From Coptis chinensis (lineage: Eukaryota > Streptophyta > Magnoliopsida > Ranunculales > Ranunculaceae), in the NCBI GenBank assembly GCA_015680905.1, contig CM027379.1, positions 98,693,001 to 98,757,000 of the forward strand: a stretch of 64,000 nucleotides of DNA, in the 5' to 3' direction. The position numbers and the translations under genes were made by a program. Positions 1 to 64,000 of the stretch are shown here, piece after piece. Numbering within the stretch: position 1 is the first letter of the stretch; each line of letters opens with the position of its first letter. The notes under the pieces were generated by a model. It was given only the letters and a program-made list of their open reading frames with translations, was not told where the DNA came from and searched no databases.

Positions 1-780
1 GAAACAAGGAAAAATCGTCCCCAAAATTTATATCGGGCCACAACTTAATTTGGAACGGGCCCCACACTTTAATTGGGTCGGATAAAATCTCCACAAAAAA
101 CTAGAACCGGCCCAACCAATACCAAAATAGAATCGGGCCCAACAACAAATATTTTGGGCCATGGTCGCCTACCCATTCCAACCTAGCGGTTTGACTCCAA
201 ATGAAAAACCCCACCTTGTTTATTGATTGAATGGCTTTTTCAAGCTCCAATCGACACCATTTACAACCTAACATTCACACCTACATCAACAACCTAACCT
301 CAACACAACCAATTAAACCAAAACAACCCAACCACTTTCTTAACGCCAATCAACCAAAAACCAAGCTTTAATCCAAACCCTCAAACCACAAACCACCACC
401 CTCAAAACATTACATAAATACAAAACAATCAAATTCCTAGTATCACAAGAAAACTTTTCCTTGGCTGCCATTATTGAACCGAAGTTTTGTTTTAAGGCAC
501 TGATTCAACAAGTGTTTTCTAAAGACAAATCAAACACATTTTAACAAAAGCTTTTAACAATAACCTAATAAATGAACAGGTAAAATCTAGTGAAAACATT
601 GAGAGAGGAAATATCAAAATAGCTATTCTACCAATTCCTCCGAGTCCGAAATCGTCATTTTTCATTATTTTATTATTCCAAATTTAATTTCAAACCCAAG
701 CCCAACGTCCATCATCCCGAGTCCAATCCGGTAATTTTGAAAATAAATTTTAATTAATTAATAAATGATAAAAAAGATAA
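1..780. other. Non-coding flank left of Copia-A
   Basis: No open reading frame, RNA gene or recognisable repeat end is visible here. The stretch is AT-rich with pyrimidine-rich patches. It ends abruptly at about 780, where similarity to the Copia-A LTR starts, so 780/781 is a deletion or rearrangement junction rather than a normal LTR end. Confidence 0.5.
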
Positions 781-885
781 AATCTTGTGCAAGATAGAAA
801 CCATTATTTAGCATATATCCTAAAATATTGGATTTCCTATAATGACCATTTTTAAGGGAAGGAAAGAAAATATAATTTCCTTACA
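781..885 (-). repeat. Copia-A 3' LTR remnant with adjacent polypurine tract
   Basis: This 105-bp stretch is nearly identical to 32430-32534, the first 105 bp of the 5' LTR read on the minus strand. It ends in CTTACA on the plus strand. It is followed at 886-897 by a purine tract on the minus strand (AGTGGGAGAC), the expected plus-strand primer. The other roughly 335 bp of the LTR are missing. Confidence 0.88.
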
Positions 886-897
886 GTCTCCCACTTG

Positions 898-1405
898 GTC
901 GATAGGAAGATCCATCAATGATTTCATTTTAGGAATCATAAGGCGTGCATTATATGCTAAACACTTCTTTAGTTGGCTATCATAAGTGTCGTGGCTAATT
1001 CAGTTGTCAATGGAAGTCATGGCATGTGCACATTATTTTGTAACATGCTTACTTCCATGTACTACGTCATTTACAACTTTCATAGTTAGACCGTAATAGG
1101 AGATTTACGTAATGGTCTCATAATGTCTTTGTTTAAAGACTATTTCTATTATCATTCATCCAAACGTAAATGTGTGCACAATGGAAAATAGAAATAGCAA
1201 ATGTAGAATTGCTTTAAGAGCTCAATAAATGTCAAATACAAGTACAGAAATAAAAGCAGGAAATGTTAATTAAGAACTATCTTTAAGACCCATGCTTTCG
1301 GATGTCCCCAAAATGTCTTTGGAGGTAGTCCTTTTCGTGAAATATGTCTGCGACCATGTAATCATGCGATATAGACTCAATGACAATTTTCTTTAATTTA
1401 ACATC
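898..1405. other. Copia-A 3' untranslated region
   Basis: AT-rich sequence between the end of the RNase H reading frame and the polypurine tract of Copia-A. I see no gene in it. Confidence 0.5.
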
Positions 1406-1972
1406 TTACTTTAGTGATAGATATTTAAGGTCCATGTGTTTGGCTCCCTTAGATATCCTGTCATGCTTGGAGAAGAAGGTTGCAGCTTCATTGTCACAAT
1501 AGAGTGTTAATGGCTTATAGATGAAACTCAAAGCATCGAATTGAGAGATAAAATTGCGCAACCATGTTCCCTGAATTGTAGCCTCATAACATGCCACATA
1601 TTCAGCCATCATGGTGGATGTGTAAAGCAACTCAGATTTCTGTCTTTTCCATGATATTGCACCTCCACATAAGAGATACACATAGCCAAGAGTGCAAAGT
1701 CTAGTGTCAGGACATCCAGCAAAATCTGAATCTAAATAACCAATCACCTGTAGGTGATTTGATTTTTTGTATGTGAGCATATAATTTCTTGTTCCCTTGA
1801 GGTATCTAAGCATTTTCTTTGCAGCTTTCCAATGAGCAATTCCTGGGTTACTCTGAAATCTACCCAGCATGCCAATAGCATGACTAATGTCAAGTCTTGT
1901 ACAAACCTGTGCATACATCAAACTCCCTACAAGAGAAGCATAAGGATATTTTCCCATTTCTTTACGTTCCAA
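1406..1972 (-). pseudogene. Copia-A RNase H and C-terminal reverse transcriptase region
   Basis: This is a 188-codon minus-strand frame. The N-terminal part (PYASLVGSLMYAQVCTRLDI, then the conserved HWKAAKKMLRYLKGT block) is the end of the Copia reverse transcriptase/connection region. Residues from about 75 on are RNase H, with YLDSDFAGCPDTR (first acidic residue), then SELLYTSTMMAEYVACYEA and the terminal region TLYCDNEAA with KHMDLKY. RNase H degrades the RNA strand of the RNA-DNA hybrid during reverse transcription. The frame is separated from the upstream reverse transcriptase by stops and frameshifts near 1975-2060, so it is only a remnant of the gag-pol polyprotein. Confidence 0.93.
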
Positions 1973-2057
1973 AGGGTTCTGTGGACACTGCTCAAGATCA
2001 AGCTTGTCTCCTTTATGTAGTGGAACAGGGACTAGAGGAACATGTCATCATGCCAAA

Positions 2058-2788
2058 TCACTCTAGAACTTTGTCAATATATGTTTTCTGAGACAATCGT
2101 AAAATACCAAGTGACCTGTCACGGAATATTTCAATTCCTATCACATAAGAAGCCTCACCCATATCTTTCATTTCAAAGTTCTCAAAGAGATAATCTTTTG
2201 TAGCATGTAATAGACCAATGTCGCTACTAGCCAGTAATATGTCATCAACATACAGAACCAAAAATATAAACTTACTCCCATTGATCTTGAGATATATGCA
2301 AGGGTTAACTATGTTTTCTTTAAAATCGAATTGAGTAACGATTTCATGAAACTTTAAATACCACTACCTCGAAGCTTGTTTCAGTCCATATATTGATTTC
2401 TTAAGTTTACATACCATGTCTTCCTGACCTTCAATTTTGAAGCCTTCAGGTTGACTCATGTAGACTTCTTCATCTAAGTTTTCATTAAGAAAGGTGGTTT
2501 TCACATCCATTTGATGTAACTCGAGGTCATAGTGAGCTACTAATGCCATAATGATTCTAAGAGAATACTTCCTGGACACAGGGGAAAATGTTTCAATATA
2601 ATCAATGCATTCTTTCTGATTGAAACCTTTGGCAACAAGTCTAGCTTTATATCATTCAATCTTGCCTTTCCTTTACAGTCGCGTTTGGTCTTGAAGACCC
2701 ATTTACTGCCAACTGGTTTGTGTCCTGGAGGCAATTGAACAACTTTCCATACTTTATTTTCATCCATAGATTTCAATTCATCTTTCAT
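2058..2788 (-). pseudogene. Copia-A reverse transcriptase (broken)
   Basis: Three minus-strand pieces make up one reverse transcriptase. Positions 2540-2788 hold the N-terminal palm and fingers (VGSKWVFKTKRD). Positions 2364-2579 hold the block with LHQMDVKTTFLN and CKLKKSIYGLKQASR. Positions 2058-2261 hold the catalytic YVDD box (MVLYVDDILLASSD). The catalytic Asp pair is intact. The pieces lie in different frames with stops between them (around 2262-2363 and 2580-2650), so no single protein can be made. They continue into the RNase H frame and, across the Athila insertion, connect to the integrase at 28937. Confidence 0.93.
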
Positions 2789-3163
2789 GGCATCAATCCA
2801 TTTACTATAATTAACATCCTTAATGGCTTGTTAATAAGAAACCGGGTTTTAATTGTCCATTCTTCAGATTCAACTTGGTAAAGCATGTACTCATTGGAAA
2901 TAGCGGATCTATTTTCTCTTTGAGACCTTCTTAATGCTGGTTCCTCTGGTGCTTCATCCATGTGTTAGTTGGCGATAATATCATTATGGAGTTGTTGATC
3001 ATTTATTGGGTTTTCCTCATTGTGAAAAGGTTCAACAACGGGAGGGTTTCCAACATCTTTCGGAATAGAGGGAAAAATAATAGGTGCCCCTTATTTCCTA
3101 AATGATCACATCTTGAGTTTTATTACTCCCACTAATTTCGCCATTCTCAAAGAATTTGGCATT
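2789..3163 (-). pseudogene. Copia-A integrase-RT linker, including the left half of an internal duplication
   Basis: This is degenerate sequence between the integrase and reverse transcriptase of Copia-A. From 3031 to the Athila insertion it matches 28734 onward, so it is the first part of a roughly 232-bp tandem duplication that Athila later split. No frame is open. Confidence 0.7.
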
Positions 3164-3168
3164 ATTGG
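3164..3168. repeat. Athila target-site duplication, left copy (ATTGG)
   Basis: ATTGG lies directly before the left LTR and again at 28613-28617 directly after the right LTR. Joining the flanks over one copy restores the sequence found uninterrupted in the second Copia-A duplicate (GCATTATTGGTTTCAAC). Confidence 0.95.
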
Positions 3169-3234
3169 TGATAAAACAAAATTTACACACGTTTATTGGT
3201 TTCAGTTACTTATTTTCTTAAGTCCGAGGTCCAC

Positions 3235-3288
3235 AGTCCAAAGTCCAAAGTCCAAATACCCAAGTCCAAAGTCCAAAGTCCAAAGTCC
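3235..3288. repeat. AGTCCAA heptamer tandem array in the Athila LTR
   Basis: About seven imperfect copies of AGTCCAA. The matching array in the other LTR is at about 18369-18415 and has fewer perfect units. Confidence 0.85.
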
Positions 3289-4539
3289 GTATAGTTGTAC
3301 GTTTTAGTCAAGTTACCTTACTCACGTGGGATTGGTAAGATAGGTCGAGTAAAGGATCGTCCAAACCTTAGGGCTCGGATAGGTTCACAACTGGAATTAC
3401 AACTTTTGGTGAGTAGGATTTTTAGATTTTTTAATTGGTTTAATAAATTTTACGGTAATGCAATTAATGTAAATTACTACGGTGATTTTATGTAGGTAAA
3501 CAAAGGTGGAAAAATAGGGAGAGAGTTAATCATGCTCATGCAAGAATCATTTTTCAACAATTTTTATTACCAAATCACTACATCTCTAGTTCGTCTCGCT
3601 TTAGAGACGGCGCCGAAGTATTGATTCCTAGTGCATGCCCATATCTCTAGGTCGATTTCACTTCACAGCATAAGGAGTTTCAATAATACCTCATCTCTCG
3701 TATATTATTTCAGCTCCTCGCTCGATTTCACATCACCGGACAAATTGGAGAGTCAGTTCGACACTGAGAGAGTCGCGACGGGACATTTTGGTCGCTAGAC
3801 TGCCTCCCTGGAGCATCGCAGATCAACTTTGTACGATCCTCGATCATTTTGGGACCGGATGTTAATTCTATGCCTAATTCCTAAGTAGTGATTCTAGAAT
3901 ATTAACGAAGTCAATCCGATTTTCACACGAAGCAAAGATAACCCTCCCTCCGGGGGGATTAGCTCATGGTCATAGAAGGAATAATAAAACTTGTCATACA
4001 TTAAGTAAATAAATGCGTGACGAAATTAAACTAGAAAAGAAATGACTGTATTAAGGGTAAAATAACTTACGATTTTTAAGCCGTTCTTTGAATTGAAATG
4101 GCAAAATGTAAGTCTTGAATAAGAAAATCTAACTAGGCGTAGCTAAAAGCATTAATATAGAAGGGGTAATAATGAAGGCACCCCTCATATATATAGGGCC
4201 GATACAGGGAGTGATCCGTGAATGTTTTAGATTTTGGTTTTATGCTAATTGAATGGTTCAAACAAAACTTTGTTTTAACCGTTTTAATTTTTGTCCTTTT
4301 GTTATTTAAGGTTTTGTTTTTAGCTTATGTCAATTCAAACCACCGGTTTGAATGGAATGCGATGTCTTCTCTCTTGCCGTGGTATCAAATTGAAACCATC
4401 CTTTGCCACCGCCTATGTTTTCGACTCATCATGCCTTCGGGCCCTGGGAGAGTGGATCCACCTAGTGTGTCCAGTTGGTCGCTACCGATTTGGCATTTTT
4501 ACGACTTTTGTCCTTCATACTGAAGTTCGCCGCCGTCGC

Positions 4540-5100
4540 TATGACAGCTTCACTAGCCAACGCCGGCATCTAGATTTATCCGATTTGAGCTTCGGAAATT
4601 TGTTTGCTTCTTTATATGTGGACCCGCTCTGCCTTTGGTTTTATTATTTTGGAAACTTCGCTCTAGTCGCTTTTGTTGGGCTTCCACGGTGGTTGAGTGG
4701 GAAACTCCAAATATTCCCGTATTCTGTGCTTGGCAGCTTCACTAACCAACGCCGGCATCTAGATTTATCCGATTTGAGCTTCTAAGTTTGTCGCTTTTTA
4801 TATGTGGACCCGCCTCGACCGGTTTTGTTCTTTTGGAAACTTCGCTCTAGTCGTCTTTTTGTTGGGCTTCACGGTGGGTTGAGTGGAAAACTTCAAATAT
4901 TCCCAGATTCTCAGACTTGGCAGCTTCACTAGCCAACGTCGGCATCTAGATTTATCCGATTTGAGCTTCTAAAGTTTGTTTGCTTTATATATGGACCCAC
5001 CTCAGACCGGTTTTGTTCTTTTGAAAACTTCTCTAGTCGGGCTTTTGGGCTTCACGGGAGTTGAGTGGGAAACTTCAAATATTCCCGTATTCCTCAGCAT
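4540..5100. repeat. About 188-bp tandem subrepeats inside the Athila LTR
   Basis: The motif CATCTAGATTTATCCGATTT recurs at about 4566, 4755 and 4941, within longer units that also share the GGGCTTCACGG and GAGTGGGAAACT blocks. In the right LTR it recurs near 27120, 27287, 27444 and 28308, so the two LTRs differ in unit number and spacing. Confidence 0.85.
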
Positions 5101-5249
5101 TTCCGATGCATGTTTTATTACTATATTTATTTTAATTGCGAATCCTCGCAAAAGTACGAAAAATATAATTATTACATGATTATTAAACACATAATCAACC
5201 AAAATGCTATGTCTCTGGGGTTTAATATTACGGTTTTGGGTGCTTATCA

Positions 5250-7006
5250 CACCACCCCTTAAACAAAGACTTTGCTTGTCCTCAAGCAAAGAAGAGACAT
5301 TAAAACGATAAGTGATCAAAAATGTGTTGTCTAAGCTAAATCTCATTTCAGCAGTCGCGGTTGCATTGGACCGTATGCAACAAGGCCTTGAACCACTAGG
5401 AATTTCCTAGTGGACGAATTATAGCCCTCGTGAGAGTTTTCGAGAGAAGATATTCACAAACTTCATTTATACTACAAATCCACTCAATAACAAAGGCTTG
5501 TTTCCTTAATTAATCTCGTATCTAGACATCTCACTAGCAGGGGAAACAAGGATTTTATTCTTTCAAATTTAAGTTAATATACATACAATAATTGAAACAT
5601 CTACGTATGAGCATGCATGCAAGTAATCTAATAATGAAATGTACGAAAGGGGCCATTTCGGATCCTTTGGATAAAGCGTCCTTAATTAGGTTCTCAGGTA
5701 TATGTGTCGAAACACAATTTCTCTCTTATTTTTCCACTCAAGCTTTACTATCTCCAAGCAATGGTAAAGTGGGCACACGCGTTTCCTCACATACTCAATG
5801 ACAATTAGAGGAGCCGAGGTCGAGAAGTCACAACTACTACTTATTATCACACAATCCTATTCCTAATTGAGCTAGAGGTCTTTATTAGGTGTTATGGGGC
5901 TTAGGTGGTAGTGTAGAAGAAAATGGAATAGAAAATTCAAAAATGATAAGTATGAGAGAATAAGGTCTTCGAGATATTTATACTAGAGGATCCTTATTTT
6001 CTTTCCTGCTTCTAACATGGGTTTCCAAACTTGGATTTTTCAAGCTTTTGTATTCCCTTTTGATTTGATTTTTTTGGGGGGAATTCTAACCTTGACATTT
6101 CTTTTGATTTTTGGAAACATATTTCTATTTCTTTTGATTCTGAAACAGGTAACTGATTTTGATTTGTGACAAGGTTTTTCTTTTCATTTTTCTGCACTTC
6201 ATCCTATTTCTCATACTCATCATCTAGGTAGGCTTATTTATTTGTGGTTACTAGATGGGTAATGATTTTTTTGGTGAAGTAGAAAGGATTAATGAAAGGT
6301 TCAGTGGGGCGACTAGCGGTAAAAAAAAATTTACAGGTGCGAATTTTTGGCTATATCGATCCAAAGAAGGCCTAAATTCTCGCCTAGGATTTGGGTAGTG
6401 ATCAAGTAAGTAGACGTGTGAACTTCTCTATTCGGAAGAACTACTCCTCTGTGTCATTACTCATATATCATACATTTTGAGGCTTTTGGTTAGATTCTTA
6501 CAGGATATGGAAATTAAGTTGTCTAACCGTGGGTCCCAGAAACTTATTGTTGTGTACATTTAATGATAGTCAGTGCATGAATGCTCATGAAAAGATGTAA
6601 AAACTATTGCATACGTATTAAATTAAGTTTCTAAGAACAAGTCCTAATTTTGATGCTAGGGTGAGATTTCTAAATATTTTTCATCATAGAAAGAGAAACG
6701 ATAATTTGTCACTAAATACGTTTATTTAGACATTAAGTAACTATATACAACTATGCATGCCTAATTTTTGCAAAAGGTTCTCACCACCCCAAACAAATCG
6801 GACACCGGTCCCCTCAAAGTGTTAAGAGGAAGAAAGAGTATACCGGAGGCTTTGAGCAAAAAATAAAGTCGACATCTTCCACGTAAATTTATTGTAACAC
6901 ACTATATATTATACATCATAAAAGTATAAGCACATAATTAGAGTAGCACAATCGTTAGGTTATTTATTTATTTCACATCAAAACATAAAACAAATATGTA
7001 CATGCA
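5250..7006. other. Athila 3' internal non-coding region
   Basis: This region begins with the minus-strand polypurine tract and holds only short spurious frames. It is AT-rich with no recognisable domain, and it corresponds to the untranslated region before the 3' LTR. Confidence 0.6.
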
Positions 7007-8056
7007 TCAACTCACATTGCCCCATCCTTGAACTGGGGGATAGTCCCTCCTTGCCTTGTCCCTGTAGAAATTCCATTCCTTTGCATCCCGCCAATCTATC
7101 ATAGCTTTCCAGACTTCACTCCACTTCCTCTTCTTTGCATTGTCTAGATGAGCTATCATTTTATCATCGTTAGGGAAAGAACGAACTTTCTTAAGATACC
7201 TTGAGGGCGGTCCATGTCCCAAATCACAAAGAACTAATTATCTTGTTTGTTGACACATAGAGTCGACCTTTACCCACCCATTCCGAAAGGTGGCTGCAAA
7301 CTCGTGGAAGTACGCCCTCACTATCCCGCATGCCAGAATCGGCGGCGGTGATATAGTGTTGCCGAAAAGACCGAGCCTTCTTAAGATTCTCAATTACTAG
7401 TTCAGAATGTCGTAGGTGGTATGTTACCGGGCCAATGCATGGAATGTCTTACATGCCGACTTTGATGCGATGGAAAAATGCCAATCCCCATGATGTTCGG
7501 AAGAATAAATAACATGGCGCTTCAACATTCATGGTCATAATCGGCTAGTGGAATAGTGAATTCCGCCATCGGCCCGCCTTCGCACGCTCTTTGACGTGGG
7601 CAAGGCCATCGCCATACCGGCAAAAAAATCTTCCCTAGAATAGTCATTAAGGTCATTCTCTATCATGTATTGAATGGGGAGATCCGGGTCAAGAGGGAGG
7701 AAGGTCTAGAGCCATAGCCACCGTTGGCTCATAAAAAGCGTCGGGTGTTACCAATAATGTGAGTGTAAAACCATTCAAAGGAAAACCCCGGACACCGGTA
7801 GATCTTCCATGTTATCATAAAAATAAGTTGCCAAACCTGGGGAGTATGTCTGCTCCGGGTGTAGAATGAGAGAGTTCCAACCAACTTGAGTTATGTAGTC
7901 TCTGAAAAGATGTCCATATGCCGGATAATTCAGTAATGAATGGAAAGATTGTTCTAGAATCATCTTTGGAGCTTCCATTGTGTGAAAAAATTGTGACCTG
8001 TTTAGACAAGGATAAACAAATATTAGAGTATGATGAGAATAATTAAGTAAAAACAA
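7007..8056 (-). pseudogene. Broken Athila downstream ORF, copy 2 (plant transposon-protein-like)
   Basis: Minus-strand pieces at 7775-8056 and 7007-7222, with degenerate coding-like sequence between them (around 7240-7340), look like one broken frame. The first piece has the pattern GHLFRDYITQVGWNSLILHP followed by TYFYDNM. It parallels the neighbouring frame at 8713-9180 (FHPFFDTEILRRGWYPLLHH, then LVLLFYKSGYF). I therefore read the two as diverged copies of the same domain, resembling the putative plant transposon protein domain that accompanies Athila-like elements. It lies in the env-like position, downstream of integrase. No signal peptide or membrane segment supports an envelope function. 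Assignment by pattern only. Confidence 0.5.
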
Positions 8057-8712
8057 ATTACCATACGAAAATTAAAAACTAAAAAGGAAAATGATAAATA
8101 ATATAGAATTGCAAAATTTAAATGGTTTCATTGGCCCAAGTAACGGCGAGGATCCTTTTGTGGGAGGGATCCGCTTATAAGATTTTCTATGTCCGTAAAT
8201 CCGGCAAATGTACTGTTGCAACATTTTGCTTTCTCATGCGGTAAATCTCGGCGGGTTCTCCATTATGAGAGTGTGATTTGCCAAGAACCGGTTGTGGCTG
8301 TGCAAGAATTGTGCTTGTTCCTCTTCGCTTTATTGTCCGCAGTCCCGGAATTCAAGAAGGCTGGTGATAATAATGTTCGACGCTTTGAATAATGTCATCA
8401 GTCCTTGTTGAATTAAAGCCGCCCTTCCATTGGATTAAATACGCCAGCATAATGCATTTTCAAGAAAGATGTTGTCGGTGGAACAATCTTCGCTTTGGTC
8501 CCCAGATCGACATGGTTCTTTGTAACGCCGGGTTCCGAATCCGTTCCTACATACCGAAAGTGAATGGTAAGAATGTTAGCCGCTCAAGAGGTGTATGAGG
8601 AGAAGTACTAGAAAACCCCAATGTATCATGATAAGTGTCACAATGGTTGGTAAAGGAGCTGACTTTTTCATGGCACGCGATCGCATTCCGTGAGAAATTT
8701 AATAATGCAAAA

Positions 8713-9180
8713 TCATTGCAGCTTACTCCGCAAAACCGAGTAAATGGAGGAGGGTTTGGTTATTTCGGAAGTTTTAGTCGTGCCTAGGACATTATGAGCT
8801 ACCCATTGGATCACAGATAATTGGTTCTTTTGTAAAGATCTCTGATAAACAATACGGTTTTTCCGGTTGTATTCGCCGTGAAGGATATTTGCAAACATCA
8901 GATGCCGGATATTATCGAAAGGTGAATCTTGAAGGTGTACTCCTTGGTTTGTAATAGGAATTTGAAGTACCTCAGAGATGATTTCCATAGTCAATTCATG
9001 TTCGCATCCGTTAACACGGACAAAGAATTGTCCGTTTTGGAAATAACCGCTTTTATAAAATAACAAGACCAATTCTCTGGAATAAAATGCTTGCTTATGG
9101 TGTAAAAGAGGGTACCATCCTCGACGTAATATTTCAGTGTCAAAAAAAGGATGAAAAAGACCATTTTGGAAATTTTCCAT
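8713..9180 (-). pseudogene. Athila downstream ORF, copy 1 (plant transposon-protein-like)
   Basis: A 155-codon minus-strand frame. Near the N-terminus are RRGWYPLLHHKQAFY and LVLLFYKSGYFQNGQFFVRV, followed by EISEVLQIP-like spacing and a later RHLMFANILHG block. This is the arrangement seen in the plant transposon-protein domain (arginine-glycine-tryptophan, an aromatic FY pair, a beta-strand and a short helix with LQIP). That domain is usually longer, so this copy is partial. It sits between integrase and the 3' LTR, where Athila elements carry an extra ORF. I see no transmembrane helix. The function of the domain is unknown. Confidence 0.55.
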
Positions 9181-9567
9181 AAAATTTTTGCTCGCATCGA
9201 AACTTCGAAAGTGAGGGCCATTAAAAATGGAGTGGTGGAAAATTAGTTTTGAAAAGGGAAGTTAAATTTTTTTGGTGTCTATCCTTGTTATAAATAGGCA
9301 CCCATCCGAAATGTAAAAGATACGTTTCGAGGTGTCACAAGGTAGTTAAACCACGTGTATCTTCTAAGATATGCGCAAAAGTGGATGTAGTGTGGATGAG
9401 AAGAATGGGGCATGTGACAAGGAGTGCCCCTTTTGTGTGTGTTTTTTTTTTTTAGAAAAACGTAAGTAGAAGGACAAGGAAAATGTAGGTATACGATTAC
9501 AATAAGATGTAAGAACGTACAATGGTATGGAAACACAACACAATGATACGATGACTTAAATACAAAC

Positions 9568-9687
9568 CTAAATGTTAGATGGAACTATATGCCACATTAA
9601 CAACATGACTATAATAAAACAACCGAGCATGAAGACTTGAGTAGCATATTCAATCTGCTGCTGCTCAAACTTTTCTAGTGCATCCAT
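9568..9687 (-). CDS. 39-residue single-pass membrane micro-ORF in Athila
   Basis: A minus-strand frame with its ATG at 9685-9687 and TAG at 9568-9570. The product starts with a polar segment (MDALEKFEQQQIEYATQ). A hydrophobic run of about 18 residues follows (VFMLGCFIIVMLLMWHIV), long enough to cross a membrane. The tail is PSNI. A TATA-like box lies about 95 bp upstream at 9782-9792. I do not recognise the peptide and cannot show that it is expressed. It could be a remnant of a longer membrane-protein frame. Confidence 0.3.
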   Translation of the reverse strand: MDALEKFEQQQIEYATQVFMLGCFIIVMLLMWHIVPSNI

Positions 9688-9781
9688 GAATCTTGAGCTT
9701 GGAGTGATCCAAAAACGGTTTTTAGAATAAGAAGTGTAGAGGGAAGAATATGAAATGAGTGAATATGGAGGAAGAGTTGAA

Positions 9782-9792
9782 CTTATTTATAG
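9782..9792 (-). promoter_or_regulatory. TATA-like box upstream of the membrane micro-ORF
   Basis: CTATAAATAAG on the minus strand, a close match to the plant TATA consensus, about 95 bp before the ATG at 9687. It is internal to Athila, far from the LTR promoter. Confidence 0.35.
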
Positions 9793-9799
9793 AAAGAAA

Positions 9800-9940
9800 A
9801 TTGCCGTTTTCTGACCGCTTTCCCGTTTTCTAACCGATTCTAGATGGGTCATGACCGCTTTTCGACCGCTTTTTAGATGTGGTTCCGCTTGACCGCTTTT
9901 TAGATGTGGTTCATGACCGTTTTCTGACCGTTTTTTTATG
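9800..9940. repeat. Degenerate short tandem repeat (GACCGCTTTTTAGATGTGGTT units)
   Basis: Blocks of GACCGCTTTT, AGATGTGGTT and CATGACCG recur four to five times with variation. This sits just upstream (minus strand) of the TATA-like box at 9782-9792. Confidence 0.7.
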
Positions 9941-10223
9941 CGTTTTCATTATCGGTTTCTGAACGTGTTAGTTACGTTAAAATTTGTTGTTTAAGTATGA
10001 CATGTGAAATATATTTATATATATGTATATAATTTATTATTACCAATATATGTTCCTACCTATATACTATAATATTAGATATAGCTAATATATCAAGATA
10101 GAAATATTTAGGAACCATCTACTATTAAGCCAGAAAAAATGCAAACACGTAAATAAAAAATATCCGATATAAATATTATACAAGACCGAAAAATAAATCT
10201 AGCTACCGATGATCCTCCTCCGG

Positions 10224-10769
10224 TCAGAGCGTAATCCTCTGGGCCGCAGAAGAAGAACCAGAGTCCCGCGACGTCGTCAAGACGAGCTCCGTGGAGGCTA
10301 ACCGCTCCCGGATATCACCAAGAGTATCCATCATCACCGAAAGCCCGAATCGATGCCGCTCGCCATGAACATTCAATAAACCGGTTCGGCGAAAGTAAGC
10401 ATATTGTCCCCGAAATGCGCCATGGAGGCTCTCATTTCCTGCTGGAATTCGCCCATGCTGTCTGTCATCGACTCGTGGCGAGTGGTCATATATGTCCTTA
10501 ACTCGCCCAAGGTGCGTCTCATCGATACCTGGCGAGTGTACATGTCTCTCAGACCACTGTTCACTGCACGTGGGGCCTCTATGGGGTGGGTGAGAGGATC
10601 CTACGCTAGCGTGCTCGGCAGCCCTAGGTGCTGTGGGTTCCCAAGGGTCCTGTATGCATTTCTTGAAGACAACCATATTCTCATATTGTGGTATAGGGAG
10701 TAGTGGGGTGGCGGACAGAAAACCCAGATTAATCATAACTTGCGTTACTAGAACGGCAAGAGGGGTCAA
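10224..10769 (-). pseudogene. Athila downstream frame of unknown function
   Basis: A 181-codon minus-strand frame, rich in Arg, His, Pro and Ser and without a domain I recognise. The overlapping minus frame at 10373-10564 has coiled-coil-like Met/Arg/Glu spacing (LRDMYTRQVSMRRTLGELRT), so the true frame may switch here. Position and degeneracy fit the C-terminal, charged end of the downstream Athila ORF. Confidence 0.3.
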
Positions 10770-12407
10770 CCTAAGAGTGGCATGTGTGATAATATCAAAA
10801 AGAAAGGTAACAATGCGAAGTTACCCTTTCGCCTCTGGAGGATCCGTGAGAAGGTGGAGGAAGGTTTTGTTGATGTCCGAAGGCTTCGAGGTGCCAATGA
10901 CGTTCAGTCTCAGCCATTGAGTCACAAACCGGTGGTTCCGTCGCGACCGAAAGCAATCGATACGCCGCATTTCCGTCGATGTTGTACTCTCCCTCGATTA
11001 GCATGTCGCGTGTTATCGGTTTTTTTGGGTTTAAATGGACCGAGAAATCGATATTTTGGTTGGGCCAAAAAATTTCCCGAAGCCCAAATCAAGCCTAAAG
11101 CCCGATTTAAACCTAAAAAATCTAAATGCTTACCCACGACTCGTTTGGACTCCGAATTGGACGAATGAGATACCGAAATGATCGGCACTAAAACTGTTAT
11201 CCAATTGTATGAGTCATTCTTGAAGGTCACAAGATTTTTTATTATTATTTTTTTTTTGGAAAAGAAGGAGAGTGTTTTATTTATATACAAGAGAGATATA
11301 CGTGAAAAACATTGGATGTCCAAGAGAGTCACCATCTATAATCATAGAAAATTGTCATGTCGGCTCTAGAGCGAACTCAATCCAGCCAGACTGTGGCTTC
11401 ACCTCTATGTATTATGGGGTTAGGGGCGAGGGGCATCATCCCATCCGCGGACCGTCGCCACGGTCTAATAAAATTGCCCTTATTACATACGGCTATCCTC
11501 AAACCGCCCCAAAGGGAACTCAAAGTAACCAATTCTAGGGTTGGTCTGGTGGAATCCATTGCCGTTTGTGTTCCAAGTGTGCATCATCTGAGGTTGGACA
11601 CAAATCTCATGTGCAAAACTTAATGCAAAGGGAAAAGGCAACAATATATACAAATCTACAAGGTGAGTCTTTTAACGTCAGATCCTCAAGACGAGTCGAG
11701 TCTTTTAACGTCAGATTCTCAAGACGAATCGAGTCTTTTAACGTCAATTTCTCAAGACGAATCCCAACCTGTGGGAGAAACGGCGCGGCGACGAAGATTA
11801 TCTTCATGCAAATGGTGGTGTCGCAAAAAGTATACCTTAAACCTGGCTAGTATCGATAGGAAGTCGTGGCCTAGATAGAAGGGTGTTTGGCAATGCATAC
11901 ACCAGCCCATCCTTCACAAGACGCTGTTTTACGAAAGCAAAAGAACTATGACCATTCCCTATTCGTGATGTGTGAGACTTACACCAAATGATTAGCTGAA
12001 GTTCACGAGGTAGAGAGTAGAAAAGGGAAGAGAAGGAAGGAGGTGAAATTTTAGGTACCCATCGCTTATCGAAAAGCACGCTTTTGCTCGTGTTGCGTAA
12101 GACATTTATACTCTCGGTTAAGAAAAAGAGTTTTTGGGACTAAGGTTCCGCTTTGCAACCACACATTTCAAAGAACTTTGGAGATCATAAGATAGAAGAT
12201 GGCCCGGCTACCAAAATGTCGCACTTCTATAGAAACAAGATTGAGTACGCCAAACGAAACATCTAGTCGGTGTATACCGGATTCCTCAAGAAGAGTCCGC
12301 TCAACATCCGGTGAGCCGCAATTGGGTAATGTTTTAGGCGCTTGTCCATTGACTTGAAATTCAATCGTTATCTTTTGGATTAAACAAAGAGATTGCCCCA
12401 TAATGTT
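10770..12407. other. Athila sequence downstream of integrase, with no clear gene
   Basis: This holds short overlapping frames on both strands without domain support, and a 33-bp triplicated repeat at 11665-11763. It is best read as decayed internal Athila sequence. Confidence 0.5.
11665..11763. repeat. 33-bp unit, three tandem copies
   Basis: Three copies of a unit beginning GAGTCTTTTAACGTCA and ending CTCAAGACGA. Because 33 is a multiple of three, the minus-strand frame reads as an 11-residue peptide repeat (core LENLTLKDS). Confidence 0.9.
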
Positions 12408-13401
12408 TCACAGTGACACAATGAAAGGACCGCACCATCGTGTTTTCAATTTACCGGGAAAGATGTGTAACTGGAGTTGTACAAAGAAAACTTTTTGGCC
12501 AATTTTGAAATCCTTACGCAAAATGTGCTTGTCGTGCACTCTTTTCATATTAGCTTTGTAGGATTTCGAGAGATCATAAGCATCAATCCAAATCTCCTCC
12601 AGCTCATTTAATTGCAATTTTAAACTCGCCAGCCTCGATGATATTATAATTGAGGCTTTTGATGGCCCAAAAGGCACGATGCTCAAGTTCAACCGCGATG
12701 ACAAGGTTTTCCAAAAATAATGCGGTAAGGAGACATCCCTATAGGTGTCTTAAATGCTGTTCGGTATGCCCACAAGGCATCCGATAAGCGGAGAGACCAG
12801 TCCTTCCTTGAGGGGTTGACAGTTTTCTCCATAATAGACTTTATCTCTCTATTGGAGACTTCCACTTGGCCACTCGTTTGTGGGTGGTATGGAGTAGCAA
12901 CCTTATGAGTAACTCCATATTTCTTCATTAAAAACTCAAAAATTTTGTTACAAAAATGTGTACCCCCATCACTGATGATAGCTTTGGGAACACCAAAACG
13001 AGAGAAAATGTTTCTTTTACAAATCTCACGACAGTCTTATGGTCATTTGAGCGACATGCGAGTGCCTCAATCCATTTGGACACATAGTCTACAATGACTA
13101 AAATGTATAGAAAACCTTGAGAGATAGGGAAGGGTCCCATAAAATCAATGCCCCAAACATAAAAAATTTCCACAATCAAGATAGGATTTAGGGGCATCAT
13201 ATTTCGCTTTTAGTAATTCGGCCCTAGGTGCTTACAACGAATGCAAGCTATGGAATGTTCGCGTGCATCGCGAAAAAGGGTAGGCCAAGAAAAACCACAT
13301 TGTAACACCTTAGCCGTAGTTTTCTTTCCAATCGAAATGACCTCCGCAAGATTGTTCATGGCAAAAGATAATACGCCGGTGTGTTCCCAATCGAAATGCA
13401 A
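12408..13401 (-). pseudogene. Athila integrase (broken)
   Basis: On the minus strand 13210-13401 holds the zinc-binding region (QCGFSWPTLFRDAREH, then CIRC). Positions 12928-13200 hold the catalytic core with the first Asp ([12 protein letters not shown]) and [10 protein letters not shown]. Positions 12689-12928 hold the third catalytic region ([16 protein letters not shown]) and [15 protein letters not shown]. Positions 12408-12704 hold the C-terminal domain (LKTRWCGPFIV). Frameshifts occur near 12928 and 13200, and the second catalytic Asp region is lost at the first of these. Integrase joins the DNA copy to the host chromosome. Order after RNase H fits Ty3/gypsy. Confidence 0.92.
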
Positions 13402-15000
13402 ATGACGAATGAAGTTGGTCGAACAATACTTAAAGAGGTAGGGTTCATCCCGAAATAATATTTTACAAAGGATAAGAACTTTTTATGATCGACGCGACCA
13501 AAAGGAGGGACTTCCTCAAGAACTAGGTAGTTAACGATATCCGCACATTATGGAGATGAGAAAATATAGTACAAGTATTCGTCGGGAAGGAATCACCAAT
13601 GGCTTCGAATCACTATCGATGTCACCAACCAGCCTTGATAAATGGTCGGCTACTTACATTTTTCGGTTCCTTTTTGTCTTTTTGATTTCCGTGGTGAATT
13701 CTTGTAAGAGAAGGATCCAAATGAACAATCGTTGTTTTGGCGCCCTTTTTCGCGAAAGTAAGTACCGAATTGCTGCATGGTCAAGATATAATGATGGTCG
13801 ATGTTCCAACTAGGTAGGGCAAAACTTATCCAAAGCATAGACAATAGCTAGGAACTCTTTCTCGCTTGTGGTATAATTACGCTGAGCGTCGTTAAGAGTT
13901 TTACTAGTGTAGTAAATGACAATGGGTTTGTCGTCACGCGTCGTTGGCCTAGCACGGCACCAATAGCAAAGTCACTAGCGTCACACATCAATTCGAATGG
14001 TTGAGACCAATCGGGGTTGAATGATAGGAGCGTAGTCGAGGCGTTTTTAGAGTATCAAAAGCTTGTTTGCAATTGAAATTGAAGTCGATATCGCATCCTT
14101 AAGCAGGAGATTGGTTAAAGGTCGAAAGCAACTTTAGAAAAATCCCTGAATGAATTTCCCAGAAAACCCAAAGCGGGCCTAAAAGGCACGGATATCACTT
14201 AACTGTACGCGGGAAAGGTAGTGAAGAAATTTTAACAATTTTAGCTTTATCGACCTCTATCCCGCTTTTTGAAACAATATGACCTAGAACAAGTCCTTTG
14301 GTAACCATGAAATGACACTTCTCCCAATTGAGTACCAGATTTTTCTCTTCGCAACGCGCGCATACTTTTAGAAAGGTTGGATAAAGAGTCGTTAAAGGAA
14401 TTTCCGTAAATGGAAAAGTCGCCCATGAAGACTTCCATATAACGCTCCACCATATCACTAAAAATGTGAAGCATGCAAAGTTGGAAAGTGCCCTCAGGGC
14501 ATTACAAAGACCAAAAGGCATTCGCCCGTATGCAAAAGGTTCCAAAGGGACATGTGAAAGTTGTCTTTTCTTGATCGGGGATAGATGATAATTTGGAAGT
14601 ATCCGAATAGCCATCAAGAAAACAGTAGTAAGCATGACCGCTAAATGTTCTAGCATCCGGTCAATGAATGGGAGAGGAAGTGATCTTTACGGGTTCCGCA
14701 TTAAGTTTGCGATAGTCAATGCAAATTCTCCATTTCAAAGGAATGCGAGTGGAGATGCACTCACCATTTTCATTTTGTACAACTTGAATGCCGGACTTTT
14801 GGGAACAACGTGGACAGGACTAACCCAGCCACTATCCGAGATAGGGTATATGATACCCGCATCAAGTAAACGAAAACTTCCTCTCTCACTACTTCCTTCA
14901 TGGCGGGATTAAAGGCGCCGTGGTTCTCGCGATGTCTTTGTGCCGCCATCAAGATGTATACGATGCGTGCATATGCTAGGGTATATTCCCTTGATATCAT
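13402..15000 (-). pseudogene. Athila reverse transcriptase and RNase H (broken)
   Basis: The minus strand shows several fragments. The reverse transcriptase frame at 14195-14656 has FAYGRMPFGLCNA and VLNWEKCHFMV. The overlapping frame at 14247-14474 has MEVFMGDFSIYG, equivalent to the catalytic FxDD region. Downstream, around 13830-13930, a frame reads KPIVIYYTSKTLN and SEKEFLAIVYALDKF, which is RNase H. Upstream, around 14770-15000, are remnants of the N-terminal reverse transcriptase. Several stops and frame changes interrupt the series, so no active enzyme is encoded. Confidence 0.88.
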
Positions 15001-15578
15001 CTAAGGACCATCCGATAGCGGGCGGTGTTCACGAATGACATGAATCAAACGTGCCTCTTCGATGCCTAGTTAAGTGAGCGTAAATTATTATAGGGTGACT
15101 ACCATCGAGATCGAGATGCACGTATTTCAAATCGAGGGTAGAGGTTTTAAATCCGGAGTTGGAGGATTGGGGATCAAGGATTCGTGAGGGATCATCTCTT
15201 CAATGGAAAAGAGCAAATCGGTTCTTCTGAATCAGTTTGCACCAAAGCATTAGGGTCAAATAGTGGTACTGACTCTAATAATGCATGGACATCCCTTAAT
15301 GTACGAGTCATCGTCAAACTCCGGATTATCAAAAGAAAGAAATTGGTGTATCTCGTGCGGGGAAAAGAGTTTGTGAAATAATCATGTTCCGGACTATCAA
15401 CCAGCTAATCTCGCCCCCATTATAGGATCGGAAACCTGTTTCATTAATTTGAACACGCTGAGTTCGACGTTAAAGGTTCCCCGAAAGACAATGTCATTGA
15501 ACCGTCCCGACAATTTATGAGAGCGTTAGCGATTGCAAGAAAAAGGACGCCCCAAGATGATAGGGATGGAGTCACGTG

Positions 15579-16139
15579 CTACTTCAAGATCTCTAGAATG
15601 ACAAAATCCACCGGGTAGTAAAAATCTTGGACCTTTACTATAACGTTCTCTACTATGCCTTTTGGGTACTTGATGGATCGATCCGCGAGTTGCGTGAGAG
15701 TCATATTGGTAGGTTTTAATTCATGAAGACCTAACCGCTTAAATAAGTAGTAGGGAAAGTAGGTTAACACCGCACCTAGGTCTAAAAGTGCAGTAGCGGT
15801 ATACTTGTCGCCCAACGTGCATGGTACAGTTGGTCGACCTGGGTCCTTGTACTTTACCACACCATTGGTAGTGGTAATCGAGGGAAACTGCTCAATGAGG
15901 AACGCTTGTTGAGGTACATTCGTACGTCGTTTGGTGGTGCACATGTCCTTCAAAAACTTGGCATGCTTGGGCAAATGCTTTAGCGCATCTAAGAAAGGTA
16001 AGTTTATGGTCAAATTTTTGAAGGTTTCACGGATCTCATCAAAATGTTCATCATGTTTGTTCTTTACCAAACGGGCAGGGAACGGAGCTTTTGGACGGAA
16101 TCGCGTATAAGGATCAGTGGTGTCTTTCCCTAGGGACAT
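15579..16139 (-). pseudogene. Athila gag C-terminus and aspartic protease region
   Basis: A 186-codon minus-strand frame. The first part (PFPARLVKNKHDEHFDE, INLPFLDALKHLPKHAKFLK) is the conserved pre-protease segment of Athila/Tat elements. The protease active site is at about residue 120 as LLDLGAVLTYFP, where family members usually have CDLGASINLMP, so the core Asp-Leu-Gly is kept. LQLADRS-like (TQLADRSIKYPKGI) follows, as in the family. The protease would cleave the gag-pol polyprotein. The frame is cut off from the reverse transcriptase by stops at about 15000-15578. Confidence 0.92.
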
Positions 16140-16488
16140 AGGTGTAGATTTTGAAGGTACAACTTCGTCCGTTATAGGTTACGAGGTAGGAGTTGGAAGG
16201 ACGTCACTCGTGACTTTCATCGATTCCTCGTCTGGCATATGTATATTATTGTCGATGGTTCGGCCAGAACGAAGAGTGGTAATGGCATTTACCTCACCCT
16301 GGCTTGGATTACTAGGTCCCGTGCATTATTGAGTTCAAAGGCGCAATGTTTGTAGGCTTAGGGTTTGGAACTGCTTGGCGGGGAACACGCCTTTAACTTT
16401 TATCCCGAGCTAAAAAAACAAGAGATCATGGATAGAAGCTAGGATTTGATTCTCATTGATTCATGTATGTCGGAAGGTTTCAGCCATT

Positions 16489-17155
16489 TTATCGGCCGGA
16501 TTGTACCAAAGGAGTAGCGGGAACTAGTTCACGGTTATTATTCACGGGTTGATTTTGGTAGCCATATCCTTGATTAGCGGGAACAAGGTTGCGGTTGTTT
16601 TGGTATCCTATATTTGCGTTGTTGGGAAAATTACTTTGCCCTTTGCTGGAATTGTGGAGGATTTCCTTGACGATAGGAATTGTAGTTCGGGTGGTCGTGA
16701 CAGAACGTTGTTGCCACTGAAGGAGCTTGTTGTTGACAAGGGTGCCCAAGCTAAATTCGGATGTTGTCGCCAAGGTGCATTAGGGATGTTGAAAGCACAA
16801 GCCTCTTGAGAAGGTTGGGGAGGACACTTTCGTATACCAAAGGACAATAAGAATCGGGCGTGCTTCGGGACTTAAACAAAGAGGGCATGGGGAAGCGTTG
16901 GCGGCCATGACTGTTTAGGTTTTGTTCATTTACTTGTACCGAAAAGAGCATCAACTTTTTGTTTAGGGACTCGATTAGAGTTTTTAATTCGGATCGGTTT
17001 GACCTCAAACATAGATCGCAACGTAACTTTGGTAGGAGTATCTTTAGAAGATCTAGAAGAATCGAATGTTTCCCCCATGGGGTGCTTCGTGAGGCCTCGT
17101 TTCTCAAGAAAAGTGTATGCTTCAAGAAAGTGGTGACTCCTTGTCCATGAAACAA
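16489..17155 (-). pseudogene. Athila gag remnant
   Basis: Two overlapping minus-strand frames (16751-17155 and 16489-16773) lie directly upstream of the protease region. The first has MFHGQGVTTFLKHTLF and a serine/leucine-rich helix. The second is rich in Asn, Gln and Tyr (NIGYQNNRNLVPANQGYGY), like the low-complexity part of Athila gag. The frame change near 16770 and the missing N-terminal half show that it is broken. I saw no zinc-knuckle motif. Confidence 0.7.
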
Positions 17156-18304
17156 CCGCCGCTCATGATATCTAATGTTTTCTTTTTTGGTCGAGAGACT
17201 ATTAAAGAATGAAACGGACTAATACAGGAGATAATGGCAACGGAGTGTCGAGTTGATGATGGGGACATTTGAGAAGTAGATCAATAAATCCTGCTCCACG
17301 CTACAAAAAGGATTCACAGGGTCTTTGGCGAAAAGAATTGAATCTTTTGAAACATTTTACGTAGTTTTCTTAATAGGATGATAAAACTTTATCATGAATG
17401 CTTTATTATGATTTTTTTATTTATTTATTTTTTATTTATTTATTTTAATTTACGTAATTAGTGTATTATGGATGGGCATTCATTTTTAAATATGCAATTA
17501 AAAACGATAGATGCTAAATTAGAAACTAACTAACATATACTAGTTTACGCGGAAAGTGTCCCAGCAAATCTATATTACCTATCGTGCACTATGTGTAAGT
17601 TATCGTGAGCTAAGGGAATGTCGAAACGAACTCATGCAATTGAATACCGCGTCGCGAATGAATTGATGTAACATACACATACAAAAATATTCTAAGCAGG
17701 TGGTTTGGCGCTACACATATATCAAAATATATTCGAATCATATTAATTGTGTTACGTGAATATGTAATGACGAACCACCTTTACATACACGGAGTTCTCA
17801 TGCCACATACAAATATACGAGGTAAAATAGGTTATAGCAAATAATATCCTCGACAAAGTTTGAGGAGTTTAAGAGTTTGAAACCCCAAGGCCCCCGCGAT
17901 TCCTCGTATAGCGATCGACTACTCCCGAGCTTATGCTTACTAGCAAAACAGGACCAAAGAGCCCAAAAGAGTACTGAAAAGGAAAGTGGCATGTACCTGA
18001 AAACCGGAGTGTTGATACTCCATATTAGTCTCGCGTGCTACTAATTCAGTCTCGTCCGAGACTCTTTTGTCTGTTCAGTACTTCAAATTCCTACGGAGTA
18101 CTTAAACTGTGCTAATGAAAATAAACAAACTTGGTTCACAGATATTTGTTAGTAGAAAAAGTTAAGGTAAACTGTTCCGTAACTCGTTAGTATTGTAATA
18201 GAAATGAAAATTAAAAAGATGAGGAGGTAGGGGAGGGGGTTTTTATGGATGTATTCCAGTTATTATGTTAAGTCCAGAGTCCTTCGGCGTGTAGCGGCGC
18301 CATT
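17156..18304 (-). other. Athila 5' leader with primer-binding site
   Basis: Non-coding leader between gag and the 5' LTR. The primer-binding site is at 18285-18302, read on the minus strand as TGGCGCCGCTACACGCCG. Its first eight bases match the tRNA-Asp-type site typical of Athila. A TTTA-rich simple repeat lies at about 17409-17450. Confidence 0.8.
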
Positions 18305-19129
18305 TGATAAAACAAAATTTACACACGTTTATTGGTTTCAGTTACTTATTTTCTTAAGTCCGAGGTCCACAGTCCAAAGTCCAAAGTCCAAAGACCCAAG
18401 TCCAAAGTCCAACGTCCGTATAGTCGTACGTTTTAGTCAAGTTACCTTACTCACATGGGATTGGTAGGATAGGTCGAGTAAGGGATCGTCCAAACTTTAG
18501 GGCTCGGATAGGTTCACAACTGGAATTACAACTTTTGGTGAGTAGGATTTTTAGGTTTTTTAATTGGTTTAATAAATTTTACGGTAATGCAATTAATGTA
18601 AATTACTACGGTGATTTTTATGTAGGCAAACAAAGGTGGAGAAACAGGGAGAGAGTTAATCATGCTCATGCAAGAATTATTTTTCAACAGTTTTATTACC
18701 AAATCACTACATCTCTAGTTAAGCCTCGTTTAGGAGACGACGCCGAAGTATTGATCCCTAGTGCATGCCCACATCTCTAGGTCGCATTTCACTAGCATAA
18801 GGAGTTTCAATAATACCTCATCTCTGGTATATTATTTCAGCTCCTGGCTCGATTTCACATCACCGACGATTGGAGAGTCGTCGACACTGCAGAGTCGCCG
18901 ACATTTTTTTAGCGACTATCTGGAGCATCGCAATGATCCAACTTTGTACAGTCTCAGTCATTTTGGGACCGGATGTTAATTCTATGCCTAATTCCTAAGT
19001 AGTGATTCTAGAATATTAACGAGTCAATCCGGATTTTCACACGAGCAGCATAACCCTCCCCCTGAGGGGGGGGGGATTAGCTCATGGTCATAGAAGAAAT
19101 AATAAAACTTGCTGTATACATTAAGTAAA
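18305..19129 (-). repeat. Athila 5' LTR, part 1 (U5-side half)
   Basis: This matches 3169-4009 of the other LTR over its whole length, starting TGATAAAAC and ending AAGTAAA, where the Helitron begins. The rest of the LTR resumes at 26602. Confidence 0.94.
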
Positions 19130-19156
19130 CTAGCTTCATGCAAGTGCTCATGCACG
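19130..19156 (-). other. Helitron 3' terminus: hairpin plus CTAG
   Basis: On the minus strand the last 27 nt contain a stem CGTGCA / TGCATG (one G-T pair) around an 8-nt loop at 19137-19156. AAG and the terminal CTAG follow. This matches the Helitron termination structure, a short hairpin a few bases before CTRR. Confidence 0.9.
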
Positions 19157-21053
19157 TTGTATTAAACAGTCAGAAATTCTAACAACAAACAAAATAGTAA
19201 GATACAAAGGGAAGTGAAAACAACCATACATCCTAGTAATTTGCTAAGAAAAAAAAATCCAAGTAAAACATTTATTTATATGTATGGTATTCCTTATTAC
19301 ATTGACTTCATTCATATCCATTTGAAAATTAAATGCAACTCCTAAACAATTGTATGGTTCAAAAAAAAAAACCAAAGAGCAGCGTTTTGGCCAAGTAATT
19401 GAACATTGTCCAAAATCCACACTTAATGACCGATATTTCCTACATTCTCCAAAATAAGAAAAAAAAAAAAAGTTATCAGTCTATGCATATAGGCACTCAA
19501 AAAGCTCTGGTTTTAAGCAATGGAACTTCTTGACTTCCTTTATTCTTGGAGAAAATTCCTCCTAATAATAAAGTGATCAATAGTTTATTTTTTTCATTAT
19601 TCAGTATAGGATGTCTCTCTAGCACTTCTTCACTATATTCTGTACTAATAACTTGAGCCAGCGAGGAGAGCTAGCAAATTTTACCTATCGTTTTTTCTGA
19701 AATTCTTTTCCTTCAGACAAAGATTCTAACAAACAAAATAAGATACAAAGAATGGGAAAGAAAGAACGGGTGCATCGTCAAACACAATATGTTATATTGA
19801 CATGATTGTCCAAATATCATTACACTCATCACTTCTATATCAAAATTCCTTTCAAAAATACAATCACCAAAAATCAGATAAATGACACATGAACGTATTA
19901 ATAATACAGACGTGAAAATACGAACTGATCATTGACAACTGACGTTATAGAACACATTCACATATACAAACAATACAAAAAAAAGCCGAACATGCTGAGA
20001 TACTGAATAGATAATGACCGAGTGCGAGCTGCCCATTTCCTGCAGAGTTCAGTTAGTAACACTGATCGTTAGTGAATGGAGCAATGACAGTAAATAATTA
20101 ATAAGAAAAAGAAGAGGAAGAAAAATAGTTCCCGCACAGTTCAGTTAGTAGCACTTATTGTATTGATTGAGGTAGAGGGCAACATCTTAAAAGATGCACA
20201 TCTCACAGAAAAAGGTTCGATCATAGCATGCATTGGATATTGATTGCCATGAAGTTGTAATTTCAAAAGAATATATACCACGCTGAAAGTATTTCTCAAA
20301 TATCACCTAGCTGCACATAGGTGTTAAATTCAATGAGATAATAAAATTGGCATAAAAAAAAAAGTAGACAGTTATTAATAAGAGAAATGGTAGTTTAAGT
20401 CCAACAGTCAGACTTGCAAAGAGACATGTAACCGACCAACAATGAGCAAGAAAGATATACTTAAAGAGGATTTGGAGTTACTTACAGCAAAAAATATGAC
20501 AATGCCCGAGAAGCATCGATGCGATTGGGAGTTAAATGAACTGAACACGCCAGTGTAAATCAGATTTCTTGTGAAAGTCCCCATGTAACCTTGTTGATAT
20601 CCTATTTTAACTAACACATTGGTAGTGTGTCTTTAATACACCTCTTGAGAGGGCCACAATGTAAGAAAACGGGAACGCCTGCAAAACTACCAAATAAAAT
20701 AATAAATTGTCACAAGTCGGTATATGTTCGTCATTTTGTAAGCAACAAAACATGAAAAATAGTCAGGCTTTAACTAACACGAACTTCATGTTGAAGGCAA
20801 CAATATCATACTTGACCATATCTGTAGTACCTTATTGTTAAGACTTTCTAATATTCCTCGTTCTGCAAGGTCAAGACAAAGGATGGTATGGGGGAGAGTA
20901 TAACCTTCTTAAATGGGGACTGTGTCACTGATTCTATCACCATAACCCAGTACAATAGTTGAAAAATAAAAGAAAAATATTTACCATAGTTCCCAAACGT
21001 AACGATAGGATCGGAGGTCATATAAGGTTGTGTTAAATCCTAAAAACACCAAC
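19157..21053. other. Helitron interior near the 3' end, no recognised gene
   Basis: AT-rich sequence. A minus-strand stretch at about 20640-20690 is bracketed by AG and GT and reads GVPVFLHCGPLKR. A 69-codon minus frame lies at 20408-20617. Neither is recognisable. They may be further captured exons, or chance. Confidence 0.4.
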
Positions 21054-21359
21054 CTGTTGTAAAACCACTGGCATAGAGAGAAAGCACAGTCTGAAATTGC
21101 ATTGCAACATATATGGCAGGGACGTTGAATGTTTCAAACATGAGCTGTGTCATTTTCTCCCTGTTGGCTTTGGGATTGAGAGGTGTTTTAGTGAGAAGAA
21201 CAGGGTGTCCACACGAAGCTCATTGTAAAAGGTATGATGCCATATCTTATCCATATCATCCCAGTTGCTAACAATCCCATAGTCAATTGGGTATTTTAAC
21301 GTAAGGACACCTCTTTTAAACTGGGCTTCATCTCCCACATGTGCATCTTTCTGCCCCAT
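21054..21359 (-). pseudogene. Captured actin exon fragment
   Basis: On the minus strand the frame starts [20 protein letters not shown] and continues with [20 protein letters not shown], the hallmark actin segment from about residue 47. A deletion of about 10-11 bp after NELRV shifts the frame. In the new frame the sequence continues [20 protein letters not shown] and ends YASGFTTG at 21054, followed by GT. Plant actin genes have an intron at this codon (about 150), so the 3' boundary is a real exon end. The codons for residues 21-46 are missing. This is a dead copy of part of actin exon 2 carried by the Helitron, not a host actin gene. Confidence 0.93.
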
Positions 21360-21609
21360 TGCAAAGAGCAGAGGAGAGGACCATGAGCATGAGAGTCATC
21401 ACACCATAAATACAGTTAAGTCGGGTTAGTCGAACATAAACACCGAACTACCGAAACATTGATATGATCATGAACGAAAACAAAATAAACATATGATCCG
21501 TTATCTAAAAGCTCTGTAATGAAACTTACTTTGTGCCATTCTTCCGAAAGCTCTCTGCTACTCGGAAGAAAATGCAAGGTTAAACCGCCTGGATGTGATG
21601 GATCAATTC

Positions 21610-22146
21610 ATTCTTATCCAATAAAAGTGTATTTATTTCCTTAAGAGTTGCTAAAAAGATAAATTTTCCGCATCCACTTTCTCCAATCAGAGCGACAGTC
21701 TAGATAGTACTAAAGTTTGTCAGTCTTAAAAATGAATATATATAGGAGAAGCAAGTTGTCCAGTTGACTACTGTACATGTATGAATTTGAAAAGTCCATT
21801 TCGATTTTAAAGCATATATATTTACATGTGTGATCTAACTCCAATCTTAGCTGCTTTGATTTTCTTCTTAGATGTCACCCTTACTTTCAACATATGTTAT
21901 TAAGAAGCTTTAGATGAGAATCCTTAATTATACTAGACTTCAAGACATTACCTTGCCGAATTCAACAGTGAAACAAAGGTCTTGAAGAATCTGAACATCT
22001 GGTCTTGTTGGGTACGTGAAGCTAGCAAGCTGAAATTCAATCTCACCCTGCACAATTTCTAAGATCATTCCATAGTTGTCAATTGGATCTATTTCTGATT
22101 TCGTATCAAGAATCGCAAAATGATATAGTACAATTGCGCTCTTCAT
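21610..22146 (-). pseudogene. Captured ABCB-type ABC transporter exons (nucleotide-binding domain)
   Basis: Two minus-strand exons are visible. The first (21952 to about 22146) reads FAILDTKSEIDPIDNYG, then GEIEFQLASFTYPTRPDVQI, and ends VEFGK before GTAATG. This is the start of an ABCB (multidrug-resistance/P-glycoprotein) nucleotide-binding domain. The second (about 21610-21699) follows a CTAG acceptor and reads TVALIGESGCGKFIFLATL, the Walker A region. The usual GKS/T after the P-loop glycine is GKF, so ATP binding would be lost. An intron is kept between them. The membrane domains, signature motif and Walker B are absent. Confidence 0.93.
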
Positions 22147-23744
22147 TATTCTTTACTTGGGACTGCATCATTATGACTACTTATTCCCATCTCTTCTTCA
22201 TGTAAGGTTACACATGCTTAAATCCCATCACCAATCTTTGTATCCATAACCACAATAAAATTCTCATGAAGCAGACTAAGGACTTACCCATATGGGATTT
22301 TCCCGCTCAAAAAATCCACTTCATAGTAAGGGCACCTACACCAACCACTAAATGATGAGACTAATGGCTCTGCAGCACAGTATGCACCAAGCTGTTTTCT
22401 AAAACAATTAGGAAAAAAAAGCTCTAAGATCATGTTGTGCTTTCTTTATATATTCAGCTTCCATCTTCTTGATAGACTCCTTCAGACATTGCAACTCTGC
22501 AGTCACAATGAGATAACCAAAAGAATGATGAGACAATGGCAGACTCATCCTATTACGCAAGTTCACAAGTAAACTTGCCATAACTAATTTTATTGTCAGT
22601 CTAGGTCTTGATCACTTAGCCAGGTTAGTGATACATCGCAGTAAGAGTGCCATCATTGCCTCCATACACATTCGTTGGGCTTATCATGTATAACTCACTG
22701 GCAGATTCAATTTTAAGAGCAGCTAAGCCAACACGTCGAATACAAAACTTTTACTGACAACTTCTTGATTGCACTTCCAGTGTGAGGTACCCATAGAGAG
22801 AGCATTTCTCTAGGAGGGAAAAGCGACTCTAATCGAATTCAACATCGGAGGCACAATGGTTTTATCATACACATGACAATTGGCTGCTCACATATTGGTT
22901 ATAGCATTAAGAATTGCTACATTAGCAACCTTATGTGATATAGATGATTACACGCTGCGATCGCCATTCCACCATATAATCAAATGTGGTAACTTGAACA
23001 ACAAATAGCTCCATGCCAATTCAATATAGTGGTTCAATTCATTGACTTTTGGACTGATAAGATTTAAGCATGCCCGCACTCATTAACATGTATACTGAGT
23101 ATCTTATTGTTCCACACACTCATTAACATGTATACTAAGTATCTCATTGTTCCACACTCGACAAAAAATTTAGTCTTGCTATAATTAAAGAGCAATATAA
23201 AGAACGGTGCGGAAGAAAAACCTTCAAATAAAGAATTACAACCAACAATATTTAAAAGTAATAAAATCTTAGTAAATTGGAAATAAAACAATGAAAGAAA
23301 CAGGGTATCATGAACAAATAAAATTTGGGAAAAAAAATTAAAACATATATGAAATATTACCTGTTGATCTGAAGGAGTTAATCTGAAAATTGAAGAAGCA
23401 TAAACCTTAGGTGTGGCGTCATGAATCTAAAACTTAATCAAGTGGAACCCATAAAAGTGCTACAGTAATTACGCGACACAATTCCGAAGCTTTTGTAAAA
23501 CCAACTGAATGTTATTACAGAAATCTATACCAAAATTAGTTCGTAGTTTCTGCACTAAGGGCTCGGATAAGAATGTTCCCTTTTGTATAATCTTTGAAAC
23601 TAAAAAAGTCATGCTAAATAAAGCTTGGATGTCAAAAGCAATTATATACCAACAAAATAAAAAGTTCAAAGCGACTACAATCTATTGAAGGCAACTATGC
23701 AAATAAAAAGACTATAGACAGGAAAAAAAGAAGTGAGACATACC
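22147..23744. other. Helitron interior between captured ABCB and APP1 exons
   Basis: No identified gene. Minus-strand coding-like patches include a charged helical stretch ending at 22496 after a CAG acceptor (LQCLKESIKKMEAEYIKKAQ) and a stretch around 22640-22740 (ASELYMISPTNVYGGNDGTL). These may be exons of further captured genes that I cannot name. Confidence 0.35.
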
Positions 23745-25138
23745 AATTTTTTTCTGTCGTGAAACACTTGGGTGAAACATTCTTTCTGCCGTGAAGTTGG
23801 TTCTCCGAAATGTACTGTCCTTGTTACGTCAGTTGTACCATCAACATATTGAGCGCCACTGTCTAATAAAAACAGTTTCTTATCATCGACAACAGCTCTC
23901 TGGCTCTGGTTTGTACTGTATGATGGCTCCATTTGCGCTGGAACCTGAAAAGGTATCAACCATGGTCAACAAAATTTGAAGCTAACTAAACTGCGACTCC
24001 AGAAATTTCACTGTACTGGTAAACCAGATTACACTGTTGTCAACAAATTATTTCATTCTAAATAGTGTGCATTAAGAGTGGTAATATTAGTGACCAAATC
24101 ATGGATTGACTATTTAGACCAGAATCGGGCAGATCTATGTCCCTATAGCTCAGCATTCACACTATTCCTAGTCCATATTTTCCATCCGTTCTTTTAACTC
24201 TTTCCTCCCCTGTGATATCAGGAGTCTAAAAACTTCAAAGCCCAGGTCTCAAGTCTATAGACTACAGCTGCAGCTATGCAAAAACATCTAAAATTGATGG
24301 CTTATTTGCACTAAGATTTCTTGCACTATATGGATGAAAAAGAAGCCACTGGCTTTGTAAAAAATAGGATAAACAATAGGACGCATTAACATTGTGACAC
24401 TGCAAATATATTGGTCGTATGAAATTATCATAGAGAGGCTCCATATTTCAACTTAAAACCATGAAACACTTGCGTACCACTTATAGTGTTAAAGCTTGTA
24501 TCCAGAAAACCATATTGTTTTGCACGGAATTCAGGAAGTTTGTCGGCAACTTCTACTTCTGTTAATACCACATTTTCATGGATTTCCTCTTCCAGCCAAG
24601 CCCAAAATTGTGAGAGAGCAGCTGCATCCCTACAAATGAAATATAATACCTTATACTCATGCTGTTAAGATTCTCCATATTTTTTGTACACGTTCAAATC
24701 ATGGTTAAAAACATCCTAAATATTAGTCAGATACATCTCTCTTTTGTCAATACGGATACCTACAGATACATAAGAGAGACATGCTACACCTTTTCCGAGA
24801 TAAGAATCTCTTTTAATAGGAGCGAGCTGTGTGCATGAACCATGGTTCAAACCAGGATCATATATAACACATTCACGTAAAAGGTATTATGTACCTCAAG
24901 TGTGAACTCTGCATCCCTTCCAATTCAGCTTTGTTTTTCACTGCCTTGGCCATAGATGATGGGGAAATTACGTACACCTGCAGGGGATGTGCAATCTGAC
25001 CATTTGGCCCTTCAAGTGCTCCACTTTTGTTCTCACTTAAAAGTTTTGCAAGATATTTAACACAATCAGATCTTTAGGTGTTGACAATTGCGGCATTCAC
25101 AGATGAAGTATCCAACCAGAGCTGTACACCTTTGGCTG
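23745..25138 (-). pseudogene. Captured aminopeptidase P (Xaa-Pro aminopeptidase, APP1-like) exons
   Basis: Three minus-strand exons follow the order of plant cytosolic APP1. Exon 24895-25138 reads QLWLDTSSVNAAIV, then an in-frame TAA, then KAELEGMQSSHLR. Exon 24478-24629 reads DAAALSQFWAWLEEE and EVADKLPEFRAKQYGFLDTS. Exon about 23745-23944 reads LFLLDSGAQYVDGTTDVTRT and FGEPTSRQKECFTQV, which contains the two metal-binding Asp residues of the M24 fold. A frameshift lies near the start of the last exon (KPEPESC and DDKKLF are in different frames). The remaining metal ligands (His, Glu, Glu) are absent. In a living gene the enzyme removes N-terminal residues before proline. This copy cannot. 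Confidence 0.94.
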
Positions 25139-25510
25139 CTAACCTAAAAACAATAAACCTTTAGAACAGATTTGCAATGAATCGAATCCTTGTGTATGCT
25201 TCCATATAGATAATCATGCTTAACTGAGCAAATGTATAATTTCGATAAGTAGGAGCATTCGTAGCTTATTAATCACTTAACTAATACATTTTAAAGTAAG
25301 CATATGCTTCAACCAAGGAAATTGTTCACATTGCAGACATTTCAATAAATCAAGATTACTGAATCCCTAATTTTTATTATTGACAAAAGAAGAAACTATT
25401 AAACTTAACGAAAGGCGATAATATGTCAAGCTCTTCATATACAAAAATAAAGTAAAAGCAAATTTATCGAACCAAAAACCCAAATCAAGTAATAATGATC
25501 AATTACTCAC

Positions 25511-25701
25511 CAGGCTTCGCAATAACCTTCTCCTGCGGCTTTAGCATAATCTAATAAGAAGACAACACCATTATGGGACTGATATCAAGATTTATAGACA
25601 TGACGAACTAAGTATCAAAGATTACAGTGGAAAGAGTACCTGAACTATCTGAGCTTCACCTCCCAAAATCTGGAAAGGGATAACTTGTTTGCTTGTGGAC
25701 T
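25511..25701 (-). pseudogene. Captured AIM24-like exons (two)
   Basis: Minus-strand exon 25640-25701 follows a TTGCAG acceptor and reads STSKQVIPFQILGGEAQIVQ before GTACTC. Exon 25511-25550 follows TTATTAG and reads IMLKPQEKVIAKP plus one base before GTGAGT. The two join in phase into the conserved opening of the AIM24/DUF124 family, proteins linked to mitochondria by family annotation and of unknown biochemical role. Intron borders are intact but the rest of the gene is missing. It lies nearest the Helitron 5' end, in the same orientation as the other captured pieces. Identification is by motif recall. Confidence 0.85.
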
Positions 25702-25901
25702 CTGCAATAAGTTTCTCACATAAGTTATACCTTAAACTAATTAGGTTCCTTACATACGGAGTATAGACTATATGAACTCGTCTATATTCATTGATGGGCC
25801 TCCAAAACATAATCATTAGTATTTTTGTTTTTTCTTCTTCTTCGTCTTCTTTTTGGGAGAATAGCTTTGTCTTCTAGAGAATCACAGATAATTTTATTTA
25901 C

Positions 25902-25961
25902 CAGTGAACTTGCTTGAGAAACTGCCATAGCGGCCAAACAGAGTGCAAAGAAAACCTGCAT
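25902..25961 (-). pseudogene. Exon-like fragment with hydrophobic start, unidentified
   Basis: A minus-strand ATG at 25961 opens 20 codons (MQVFFALCLAAMAVSQASSL) that end at GTAAATAA, a plausible donor. The stretch resembles a signal peptide or membrane anchor. It could be the first exon of the captured AIM24-like gene or a piece of a fifth gene. Confidence 0.4.
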
Positions 25962-26581
25962 AATGCCGGAAAGAATAAACCTATAGCCGTTGAAGGCTCA
26001 AATTCGATTCTTGAGAAGGAAAAACATAGGATCTACAGTTGATTGTGGCAACTTTCTCAATATCTTTGTTAAGATGGTGAAAATGAAGGGGCACAATAAT
26101 TTTTTTTTTTGTTTGTTCTTAAGAATTGGGACTGTTTTGAAGAATTGGAATTTTCTTTGGTTGTCCAGATGCAGCAAGAAGAGCATGGGGTAATCGGCAT
26201 GTTATTATGTTTGGGAAGAGAAACAATTATGGGGCTTATTAAAGTCGGTATTAAAGTGATTGGATTTTTTATTGTTCACCAAAATAGGGGAGACGGAAGG
26301 GGGAAGGAGCTGTATTTATGGTAATTAAAGTCTATTTATGACTAATAAATATAGGCGTACAATTCATATAGTCATATAGTGCGTGCATTTGGTTTTCAAC
26401 CTGAATTTACACGAAACTCCTTTGTGAGTGTGTTATAACTTAAGGGTATAAATGGAAATAAAAGTCGAAATGACGGAATAGTCCTTTTTAAAAGCATTGA
26501 ATATTTTATTTTAATATCTAATTAAGGGTATTTAGTGGTAGATAAAAAGTTGGTCTAATTTAAAAGGTCAGGTTAATTATA

Positions 26582-26601
26582 GTGTACTTTACTAATAGAG
26601 A
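26582..26601 (-). other. Helitron 5' terminus (TC end)
   Basis: Read on the minus strand the element starts TCTCTATTAGTAAAGTACAC, a common plant Helitron 5' start, directly next to host T at 26602. Confidence 0.9.
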
Positions 26602-26786
26602 TAAATGCAGGACATAAATTAAACTAGAAAAGAAATGACTGTTATTAAGGGTAAAATAACTTACGATTATTTAAAATTTCTTTGAATTGGAAATGGCAAA
26701 ATGTAAATCTTGAAGAAGAAAAATCTAACTAAGCGTAGCTAAAGCATTAATATCTTTGAAGGGGTAATAATGAAGGCGACCCCCTC

Positions 26787-26797
26787 ATATATATATA
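26787..26797 (-). promoter_or_regulatory. Athila LTR TATA box
   Basis: A run of alternating AT (ATATATATATA) in the 5' LTR, also present in the 3' LTR at 4186-4194. Transcription would run toward lower coordinates, entering the Helitron about 186 bp downstream in the sense direction of the captured exons. Confidence 0.5.
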
Positions 26798-27474
26798 GGC
26801 GATCTGAGGAGTGATCCGTGAATGTTTTAGATTTTGGTTTTATGCTAATTGAATGGTTCAAACAAAACTTTGTTTTAACCTGTTTTAATTTTTGTCCTTT
26901 TTTGATTTAAGGTTTTGTTTTTAGCTTATGTCAATTCAAACCACCCGGTTTGAATGGTGCGTGCTTCTCTCTCTTATCAAATTGAAACCATCCTTTGCCA
27001 CTGGTATCAAATTGAAACCATCCACCTTTGTGTCCAAATGCCGAGCCGTTTGGTGTTTTTACGATTTTTGTCCTCATCTTGAGGGCCCATCGTGGATCCT
27101 TCACTATAGCCAACGTCGGCATCTAGATTTATCCGATTTGAGCCGATTTGGCGTTTTTATGTGGACTTTTTTGTTCTTTTGGAAACTTCGCTCTAGTTGC
27201 TTTGTTGGGCTTCACGGTGGTTGAGTGGGAAACTCCAAATATTCCCATTCACGTGTATTTGGCAAAATTCACTAACCAACGTCGGCATCTAGATTTATCC
27301 GATTTGAGCTTGAGTTTCTTTGCTTCTTTATATGTGGACCAGCTCTGCCTTTTTTTGTTCTTTTGGAAACTTCGCTTTGTTGGGCTTCATGGTTGAGAAA
27401 CTTCAAATATTCCCAGATTCTCAGTTTTGGCAACTTCACTTTTGCATCTAGATTTATCCGATTTGAGCTTCGTG

Positions 27475-28150
27475 GACCATTTCACCAAATCACGGCGTTT
27501 TTGAAAAACGCCAAACCGATATTGCCAAAGGCGTTCGGTTTTGGTTTTAAAACCAATATAAAACCCGGTTTTTCAAAAACGTTTAAAACCGGTTTTAAAA
27601 AGCGCGTTTAAAAACCGTTTTAAAACGTTTTAAAACCCGTTTAAAACCCAAAATTTTAAAACCGAGATTTTGAAAATCTCCTGTTTAAAACTTTTTTTTT
27701 TTTAACGCTTTTTGGAGTTTACCTTTTTGAAGAGTGGGCGTTAGATTGACTTATTGAGACCGTTCTATTTTGCTTTGGACTATTAATAATTAATTGAAAA
27801 TTTTAAAGTTATTAACTTTTTGTTGTACTTAATTATGCCATTATGGTTGGTAATTAGTAGTATCTTATTTTGAGTAGTGTTTTTCACTGAATCTAAAACT
27901 TATAGTATTTGGATGAGTAATGATAATTTGATATTTTCATGTATTTGAATTTTCTTTCATTTGTATTATTATTATTTTTATTTTATGTGTCTATTTTTTC
28001 CACTTTTATAGAAAATCAAACTCTTTATCTATTATATTATTTATCATCGGTTTTACCGCTTTTTTATATGTGGACCGTTTTAAACCCGCTTTTTGCCCCC
28101 ACGGGTTTTTTTCTTTTTTTTCCCGAAAACTCCGCTTAAAACTAACTAAG
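27475..28150. repeat. Insert in the Athila 5' LTR rich in AAAACCGGTTTT palindromes
   Basis: This is absent from the 3' LTR. Positions 27500-27670 are dense in AAAACCGGTTTT-like self-complementary words. The centre is an AT-rich tract. Around 28064 a degenerate copy of the LTR phrase TATATGTGGACC reappears. No terminal repeats or target duplication are obvious. It may be a local amplification of LTR sequence, a small element, or an assembly problem. Confidence 0.55.
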
Positions 28151-28612
28151 TTTTTTCAAGGGCTTTGTGATGTGGACCAGCTCTTACCGTTTTGTTCTTT
28201 TGAAACTTCGCTCTAGTCGTTTGTTGGTTGAGGTGGTTGAGTGGGAAACTTCAAATATTCCAGATTCACGTACTTGGCGGCTTCACTAGCCAACGCGTCG
28301 GCATCTAGATTTATCCGATTTGAGCTTCGAAAGTTTGCTGCTTCTTTATATGTTGACCCGCTCTGCACTGGTTTTATTCTTTTGGAAACTTCGACTCTAG
28401 TCAGGCTTTGTTGGGCTTCACGGGAGTTGAGTGGGAAACTTCAAATATTCCCGTATTCCTGTACTTCGATGCATGTTTTATCACTATATTTATTTTAATT
28501 GCGGAATCCTGCAAAAGTACGAAAATATAATTATTACATGATTATTAAACACATAATCGACCAAAATGCTATGTCTCTCGGGGTTTAATATTACAGTTTT
28601 GGGTGCTTATCA

Positions 28613-28617
28613 ATTGG
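28613..28617. repeat. Athila target-site duplication, right copy (ATTGG)
   Basis: Identical to 3164-3168. It directly abuts the LTR end GCTTATCA. Confidence 0.95.
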
Positions 28618-28964
28618 TTTCAACAATTCTCATACTATGGTTAGGACAGTATAACCTAAATCCTTTGGACTTTTCTGGGTAACCTATAAAGTAACCACTA
28701 ATCGTTTTAAAATCTAATTTCTTTTCATGTGGATTCAACAACGGGATGGTTTCCAACATCTTTCGGAATAGAGGGAAAAATAATATGTACTCTTATTTCC
28801 TGAATGATCACATCTTGAGTTTTATTACTCCCACTAATTTTGCCATTCTCAAATAATTTTGCATTATTGGTTTCAACAATTCTCATACTATGGTTAGGAC
28901 AGTAGAACCTAAATCCTTTGGACTTTTCTGGGTAACCTATAAAGTAACCACTAATCGTTTTAAA
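28618..28964. repeat. Tandem duplication in Copia-A: end of copy 1 plus complete copy 2
   Basis: Copy 1 is 3031-3168 joined to 28618-28711. Copy 2 is 28734-28964 and is uninterrupted. A 22-bp unrelated spacer (28712-28733) separates them. Copy 2 contains ATTGG once, inside GCATTATTGGTTTC, and so shows the pre-insertion sequence of the Athila target. Confidence 0.9.
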
Positions 28965-29800
28965 CTAGCCTCAGCTGGACAACCCCATACTTGGAGATGT
29001 CTTAAACTAGGTTTCCATCCTTTCCATAGTTCAAAAGGTGTTTTTGGAACTACCTTACTGGGAACCCTGTTCAAGATATAAACAGTTGTGCATAGAGCAT
29101 CCATCCACAAGGATATAGGTAAGTTAGCATGACTCATCATGGATCTAACCATTTCTATATATGTACGATTTCGCCTTTCAGCCACACCATTCTGCCATGG
29201 GGAACCAAGCGTTGTGTATTGGGCAACAATTCCAAGCTTTTGGAGTAGTTTTGCAAAAGGTCCAGGATGTTGTCCTATTTCGTCATACCTTCCATAAAAC
29301 TCACCACCTTTACCAGACCTTATGATTTTCACTTTTCTGTCTAGTTGTCGTTCGACTTCAGTAATGAACACTTGTACATCATCTACAGACTGAGATTTGT
29401 CATGCAACAAGTATAAAATAAGAACGCGTGAGTAATCATCAATAAAGGTAATGAAATATTTTTCTCTCCCAAAGGTTGGAACGTCAAAAGGTCTGCAAAT
29501 ATCTGTATGAATTATTTCAAGAAGCTGGGTACTTCTTGTGGCTCCTTTCTTTGTGTGTTTTGTTGTTTTTCCTTTAATACAATCCACACATACTTTAATA
29601 TTAGTAAAATTTAGCTCCGGAAGGACACCATCTTTTACTAATCGTTTGATTTTTTCACTGGATATGTGACCCAGTCTTTTATGCCACAAGAAATAAGAGT
29701 CATTTGAAGATGACTCTCGTTTTGTTTCCTTAGAATGCAGGGTAATATGGGTTTTAGCAATTTGATTATCAAGATGAAACTTGTATAGACCTTCAATCAA
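28937..29800 (-). pseudogene. Copia-A integrase
   Basis: A 287-codon minus-strand frame. The zinc-binding region is near residues 40-75 ([17 protein letters not shown], then CVDCIKG). The catalytic core has the first Asp in HTDICRPF. The second region reads [15 protein letters not shown], where Copia integrases have RSDRGGE, so the second catalytic Asp is replaced by Gly. The Glu is in GVAERRNRT. The C-terminal part reads [20 protein letters not shown]. The frame is long, but the lost Asp should abolish strand transfer. It is joined on the minus strand to the protease frame through a stop-bearing gap (29801-30066). Confidence 0.93.
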
Positions 29801-30066
29801 AATTCCATAACCAATTCAACTAGAATTTTTGAATAAGCTGAAATACCATTTCCTACTTCAAACAAATAACCAACTTTATCAAGTGCACATACTGAAACCA
29901 AATTACGGGTAATAGACGGAACATAAAAAGTTTGACATAAGTCTAACTAATAACCACTATCTAAAACAAGACGAAAGGTTCCAATAGCTTCAACTGGAGC
30001 TTTGTCTTTATTTCCCATGAAGAGGAAGTTCTCACTTGGGTTTGTGGTTTGGATCGTAAGGAATCC

Positions 30067-31083
30067 CTATATTGAGTTGGAAACATGAACATTAGCACCG
30101 GTGTCAATCCACCAAGTATCAGAAGAAGCATAAGTAAGATTTGATTCGAAATAACTTATGAAACCCATGGGGTTACCTTTCTTTTCGAACCATTCTTTGC
30201 GTTTAGTGCAGTCTGCCTGAAAGTGTCCAGGTTTCTTGCAAAATTTGCATACGTCTTCCTTCTTTGTCTTCTTGGGGTTTTGACTAGCCTCATTAGATCT
30301 GGGTGGTGCCCTTTTATGGCCTGAATTATGCTTTCTCCCAACTTTGTGTCCAGCTCTGTGAACGAGATGAGCTACTTTTATACCTTGTTGATTCAGCCTG
30401 GCCTCCTCTTGAACTAGTTTGATAGCCAATTCATTCATTGTCCACTTGTCCATAATAGTGTTGTAATGAATTTGGAAAGGCCCGTATTGAGGAGGTAAAC
30501 TATTCAGGATAAATTGGACGAGAAAAGCCTCATCTACTGATAGTCCCAAATTCTTTAGTTTTGCTGCAAGGTTGGTCATCTCAATGACATGCTCATGCAT
30601 TGAGCGAGTGCCATCAAACTTCATGGTTGTAAGATCTGCCATTAGTTTCCCAACAAGGGATTTGTCTGCAATCTTAAACCTATCTTGAATGGACTGCATG
30701 TAGTCCTTAGCATTCTCAGATTTAGGAAGGGATGTTTTGATGTTGGTAGCAATAGTCATTCGCAAAAACATAATGCTTAGTCTGTCAGACCTCTTCCAAG
30801 TATTAAGGAGATTCTTTTCCTCAGCGGTACTTTCGGCAGTAAGTGGAGGTGGCTTATCATTAAGAAGAGCCATATGCAGTTCAAGTACCCCCAATGTGAA
30901 CTCAACTTGCTCTTTCCATTCTAAGAAGTTGGTTCCATTGAGCTTAATGACAGAGGTAGCATGCAAATTTAGATTGGTAGGTATGATAACTGCAAATAGA
31001 GATACAATAAGGCTTTTAATTAAAACAACATGTGTATGAATATATACGACATAAAATTTAGGTGTCCTGTGGGTAGTCACCAT
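30067..31083 (-). pseudogene. Copia-A gag with zinc knuckle and protease start
   Basis: A 338-codon minus-strand frame. The gag capsid part begins around residue 43 (SVIKLNGTNFLEWKEQVEFT), preceded by an unlikely leader, so the native ATG is probably lost. The central helical region carries GTRSMHEHVIEMTNLAAKLK. The zinc knuckle CKFCKKPGHFQADC is near residue 278. The frame ends shortly after the protease motif WWIDTGANVHVSNS, which has Asp-Thr-Gly where family members usually have Asp-Ser-Gly. Gag packages element RNA in cytoplasmic particles. The frame is closed before integrase, so the polyprotein is broken. Confidence 0.92.
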
Positions 31084-32092
31084 AACTTCTACACATTATA
31101 CCATCTAAGGTCGTCATATTCAAGGTGATAAAAAAAAATGAGTGATGTTTCTCCTAATTAATATCTGTGGATATCCTTGGTCTACGTGCGAACAAAACAC
31201 TCCTTAATTATTGTTTGGACGTATGAATATAATCCGTTTGTGGGCGATTAAAAGCTTCATGCGTTTGAACAATATGTAGTTTAAACATCATGATGGTACT
31301 ACTAGGGCCAAAATTCAGTGTTTAATAGTTAGGGTCCGGTTAACATGGTGAGACTGGACCCGATCATTATGGGTCAGATCTATCCCGGTCAGAACCAATT
31401 CAGGTTCCTCTAGTGCGTAAGGGTCAAACCATACCCAATTCATTAATGGGCTCGGCTTTGGGTTAAAACAGCTTACATCATAACAATAATTTCATTCCTT
31501 AAAAAGGTAGATGATGTCATGAAACATCATGTCTTCTTCCTCAACTATAAAAAACGAATAAAAAATCATAGTGGGTCAAAATTGCAACTGTTGAAACCCA
31601 AAGGAATCTTAATGAGTTGATGATATCAGCACCTTCTTACATTCAATAAAGGGAACGAGTAGAACCACAAAGCCCATTAGTAGGGTTTTAATCTTCAACC
31701 CAAAATATAATGCACATGAACCTCCCAAAAACAGACAATAACCAAACTTTTATCCGTAGGAAAGAATAATACAACTTTCAACTTTGTAAAATATATGCTC
31801 ATCATCAAAACGGAAGACGTTAATATGCATGTGCTACTGGATAAAGAACATGCTTTGTTACTTACTGTTATCATGATATTATCATTAAACTATTACATTG
31901 ATTTCTCACGATCAAACAGTCGTGCATTAATTAAAATTGCGGAATAAATTAAACATAAACCATTTATGCAGACCATAATAGTTGGATCAATAAATTGCTA
32001 CAAAACAGAGTTAACATATGCCGATTATGGCGATCCAAAGTAATCCTAACTAATGGACTATCATGTGTTCTAAAACCTAGCTTCTGATACCA
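31084..32092 (-). other. Copia-A leader with primer-binding site
   Basis: About 1 kb of non-coding leader. The primer-binding site is at 32083-32092, read on the minus strand as TGGTATCAGA, complementary to the 3' end of initiator tRNA-Met and two bases from the LTR end. Confidence 0.88.
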
Positions 32093-32094
32093 CA

Positions 32095-32534
32095 TGTTAG
32101 ATATTTCTTAGCATGAATCCTAAGATCGTGAACTACATAATAATCACATATAGGATTAATCAAAAAACAATTTAAATGTCACCTCCAGACATCCTAATGC
32201 AGAGAGCTTGTCAATCATATTGTCTGATGTTGTTATTGATTAAATGCTTTAATCGCCAGAGAATAGATCTGTTTCTCTCTCCTTGCCTACAAATCTTAAT
32301 GTGTTGAATTTTGTGAAGTGAAGTTTTTGTGATGAACAAAAGCTTTTACTTATAGGTGGAGAGAGGACTGATTCTACCAATCAGGATTTCCTTAATTTCA
32401 GCCATCCATCAAGGCAGAGGATATTGCACAATCTTGTGCAAGATAGAAACCAATATTTAGCATATATCCTAAAATATTGGATTTCCTATAATGACCATAT
32501 TTAGGGGAAGGAAAGAAAATATAATTTCCTTACA
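32095..32534 (-). repeat. Copia-A 5' LTR (440 bp)
   Basis: Starts TGTTAG and ends CTTACA on the plus strand, bounded on the left by the primer-binding site. Its right 105 bp match the 3' LTR remnant at 781-885. The matching target duplication cannot be checked because the other LTR end is lost. Confidence 0.92.
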
Positions 32535-33944
32535 TCCTTTTGTTTTTGTTTCACATTAATTTTTATTAGATCTCGTCACTCTTGTGATTTGTTGAATTAA
32601 GTATTTCATGTGTTAAAGATAAAAGTTCATGTAGATTGTAATACAATAATATTGATTCTACATACATCATACGATTGTGTATAGCGATAAAAGTTAAAAG
32701 TTCATATAGATTGTAAATACATGGCTAATATTGATTGTAACAAAGAATAAAACTAGATAAAGAGAAGAAGAATTCTACACCTTTATTAGTTATGGATAGG
32801 CGAGGAGTGTTTTTTGTTGTTGGAGAAGGGTGAGGGAAATGTGGAGAAGACGAGGGAGTATTATTGTTAGCTAACAGTTAAAAAAAACATATGAAAAAAT
32901 AGGGCAATAGTGGATTGAAATATATTCGGGGCCCTAAGCAACTGCATATTTCGCAATATGGTTGAGTCGGCCCTGGTTACTCATTATCATGCATTATTTC
33001 TTACGAATATTCCCTATTTATTTTTTCTAATTTCGCAGGTATTAACGTTAAATTTTATAGGTTAAATTTTCTTATCACTATAGTTCATGATAAGAAAGTT
33101 TTTCACATTGTATGGCTTTGGTACTTTTGCTATTAGAGAGTGTAAAAACTTCTTTTTTTAAAAAAGGCAATTATGAGGGGGACTATACCTATGTTAAATG
33201 TTTTACAATAAGTTTTTATGAAGCAGTTTAAAAATTGTCATTGCTAAAGATGTTCTTCATTGGATGGACATGTATATGTTTGACTTGATGATAGCTTCAC
33301 ATTTTTCTTTGATGGGGGAAAGAATTCAATTTTTGTAATATCTAAAATAGTGGTCCGACCATGTGGGACTTCTCTAACATCCGTAATATATAATGTATAC
33401 AATAATAAATTGTTTAGGGACTATCTACAAAGTCCAAAATTTTGAAATGAAATTAGATTAAAAAAAAAATCATCCTATTATGCAAAATAACTAAAAGAGG
33501 CCGGGCATATGCTTGGTCCAAAATCTAATGATTACTAATGAAGAGTTCCTAGTCTCCATCCCCCAATAATATAAATGACATTAACATAGTACATTCAGTA
33601 GCTTATACAAATTGTTTTGGATTATTTCAAATGAGAACTAAACTGAGTCCATTTCATGAAGCTTGAGTATATGCTAAATATGGGGATTAGTTGATGATGA
33701 AGTAAAAAGGAAAATTTAAGCAACCAAATAAACCAAGTGAATGAGACCTATTAAAAAGAGCACAATATAATGTGAAAATAATGTAACAGATCATCAATAA
33801 CAATATTTCTACCAACTATAAGACTTATTAAAAATCATGTTGGGTGTTCTAACAATTTAGGGACAATTTATATGCTTTGATATGATTAGTTATTCAAACA
33901 ACAAAAAATAAGAAATCATGAGAAAACATTCTTTGTAGTTGAGT
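32535..33944. other. Intergenic, AT-rich
   Basis: No supported gene. It contains only short AT-rich frames and poly-A/T runs. Confidence 0.5.
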
Positions 33945-34017
33945 TGGAGGTGCGGGGAATCGAACCCCGTGCCTCTCGCATGCGAAGCGAGCGCTCTACC
34001 ATATGAGCTACACCCCC
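33945..34017 (-). tRNA. tRNA-Ala (anticodon CGC)
   Basis: A 73-nt cloverleaf on the minus strand. The acceptor arm GGGGGTG pairs with CACCTCC (one G-T pair) and the discriminator is A. The D arm is GCTC/GAGC. The anticodon stem CTCGC/GCGAG encloses TTCGCAT, with anticodon CGC at 33982-33984. The T arm is CGGGG/CCCCG around TTCGATT. There is no intron and CCA is not encoded. The internal A and B boxes (TAGCTCATATGG, GGTTCGATTCC) match RNA polymerase III promoter elements, and a T4 run lies about 20 nt downstream. It decodes GCG alanine codons. It is 275 bp upstream of the PRMT1 start codon and divergent from it. Confidence 0.97.
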
Positions 34018-34159
34018 GGCCTTGGACACCTTTCCTTAATAACACTTTACTATACTACTAATAATAACTTTTTATTTTTTTAACTATTGAGTTAATTGGT
34101 AATCTATGCTCCTTACTGCACGCGATCCCACCTCTTTACATGACAAACTTTTTCCCAAC

Positions 34160-34167
34160 TATATAAA
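34160..34167 (+). promoter_or_regulatory. Probable TATA box of the PRMT1 gene
   Basis: TATATAAA, 126 bp before the ATG. A CT-rich leader follows, as is common in plant 5' untranslated regions. Confidence 0.6.
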
Positions 34168-34292
34168 CCAAAGTATTCCAAGTAACTTGCTAAAAAAAAA
34201 AAAAAAAAAACTATTCTCAACTTCACCACTCTCTTTTTTTTTCACCATCCTCAAAACCCTAATTCCCTAATAGAACCCTAAATAATTAAAAA

Positions 34293-39968
<5,676 letters not shown>

Positions 39969-39994
39969 TGTGGATTGTGGAGGCGCATGATCTG

Positions 39995-40413
39995 CCTCTT
40001 TCTTTATTCCAATCCATCAGGTGTCCCTGGCTCCCTGATCGAAAGTGATTTAAATGTGAAATTTGTTTCGATCACAATCAAATTAGAGTTATTTTATTTA
40101 TTACCCTGCTGAATGAGAATGACCAAAATGAATATGATGCAAAGGTGTAACATTTTTGTATTCTTAATCAAGTGATTTCAATTTTTCAAAATCTGCAATG
40201 TTGTAACCTCTTTCTTTATTCCAATCCATCAGGTGTACCTGGCTCCCTGATCGAAAGTGATTTAAATGTGAAATTTGTTTCGATCACAATCAAATTAGAG
40301 TTATTTTATTTATTTCCCTGCTGAATGAGAATGACCGAAATGAATATGATGCAAAGGTGTAACATTTTGTATATTCTTAACCAAGTGATTTCGATTTTTC
40401 TAAATCTGCAATG
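39995..40413. repeat. 212-bp tandem duplication over the PRMT1 3' UTR
   Basis: Copy 1 is 39995-40206 and copy 2 is 40207-40413, about 95% alike. The unit begins CCTCTTTCTTTATTCC, 26 bp after the stop codon, and runs to GATTTCAATTTTTCAAAATC-like sequence. Any poly(A) signal inside it is doubled. Confidence 0.93.
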
Positions 40414-40609
40414 ATGGAGGTTACCAACTTTGGGAGAATCCACTTAGGAAGTTTAGTTTATTTAGCTTTTACACTATGAGGTGGAAGGAAGGTAATGCCA
40501 AGTGGAACACTGTTGTTTCTTGGACCTGTTCGTAGATGTTCATTTATTGTTAGTTGGACCAGGCTGGCTCGATTCTTGGTGCCATTTTAATGAAACTTGG
40601 TAGAAGTTC

Positions 40610-41140
40610 CTAAAGTGGTTGGATAATGAAACCAAAAAATATTGAACCAAACCAAATACCAAACCAAAAAAATATTAACCATATTTAAGAAACATCAAAT
40701 TTTCGGTATCAAATGACGCGGTTTTGGATAAATTACGCCATATAGCTCACGTAGTTTTTCCAAAACCGCACCACTAAACCCATCTAACAGGTCTAAGTCT
40801 ATGCGGTTTTCCAAAAACCGCGGGATGTCACCCACATTAACTTTCTTTTTTATTTTCTTTCCCAATCTCTCGCTGGTTTTTGCAAAACCGTGTGATTGAA
40901 GCCCACTGTGTAGCCCAAGGCCCCAAGTCTACACGGTGTTAGAAAAACCGCACGGTTTTTCCAAAACCTCGAGAGAGATTTAATACAGCACCAAAACTGG
41001 AACCAAATTTTTTGGTTTGGTGTTTTTTTTGTGTTTTCATCAACATGTGACTCCTAAAGATGAAAAAACACCAAATTGTTGAAAATTTAGTGTTTGGTGC
41101 TAAGAAAGTATCTCTCTTAAAGATGCTCTAAGGTGGTTAG
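40610..41140. repeat. Intergenic repeat rich in GCGGTTTTCC/AAAACCGC inverted words
   Basis: Several short self-complementary stretches (for example GCGGTTTTCCAAAAACCGC near 40803) recur to about 40970. The segment ends near a GATGCTCTAAGG sequence typical of MITE ends, and similar sequence (CTAAAGTGGTTGGATA / CTAAGGTGGTTAGATA) flanks both sides. It is probably a small non-autonomous element. Confidence 0.5.
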
Positions 41141-41185
41141 ATAGTGGGCACGGTTGTGATATATTCTTGGGTATTTCCAGAATAA

Positions 41186-41317
41186 GAGAGCGGAGCGAAC
41201 GTTCTGGGCCGGGTGGGGGGGCAAAATGTTGTTTCGTTTGTGGTTTCTGTCTGACTGTCGTCAGTATCTTTCTTCTTCACCCCAAACTCACCTTCCCTCT
41301 CCTCTCTCTCCGCTCAC
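41186..41317. repeat. Second, inverted copy of the GA/CT-rich MITE-like element
   Basis: GAGAGCGGAG at the left end and CTCCGCTCAC at the right end. The reverse complement aligns with 36641-36817, including ACGTTCGCTCCGCTC and the ACAGAAACCA block. Confidence 0.65.
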
Positions 41318-41960
41318 TCCCCACTGCTAGCAGTTATATTTCTGGTTATAGGTCTGGTAGTATAGAATCTTACCTGATGAGAATTTAATTAATGGAGGTT
41401 AACCCAAAAAATTGGTTCATTGTAGAAGCAAGAACTGCGGCGCCACTTTTAAACTGATTTCCACTTTGATTTTACGATTTACTACAGCATCCAAATAGAT
41501 ATGTTTATGGTATTTCCTGCCCTGCTCAGATTGGCATTGGAGCCATTTGTGACAAAAACGTGTAATTCTGTTACACTACAGTACTATACCAAGCTCAAAA
41601 CCTTTCTAATTTCTGCTCATGGCTACCGAACTAAACAAGCCAAGAAGTACAATAGAGCCGTTGCTGCTGTTGCTCCAGGAGCCTAAAGATCAGCTTTGTT
41701 GCCTTTTGAAGGCTTTTTTGCAGCACTTGTTTTCGTTCTTTTCCACCATTGTCTTATCTTCCCGGAAAACTGGTGTACACGTCTCTTTAATGTTGTTCCT
41801 GTATTTGTGACCTGTTTCACAATTTTCTGTTGCCAATTTCCTTTTTCAGTTTCCTTCTCTTTTAAGACTTTCCCCTGCAAGGTGAGAAAACGGATATTTT
41901 CTTTTACAATAAGTAACAGTGGCGTGGGAATTTTCTTATAAGAAATTATTAACAACATTG
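41318..41960. other. Intergenic between PRMT1 repeats and the MSAP gene
   Basis: No supported gene. The 93-codon minus frame at 41683-41964 overlaps the stop of the MSAP gene and has no domain support. It is probably 3' untranslated sequence of that gene. Confidence 0.5.
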
Positions 41961-44422
41961 TCATACCAACTTTGAAGGGAACTCTGCTTCATCATCATCT
42001 TCATCATCTTCGGCATCATCTTCCCCTAAATTTTGCATGTTCAACAAATCATCCTTCGAGTACATTTTCATTCCAGGAGCTCCCGGCATACCCTGAATGC
42101 AGGTACCCCCAAATTGAAGTAAGAAATTGACAAAAACATCGTGTCAATACCAACTAAAGATGAAAAACGCGTCGGTTCTTGTTTTTTTAGCAACAAGAGA
42201 AATTACCTGCATTGATTTCATTAATTTCTCCATTTCAGCCTCCTTAGCAGACTTGGGAACAAAAGGTTCTGCTGGGGTCCAATCCTGTACACAATCACTG
42301 GTTAAATAATATATTCCAGAAAAAATTACACCACACAATGCTGCTCTATGTGTTCTGTTGATGAATAGATAATACCTTCAAGTGCATCATATGGCAAAAT
42401 ACACCGTCACCTGTACTAGTTGATATGGAAACATACTTACTGTCTTTATTTTCATGCTTTAGGTTCTAGGGCTTCATTTTAATGGCCTTGACAAGAGTTT
42501 CAATTATGGAAGAGGTAAAATCTTTGATGTTAAGAGTTTAGGGTTCAAACTAAAAATAAACAGTGCTAAACTGATTTTAGAGTGAAATTACGTTCTCAGA
42601 AGTAACACCTGACTTAATGTTCAGAGCAAATTTATTACAAGAAGGATATTCAAATTCCCGACAGACTTAGACATTTAAATGCAAACGTGTTCGCATGGTA
42701 AGATATTTTCAGGTGGATTACTATGGATACGAGAAGAAACAGAATCACACCTTCTCATCAAGGCTTACATTTTATTTTCTTAAAATATAATGTCACTGCA
42801 ATGGACAAACTCACAGATTACGTCACGCAAATGAGAGAGCAAATAGATAAAGAAGAATATTCCAGAAAGACAGATATCCAGGAATCCAAAAAGGAAGTGA
42901 ATGTCCTAGAATCAATCTAGGATATTCTCAAGATCAATCATGATAAAATCTTTCTTAAGATGTTGTAAATCGTATATTCTGTACGTGTTATTTATAGAAA
43001 TTATTGTTTACAAATGTATTATAAATTGACATTAATGAATCCTCTCAACTCACTTTGAGTTAGAGTTCTCAAAACATTGTTAATAGACTCCTGCTCATGC
43101 AGTCACGCTACCTCATCCTGGTTTCTTTAAATAGGTCTTGGGATAAGACTTTGTTGTTGCTATCGTTTCAGAGTGTTGACTGAACCGATTAGTCGGACAT
43201 TTAGGTAACGCACTGTCCCCTATCACATTTTCTCGCAGTCATTAGGGATCAGTTGGCTGTTTTGACCCAAATTTTCAACATTTTCCTTCCAATGACATCA
43301 GAGAAGCAATGATCCTTTTGGAGCTCGGTGGAAGCGACTTAACACTCCACAAATTCATATTTACATCTGTATCTCAGGTTTGAATCACCCGATTCTACTG
43401 ACCTTTGGTACATTTATTTTCCTTATACTTCCATAATTTCCAGTCCTCAGTCCTACACCCTTACTTTGATGACATTCTTTACTAAATCTTTTCGCAACTC
43501 CTAGCCTCCCAGGAATAGATAAGCCTCATCTACTATGCTCGTTCTTGGCTGGTTTGATTTCATTTCACTCTTATGAAAGGGTGGCGTCCAAGAATGCATT
43601 AGTGGAAAAAGAAGAGGAAACCATTGGCTTGTAAATTGTTTAGTCATAAAATGGGAAAAAAATCAGCATTGTGCAGACACGTCATAAGAGAATCTTCTGC
43701 ATTGTTTAACTATAACTATCATATACAAGAAGTCAAATCAATACTCGTACTCAAAAGTGTGATAAATTACCTTGGGAAGTGGTGGAGGTTTGACAGAGCA
43801 TGCTTTAGTAAGATCACTGCAAAGATAATTCACCAACGAATTTATCTGAGGCTTGGATTTGAATATATATTCAGCAACATCAGTATCAGAGTACCCCATG
43901 ACCTAAGCACCAAATTATAACATCAGTAATGCATTGGTCATTTGTTTTTTGAGGTGGATAATTTTTAAAAAAGAAACGTCTCACCTCCTGACAAGCCCGC
44001 TCGACCGTCTTGCATTGTGTATTACATTGTCCTTCAGTTTCCTGATCAACTAGCTGGAAAGCAATATAATATAATAAATCTAGGTTAATAGACAACCTGA
44101 CAAATTAATTCAAGGCTAAAATTGTAATCTTTACCTGTAATCCACCATCTTTTTTAACATAATCCATCCTTAGAATCCAATCAGCTTCTTCTTTCTTCAA
44201 ATTACAGACATTCTCCGATATTTCAATGATCTCAAACTCTGATACCTTTTTTTCCGATTCTTTCTTCTTCACTTGGTTGTATAGTTCATTTCCAAGTTTC
44301 TCACAAACTTGACATTTTATAAAAGGTATGTCCTCCTTTCTTGAAATTGAACTGGGTTTTTTAGCAGATACCCGCGAAAAGATTAATACAACAGTGAGTA
44401 TTATAACAAAAACTCTCCCCAT
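41961..44422 (-). CDS. Secretory saposin-like MSAP (canopy/TLR4-regulator-type) protein, five exons
   Basis: Exons on the minus strand: 44135-44422, 43985-44053, 43771-43902, 42207-42284, 41961-42092. Each is a multiple of three; total 699 nt, 232 residues; introns GT-AG. Residues 1-20 (MGRVFVIILTVVLIFSRVSA) form a signal peptide, and I chose this ATG over one 84 nt upstream for that reason. Then come a CQVC pair (37-40), further paired cysteines (QCNTQC, ERACQE, YLCSDLTKAC) as in the DUF3456/canopy saposin fold, EPFVPKSAKEAEMEKLMKSM, GMPGAPGMKMYS and an acidic tail. It matches the plant TLR4-regulator/MIR-interacting MSAP type (Arabidopsis At1g42480, by recall). A secretory-pathway chaperone-like role is inferred from animal relatives. 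Confidence 0.9.
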
Positions 44423-47400
44423 TCTCTCTCTTTGCAGCTCAAACTCTTCTTCCTTTTCTTTTTTAATAATAAGAATTAGCTGAGAGCTGATTACGTGTTT
44501 CGCCACTTTTCATTGGCTGATGAAAGTTAAAATGGTTGGTCCGGCCCACATACTGTCCCGGTTAATGGGCCCCCATATACAATGGCCCGAATTCCAAACG
44601 CAAACTTTTGAGTGGGACGACACTTGGTGTTGAGAAGTTAGATTGGTTCTCAAAAGTGTGAATGCAACAGTTTACGTTAGACTTAAGGGAAAGCGAGATC
44701 GTGAAATACCACCAACCTTGTTTACGTCTACCATTTATTGCCACGTAAGGCTAGGCATTAAGTGGAGCTTCTCCTTGTTTTGGTTGGTTTTTGATCGACA
44801 TGGATATCGATCTGTCTTCAACTGTATATCACACATGCACCGACTGATTACGCGATCTGCATGGGCCTGCCAAGATGCACATAATCTTGACTTTACAAAC
44901 CTTGAACATCACAATAATGTGGATTATATCAAGACATAGGTACGTACGTACGTACAGAAGAGAAGAAAAACGATATCAACGCATAAACGCACTGGACATT
45001 TTTATTTATTTATTTATTTTAAAACAATTGAAGATAAATGTCCATGCTAACAATTGATATACAGCGATTACCAACTGATATTCTTAGCCTAAGAGCGGAG
45101 ATGTGGTATATATAGATACTTTTCTTTTTCGGATAACTTTCTAGTTTAGTTTGCTTAAGATGGTTTTGATCTTTAATTTAATTGCTTAAGGTTGAGTCTT
45201 ATCTTTGATCTACAGTTTATCTGATTAATTACATATTTCTTCAAAAACATGCTTTATATAGATCTTAATTACAACACTACATTTCTCAAAGAAGACCTGA
45301 ATGAGTTGCGATTTTTAAATCTGACATCTATAGACTTATGCTCGTACACCAAAGCAATTTGTCAACTCATACTTTTCTTTTGCGTATTGAGGTGAGAATT
45401 GAGCAATCCAATGGTCTTACGCACGATCTAGGGACTAATAAAGAAATAAATTAGCTTCAGTGAGAAATTGTTGTGTTGGATTTGAGAGTCAATTTGGGAG
45501 AAACATAGCCGGCACAGCTCTTTAATTTGTGCTCCCAATGCACATGCAATTTGTTAAGGAGGTCATAGGATTATGTTGTTTAGCAGGTGGACAAGCACCC
45601 CATGTTGTAATTAATGTATCTCCTTCATATTCCATATGGCATCATCTTTTGTGCGCTACTAGCTAGAAAGATCATTGTCTTCTCTACTATATCGTTGGAA
45701 AATCTAGCTAGCAAAGTTCTCCATTTGCCATGGATTTCTCATTTCATGGTTGCCAAATTAGATTAAGGCCGAGTTTAAATTAATGTATATTAGTTGATTA
45801 TGGAATCAGATATGTGCAGCGCAACATCGATCTCATGCTTGCTTGCTGGGAAAACGTACTTGAAACAATATAAAAGGTGATCGGTTTCGTTATTGTTTCG
45901 CTTGTCGATGATTTATATATATAGCATATTCAATGGATCGAATTGGTTAGTAGCGCTATTAGCCTACTCATACGTGATTTGAAATTTCGGATGATATTAA
46001 AACAGAACTCCACTAGCCAGTTTGATTCTAGACAAATCAACTTTGTTGCTGCTTGAAACCCAAGCAACTAGCTAGTATTGTTGTTGGATATGCAATCCAT
46101 CAATATGACAAATCATTGCGCACTTGCCCCAGTGGTGCGAGACTCATACATTTGTTTTTGGTCCACTTAAGCAGCTATGTTCCCCCACTGGGCTGGCAAG
46201 CTAACATCACCCTCCTCGAAGTTTTTCGTCCATGGAGTCATGGCGACCAAGCTCTAGCTAGAGAAGCCGGTTGGCTGGAAGTTTATAGTCACCAGATGAC
46301 CAGACCCATATATAAGGCATGTCGCTGCTGAGTTTCAATATGCGGATGGATGCACAACCATGGGATATGGTGCCAAAATGAACCGAATTAATTATTTCAT
46401 ATCAGAGACAAACTGATCGAGCAGTTCCACACTCACACACTTCTAATCCATTACAAAAAATTCTCAACTTACAATAGGGCTATTCTAATGAAAAACCTGT
46501 CTCAGTCTGATCACGTACAACGTACAAATCATGGAAGAACCAGAATCCATCGACTGATTCAAACAGGCCAAGAGTGAGGTTGCAAGGCGATCTTAAACTA
46601 ATAACAACCAAATGCTAAGATTTACATTGACAAAATTCGTGACATATATATGGACTTGTGAAGGGTCCGTTTTGCATCCATGTGGGTGCGGGAGTTGCAC
46701 CAATCACCAATCATTGGTTTTGAATTTTGATTAGAGAATCAAGATCAAATCTGGTAATGCTGTATCAAATTAGATTAGGATCACAATGGGAATATTATTA
46801 TTATATCCAATTAAGTTAAAATAAAATATAGAGATATATAGTTGATGACATTGGAACTTATGATATGCTCCCTAGTTCCCAGTCAAAGATTCCGAGATTT
46901 GAACCTAAAATGGGTTTAGTAAGCGTTACATGTGGGAATATTAATAAGCTCTTACATTAACCAAGTATATACTTCAAGCAAGAAAAATTGTAAACTGTAA
47001 TCAATTTGTAATGTAGTAATTAAACAACTGGGTGGTGAGGAAGGAGGTGACTGCAGACGTTATTCTGGTGGGGGCGTTATGGGCTTAAGGCTGAAGGGTA
47101 AGGCGACTCAGAAAAGACAGTAAATCACCTGTATTTGAGTTCATATGTTCAATGAACTGAAACTCCTTCAGACCATTACTTTATTTTATTTTATATATTC
47201 CAAATTCCAAATCCTTGTTACATCCAAACGCACAAATCGTATGCCCAGTTTTTTTTACTGTGTAAACAGAACATTAGAGCGCCAGCTATACTAGTGCTGT
47301 TGACATGTTGGCTGGTCTAATGCATATGAGAACAGTGGTTCGAGCTGAGAAGTACGCGCGCTTGTGTTTCTGTTTATAAAGAGGGACGCCAGCAGGCAAG

Positions 47401-47954
47401 ATGTGCAAAATTTTGTTAAATTTAGCTACACTCATAAGTAAAATCTAATTCATCTAGTTCAACACCATAATATATTATCCAATTAATCAATATATATATA
47501 TATATAGAAAATGAATTCAAATCTATTTTTTTGTGAATATTATCTACTCACCATAAACAAACATCATCTTTACAAAATTTCAACTCATTTAGAAATCTCT
47601 ACACTATTTTATGGACTATTAGATTATTTTTTAAAGATGACAACAATTTTTATCTATATTAGAAGTTTTCAAATAAACTGAAATTTTGTGGAGATAGTCT
47701 TTATGTTTATGTATTTATTTTAATTTAAAATAAGTATGAGTTAAAATAAGTATGTAAATTATTCGCTCTCTCAGTGAATTTAAACACAACAATTAAAATA
47801 TGTAAACATCCAATCCCCACTCATCAGTTTCTCTCAATCTCTCAATGAGGAAGCCATAGGATTTCACTGTATAGGCAGGTAACCTAGGTAACTTAGTTTA
47901 CATTTTCGATTACTTTCTGAAAATTCTCTCTAAGTACATACATTTTTATTCTTA
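44423..47954. other. Intergenic, including the MSAP promoter side
   Basis: No supported gene. A 92-codon plus frame at 46053-46331 has no recognised domain. Simple repeats: TACG at about 44939-44955, TTTA at 45001-45020 and TA at about 47488-47506. Confidence 0.5.
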
Positions 47955-48880
47955 AGAGCAAGTCCAATAGAGAGCTGCTAAATGGGGCTGCTAAAAAGTG
48001 CTACATATATAGGCCTTTTAGCTTGCCCAGCCGAATTTGGCACCTAAAAATAAAAAAACCAATCTAATCGCGTTTTCTGTTTTGAAGTGCTAAATGATAC
48101 GGACGACATAGTTTCTACCGTCCGTCCATTATTTTGTAATTTAAGTTGAATTTTCTTTGGACGGATGACACAGTTTCTACCATTCGTCGAAATTTAACAC
48201 ACGGACGGCAAAAACTATATTGTCCGTCTCCCAAACTTATTATAGCAGTTACTAGCGAAAGTCTTAACTTTGGCTGAGTTTTTTGACTCCTTCCAAATTT
48301 AAGACCCTTTTAGTAGCTCCATTGGAATGACATTTTTGTGGTTGGGGTGCTATATTTGCCTTTATAGCATTCCCAATACAAATCATTATGAGGAGAAATT
48401 GAGAGTTTTCACCTTTGAATACCAAAAAACCCTTGCCCAATACAAGGATGACAAAGTTGGTGACTTATAACTAAGTCACAACGAGAATAGCACTTGCTAT
48501 TGAGATTTTCACTAAGTTGTGAGCTTTGGACGGAATGTTTTATTTTGTCTCGTGTGTTTTTTTAAAAAAAATCAATTTTTTTTTTTCCGGACGGAATGTT
48601 TTATTTTGTCTCGTGTGTTTTGGTTGTCTCGTGTGTTTTTTTGGTTTTTTTAACTTCAGACGGGATGTTTCCGTCCGGTGTGTTTTTTTTATTTTTACAT
48701 TCAGACAGAATCAAATATTCCATTCGAGATTCAAAGTCACCTTTGCATTGGGCACTCTCATCTTGGTTTTCACCAAAACAGAAACAGAAAAAGATAATTG
48801 AGCCTACATCGAGGTGAAGAACAGTTACTTACATGGGAAATGCTCTTAGCAGCCCATATAGCCCCCATTAGACTTGCACT
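47955..48880. mobile_element. Outer MITE, split by a second MITE
   Basis: The left end AGAGCAAGTCCAATAG and the reverse complement of the right end (AGTGCAAGTCTAATGG) form an imperfect terminal inverted repeat. It extends inward over a shared GGGCTGCTAAA block. The inner MITE at 48365-48845 interrupts it. No coding sequence. Confidence 0.7.
48365..48845. mobile_element. Inner MITE with TTA target duplication (481 bp)
   Basis: Flanked by TTA at 48362-48364 and 48846-48848. The ends TAGCATTCCC and GGGAAATGCTC are inverted repeats. Inside is a doubled block GGACGGAATGTTTTATTTTG at 48529 and 48590. A 3-bp TTA duplication suggests a PIF/Harbinger relative. The same family is split by Copia-B at 55394-62963. 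Confidence 0.75.
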
Positions 48881-50401
48881 GATTACTACTGAAGATCTAA
48901 GCATAGGTCCTGATAGATGGCCTAAAGTATCTACCATACTTTTTCCATACAAAATTAATTGTCTTATATTAACCGTGGGTATAGTACTATACTATATTAC
49001 TATAGTTACCTTGCATTGAATTAAAAGAAATTTGATACTTATTAGCTTTCCCCTTCGGCCCTTACCCATTTCATGCAAAAAAGTTTTATCGTTTGTGATT
49101 CATCACATGAAACATACACCATTCAACAAATAATAATGGTCGACTTCACCTTCTTCTTACAGCAATTTGGCTTTTTGGCTGAACCTTTATTTTGAACCTT
49201 TTTAAATGGCTAGCTTCAGCTTTATCTTACTTCCTGGATCTTTGGCAATTGTCACGACTTATTGGGTCCCTAAAAACAACCTAAATTCAGAGCTAAAATA
49301 ACTATGATGGGCCATTTAACCAATTTGTAGTTCAATGAATTGGAAGGAGAACATCTTAGAAAGATTGTTTTGCTTAAAGCTGTACTTTAAACGTGGCATC
49401 TGATGTGAATTGTTTCTAAAGACAGTCTACCAACTTGATATGGTTCACAAATTTGAAGGTATATTGTGGAACATCGCAATTTTGATGTTCTATCCACAAA
49501 TTTTAATGAAACCATTAATGAATCTATTAAAATCTTTTTGCCATATAGAGTTTAGTAGTTTTTATGTTTCATCTCATTATACTATTTTTTTTTGTTGGCA
49601 TGGTCAAGTATTACCCATGGAAATTGTGGGTCGAAAGTAATGACATCCACCTTGCCATCACCATTTATCAATCTCTTGATTTTAGAGCATCTTCAATGTA
49701 TTTCCCTAATAACACCCAAACTTAGTATTTATGCTCATTCATTTATATATTTTACTTGAACAAAAACAAACTATCTACAATCCCCAACTGTTTGTTTGCT
49801 TAAGTATTAATTTTTACAATTGAAAGATCAATTCCAATATAGTTTAGAAATACAATGTGAAAATTGGTATTTTAATCTGGATATCCATGCACCTACGTGC
49901 ATCGATGTTCCCTAATTTCGTTGTTACTTCATCACCAAATTTATCAAAAATCAAAAACCAATTCCACAACCGCGTAAAAAAGAAAAATGGCAGCACGACT
50001 AATTAAGAGCCAAAATATCTAATTGATTCTTAGTCGTGCTTTATACAAGTTTTGCTCGTACTTAACACGACCAAATCAAACTAAGAAAATACTTTTCAAA
50101 CTGAAAATTCAAATTACACACAAATAAGTTGTATTCAAAATTACAATTCACTCCAAAAAGAAAAACAAAAAAACCGAAATAGTAATAATCGCATAAATCC
50201 AGTTAAGGGTCAAAGGCTATTCTCCGTAATTCCGTATCACCAACTGTCGGTCTCTAACCGTAGTTAGTATTTAACCACGCATTAAAGGGACCCACATGTG
50301 GAGAGAGAAAATCGTCGGTGGGAGTGTTTAAACCGTGGGGGGGTAAAAAAGCAAAAAACAAAAAAGAGGAGAGAGAAATAAGAGAATCGCTTCGTAGTTG
50401 G
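48881..50401. other. Intergenic upstream of the NDR gene
   Basis: No supported gene. It contains a perfect 11-bp inverted repeat at 49992-50002 / 50030-50040. Confidence 0.5.
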
Positions 50402-50413
50402 TATATATATAAA
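50402..50413 (+). promoter_or_regulatory. Probable TATA box of the NDR gene
   Basis: TATATATATAAA, 118 bp before the ATG at 50531. Purine-rich leader sequence follows. Confidence 0.65.
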
Positions 50414-50530
50414 AAACCCATTGAAGAGAGAGCCAAAATTTTCATTAAGCCTATATTTGAGAAAGAGAAGAAAGGGGCATCGGGTGGTGGGTTTCTTGAC
50501 TCAGTGAGTTGAGTTACAGAAAAGAGAACC

Positions 50531-52924
50531 ATGGCTGATTCTGTCTCTCTTGATATGGAAATGATTTCTCTTGGTGGTAAGGTGAGGAGATATATTTAAG
50601 GCCTGTTTTCCTGTTCATTATATGTCAGGCTAACCTCGATTTCTTGTTGGTGTCATTTCGTGGTATTTAAAATTTAGGTGTTTCGTCTTTTCTTGATTTT
50701 TTAATTCCATTTGATTTATCGTTTTTGCTTACAGGAACATTTTGTTCGAACGAGTTGTGGTTCTGTTTCTGTTGTTGTATATGGAGACCCTGATAAGCCA
50801 GCACTAATTACATACCCTGATGTAGCTCTAAATCGTAAGTGATTGTTTTTGTTTTTGTTTTTGTTTTTTGAAAAAAATGTTTTCTTGTCCACTGTATTAG
50901 ATTACATGGAAACCATTAAACAAGTGAAAAACGTGTTAGAAAGTTTGGAATACTGCTTCCACTTTGCTACATTTCTAATTGAACTTTCAATTCTCCATGT
51001 GTTTCACCAGATATATCTTGTTTCCAAGGCTTATTCTTCTGTCCTGAAGCAGCTTCTTTGTTGCTGCACAACTTCTGCATTTATCATATAAGTCCTCCTG
51101 GGCATGAGGTCCGTAAGTCGCCACTCTTGAATTAATTTCCCCTTCTGAGTGGGCTTTCTCTGGAAGCTCTAATTAATCTCTGTTTGAATACTATTATTAA
51201 CGTAGTCTTTCTTCTGGCATTTTCGTTAAGAGCTCTTGCAGTTGGGAGCTGCTGTGATTTCTTCCGACATTCCTGAGCCTTCTATTGATGACTTGGCGGA
51301 TCAAGTTGTTGAAGTTCTCAACTTCTTTGGGTAATATACTACTTCTGTTACATATATATATCTTTTAAATCCCAGATTAATCTGGTGTATGTAAGCAGCT
51401 GTATCATTGTTTGGAATTTTGTGGACAATGACAACCTGGATCCTGGAGTAGCCTAGCCATTTGGGCAGACGGTGTAAGAGAGACAGTCTGTTTCTTCAGC
51501 AGTGATGGATGTTCATGGTTTTTCTTCATTGGTCATTGCCTGAAAAAACAAGTTTTATGCTACTCTTCTTAATGCTTCACTATTTTCTTTTCAGGCTTGG
51601 TGTAGTGATGTGTCTGGGGGTTACGGCGGGTGCTTACGTCCTTACCCTATTTGCCGTATGTTGGATCCCTATATGAGATTGTTCATTATTACTTTTTAGG
51701 ATGGTTTTGAATATTTTTTTCCTTTCTATTTATGTGCAGATAAAGTATAGGCAGCGTGTCCTTGGTTTAGTACTTGTTTCTCCTATATGCAGAGATCCTT
51801 CTTGGACAGAGTGGTTTTATAACAAGGTTTCTATTCGATCCTCTCTTGTTATAGACTCGAAATAAAATTTAGGAACTATGAAAATTGATTCTATCTCTGC
51901 AGGTAATGTCAAATTTGCTATACTATTATGGTATGTGTGGTGTGCTTAAGGAGTTCTTACTTCAGCGTTACTTTAGCAAGGTATATAGCATCTACTTTGG
52001 ACTATTTATGTATTAGTTTTCTAATTTTCTCATGTCCAGTGGCCTAACCGTGAAGTGATGGTTTTATCTATGTTCTTGCAGGAAGTTCGTGGTTGTCCCC
52101 AAGTACCTGAGTCAGATATAGTGCAAGCATGTAGAAGTGTAGGTGCTCACTATTTTTTCCTATTTACTAGATTTTTGTTACGCACTGGGTTTCAGAATGG
52201 GGGCAATCTTTTAGCATTTTCTTGATATTCTTGGTGTTCTGGTTCCTTGCAGCTTTTGGAGCAGAGAAAAAGTACAAATGTTTTGCGGTATCTTCAAGCG
52301 ATTAATGGGTAAAGCCTTGAGCTTTGATTTTCTAGGTTTCTCACTTACGCGCACAGACACACGTGTCCTTGGTCTATACACACTATACACTTGCAATATG
52401 GTGAGATCCAAATTTAATTTTTTTTTCCCATCTGCAGGAGATACGACATTACTGATGGATTGAAGAAGCTTCAGTGTCGTACACTCATATTTGTTGGTGA
52501 GAACTCTCCTTTCCACACTGAGGCTATACACATGGCAATGAAATTGGATAGAAGATATAGTGCTTTGGTAGAGGTACGTAATCAATGATCAATGCTGGTA
52601 TTAAAGGCAAATTGCATGCCGGTCAATTTGTTTTTCGGGTTCTGAACATTAGGCATATTGTTAAGTTTGCACTGCTTACACGAGATGTGGCCGACTGAAC
52701 AGGTTCAAGCATGCGGGTCAATGGTGACGGAAGAGCAACCTCATGCTATGTTGATACCTCTGGAGTATTTTTTCATGGGATATGGCTTGTATCGGCCGGT
52801 TCAATTGAGTGGCAGCCCAAGGAGTCCATTGAGCCCTTCATGTATTTCACCCGAGTTGCTTTCACCAGAAAGCATGGGTTTAAAGCTAAAGCCAATAAAA
52901 ACTCGAGTATCACTGAAAGTCTGA
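50531..52924 (+). CDS. NDR-family protein (NDL/SF21 type), eleven exons
   Basis: Exons: 50531-50581, 50735-50834, 51011-51108, 51242-51330, 51595-51655, 51740-51826, 51903-51980, 52082-52138, 52253-52308, 52438-52573, 52703-52924. Total 1035 nt, 344 residues; introns GT-AG. The product is an N-myc-downregulated-like alpha/beta-hydrolase-fold protein without a clear catalytic triad. Plant members (NDL1-3 of Arabidopsis, pollen SF21 of sunflower) bind G-protein beta subunits and affect auxin transport. Seen: [79 protein letters not shown] and the family-typical C-terminus [20 protein letters not shown]. Length is normal. The intron 3 donor is weak (GTCCGT), with a perfect GTAAGT four bases further on. 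Confidence 0.95.
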
Positions 52925-55393
52925 CAAGAGTCATGGCGCCAGGACGATGATGACAATGAGGATGAAATTTTCGGGAGGAAGTTGGTGTAGATAGACAGAT
53001 AAGAGAAAAAGAAAAATACATAGAGAGAGGGAGAGATGTAGATTTGAATTCATTCATTGGTGGTAGTCATAAATGATGAAATAGCCCCAGCTGAGTTAAG
53101 CTGTTTGTAAATCCACGAATTATTTATGATTACGAATGCAAATAATAATGGAAAAAAGGGGGAATGGTGCGGTGGTTATTCCAATCATGGGGTAAGAGGT
53201 GCTTTTCAATAAAGGTTCTATTTGCTGTGAGTCTCTTTGTTTATTAAACTTTGAAGTTTTCTACTCGTGACTGTACATTATTAAAAATACAGGTGATGTG
53301 ATGCCATACCTACACGCAAAGTGGATTCTGACAGTTTTATCTTCTCAGGATGGAAAGCTTGTCACTATTAGTCTTTTTTTCACCCTGAAGTGAAGTGTTC
53401 CTCTGCCAATGACTCAATGAGGCATATGAATGAATGAACGTTGCTTTACTGTTAGTTAGTATTCTCATCATTGTGAGCTGTTATTGTGTGTGAATAATAT
53501 AGGAAGTTTCCAAGACTATTTGTCCCTGTTGTGGGGATCAAGAATCTTCTTTCTTCTATAGGATGCAATGAAAATGTAAAAAAACTGTTGAAGTTACTTG
53601 CATTCCAAGCCATTTTTATCAAAAAGACCAAAAGGTTGTCACTTTATATAAATTTTGCAGTCTCCGTCTCTTTCTAAATGAAGGATGGATGGCCTGATAT
53701 ATATATATATATATATAGTGATGTTAGGTTATCAAGTTGAGGTAATGAGCTAACTAACTCTTAAATGTCTTAATTCTCCCATGTGATGGTGATGCTTTCT
53801 TTATTTATTCCATGTGCTTGGCTATCTGGTCGTGCCAATTCTTTTTACCGTGTGGAATTCGGTTTTGGACCACTAAGATGGTATTCATCTAGGAATGCAC
53901 TATTTTACAGAGTACGTGTATCACTGTCGTTGCAGACAAAAAGTTTTATGTGTGAACATATGGGAAACAGTTTTTAATCGTCTCCCTTGTTTTCTCTCCA
54001 CGTAGGCAGGAAAGTGACTACTTGTACAGTAGCAGTCTCAGTTCTCGCTGCGTCACGCCAAATTTTGGGTAAACAATTGGGAATTGGGTCAGTGAAAGAA
54101 TAACACTTCGGTATGTTACTTTTTCTTGGACATAAATCTCATTTTTTGCTAGTTTTGGCGTTGCATGGCTGAAGTACTTACCCATCGTTGAATATTTAGG
54201 TTAGACATATCGAGCATTACGTAGCCAAATTTTAGATTTAAGAACTCAAACATGGATGTGAGTGATACTTGGTATCTGTTTTCTGTACTCGATCAGTAGT
54301 CCTTGCATCATGATCGAAGACGGTGACATAGAGCCCAATGAGGACGATTATAAATCACAGAGGGTGAGAAGTTAAACTCAGTTGCTATCACAAGAGAATT
54401 ATGGTTATTACTCTAATAGAGTAATATAATCGTGCCACACTAAGTGAAGATTAGTAGAAATTGGAACTTATTTAATTCATGTTTTTGCTTGTTAAGCCAC
54501 TCAGATGTAATGACGTTTGGAGTTTATTTGTTGATGTGGTTTCCAAATCTTTGTCTATGATTATCATATCTGAGCTGAAAAATAATTTTAAACAAGAAAG
54601 TTCTCTATACAAGTGAGACTAACGCATCAACTAAGAAATGCAATTAAGTATTTCTATTGTCAGTTTATTTATTCAGATGATGGCACGTAAGAAACTTGTA
54701 AGCAGATCAGTTGCCACAATAGGGTGAGAGAGATTACATACTGAATTTAAAGTCACGCGTACATTATGAAATATAAACAGTTGCACGGTAACTTCCGATA
54801 CTTAAAAGTCGCTCAAATATAATAGTCCATGTCTTTGTTAGATTACGTTGTCATCCTTTTGCCTATTAGATTTGTCATTGATCAGATGAGGACGGTCATT
54901 GTATATCAACTTCTTAATAATGTTCTTACAATCACAATCATGCCAAATTCTTCTTCTGTTTTGGCGTTGTTATTTTTTTGTGGGCGTTAACAGTAACCTA
55001 GCTTATATAACAGATAGTGAAATCATAAATAACACGATTAATTACTTAATAACTTCGCATGTAAATTTTTTTCCTTTACAAATTACGAAGTAAATTTAAA
55101 AACTTGTGCTATCAATATACTTCTTACCTGTTAAGCAACTAATTAGTATTCCTTGAAAACTGTTGTCAAGAAATGGGTAACTTAACCAGAATCATAACAT
55201 TACCCCTAAAAACACTGATCATATATACATCTAATATTTGAATCGTCTGAACTTTATTTGGCAGTTTGGAACAAGCTGAGCTCCTTCATAAGGTTCTCTT
55301 GACTTGATCGTCAATCTTTACACCAGCAATGTGAAGGCCGGAAGAAATTTGGAAAAGTTGGTAAAATTGGGAATTATCAGTTGTATTTCATTA
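52925..55393. other. 3' UTR of the NDR gene, then intergenic
   Basis: No supported gene. An (AT)10 microsatellite lies at about 53697-53716. Confidence 0.5.
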
Positions 55394-55572
55394 GAGCATT
55401 CCTAATGTAAGCAACAACTTGTTACCTCCACATAGGCGCCACATATGACTATTTCCCTCATAGCTATCTTATTGGTCAAAAGCTACCAGAGGTTGCACAA
55501 TGCAAAAATGACTTTAAATTTCGAAAGGAATGTAAAAAAACAAAAAAAATATTGAAAAAACACATTGGACGG

Positions 55573-56106
55573 TGTTGTGGATAAACAACTGCGGAAACAA
55601 CGTTATCCACTCTCAATAGATCAACTCTACACAAAGATTGATTATTCTCTCTAGACAAGACTTCAACACCCTCCAAGTACTATCACAACGCTTCTCATTA
55701 ACAATTAATAAGCATATAAAGTAAAGATAATAATGCAAAAGAGAACCAATTACAAGACACGGATATAACGTGGTTCGGCAATGTGCCTACGTTCACCGAC
55801 GAGTTCCAAACTTTACTAGATGTTAAGAGTAACAAATTACAAGAGCTCTCAATTCACTCACAAAGAATGAACACTTAACTCACTAAGAATTTCTTTTTTA
55901 CAATCTCTCTCTTTTTTGGTTTTGGTTAGGTTAAGTTTTTTTGAAAAAAAAACTTATGTTTATACTGTTTCCGAAATCAGTCGAATGCTCTGAATATATG
56001 GTGGAGCGCAGGCGCGCCTTAGGCCAAGCATACTTAGAGTGTGGGCGTGCCTGACAACCTGTTCGCCAAAGAGAGAAAAAAGAAAAGAAACTCATTTTTC
56101 TCTACA
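55573..56106 (-). repeat. Copia-B 3' LTR (534 bp)
   Basis: Plus strand TGTTGTGG to CTCTACA, very similar to 62150-62684. On the minus strand it is preceded by the polypurine tract GAGGTGGAGAA. Confidence 0.95.
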
Positions 56107-56221
56107 TTCTCCACCTCGGTAAAGTTTTAACACATAAAATCAGGCCGAACACATTCAGCAAGAAGCACTAGTCTCAGAACTCGCCGTCAACTGCTCCGAA
56201 AGGCCATGCCTACAAAGGGCT

Positions 56222-56761
56222 CTAATCAAACATGTAGAATTTGTAGCAAGACCAAACAGTGTTGGAACTTAACTCCGGTGACAACTTTGTCAGTATGTCA
56301 GCAGGATTATCATGGGTGTCTACTTTCTCAAGTGCTACATCACCATCCTCAATGACATCCCGTACAAAGTGATAACGGACATCAATATGTTTGGTCCGAA
56401 CATAATGAATTTGGTTATTCGCCAAATGAATAGCATTCTGACTATCATAATACAAAGCAACACTATTCTGCTCAATACCCATATCATCCAGAAGACCTCG
56501 AAGTCATAGTGCCTCTTTCACTGCCTCTGCCACTGTCATATACTTTGCCTCTATAGTAGATAAAGCAACTGCAACCTGTAGCATAGACCTCCAACTAACC
56601 GGTGCACCATGCATCATAAACACATAACCAGTAGTCGATCGTCGTCTATCTAGATTACCAGCATAATCTGAATCCACATAACCACTGACATAACAAGTAC
56701 CTCCACCATAAACTAATTCCACATCCAAGGTACCCTTCAAGTACCTCAATACCCATTTCAC
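56222..56761 (-). pseudogene. Copia-B RNase H region
   Basis: Two minus-strand frames, 56504-56761 (MKWVLRYLKGT, YVDSDYAGNLDRRRSTTGYV, VALSTIEAKYMTVAEAVKEA) and 56222-56482 (LYYDSQNAIHLANN, VRTKHIDVRYHFVRD, THDNPADILTK), together make RNase H. A stop separates them near 56490. The acidic residues in SDYAG, TIEAKY and YDSQNA are present. This is the C-terminal part of pol, directly before the polypurine tract. Confidence 0.95.
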
Positions 56762-56771
56762 TGCCTCCCAA

Positions 56772-57869
56772 TTAATATTGCTTCCCAGGATTTGCCATAT
56801 ATCTACTTACAACACTAACTGCCTGTGAAATGTTTGGGCGTGTGCACACCATATCACACATCAAACTGCCCACTGCACTAGCATAAGGAACATGAGCCAT
56901 ATGCTTTTGTTCCTCCACCGAACTAGGAGATAACTTAGTTGAAAGCCTAAAATGACTAGCCAAAAGAGTAGAAACCGACTTTGCATTCTCCATACCAAAA
57001 TGAGAAATTACTTTCTGAAGGTATTTCTTCTGAGATACAACTATCCGTCGCTTCTTCCTATCTCTGTCATTCTCCATGCCCAATATCTTCTTGGCTCCAC
57101 CTAAGTCTTTCATCTCAAACTCAGAGCTAAGTTGAGATTTCAACTTGTCTATCTCCACCATGCTTTTGGAAGCAATAAGCATGCCATCCACATAAAGCAG
57201 GAGATAGATGAAGTCATTACCACAAAGCCTACGAAAGTAAACACAACAGTCATACTTACTTCGGGTATACTCATGTTGCATCATGAACGTGTCAAAGCGC
57301 TTGTACCATTACTTTGGCGATTGCTTTAAACTATACAATGACTGATTCAACCTGCACACATGATCTTCTTTCTTAGTAACAACAAAACCTTCAGGTTGTT
57401 TCATATGATCTCTTCCTCCAAGTCTCTATCTAAGAAAGCAGTTTTCACATTAAGTTGCTCTAACTCGAAGTCGAAGTGAGCAACTAAACTCAATAACACA
57501 TGAATGAAAGTATGTTTGAGCACCGGGGAAAATACCTCATTGTAGTCGACTCCTTCTTTCTGTGAAAAACCCTTTGCGCGCTACCACTCTTGTCTTGTAC
57601 CCAGTACTGCCAGACTCAGAAATGACCTCTTTCTTTCTAAACACCCATTTACTACTGATAGTCCTTTGGTAATAAAACAAGATCCCATGTGTGATATTTA
57701 TCAAGAGATTCATCTCTTCCAGCATAGCAACCAACCAATCTCTGTAATGAGCATCTCTAACAACTTCCTTGAAGCTATTTGGTTTATTATCTTCAATATT
57801 CAGTGTATATGCCACTAAATCCACCTGACCATAGTGTTTCACCGGCTTATCATGCCCATACTTGTGCAC
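56772..57869 (-). pseudogene. Copia-B reverse transcriptase (broken)
   Basis: Positions 57537-57869 hold the N-terminal part (SFKEVVRDAHYRDWLVAMLE, SSKWVFRKKEV). A degenerate stretch at 57290-57536 covers the QLDVKTAFL-type and YGLKQ-type blocks in shifted frames. Positions 56772-57284 hold the catalytic region, reading LLLYVDGMLIASKS where YVDD is expected, so one catalytic Asp is Gly. FEMKDLGGAKKILGM and RPNISQAVSVVSRY follow. The frame breaks and the YVDG change rule out activity. Confidence 0.93.
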
Positions 57870-57896
57870 TTCCTTAACTTGTCTCTTTGGCTTAAG

Positions 57897-57902
57897 GTCA
57901 GC
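57897..57902. repeat. Target duplication of the small LTR element, left copy
   Basis: GTCAGC before the element. GTTAGC follows it at 59730-59735. One mismatch in six. Confidence 0.7.
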
Positions 57903-58331
57903 TGTTTCAACCCCAACCTACGTGGCAAACGTCCATTAGTAGGAGTCTCTATTTTATTCGTTTAATCGACAGGGCCAAAGCTCAATTTGCAATATCATAG
58001 ATTGATGTACCGGCCCATTAACTCATGTGTCTAGGGCTGAACCCTAGCCACATGGCTTGCCACTTACGTACATTAATTTATGTCCAGATTTGTTTCTTAT
58101 CAAAGAGATAATTATCAATTAAGAGTTATATTCAATTACAATTACTTGAGCTACAAGAAATCTCTACTTCTATATAAATACCAAACTATTTCTCATAAAA
58201 AACTACGTTCTTGAGACTTGATCCCATCGATAATTTGGGTACGTAGGCAATCGAAAGGTACAGTCTCATCACTCACTCAATCACTATCACTTTTCTCACT
58301 ACTTTTCTACGTTATTCATCTTTTTCGTCAC
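57903..58331 (+). repeat. 5' LTR of the small element, lacking its last 32 bp
   Basis: Matches 59268-59697 closely up to TTCGTCAC. Beyond that the right LTR continues to GAAACA but this copy does not, and no primer-binding site follows. Confidence 0.9.
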
Positions 58332-58402
58332 AATATCCACTCAACCCAATACACGTACTCCAATGAACCTATTTTGTCTCGCCTAATTCCAACGAACAAG
58401 TG

Positions 58403-58477
58403 ATGGACAATGACAATATTAAGTATTTGTTAGATCACTACATGCCGAAGAAGCGGATTCAACTGAAGAACGATCAG
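58403..58477 (+). pseudogene. Unidentified 25-codon exon-like piece in the small LTR element
   Basis: ATG opens MDNDNIKYLLDHYMPKKRIQ plus five more residues, ending with CAG before GTAAAT, a good donor. 75 nt, charged. I do not recognise it. Confidence 0.4.
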
Positions 58478-58485
58478 GTAAATGA

Positions 58486-58605
58486 AGGTTTGAGCTCAAG
58501 TTCCATAAGAAATATGAAGACATTGTGCTGGGTTCTTACTTGCCACACGTACTCAAGACAGCAGACATCATGAAAGAAGAAGATAAAGCATATATTAAGG
58601 AAAGA
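58486..58605 (+). pseudogene. Captured BCS1-type AAA-ATPase fragment
   Basis: Forty codons between a TGA and a TAA read RFELKFHKKYEDIVLGSYLP and continue HVLKTADIMKEEDKAYIKER. This matches the segment of plant BCS1-like (ASD, mitochondrial-type) AAA-ATPases that lies before the ATPase core: a phenylalanine-glutamate strand, a His-Lys-Lys turn, then a SYLPHVL helix. The ATPase domain itself is absent. There is no intron in the piece, so capture through an RNA intermediate is possible. It is directly followed by the kinase piece. Confidence 0.85.
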
Positions 58606-58607
58606 TA

Positions 58608-58739
58608 ATGCGCGCACCTGACTCTTTTACTAGCAAACTTGAAACCCTCTTAAGACTTCGTCACCCAAACCTTGTTTCTCTACTGGGTTGCTGCTCTGAA
58701 AACAACAAACTTTATCTACGAGTACGGTTATATAATATT
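58608..58739 (+). pseudogene. Captured receptor-like kinase fragment
   Basis: The ATG of this 44-codon frame overlaps the preceding TAA as TAATG. It reads SFTSKLETLLRLRHPNLVSL, then LGCCSENNKLYL, the helix C to hinge region of plant receptor-like kinases (ETL-RLRHxNLVSLLG). After KLYL the frame slips: the next bases in another frame give the expected Tyr-Glu-Tyr of the hinge, consistent with a roughly 5-bp deletion. The ATP-binding loop and catalytic loop are missing, so it cannot be a kinase. Confidence 0.8.
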
Positions 58740-59254
58740 TAGTAGATAAAGTTTTACATTGCTGGTTAGATTCTTATCTAACTCGGATTCTCATCTAATT
58801 CGGGGTGGCATACAGTTTTAGTCGCTCAAGTCTTCACCTTCGAATCCAATTTGTATTTCACTTCTTTTTCTTCCTATTCTTACTAAACTGTCCCTACATT
58901 TAATTTTAACTGTCTAATCCTGATATCGCTATTCCGTTGGCATGCGTCGCCGAAATCAATTTTCGTATTGTTACGTAATGCGTTCGGTACAGTTTCGGCC
59001 ATCAATTTCTTTTGCAATTTTTTCTGTGCCCCCATTTAACTTCTCCCTTTAGCTATCTTTTATTTAATTACATTGCGTCCCATATACGTTAGTTTGACAT
59101 TATTTCATTCCCGATAATTTACGAATTTTTTCCCATTTTCCTATCGTTTACGTTCACACGACACTTTGTTATACATTCCGCTCACTCTTTTCTTATTCCA
59201 TTTTTTCCTTGATTTTTCTTCTCTTCTTTGTCATATGAACTTTGTTCGCATGCC
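58740..59254. other. Rest of the small LTR element interior
   Basis: AT-rich and pyrimidine-rich, with no recognisable coding sequence, up to the polypurine tract. Confidence 0.5.
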
Positions 59255-59267
59255 AAAGAGGGGGCGG

Positions 59268-59729
59268 TGTTTCGACCCCCACCTACGTGGCAAACGTCCA
59301 TTAGTAGGGGTCTCTATTTTATTTGTTTAATCAACAGGACTAAAGCCCAATTTGCAATATCATGGATTGATGTACATGCCCATTAACTCATGTGTCTAGG
59401 GCTGAACCCTAGCCACATGGCTTGCCACTTACGTACATTAATTTATGTCCAGATTCATTTCTTACCAGAGAGATAATTATCAATTAAGAGTTATATTCAA
59501 TTACAATTACTTGAGCTACAAGAAATCTCTACTTCTATATAAATACCAAACTATTTCTCATAAAGAACTACGTTCTTGAGACTTGATCCCATCGATAATT
59601 TGGGTACGTAGGCAGCCGAAAAGTACAGTCTCATCATTCACTCAATCACCATCACTTTTCTCACTACTTTTCTACGTTATTCATCTCTTTCGTCACCACT
59701 TAGTGTTTTGATCATATTTGATCGAAACA
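59268..59729 (+). repeat. 3' LTR of the small element (complete, 462 bp)
   Basis: Starts TGTTTC directly after the polypurine tract and ends GAAACA. Target duplication GTTAGC follows. Confidence 0.9.
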
Positions 59730-59871
59730 GTTAGCCATTACAAGTTGCGGATGCTCATGTTCTTCTTCCTGTTATTGCGTGGTTCCATGATCTGGTACCT
59801 CATCATGAACCAACCAGTCATTTGCTGCATCAGACAACTCAAGCTCAGTAGCTTGAACTTCTATAGACTCA

Positions 59872-60276
59872 CTATTCTGCCCAATTTTTTAGCTTACTGA
59901 AAGATAACATGGAAGTCTCATCAAAGGTAACATCTATGCTGACCAAGAACTTATGGTCTTCTAGACACCACAATCTGTATCCCTTTACCCCATTTGCGAA
60001 GCCCAAGAATATTGTCTTCTTAGCTCTAGGATCTAGCTTGTTTTCCCTCACATGGTAGTAAGCAGTCGATCCAAACACTCGTAAAATACTATAATCAGCT
60101 GGGTTACCTAACCACACCTCATAAGGCGTCTTGCAATCTATAGTTGGAACTGGTGGCCTATTGTACACGTAACACGCCATGGACACTACATCTGCCCAAT
60201 ACTCTTTGCCTAGACTGACATTAGACAACAAACATCTCGCTCTTTCAAGCAAGGTTATATTCATCCTCTCTACCAT
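59872..60276 (-). pseudogene. Copia-B integrase, C-terminal half
   Basis: A 134-codon minus-strand frame reading MVERMNITLLERARCLLSNV, then CYVYNRPPVPTIDCKTPYEV and FGSTAYYHVRENKLDPRAKK. The catalytic Glu is in VERMN. Immediately upstream an in-frame TAG (around 60282) replaces a residue before NGM, so the integrase is split from its core. Confidence 0.93.
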
Positions 60277-60482
60277 TCCATTCTACTGAGGCGTGCCCCT
60301 GACTATCCAGTGTTTGGCAATTTCCTATTGCACACAAAACTCTTGGAAAGGCCTATAGGTTAGTATCTTTACCTTCATATCTGTGCAATTCTCAACCTTT
60401 GTATTCCACTTCTTAAATATCTCAAACACTTCATCTTTTATTTTCATCATATACACCCACACATAGCGAGTATGTATGATCA

Positions 60483-61181
60483 TCAATATATGAATGAGAC
60501 ATAATAGCGGTTACCTCCTTTTGAAGCCACTCTGGAGGGTCTCCAAATATCCGTATACACATAATCAAGAATGTATGTTGTTGTGTGCTTGCTTAAACTG
60601 AACTTGACTCTGCACTGCTTCCTATAGACACAATGCTCATATAACTCCATACTTGGCTTCTTCAAGTCATTCAAGAACCCTCGCTTGCACAACTCAGACA
60701 AACCCTTTTCACTCATATGCCTTAAACGCATATGCCACATCTTAGTGCACACAGAATCATCACTACATGTGCCTACTGCTACATTACCAGTCACCGTACT
60801 ACCCATCAAAGTATACAATGTTCCATTTCTTTGACCATTCATAACAACTAAAGAGCCACTAACAATCTTTAGGACTCCACCTTCTCCCACAAACTTGTGG
60901 CCTTTGGAATCCAAGGTACCAAGAGAAATAAGGTTCTTCTTTAGCTTAGGAATATGTCTCATATCGGTTAAAGTCCTCACTACACCATCATGCATCTTGA
61001 CCCGTATAGTTCCAATTCCTACCGTCTTACAAGCAACGTCATTACCCATCAAAACGGAACCACCATCAATGCTCTCATAAGAAGTAAGCCACTTTCTATT
61101 CAGGCACATATAGTAGGAACACCCAGTATCAAGAATCCACCTTTTGGCCAAATAGTCTTGTGTGGACACATAGAGATTCAC
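60483..61181 (-). pseudogene. Copia-B protease and integrase N-terminus
   Basis: A 232-codon minus-strand frame. WILDTGCSYYMC near residue 16 is the aspartic protease site (DTG, usually DSG). Next come MGNDVACKTVGIGTIRV and MRHIPKLKKNLISLG. The integrase zinc region starts at WHMRLRHMSEKGLSELCKRG, with Cys residues in EHCVYRKQC. The first catalytic Asp lies in YVYTDIWRPS. The frame ends soon after, and a degenerate stretch (60277-60482) separates it from the rest of integrase. Confidence 0.93.
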
Positions 61182-61198
61182 ATCATCCCTTTCAGAGC

Positions 61199-62011
61199 CT
61201 AAAGCAAAACTTGCCTCAACTTTAGCCTTACCTTTATTCTTACCATTGTTTTGTTATCTTTCTTCGGGTGAGAACAATTACTTGCGTAATGTCCCTTTTC
61301 ATCGCAATTGTAACACTTCAAATGTGTCAAAGGCTTCTTTGACTTGGACCTAGACTTCTCATAGCTTGTAGAAGCCTTTTCATACGACCTTCCTCTTCCT
61401 ACTAGCCCTTGTCCTGCATCAATGATATTCTTAACTCGTGTCTTCTTCATCAACTCATAAAAAAGAAGTACACTTTGAACTTCATCAAGATCAACATCTT
61501 CTCTGTTCATAAATGTAGTCATTAGATGCTCATAGCTTTCAGGCAAAGAGAGTATTAAACATGCCGCTTGATCCTCATCATCCATCTTCATACCAACATT
61601 CAAATAATCCACTAGGCATCGACGAAACTCACTAACGTGCTCTTGCATCGTTGAACCATCCACCATCATGTACCGATAAAGATGCTTCTTAAGGTACATC
61701 TTGTTCGCCGTGCTCTTGGTCATATACATAGATTCTAGCTTGAGCCAAATACTGGCAGCGGTTTTTTCTCCCATCACATTATACATAACCTCATTATCAA
61801 GACACAACCGGATTGATGAACAAGCCTGTAGATCGAACTCTTCCCAATCATCATCACTCATACTCACCGCCTTTGATTTAATCCCCTTTAAAATATTGTG
61901 CAAACCTTGTTGGATGAGGATGTCCTTTACTTGGACTTGCCAAATCCCAAAGTTATTATTCCCATTAAATTTCTTTACTTCAAATCTAGCATTTGACATA
62001 TTGGGAGCCAT
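61199..62011 (-). pseudogene. Copia-B gag
   Basis: A 270-codon minus-strand frame with a good start (MAPNMSNARFEVKKFNGNNN, FGIWQVQVKDILIQQGLHNI), typical of Tork/Tnt1 gag. The central region has SIWLKLESMYMTKSTANKMY and LKKHLYRYMM. The zinc knuckle CYNCDEKGHYASNC is at about residues 236-249. The frame stops at 61199, 17 bp before the protease frame begins in another register, so a frameshift separates gag from pol. Gag would form the cytoplasmic particle. It is the best-preserved part of Copia-B. Confidence 0.94.
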
Positions 62012-62149
62012 TTTTCAAGTCACACGCAATAACCCAAAAATATCTCACTCAGGAATTTTATCGAACACCTTGTCTACTCAAATTTAGACCACTATGGTTC
62101 TTCACCAAAACTCAAAATCCTAGGTCGTATACCTCGCTCTGATACCAAT

Positions 62150-62684
62150 TATTGTGGATAAACAACTGCGGAAACAACGTTATCCACTCTCAATAGATTA
62201 ACCCTACACAAGGATTGATCATTCTCTCTAGACAAGACTTCAAGACCCTCCAAGTACTATCCAAACGCTTTTCATTAACAATTAACAAGCATATTAAGTA
62301 AAGATAATAATGAAAAAGAGAACCAACCACAAGACACGGATATAACGTGTTCGACAATGTGCCTACGTTCACCGGCGAGTTCCAAACTTTACTAGATGTC
62401 CAAAGTAACATATTACATGAGCTCTCAATTCACTCACAAAGAATAAACACTCAACTCACAAAAAATATCTCTTTTACAATCTATCTCTTTCTTGGTTTTG
62501 GTTAGGTTAAGTTTTTCTGGAAAAAAAAACTTATATTTATACTGTTTCCGAAAATAGTCGAATGCTTTGAAGATACGGTGGAGCGTGGGTGCGCCTTAGG
62601 CCAGGCATACTTGGAGCGCGGGCGTGCCTGACAACCTGTTCGCCAAAGAGAGAAAAAAAGAAAAGAAACTCCTTTTTCTTTACA
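62150..62684 (-). repeat. Copia-B 5' LTR (535 bp)
   Basis: Pairs with 55573-56106. Its inner end is two bases from the primer-binding site. The first plus-strand base pair of the terminal TG has changed to TA. Confidence 0.95.
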
Positions 62685-62966
62685 GATGGGATCTGTCTGG
62701 AAAAAAAAAAAAAAAAAAAAAAGGACAGACTGAAACAATCCGTCCGAAAAAAACAATTTTTTTTTAAAAAACACACGAAACGAAATAAAAAGTTATGTCC
62801 AAAGTTCACAACTCAATAGCTATGAAGGTAACAAGTGCTACCCTCATTGTTACCTAGTGAGGAGCAACCTCTATAGTCACCCTTGCATTGCGTTGTGCCA
62901 TTGTTTTTGGCTCATAAAGTGACAAGTTACTATTTCCCTTCAACACTTGCATTGGAAATGCTCTTA

Positions 62967-63154
62967 CAAGGTTTCCGGCTGGGCAGAAAAAACATTTTGT
63001 ATTGGTCACATACTTGTTGATATTGAACCATGCTTAACAAAAGAAGATAAACAAGAATAGATTGTATTATTTGAAGCTGAATGCAACTTTGAATAGACAA
63101 TTGGGAACATGCTACTAAAGAACCAAAATGTACGTATAAATTACAAAGTATCAT
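62967..63154. other. Spacer between the MITE and Copia-C
   Basis: No gene or repeat seen. Confidence 0.5.
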
Positions 63155-64000
63155 TGTTGGCATTATCCCTCCCTCAAATTGGTCTTGACCCAAGCGCGAT
63201 CCGCTCGTGCCTTGATGAATCGCCTGATGAGTGAGCGCACCCTGTGCTTGACTTAGCCTTACCACGAGCGCGACCCGTGCCCAAGCCTATTTTGGCAGGA
63301 TTCTATTTTTCTGGAACCGCGAGTTTGGCACTATATGTTTGGGTTTTTGGCAAAACCAAACACACAAGAGGCATCACAAAAGTCAGAGAAAACTCAATCT
63401 TGAAAGCTATCAAGATTGAGAGATAACCTTTATAGAGATACAACCCTGTAAAGAGATAAGAGTGATCTAGTAAGGTGAGAGACTGAAATGAGAGATTGCA
63501 ATCTTCCTTCCCACTTTATACAGAACTAGCTCTTGTGGAAGTAGGCATCATTGGCCGAACCACGGTATATCTTTGTGTTGTGGTATGCGTTTAATTCTAC
63601 TTTACATTATTATCTGTTGTTAATAGTTGTTTAGCGAGTTGGGCATATTAGCATAGGTTGTAGTTGATATTTAGAATTTGTCTGGAGTTGAATTATGTTC
63701 AAATACAAGTTATCTGTGTAGTGGGGGAATCGATTGGTATTGGTATAAACCCAACAAGTAGTATCAGAGCCAGGTTAGATTAGCCTAGGGTGTTATTCCA
63801 AATTTGGTCGGAAGGTGTTTGACAAAATTCCTAAGAGAAGATTTGAGTTTAAATAACTTGTAGAAATGGACCATTCCGTGAACACTCGCATGACGAGTCT
63901 GAATAGGAAGAACTACACCATTTGGAAAGCCAAGATGGAAGACTTGCTTTATTGCAAAGACTTGGCATAACCCATTGAGAATGGAGGAGAAAGACTGGAA
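63155..64000 (+). mobile_element. Copia-C: 5' end of a third Ty1/copia element, cut by the window
   Basis: LTR 63155-63756, starting TGTTGG and ending CCAACA (6-bp inverted ends). A primer-binding site follows at 63759-63772, TAGTATCAGAGCCA, one base off the initiator-Met consensus. Gag starts at 63866. The second LTR lies outside the window, so the LTR start is inferred from the inverted ends. Confidence 0.82.
63866..64000 (+). pseudogene. Copia-C gag start, interrupted by a stop
   Basis: The ATG at 63866 opens a frame with SLNRKNYTIWKAKMEDLLYC, the conserved N-terminus of Copia gag. After KDLA an in-frame TAA occurs at 63968-63970. Beyond it the frame continues PIENG, where intact relatives have a PI-E motif. 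This element is therefore also decayed. The frame runs past the window end. Confidence 0.88.

Follow-up and report, generated by a model that had tools for sequence, protein, structure and literature searches.

A probable non-autonomous Helitron in Coptis chinensis carrying pieces of several genes and one internal replacement

What kind of element interrupts an LTR at this locus of Coptis chinensis, and in what order did it gather the pieces of unrelated genes that it carries? The window, meaning the whole stretch of 64,000 nucleotides analysed here, contains an LTR retrotransposon flanked by the target duplication ATTGG at 3164-3168 and 28613-28617, and comparison of the window with itself pairs 3169-4009 with 18305-19129 and 4009-4969 with 26601-27471. 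This pairing shows that the segment 19130-26601 interrupts the right LTR (18305-28612) at position 4009/4010 of its sister LTR (3169-5249), which is uninterrupted there. Self-comparison and a printout of the junctions thus bear out the preliminary description, which had placed here a Helitron whose ends are fixed to the base by the intact sister LTR, with one A at the junction assignable to either side. The segment is 7,472 bp long and lies on the reverse strand, as do both LTRs and all features given below; its 5' end, at 26601, begins with TC after an A, and its 3' end, at 19130, closes with CTAG before a T. The chance of finding an A/T site, TC, and CTRR jointly at a fixed junction is about 3e-4, allowing for two strands and two registers. 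The K2P distance between the whole LTRs is 0.22, a value inflated by misalignment across repeats and by a further insertion, and two cleaner stretches were therefore taken, giving 0.045 and 0.087.

Gene pieces are also borne by Pack-MULE, CACTA, and other transposons with terminal inverted repeats, according to the account available (PMC1947982), but comparison with the sister LTR shows a clean A/T site and no target duplication at the junctions of the element. No inverted repeat of at least 40 bp was found in 10000-36000, and by eye the element's ends form none. Since the TC and CTAG ends are moreover common to sister copies, an element of the terminal-inverted-repeat sort is highly improbable. 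The 5' terminus, TCTCTATTAGTAAAGTACAC (26582-26601), begins at 26601 with TCTCTATTAG, and its start base is identical and preceded by A in all 29 of the sister 5' ends fetched; 28 of these begin with TC, and L015 has CC in its place. At the other end, T follows in 14 of 14 sister 3' ends read, two of which (L050 and L051) have a common flank, and CTRR is kept in 12 of the 14, the exceptions being L044 and L052. Sister Helitrons, for which a search by the termini had been suggested, are thus present. Within the window, no further copy of either end was present at up to three mismatches. The junctions were judged from assembly sequence, but a misassembly joining unrelated pieces is least probable of all the explanations weighed here, as these ends recur elsewhere (29 5' and 14 3' sister ends), as do the ABCB/AIM24 junction and the ABCB-actin-tail order described below (L040, L065, and L067).

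The 5' module of about 314 bp (26288-26601) is common to a high-copy Helitron family, for which a first look gave 526 candidates, 40 of them scored, and may have been derived from that family. The 1.6-kb 3' tail (19130-20740) is common to the sister Helitrons L039 (97%) and L040 (94%). Folding and the sister sequences place a candidate hairpin at 19141-19159, 7 nt ahead of the terminal CTAG; the present copy folds no better than shuffled sequences (z -1.18), the stem is clear by eye in L039, L043, and L048-L051, and one arm is missing in L040 and L041. None of the six frames of the element gave a RepHel-type Pfam match, and its movement would rely on a RepHel enzyme supplied from elsewhere. 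We conclude with high confidence that 19130-26601 is a non-autonomous plant Helitron with captured gene pieces and one internal replacement.

The fragments of AIM24, aminopeptidase P (APP), ABCB, and actin are real. The preliminary description listed these four genes, and to its list can be added a second ABCB piece at 25901-26004, an actin exon 3 fragment at about 20840-20953, and a predicted BAHD acyltransferase fragment at 22134-23093, which on weaker evidence would refine the count from four genes to five. Frame-wide Pfam scans (E up to 10 or up to 1) gave actin, BAHD, and M24 matches in the three sense frames and no match in the three antisense frames, in agreement with the claim that the cargo exons share the orientation of the Helitron. 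Scans of single exons left AIM24 and BAHD unnamed and gave just 0.063 for ABC_tran; better results came from joining exons or from scanning whole frames.

Two of the fragments can be set against probable donor genes. The AIM24 fragment (25365-25890) consists of a partial intron, exons 25640-25701 and 25511-25550, and part of the next intron. Its Pfam score is just 0.0027, below the cut-off, and no relative was found in PDB, but the 191-bp query is 97% identical to a genomic AIM24 gene, the best match, at C2:80.84 Mb (K2P 0.028). The APP fragment (23760-25366) is identified by PDB 3ctz (4.4e-33) and Pfam M24 (8.5e-16), and its best-matching gene lies at C5:86.40 Mb (identity 95%, K2P 0.045). 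Its exons, with limits set by eye, are 24895-25138, 24478-24629, and 23760-23944, the last truncated by the end of the capture. An aminopeptidase P fragment is therefore present as had been described, though not with the limits 23745-25138; the homology to the gene covers 23760-25366, and 23745-23759 was dropped after this comparison.

Actin exon 2 (21054-21359) is identified by its match to PDB 6iug, pollen F-actin (6.5e-53), and by a Pfam score above the cut-off, while the exon 3 fragment (20840-20953, end approximate) has Pfam scores of 0.15 and 0.0044, both below it. The extent of the predicted BAHD fragment was taken from L063. Its Pfam scores for PF02458 (6e-4 and 0.0092, in two frames) are also both below the cut-off, a match to vinorine synthase scores 0.0029, and the joined pieces score worse (0.035) than the frame-wide scan. 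The actin and BAHD pieces are multi-copy, with some copies inside other Helitrons. As for the expectation that parents would lie at unlinked loci with their exons complete, the best-matching AIM24 and APP genes are unlinked, on C2 and C5, and have exons readable in the parts fetched, and an ABCB copy marks a third locus.

The state of the fragments is that of genomic DNA. Introns are kept, as had been argued in favour of capture at the DNA level, and the coding frames are indeed broken; one APP exon lacks 5 bp that the gene has. The claim that splice borders are kept is correct for all five APP borders compared with the gene and, by eye, for the GT/AG borders of AIM24 and ABCB; it does not extend to the acceptor before actin exon 3, which is not a clean AG.

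The order of events is most legible in ABCB, identified at 2.3e-20 by PDB 8zpx (ABC transporter B family member 1). One of its pieces gave no match in a protein database when searched in a length window excluding full-length relatives. Comparison with the best ABCB copy, at C2:62.81 Mb, shows that piece 1 (25901-26004) contains an intron end and the first part of an exon, and piece 2 (21660-22119) the rest of that exon (to 21952), an intron, and, from 21699, the beginning of the exon that follows. ABCB had been placed at 21610-22146, of which only 21660-22119 matches the copy: 21610-21659 gave no blastn match to it, and 22120-22146 belongs to an inserted block. The copy's exon is uninterrupted and has one in-frame stop, on account of which the copy may not be the donor. 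A reading of the two pieces as separate exons split by a natural intron was dropped, since L040 and L054, the ABCB copy, show one continuous exon.

What separates the two pieces is a block of 3,781 bp (22120-25900, borders good to a base or two) that holds AIM24, APP, and BAHD and has replaced 41 bp of the ABCB exon. Both L040 and L054 have the 41 bp and no block; L056 is block-free as well and retains the final part of these 41 bp. L040 has ABCB and actin fragments joined in the same way, together with the 3' tail, and this sister keeps the earlier state, before the arrival of AIM24, APP, and BAHD. The ABCB/AIM24 junction is also present in L067 (453 bp collinear, 97%) and in L065 (with 18 bp of ABCB left), which implies that the captures predate the insertion into the LTR.

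These relationships support stepwise assembly of a rolling-circle transposon. ABCB, actin, and the 3' tail are already joined in the relative L040; in the lineage of 19130-26601, 41 bp inside the ABCB exon have been swapped for 3.8 kb, with AIM24 and APP pieces resembling the genes on C2 and C5 and a predicted BAHD piece that occurs elsewhere downstream of a different Helitron-type 5' end; and the Helitron now sits between the A and the T of the LTR. Up to 2.3 kb, including a GH35 fragment, may have been lost at the actin/tail border.

Two routes for the block other than repair within the element have to be weighed. End bypass, in which cargo is gained by read-through past the 3' end, has been put forward to explain how Helitrons capture genes (PMC6544945) and could still apply to the older ABCB and actin captures, but as an account of the cargo in its present order it is improbable: the block sits within the ABCB exon, and L040, with ABCB, actin, and tail but no block, refutes the model for this step. 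The swap would instead reflect filler-DNA repair, in which a break within the element was mended with sequence copied from foreign templates, which we prefer to end bypass because the block replaced part of an exon internal to the element, and which we regard as the probable mechanism. As such a model expects, cargo was added internally and relatives without the block are known (L040, L054, and L056). The model also predicts microhomology, which was read only at the AIM24/APP joint, the sole joint between two known donors, where 2 bp (GG) are found; the left end of AIM24 falls in a TA repeat that obscures any microhomology.

The second route, recombination with another Helitron in which AIM24, APP, and BAHD were already joined, is possible, though we do not favour it. 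The BAHD query gave 24 matches, its own copy and possible genes included, and in the copy fetched a different Helitron-type 5' end lies 2.3 kb ahead of it. Three places have APP pieces of equal bounds with no AIM24 match nearby. Against this, the borders of the block carry no Helitron ends and 41 bp were lost. Nor was an AIM24 carrier without ABCB seen in four of the five AIM24 matches (all but C4:96890079), as the element itself, L065, and L067 have the ABCB/AIM24 junction and the fourth is the gene. A single repair of one break in the ABCB exon, copying AIM24 from C2, APP from C5, and a Helitron-borne BAHD in turn, is rather doubtful; the unequal distances of AIM24 (0.028) and APP (0.045) lean mildly against one simultaneous event.

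Helitrons with fragments of several genes are already well documented in maize, and the exact set found here (AIM24, APP, BAHD, ABCB, and actin) did not appear in the literature searched. The accounts available describe maize helA and helB elements with TC and CTRR ends, A/T insertion, and several fragments from different loci (helAs hold 0-12, mean 3), and propose stepwise capture (PMC3288121, PMC2575219). The present element resembles these in its ends, its A/T site, and its multiple unlinked gene fragments, and differs in the plant and the genes and in having a block-free relative and two likely donor genes in one assembly. Internal acquisition is shared with insect Hel1 Helitrons, whose stepwise gains have been interpreted as filler DNA, but the source loci described there are tens of bases to 100 in length (PMC6544945), against a single replacement here of 3.8 kb that draws on three sources or more. 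Helitrons of rice and Arabidopsis are reported to have made few captures, multiplied by transposition into many copies (PMC2575219), and the 33 actin and 24 BAHD matches, each counting its own copy and possible genes, are similar in this respect; two-gene combinations are described in rice (PMC2575219), fewer genes than in 19130-26601.

The way in which Helitrons acquire host genes is described as unsettled (PMC6544945). What is useful here is a legible capture step, which the block-free relative, the uninterrupted ABCB copy, and the two likely donor genes in one assembly make readable nearly to the base pair. For this step, the evidence favours replacement within the element and opposes end bypass. 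Were the single repair event also true, multi-gene Helitrons would arise by template switching rather than by the gain of one gene per transposition.

The Helitron inserted at 19130-26601 on the minus strand runs from TCTCTATTAGTAAAG, directly preceded by an A, to GAAGCTAG, directly followed by a T, and a target duplication is absent. Both ends are set by an intact sister LTR, as the preliminary description proposed: in a self-comparison of the window, the right LTR (18305-28612, minus strand) is interrupted by the insert, and the left LTR (3169-5249, minus strand) is uninterrupted at 4009/4010. The chance of finding the A and T flanks together with TC and CTRR at one fixed junction is approximately 3e-4. 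The window is part of contig C3 in a genome of 935.6 Mb and 116 contigs. Searching this genome with the 5' 100 bp produced 526 candidate places, 40 of them scored, and 42 listed matches; 30 loci were retrieved, the window's own among them. Among these listed matches, all 29 other retrieved 5' ends share the same first base with an A before it, and their printed 20-bp flanks are apparently unrelated. The 3' 60 bp yielded 19 matches including its own, and 14 of the 18 others were read. A T directly follows the 3' end in 14/14, and CTRR is kept in 12 (exceptions L044 and L052); L050 and L051 have a common flank, leaving 13 independent sister 3' ends. The 3' hairpin of the window Helitron does not fold better than its shuffles. 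Visual inspection shows a clear stem in sister copies L039, L043, and L048-L051 and a poorer one in others, with one arm absent from L040 and L041.

No match to RepHel or another transposase was found in six frames of the element, and thus it is non-autonomous. Its 5' 314 bp is approximately 88-96% identical to a high-copy family, the 5' end of L039 is 78% like that of the window Helitron, and that of L040 is different, which suggests that Helitrons exchange 5' ends among themselves. Sister loci L027 and L035 carry a second, partial 5' end immediately behind the first, a pattern resembling 5'-end duplication.

The interrupted LTR retrotransposon, which we read as minus-strand in orientation, is flanked by a 5-bp target duplication, ATTGG. 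Its right LTR contains approximately 700 bp (27472-28170) that the left LTR lacks, and this marks another insertion or an expansion at a distance of 0.9 kb from the Helitron. The element is surrounded by a stretch duplicated in tandem, with a spacing of 253 bp (3031-3168 and 28613-28964); the reverse strand of this stretch reads like a Copia integrase end, and if so, three elements are nested at this site. Elsewhere in the window, the direct repeat pairs 55575-56106/62152-62684 (91%) and 57903-58331/59268-59696 (95%) are possibly LTRs of other elements.

Every cargo piece lies on the minus strand and reads in the Helitron's own sense, as originally described for AIM24, APP, ABCB, and actin. 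In 5' to 3' order these are ABCB piece 1 (25901-26004), AIM24 (25365-25890), aminopeptidase P (APP; 23760-25366), a BAHD acyltransferase (22134-23093), ABCB piece 2 (21660-22119), actin exon 2 (21054-21359), and actin exon 3 (~20840-20953), followed by a 1.6-kb tail common to sister copies. Between the named parts lie 23094-23759, 21360-21659, and 26005-26287, the last of which separates the 314-bp module from ABCB piece 1 and is partly common to L040. The at least four host genes first recognized (AIM24, APP, ABCB, and actin) are upheld, with BAHD added as a probable fifth. The BAHD fragment scores 6e-4 and 0.0092 against Pfam in two frames, both under the curated cut-off, and 0.035 as joined pieces; it matches vinorine synthase at 0.0029, and a reading of its motifs points to the same identity. 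A 40-bp tandem duplication (23077-23156, 95% identical) lies at its 5' border, and the match of this region to L063 starts within the duplication. Actin exon 3 scores 0.15 and 0.0044. The AIM24 fragment scores 0.0027, and a matching genomic AIM24 gene was located.

Likely parent genes at separate loci, as expected, were located for AIM24 and APP and, less clearly, for ABCB. AIM24 has five genomic matches including its own; the gene on contig C2 at 80.84 Mb has both exons open and differs from the captured piece by a K2P of 0.028; the fetched stretch starts with PFQPYVYQ, which we take to be the end of exon 1. For APP (17 matches), exons of the gene at C5:86.40 Mb are readable inside the captured part and downstream (K2P 0.045), and all five splice borders compared are kept. 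The broken coding frame reported earlier is seen here: the third captured exon has lost 5 bp, and the first contains a stop where the gene has Y. Among ten ABCB matches, the closest copy with exons running past the captured part, C2:62.81 Mb (91-94% by stretch), has an in-frame stop. Actin has 33 matches, at least three of them in Helitron-type copies (L040, L056, and L061), and those of approximately 80% may be working genes. Of 24 BAHD matches, the one fetched (L063) follows a 5' end of Helitron type at a distance of 2.3 kb, with no APP or AIM24 between.

Comparison with sister copies suggests how this cargo was assembled. The Helitron L040 (C4:37.0 Mb), which has a 5' end of its own, carries ABCB, actin, and the tail. 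Where the window Helitron has AIM24-APP-BAHD, both L040 and the C2 copy of ABCB have 41 bp that continue the ABCB exon; L056 (C5:34.9 Mb) lacks the block and ABCB piece 1 and retains the last part of the 41 bp. Thus, the 3,781-bp block (22120-25900) replaced 41 bp within an ABCB exon. The ABCB-AIM24 junction is found again in L067 (C3:105.68 Mb), collinear over 453 bp at 97%, and in L065 (C4:96.63 Mb), where 18 bp of ABCB is left and the AIM24-APP joint is also present. By coordinates, APP stands beside AIM24 at C3:105.68 Mb and C4:96.89 Mb; at C4:96.63 Mb it does so with an interruption. Accordingly, the exchange is older than the insertion of the window Helitron. At C4:96.63-96.89 Mb, AIM24, APP, and BAHD matches form two opposite-orientation sets approximately 250 kb apart, an arrangement resembling an inverted duplication that contains a sister copy into which further sequence was inserted later.

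As one account describes the two models, filler DNA admits cargo within a captured exon combined with slight sequence loss there, a combination that end bypass does not allow (PMC6544945); the block and the 41-bp loss are allowed by the former and not by the latter. AIM24, APP, and BAHD could have been acquired in one repair event, stepwise, or by exchange with another Helitron. The AIM24/APP joint has a slight, 2-bp microhomology, and the AIM24 and APP fragments are unequally distant from their genes, a mild argument against a single event.

Beside its tail and next to actin, L040 also carries a 2.3-kb stretch (L040:5921-8226) with a GH35 (beta-galactosidase family) fragment (Pfam 1.9e-7), of which L039 has approximately 1.7 kb and the window Helitron nothing. 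Given tail distances of 0.023 between the window Helitron and L039, 0.040 between it and L040, and 0.044 between L039 and L040, loss from the window Helitron's line is the simpler reading.

Literature searches of open-access papers listed no account of this gene set in one Helitron. Like the window Helitron with its five genes, maize helAs carry multiple gene fragments, from 0 to 12 each with a mean of 3, and stepwise capture is described for them (PMC3288121); five genes within one Helitron are therefore unsurprising. The worth of the window Helitron is a capture step that can be read.
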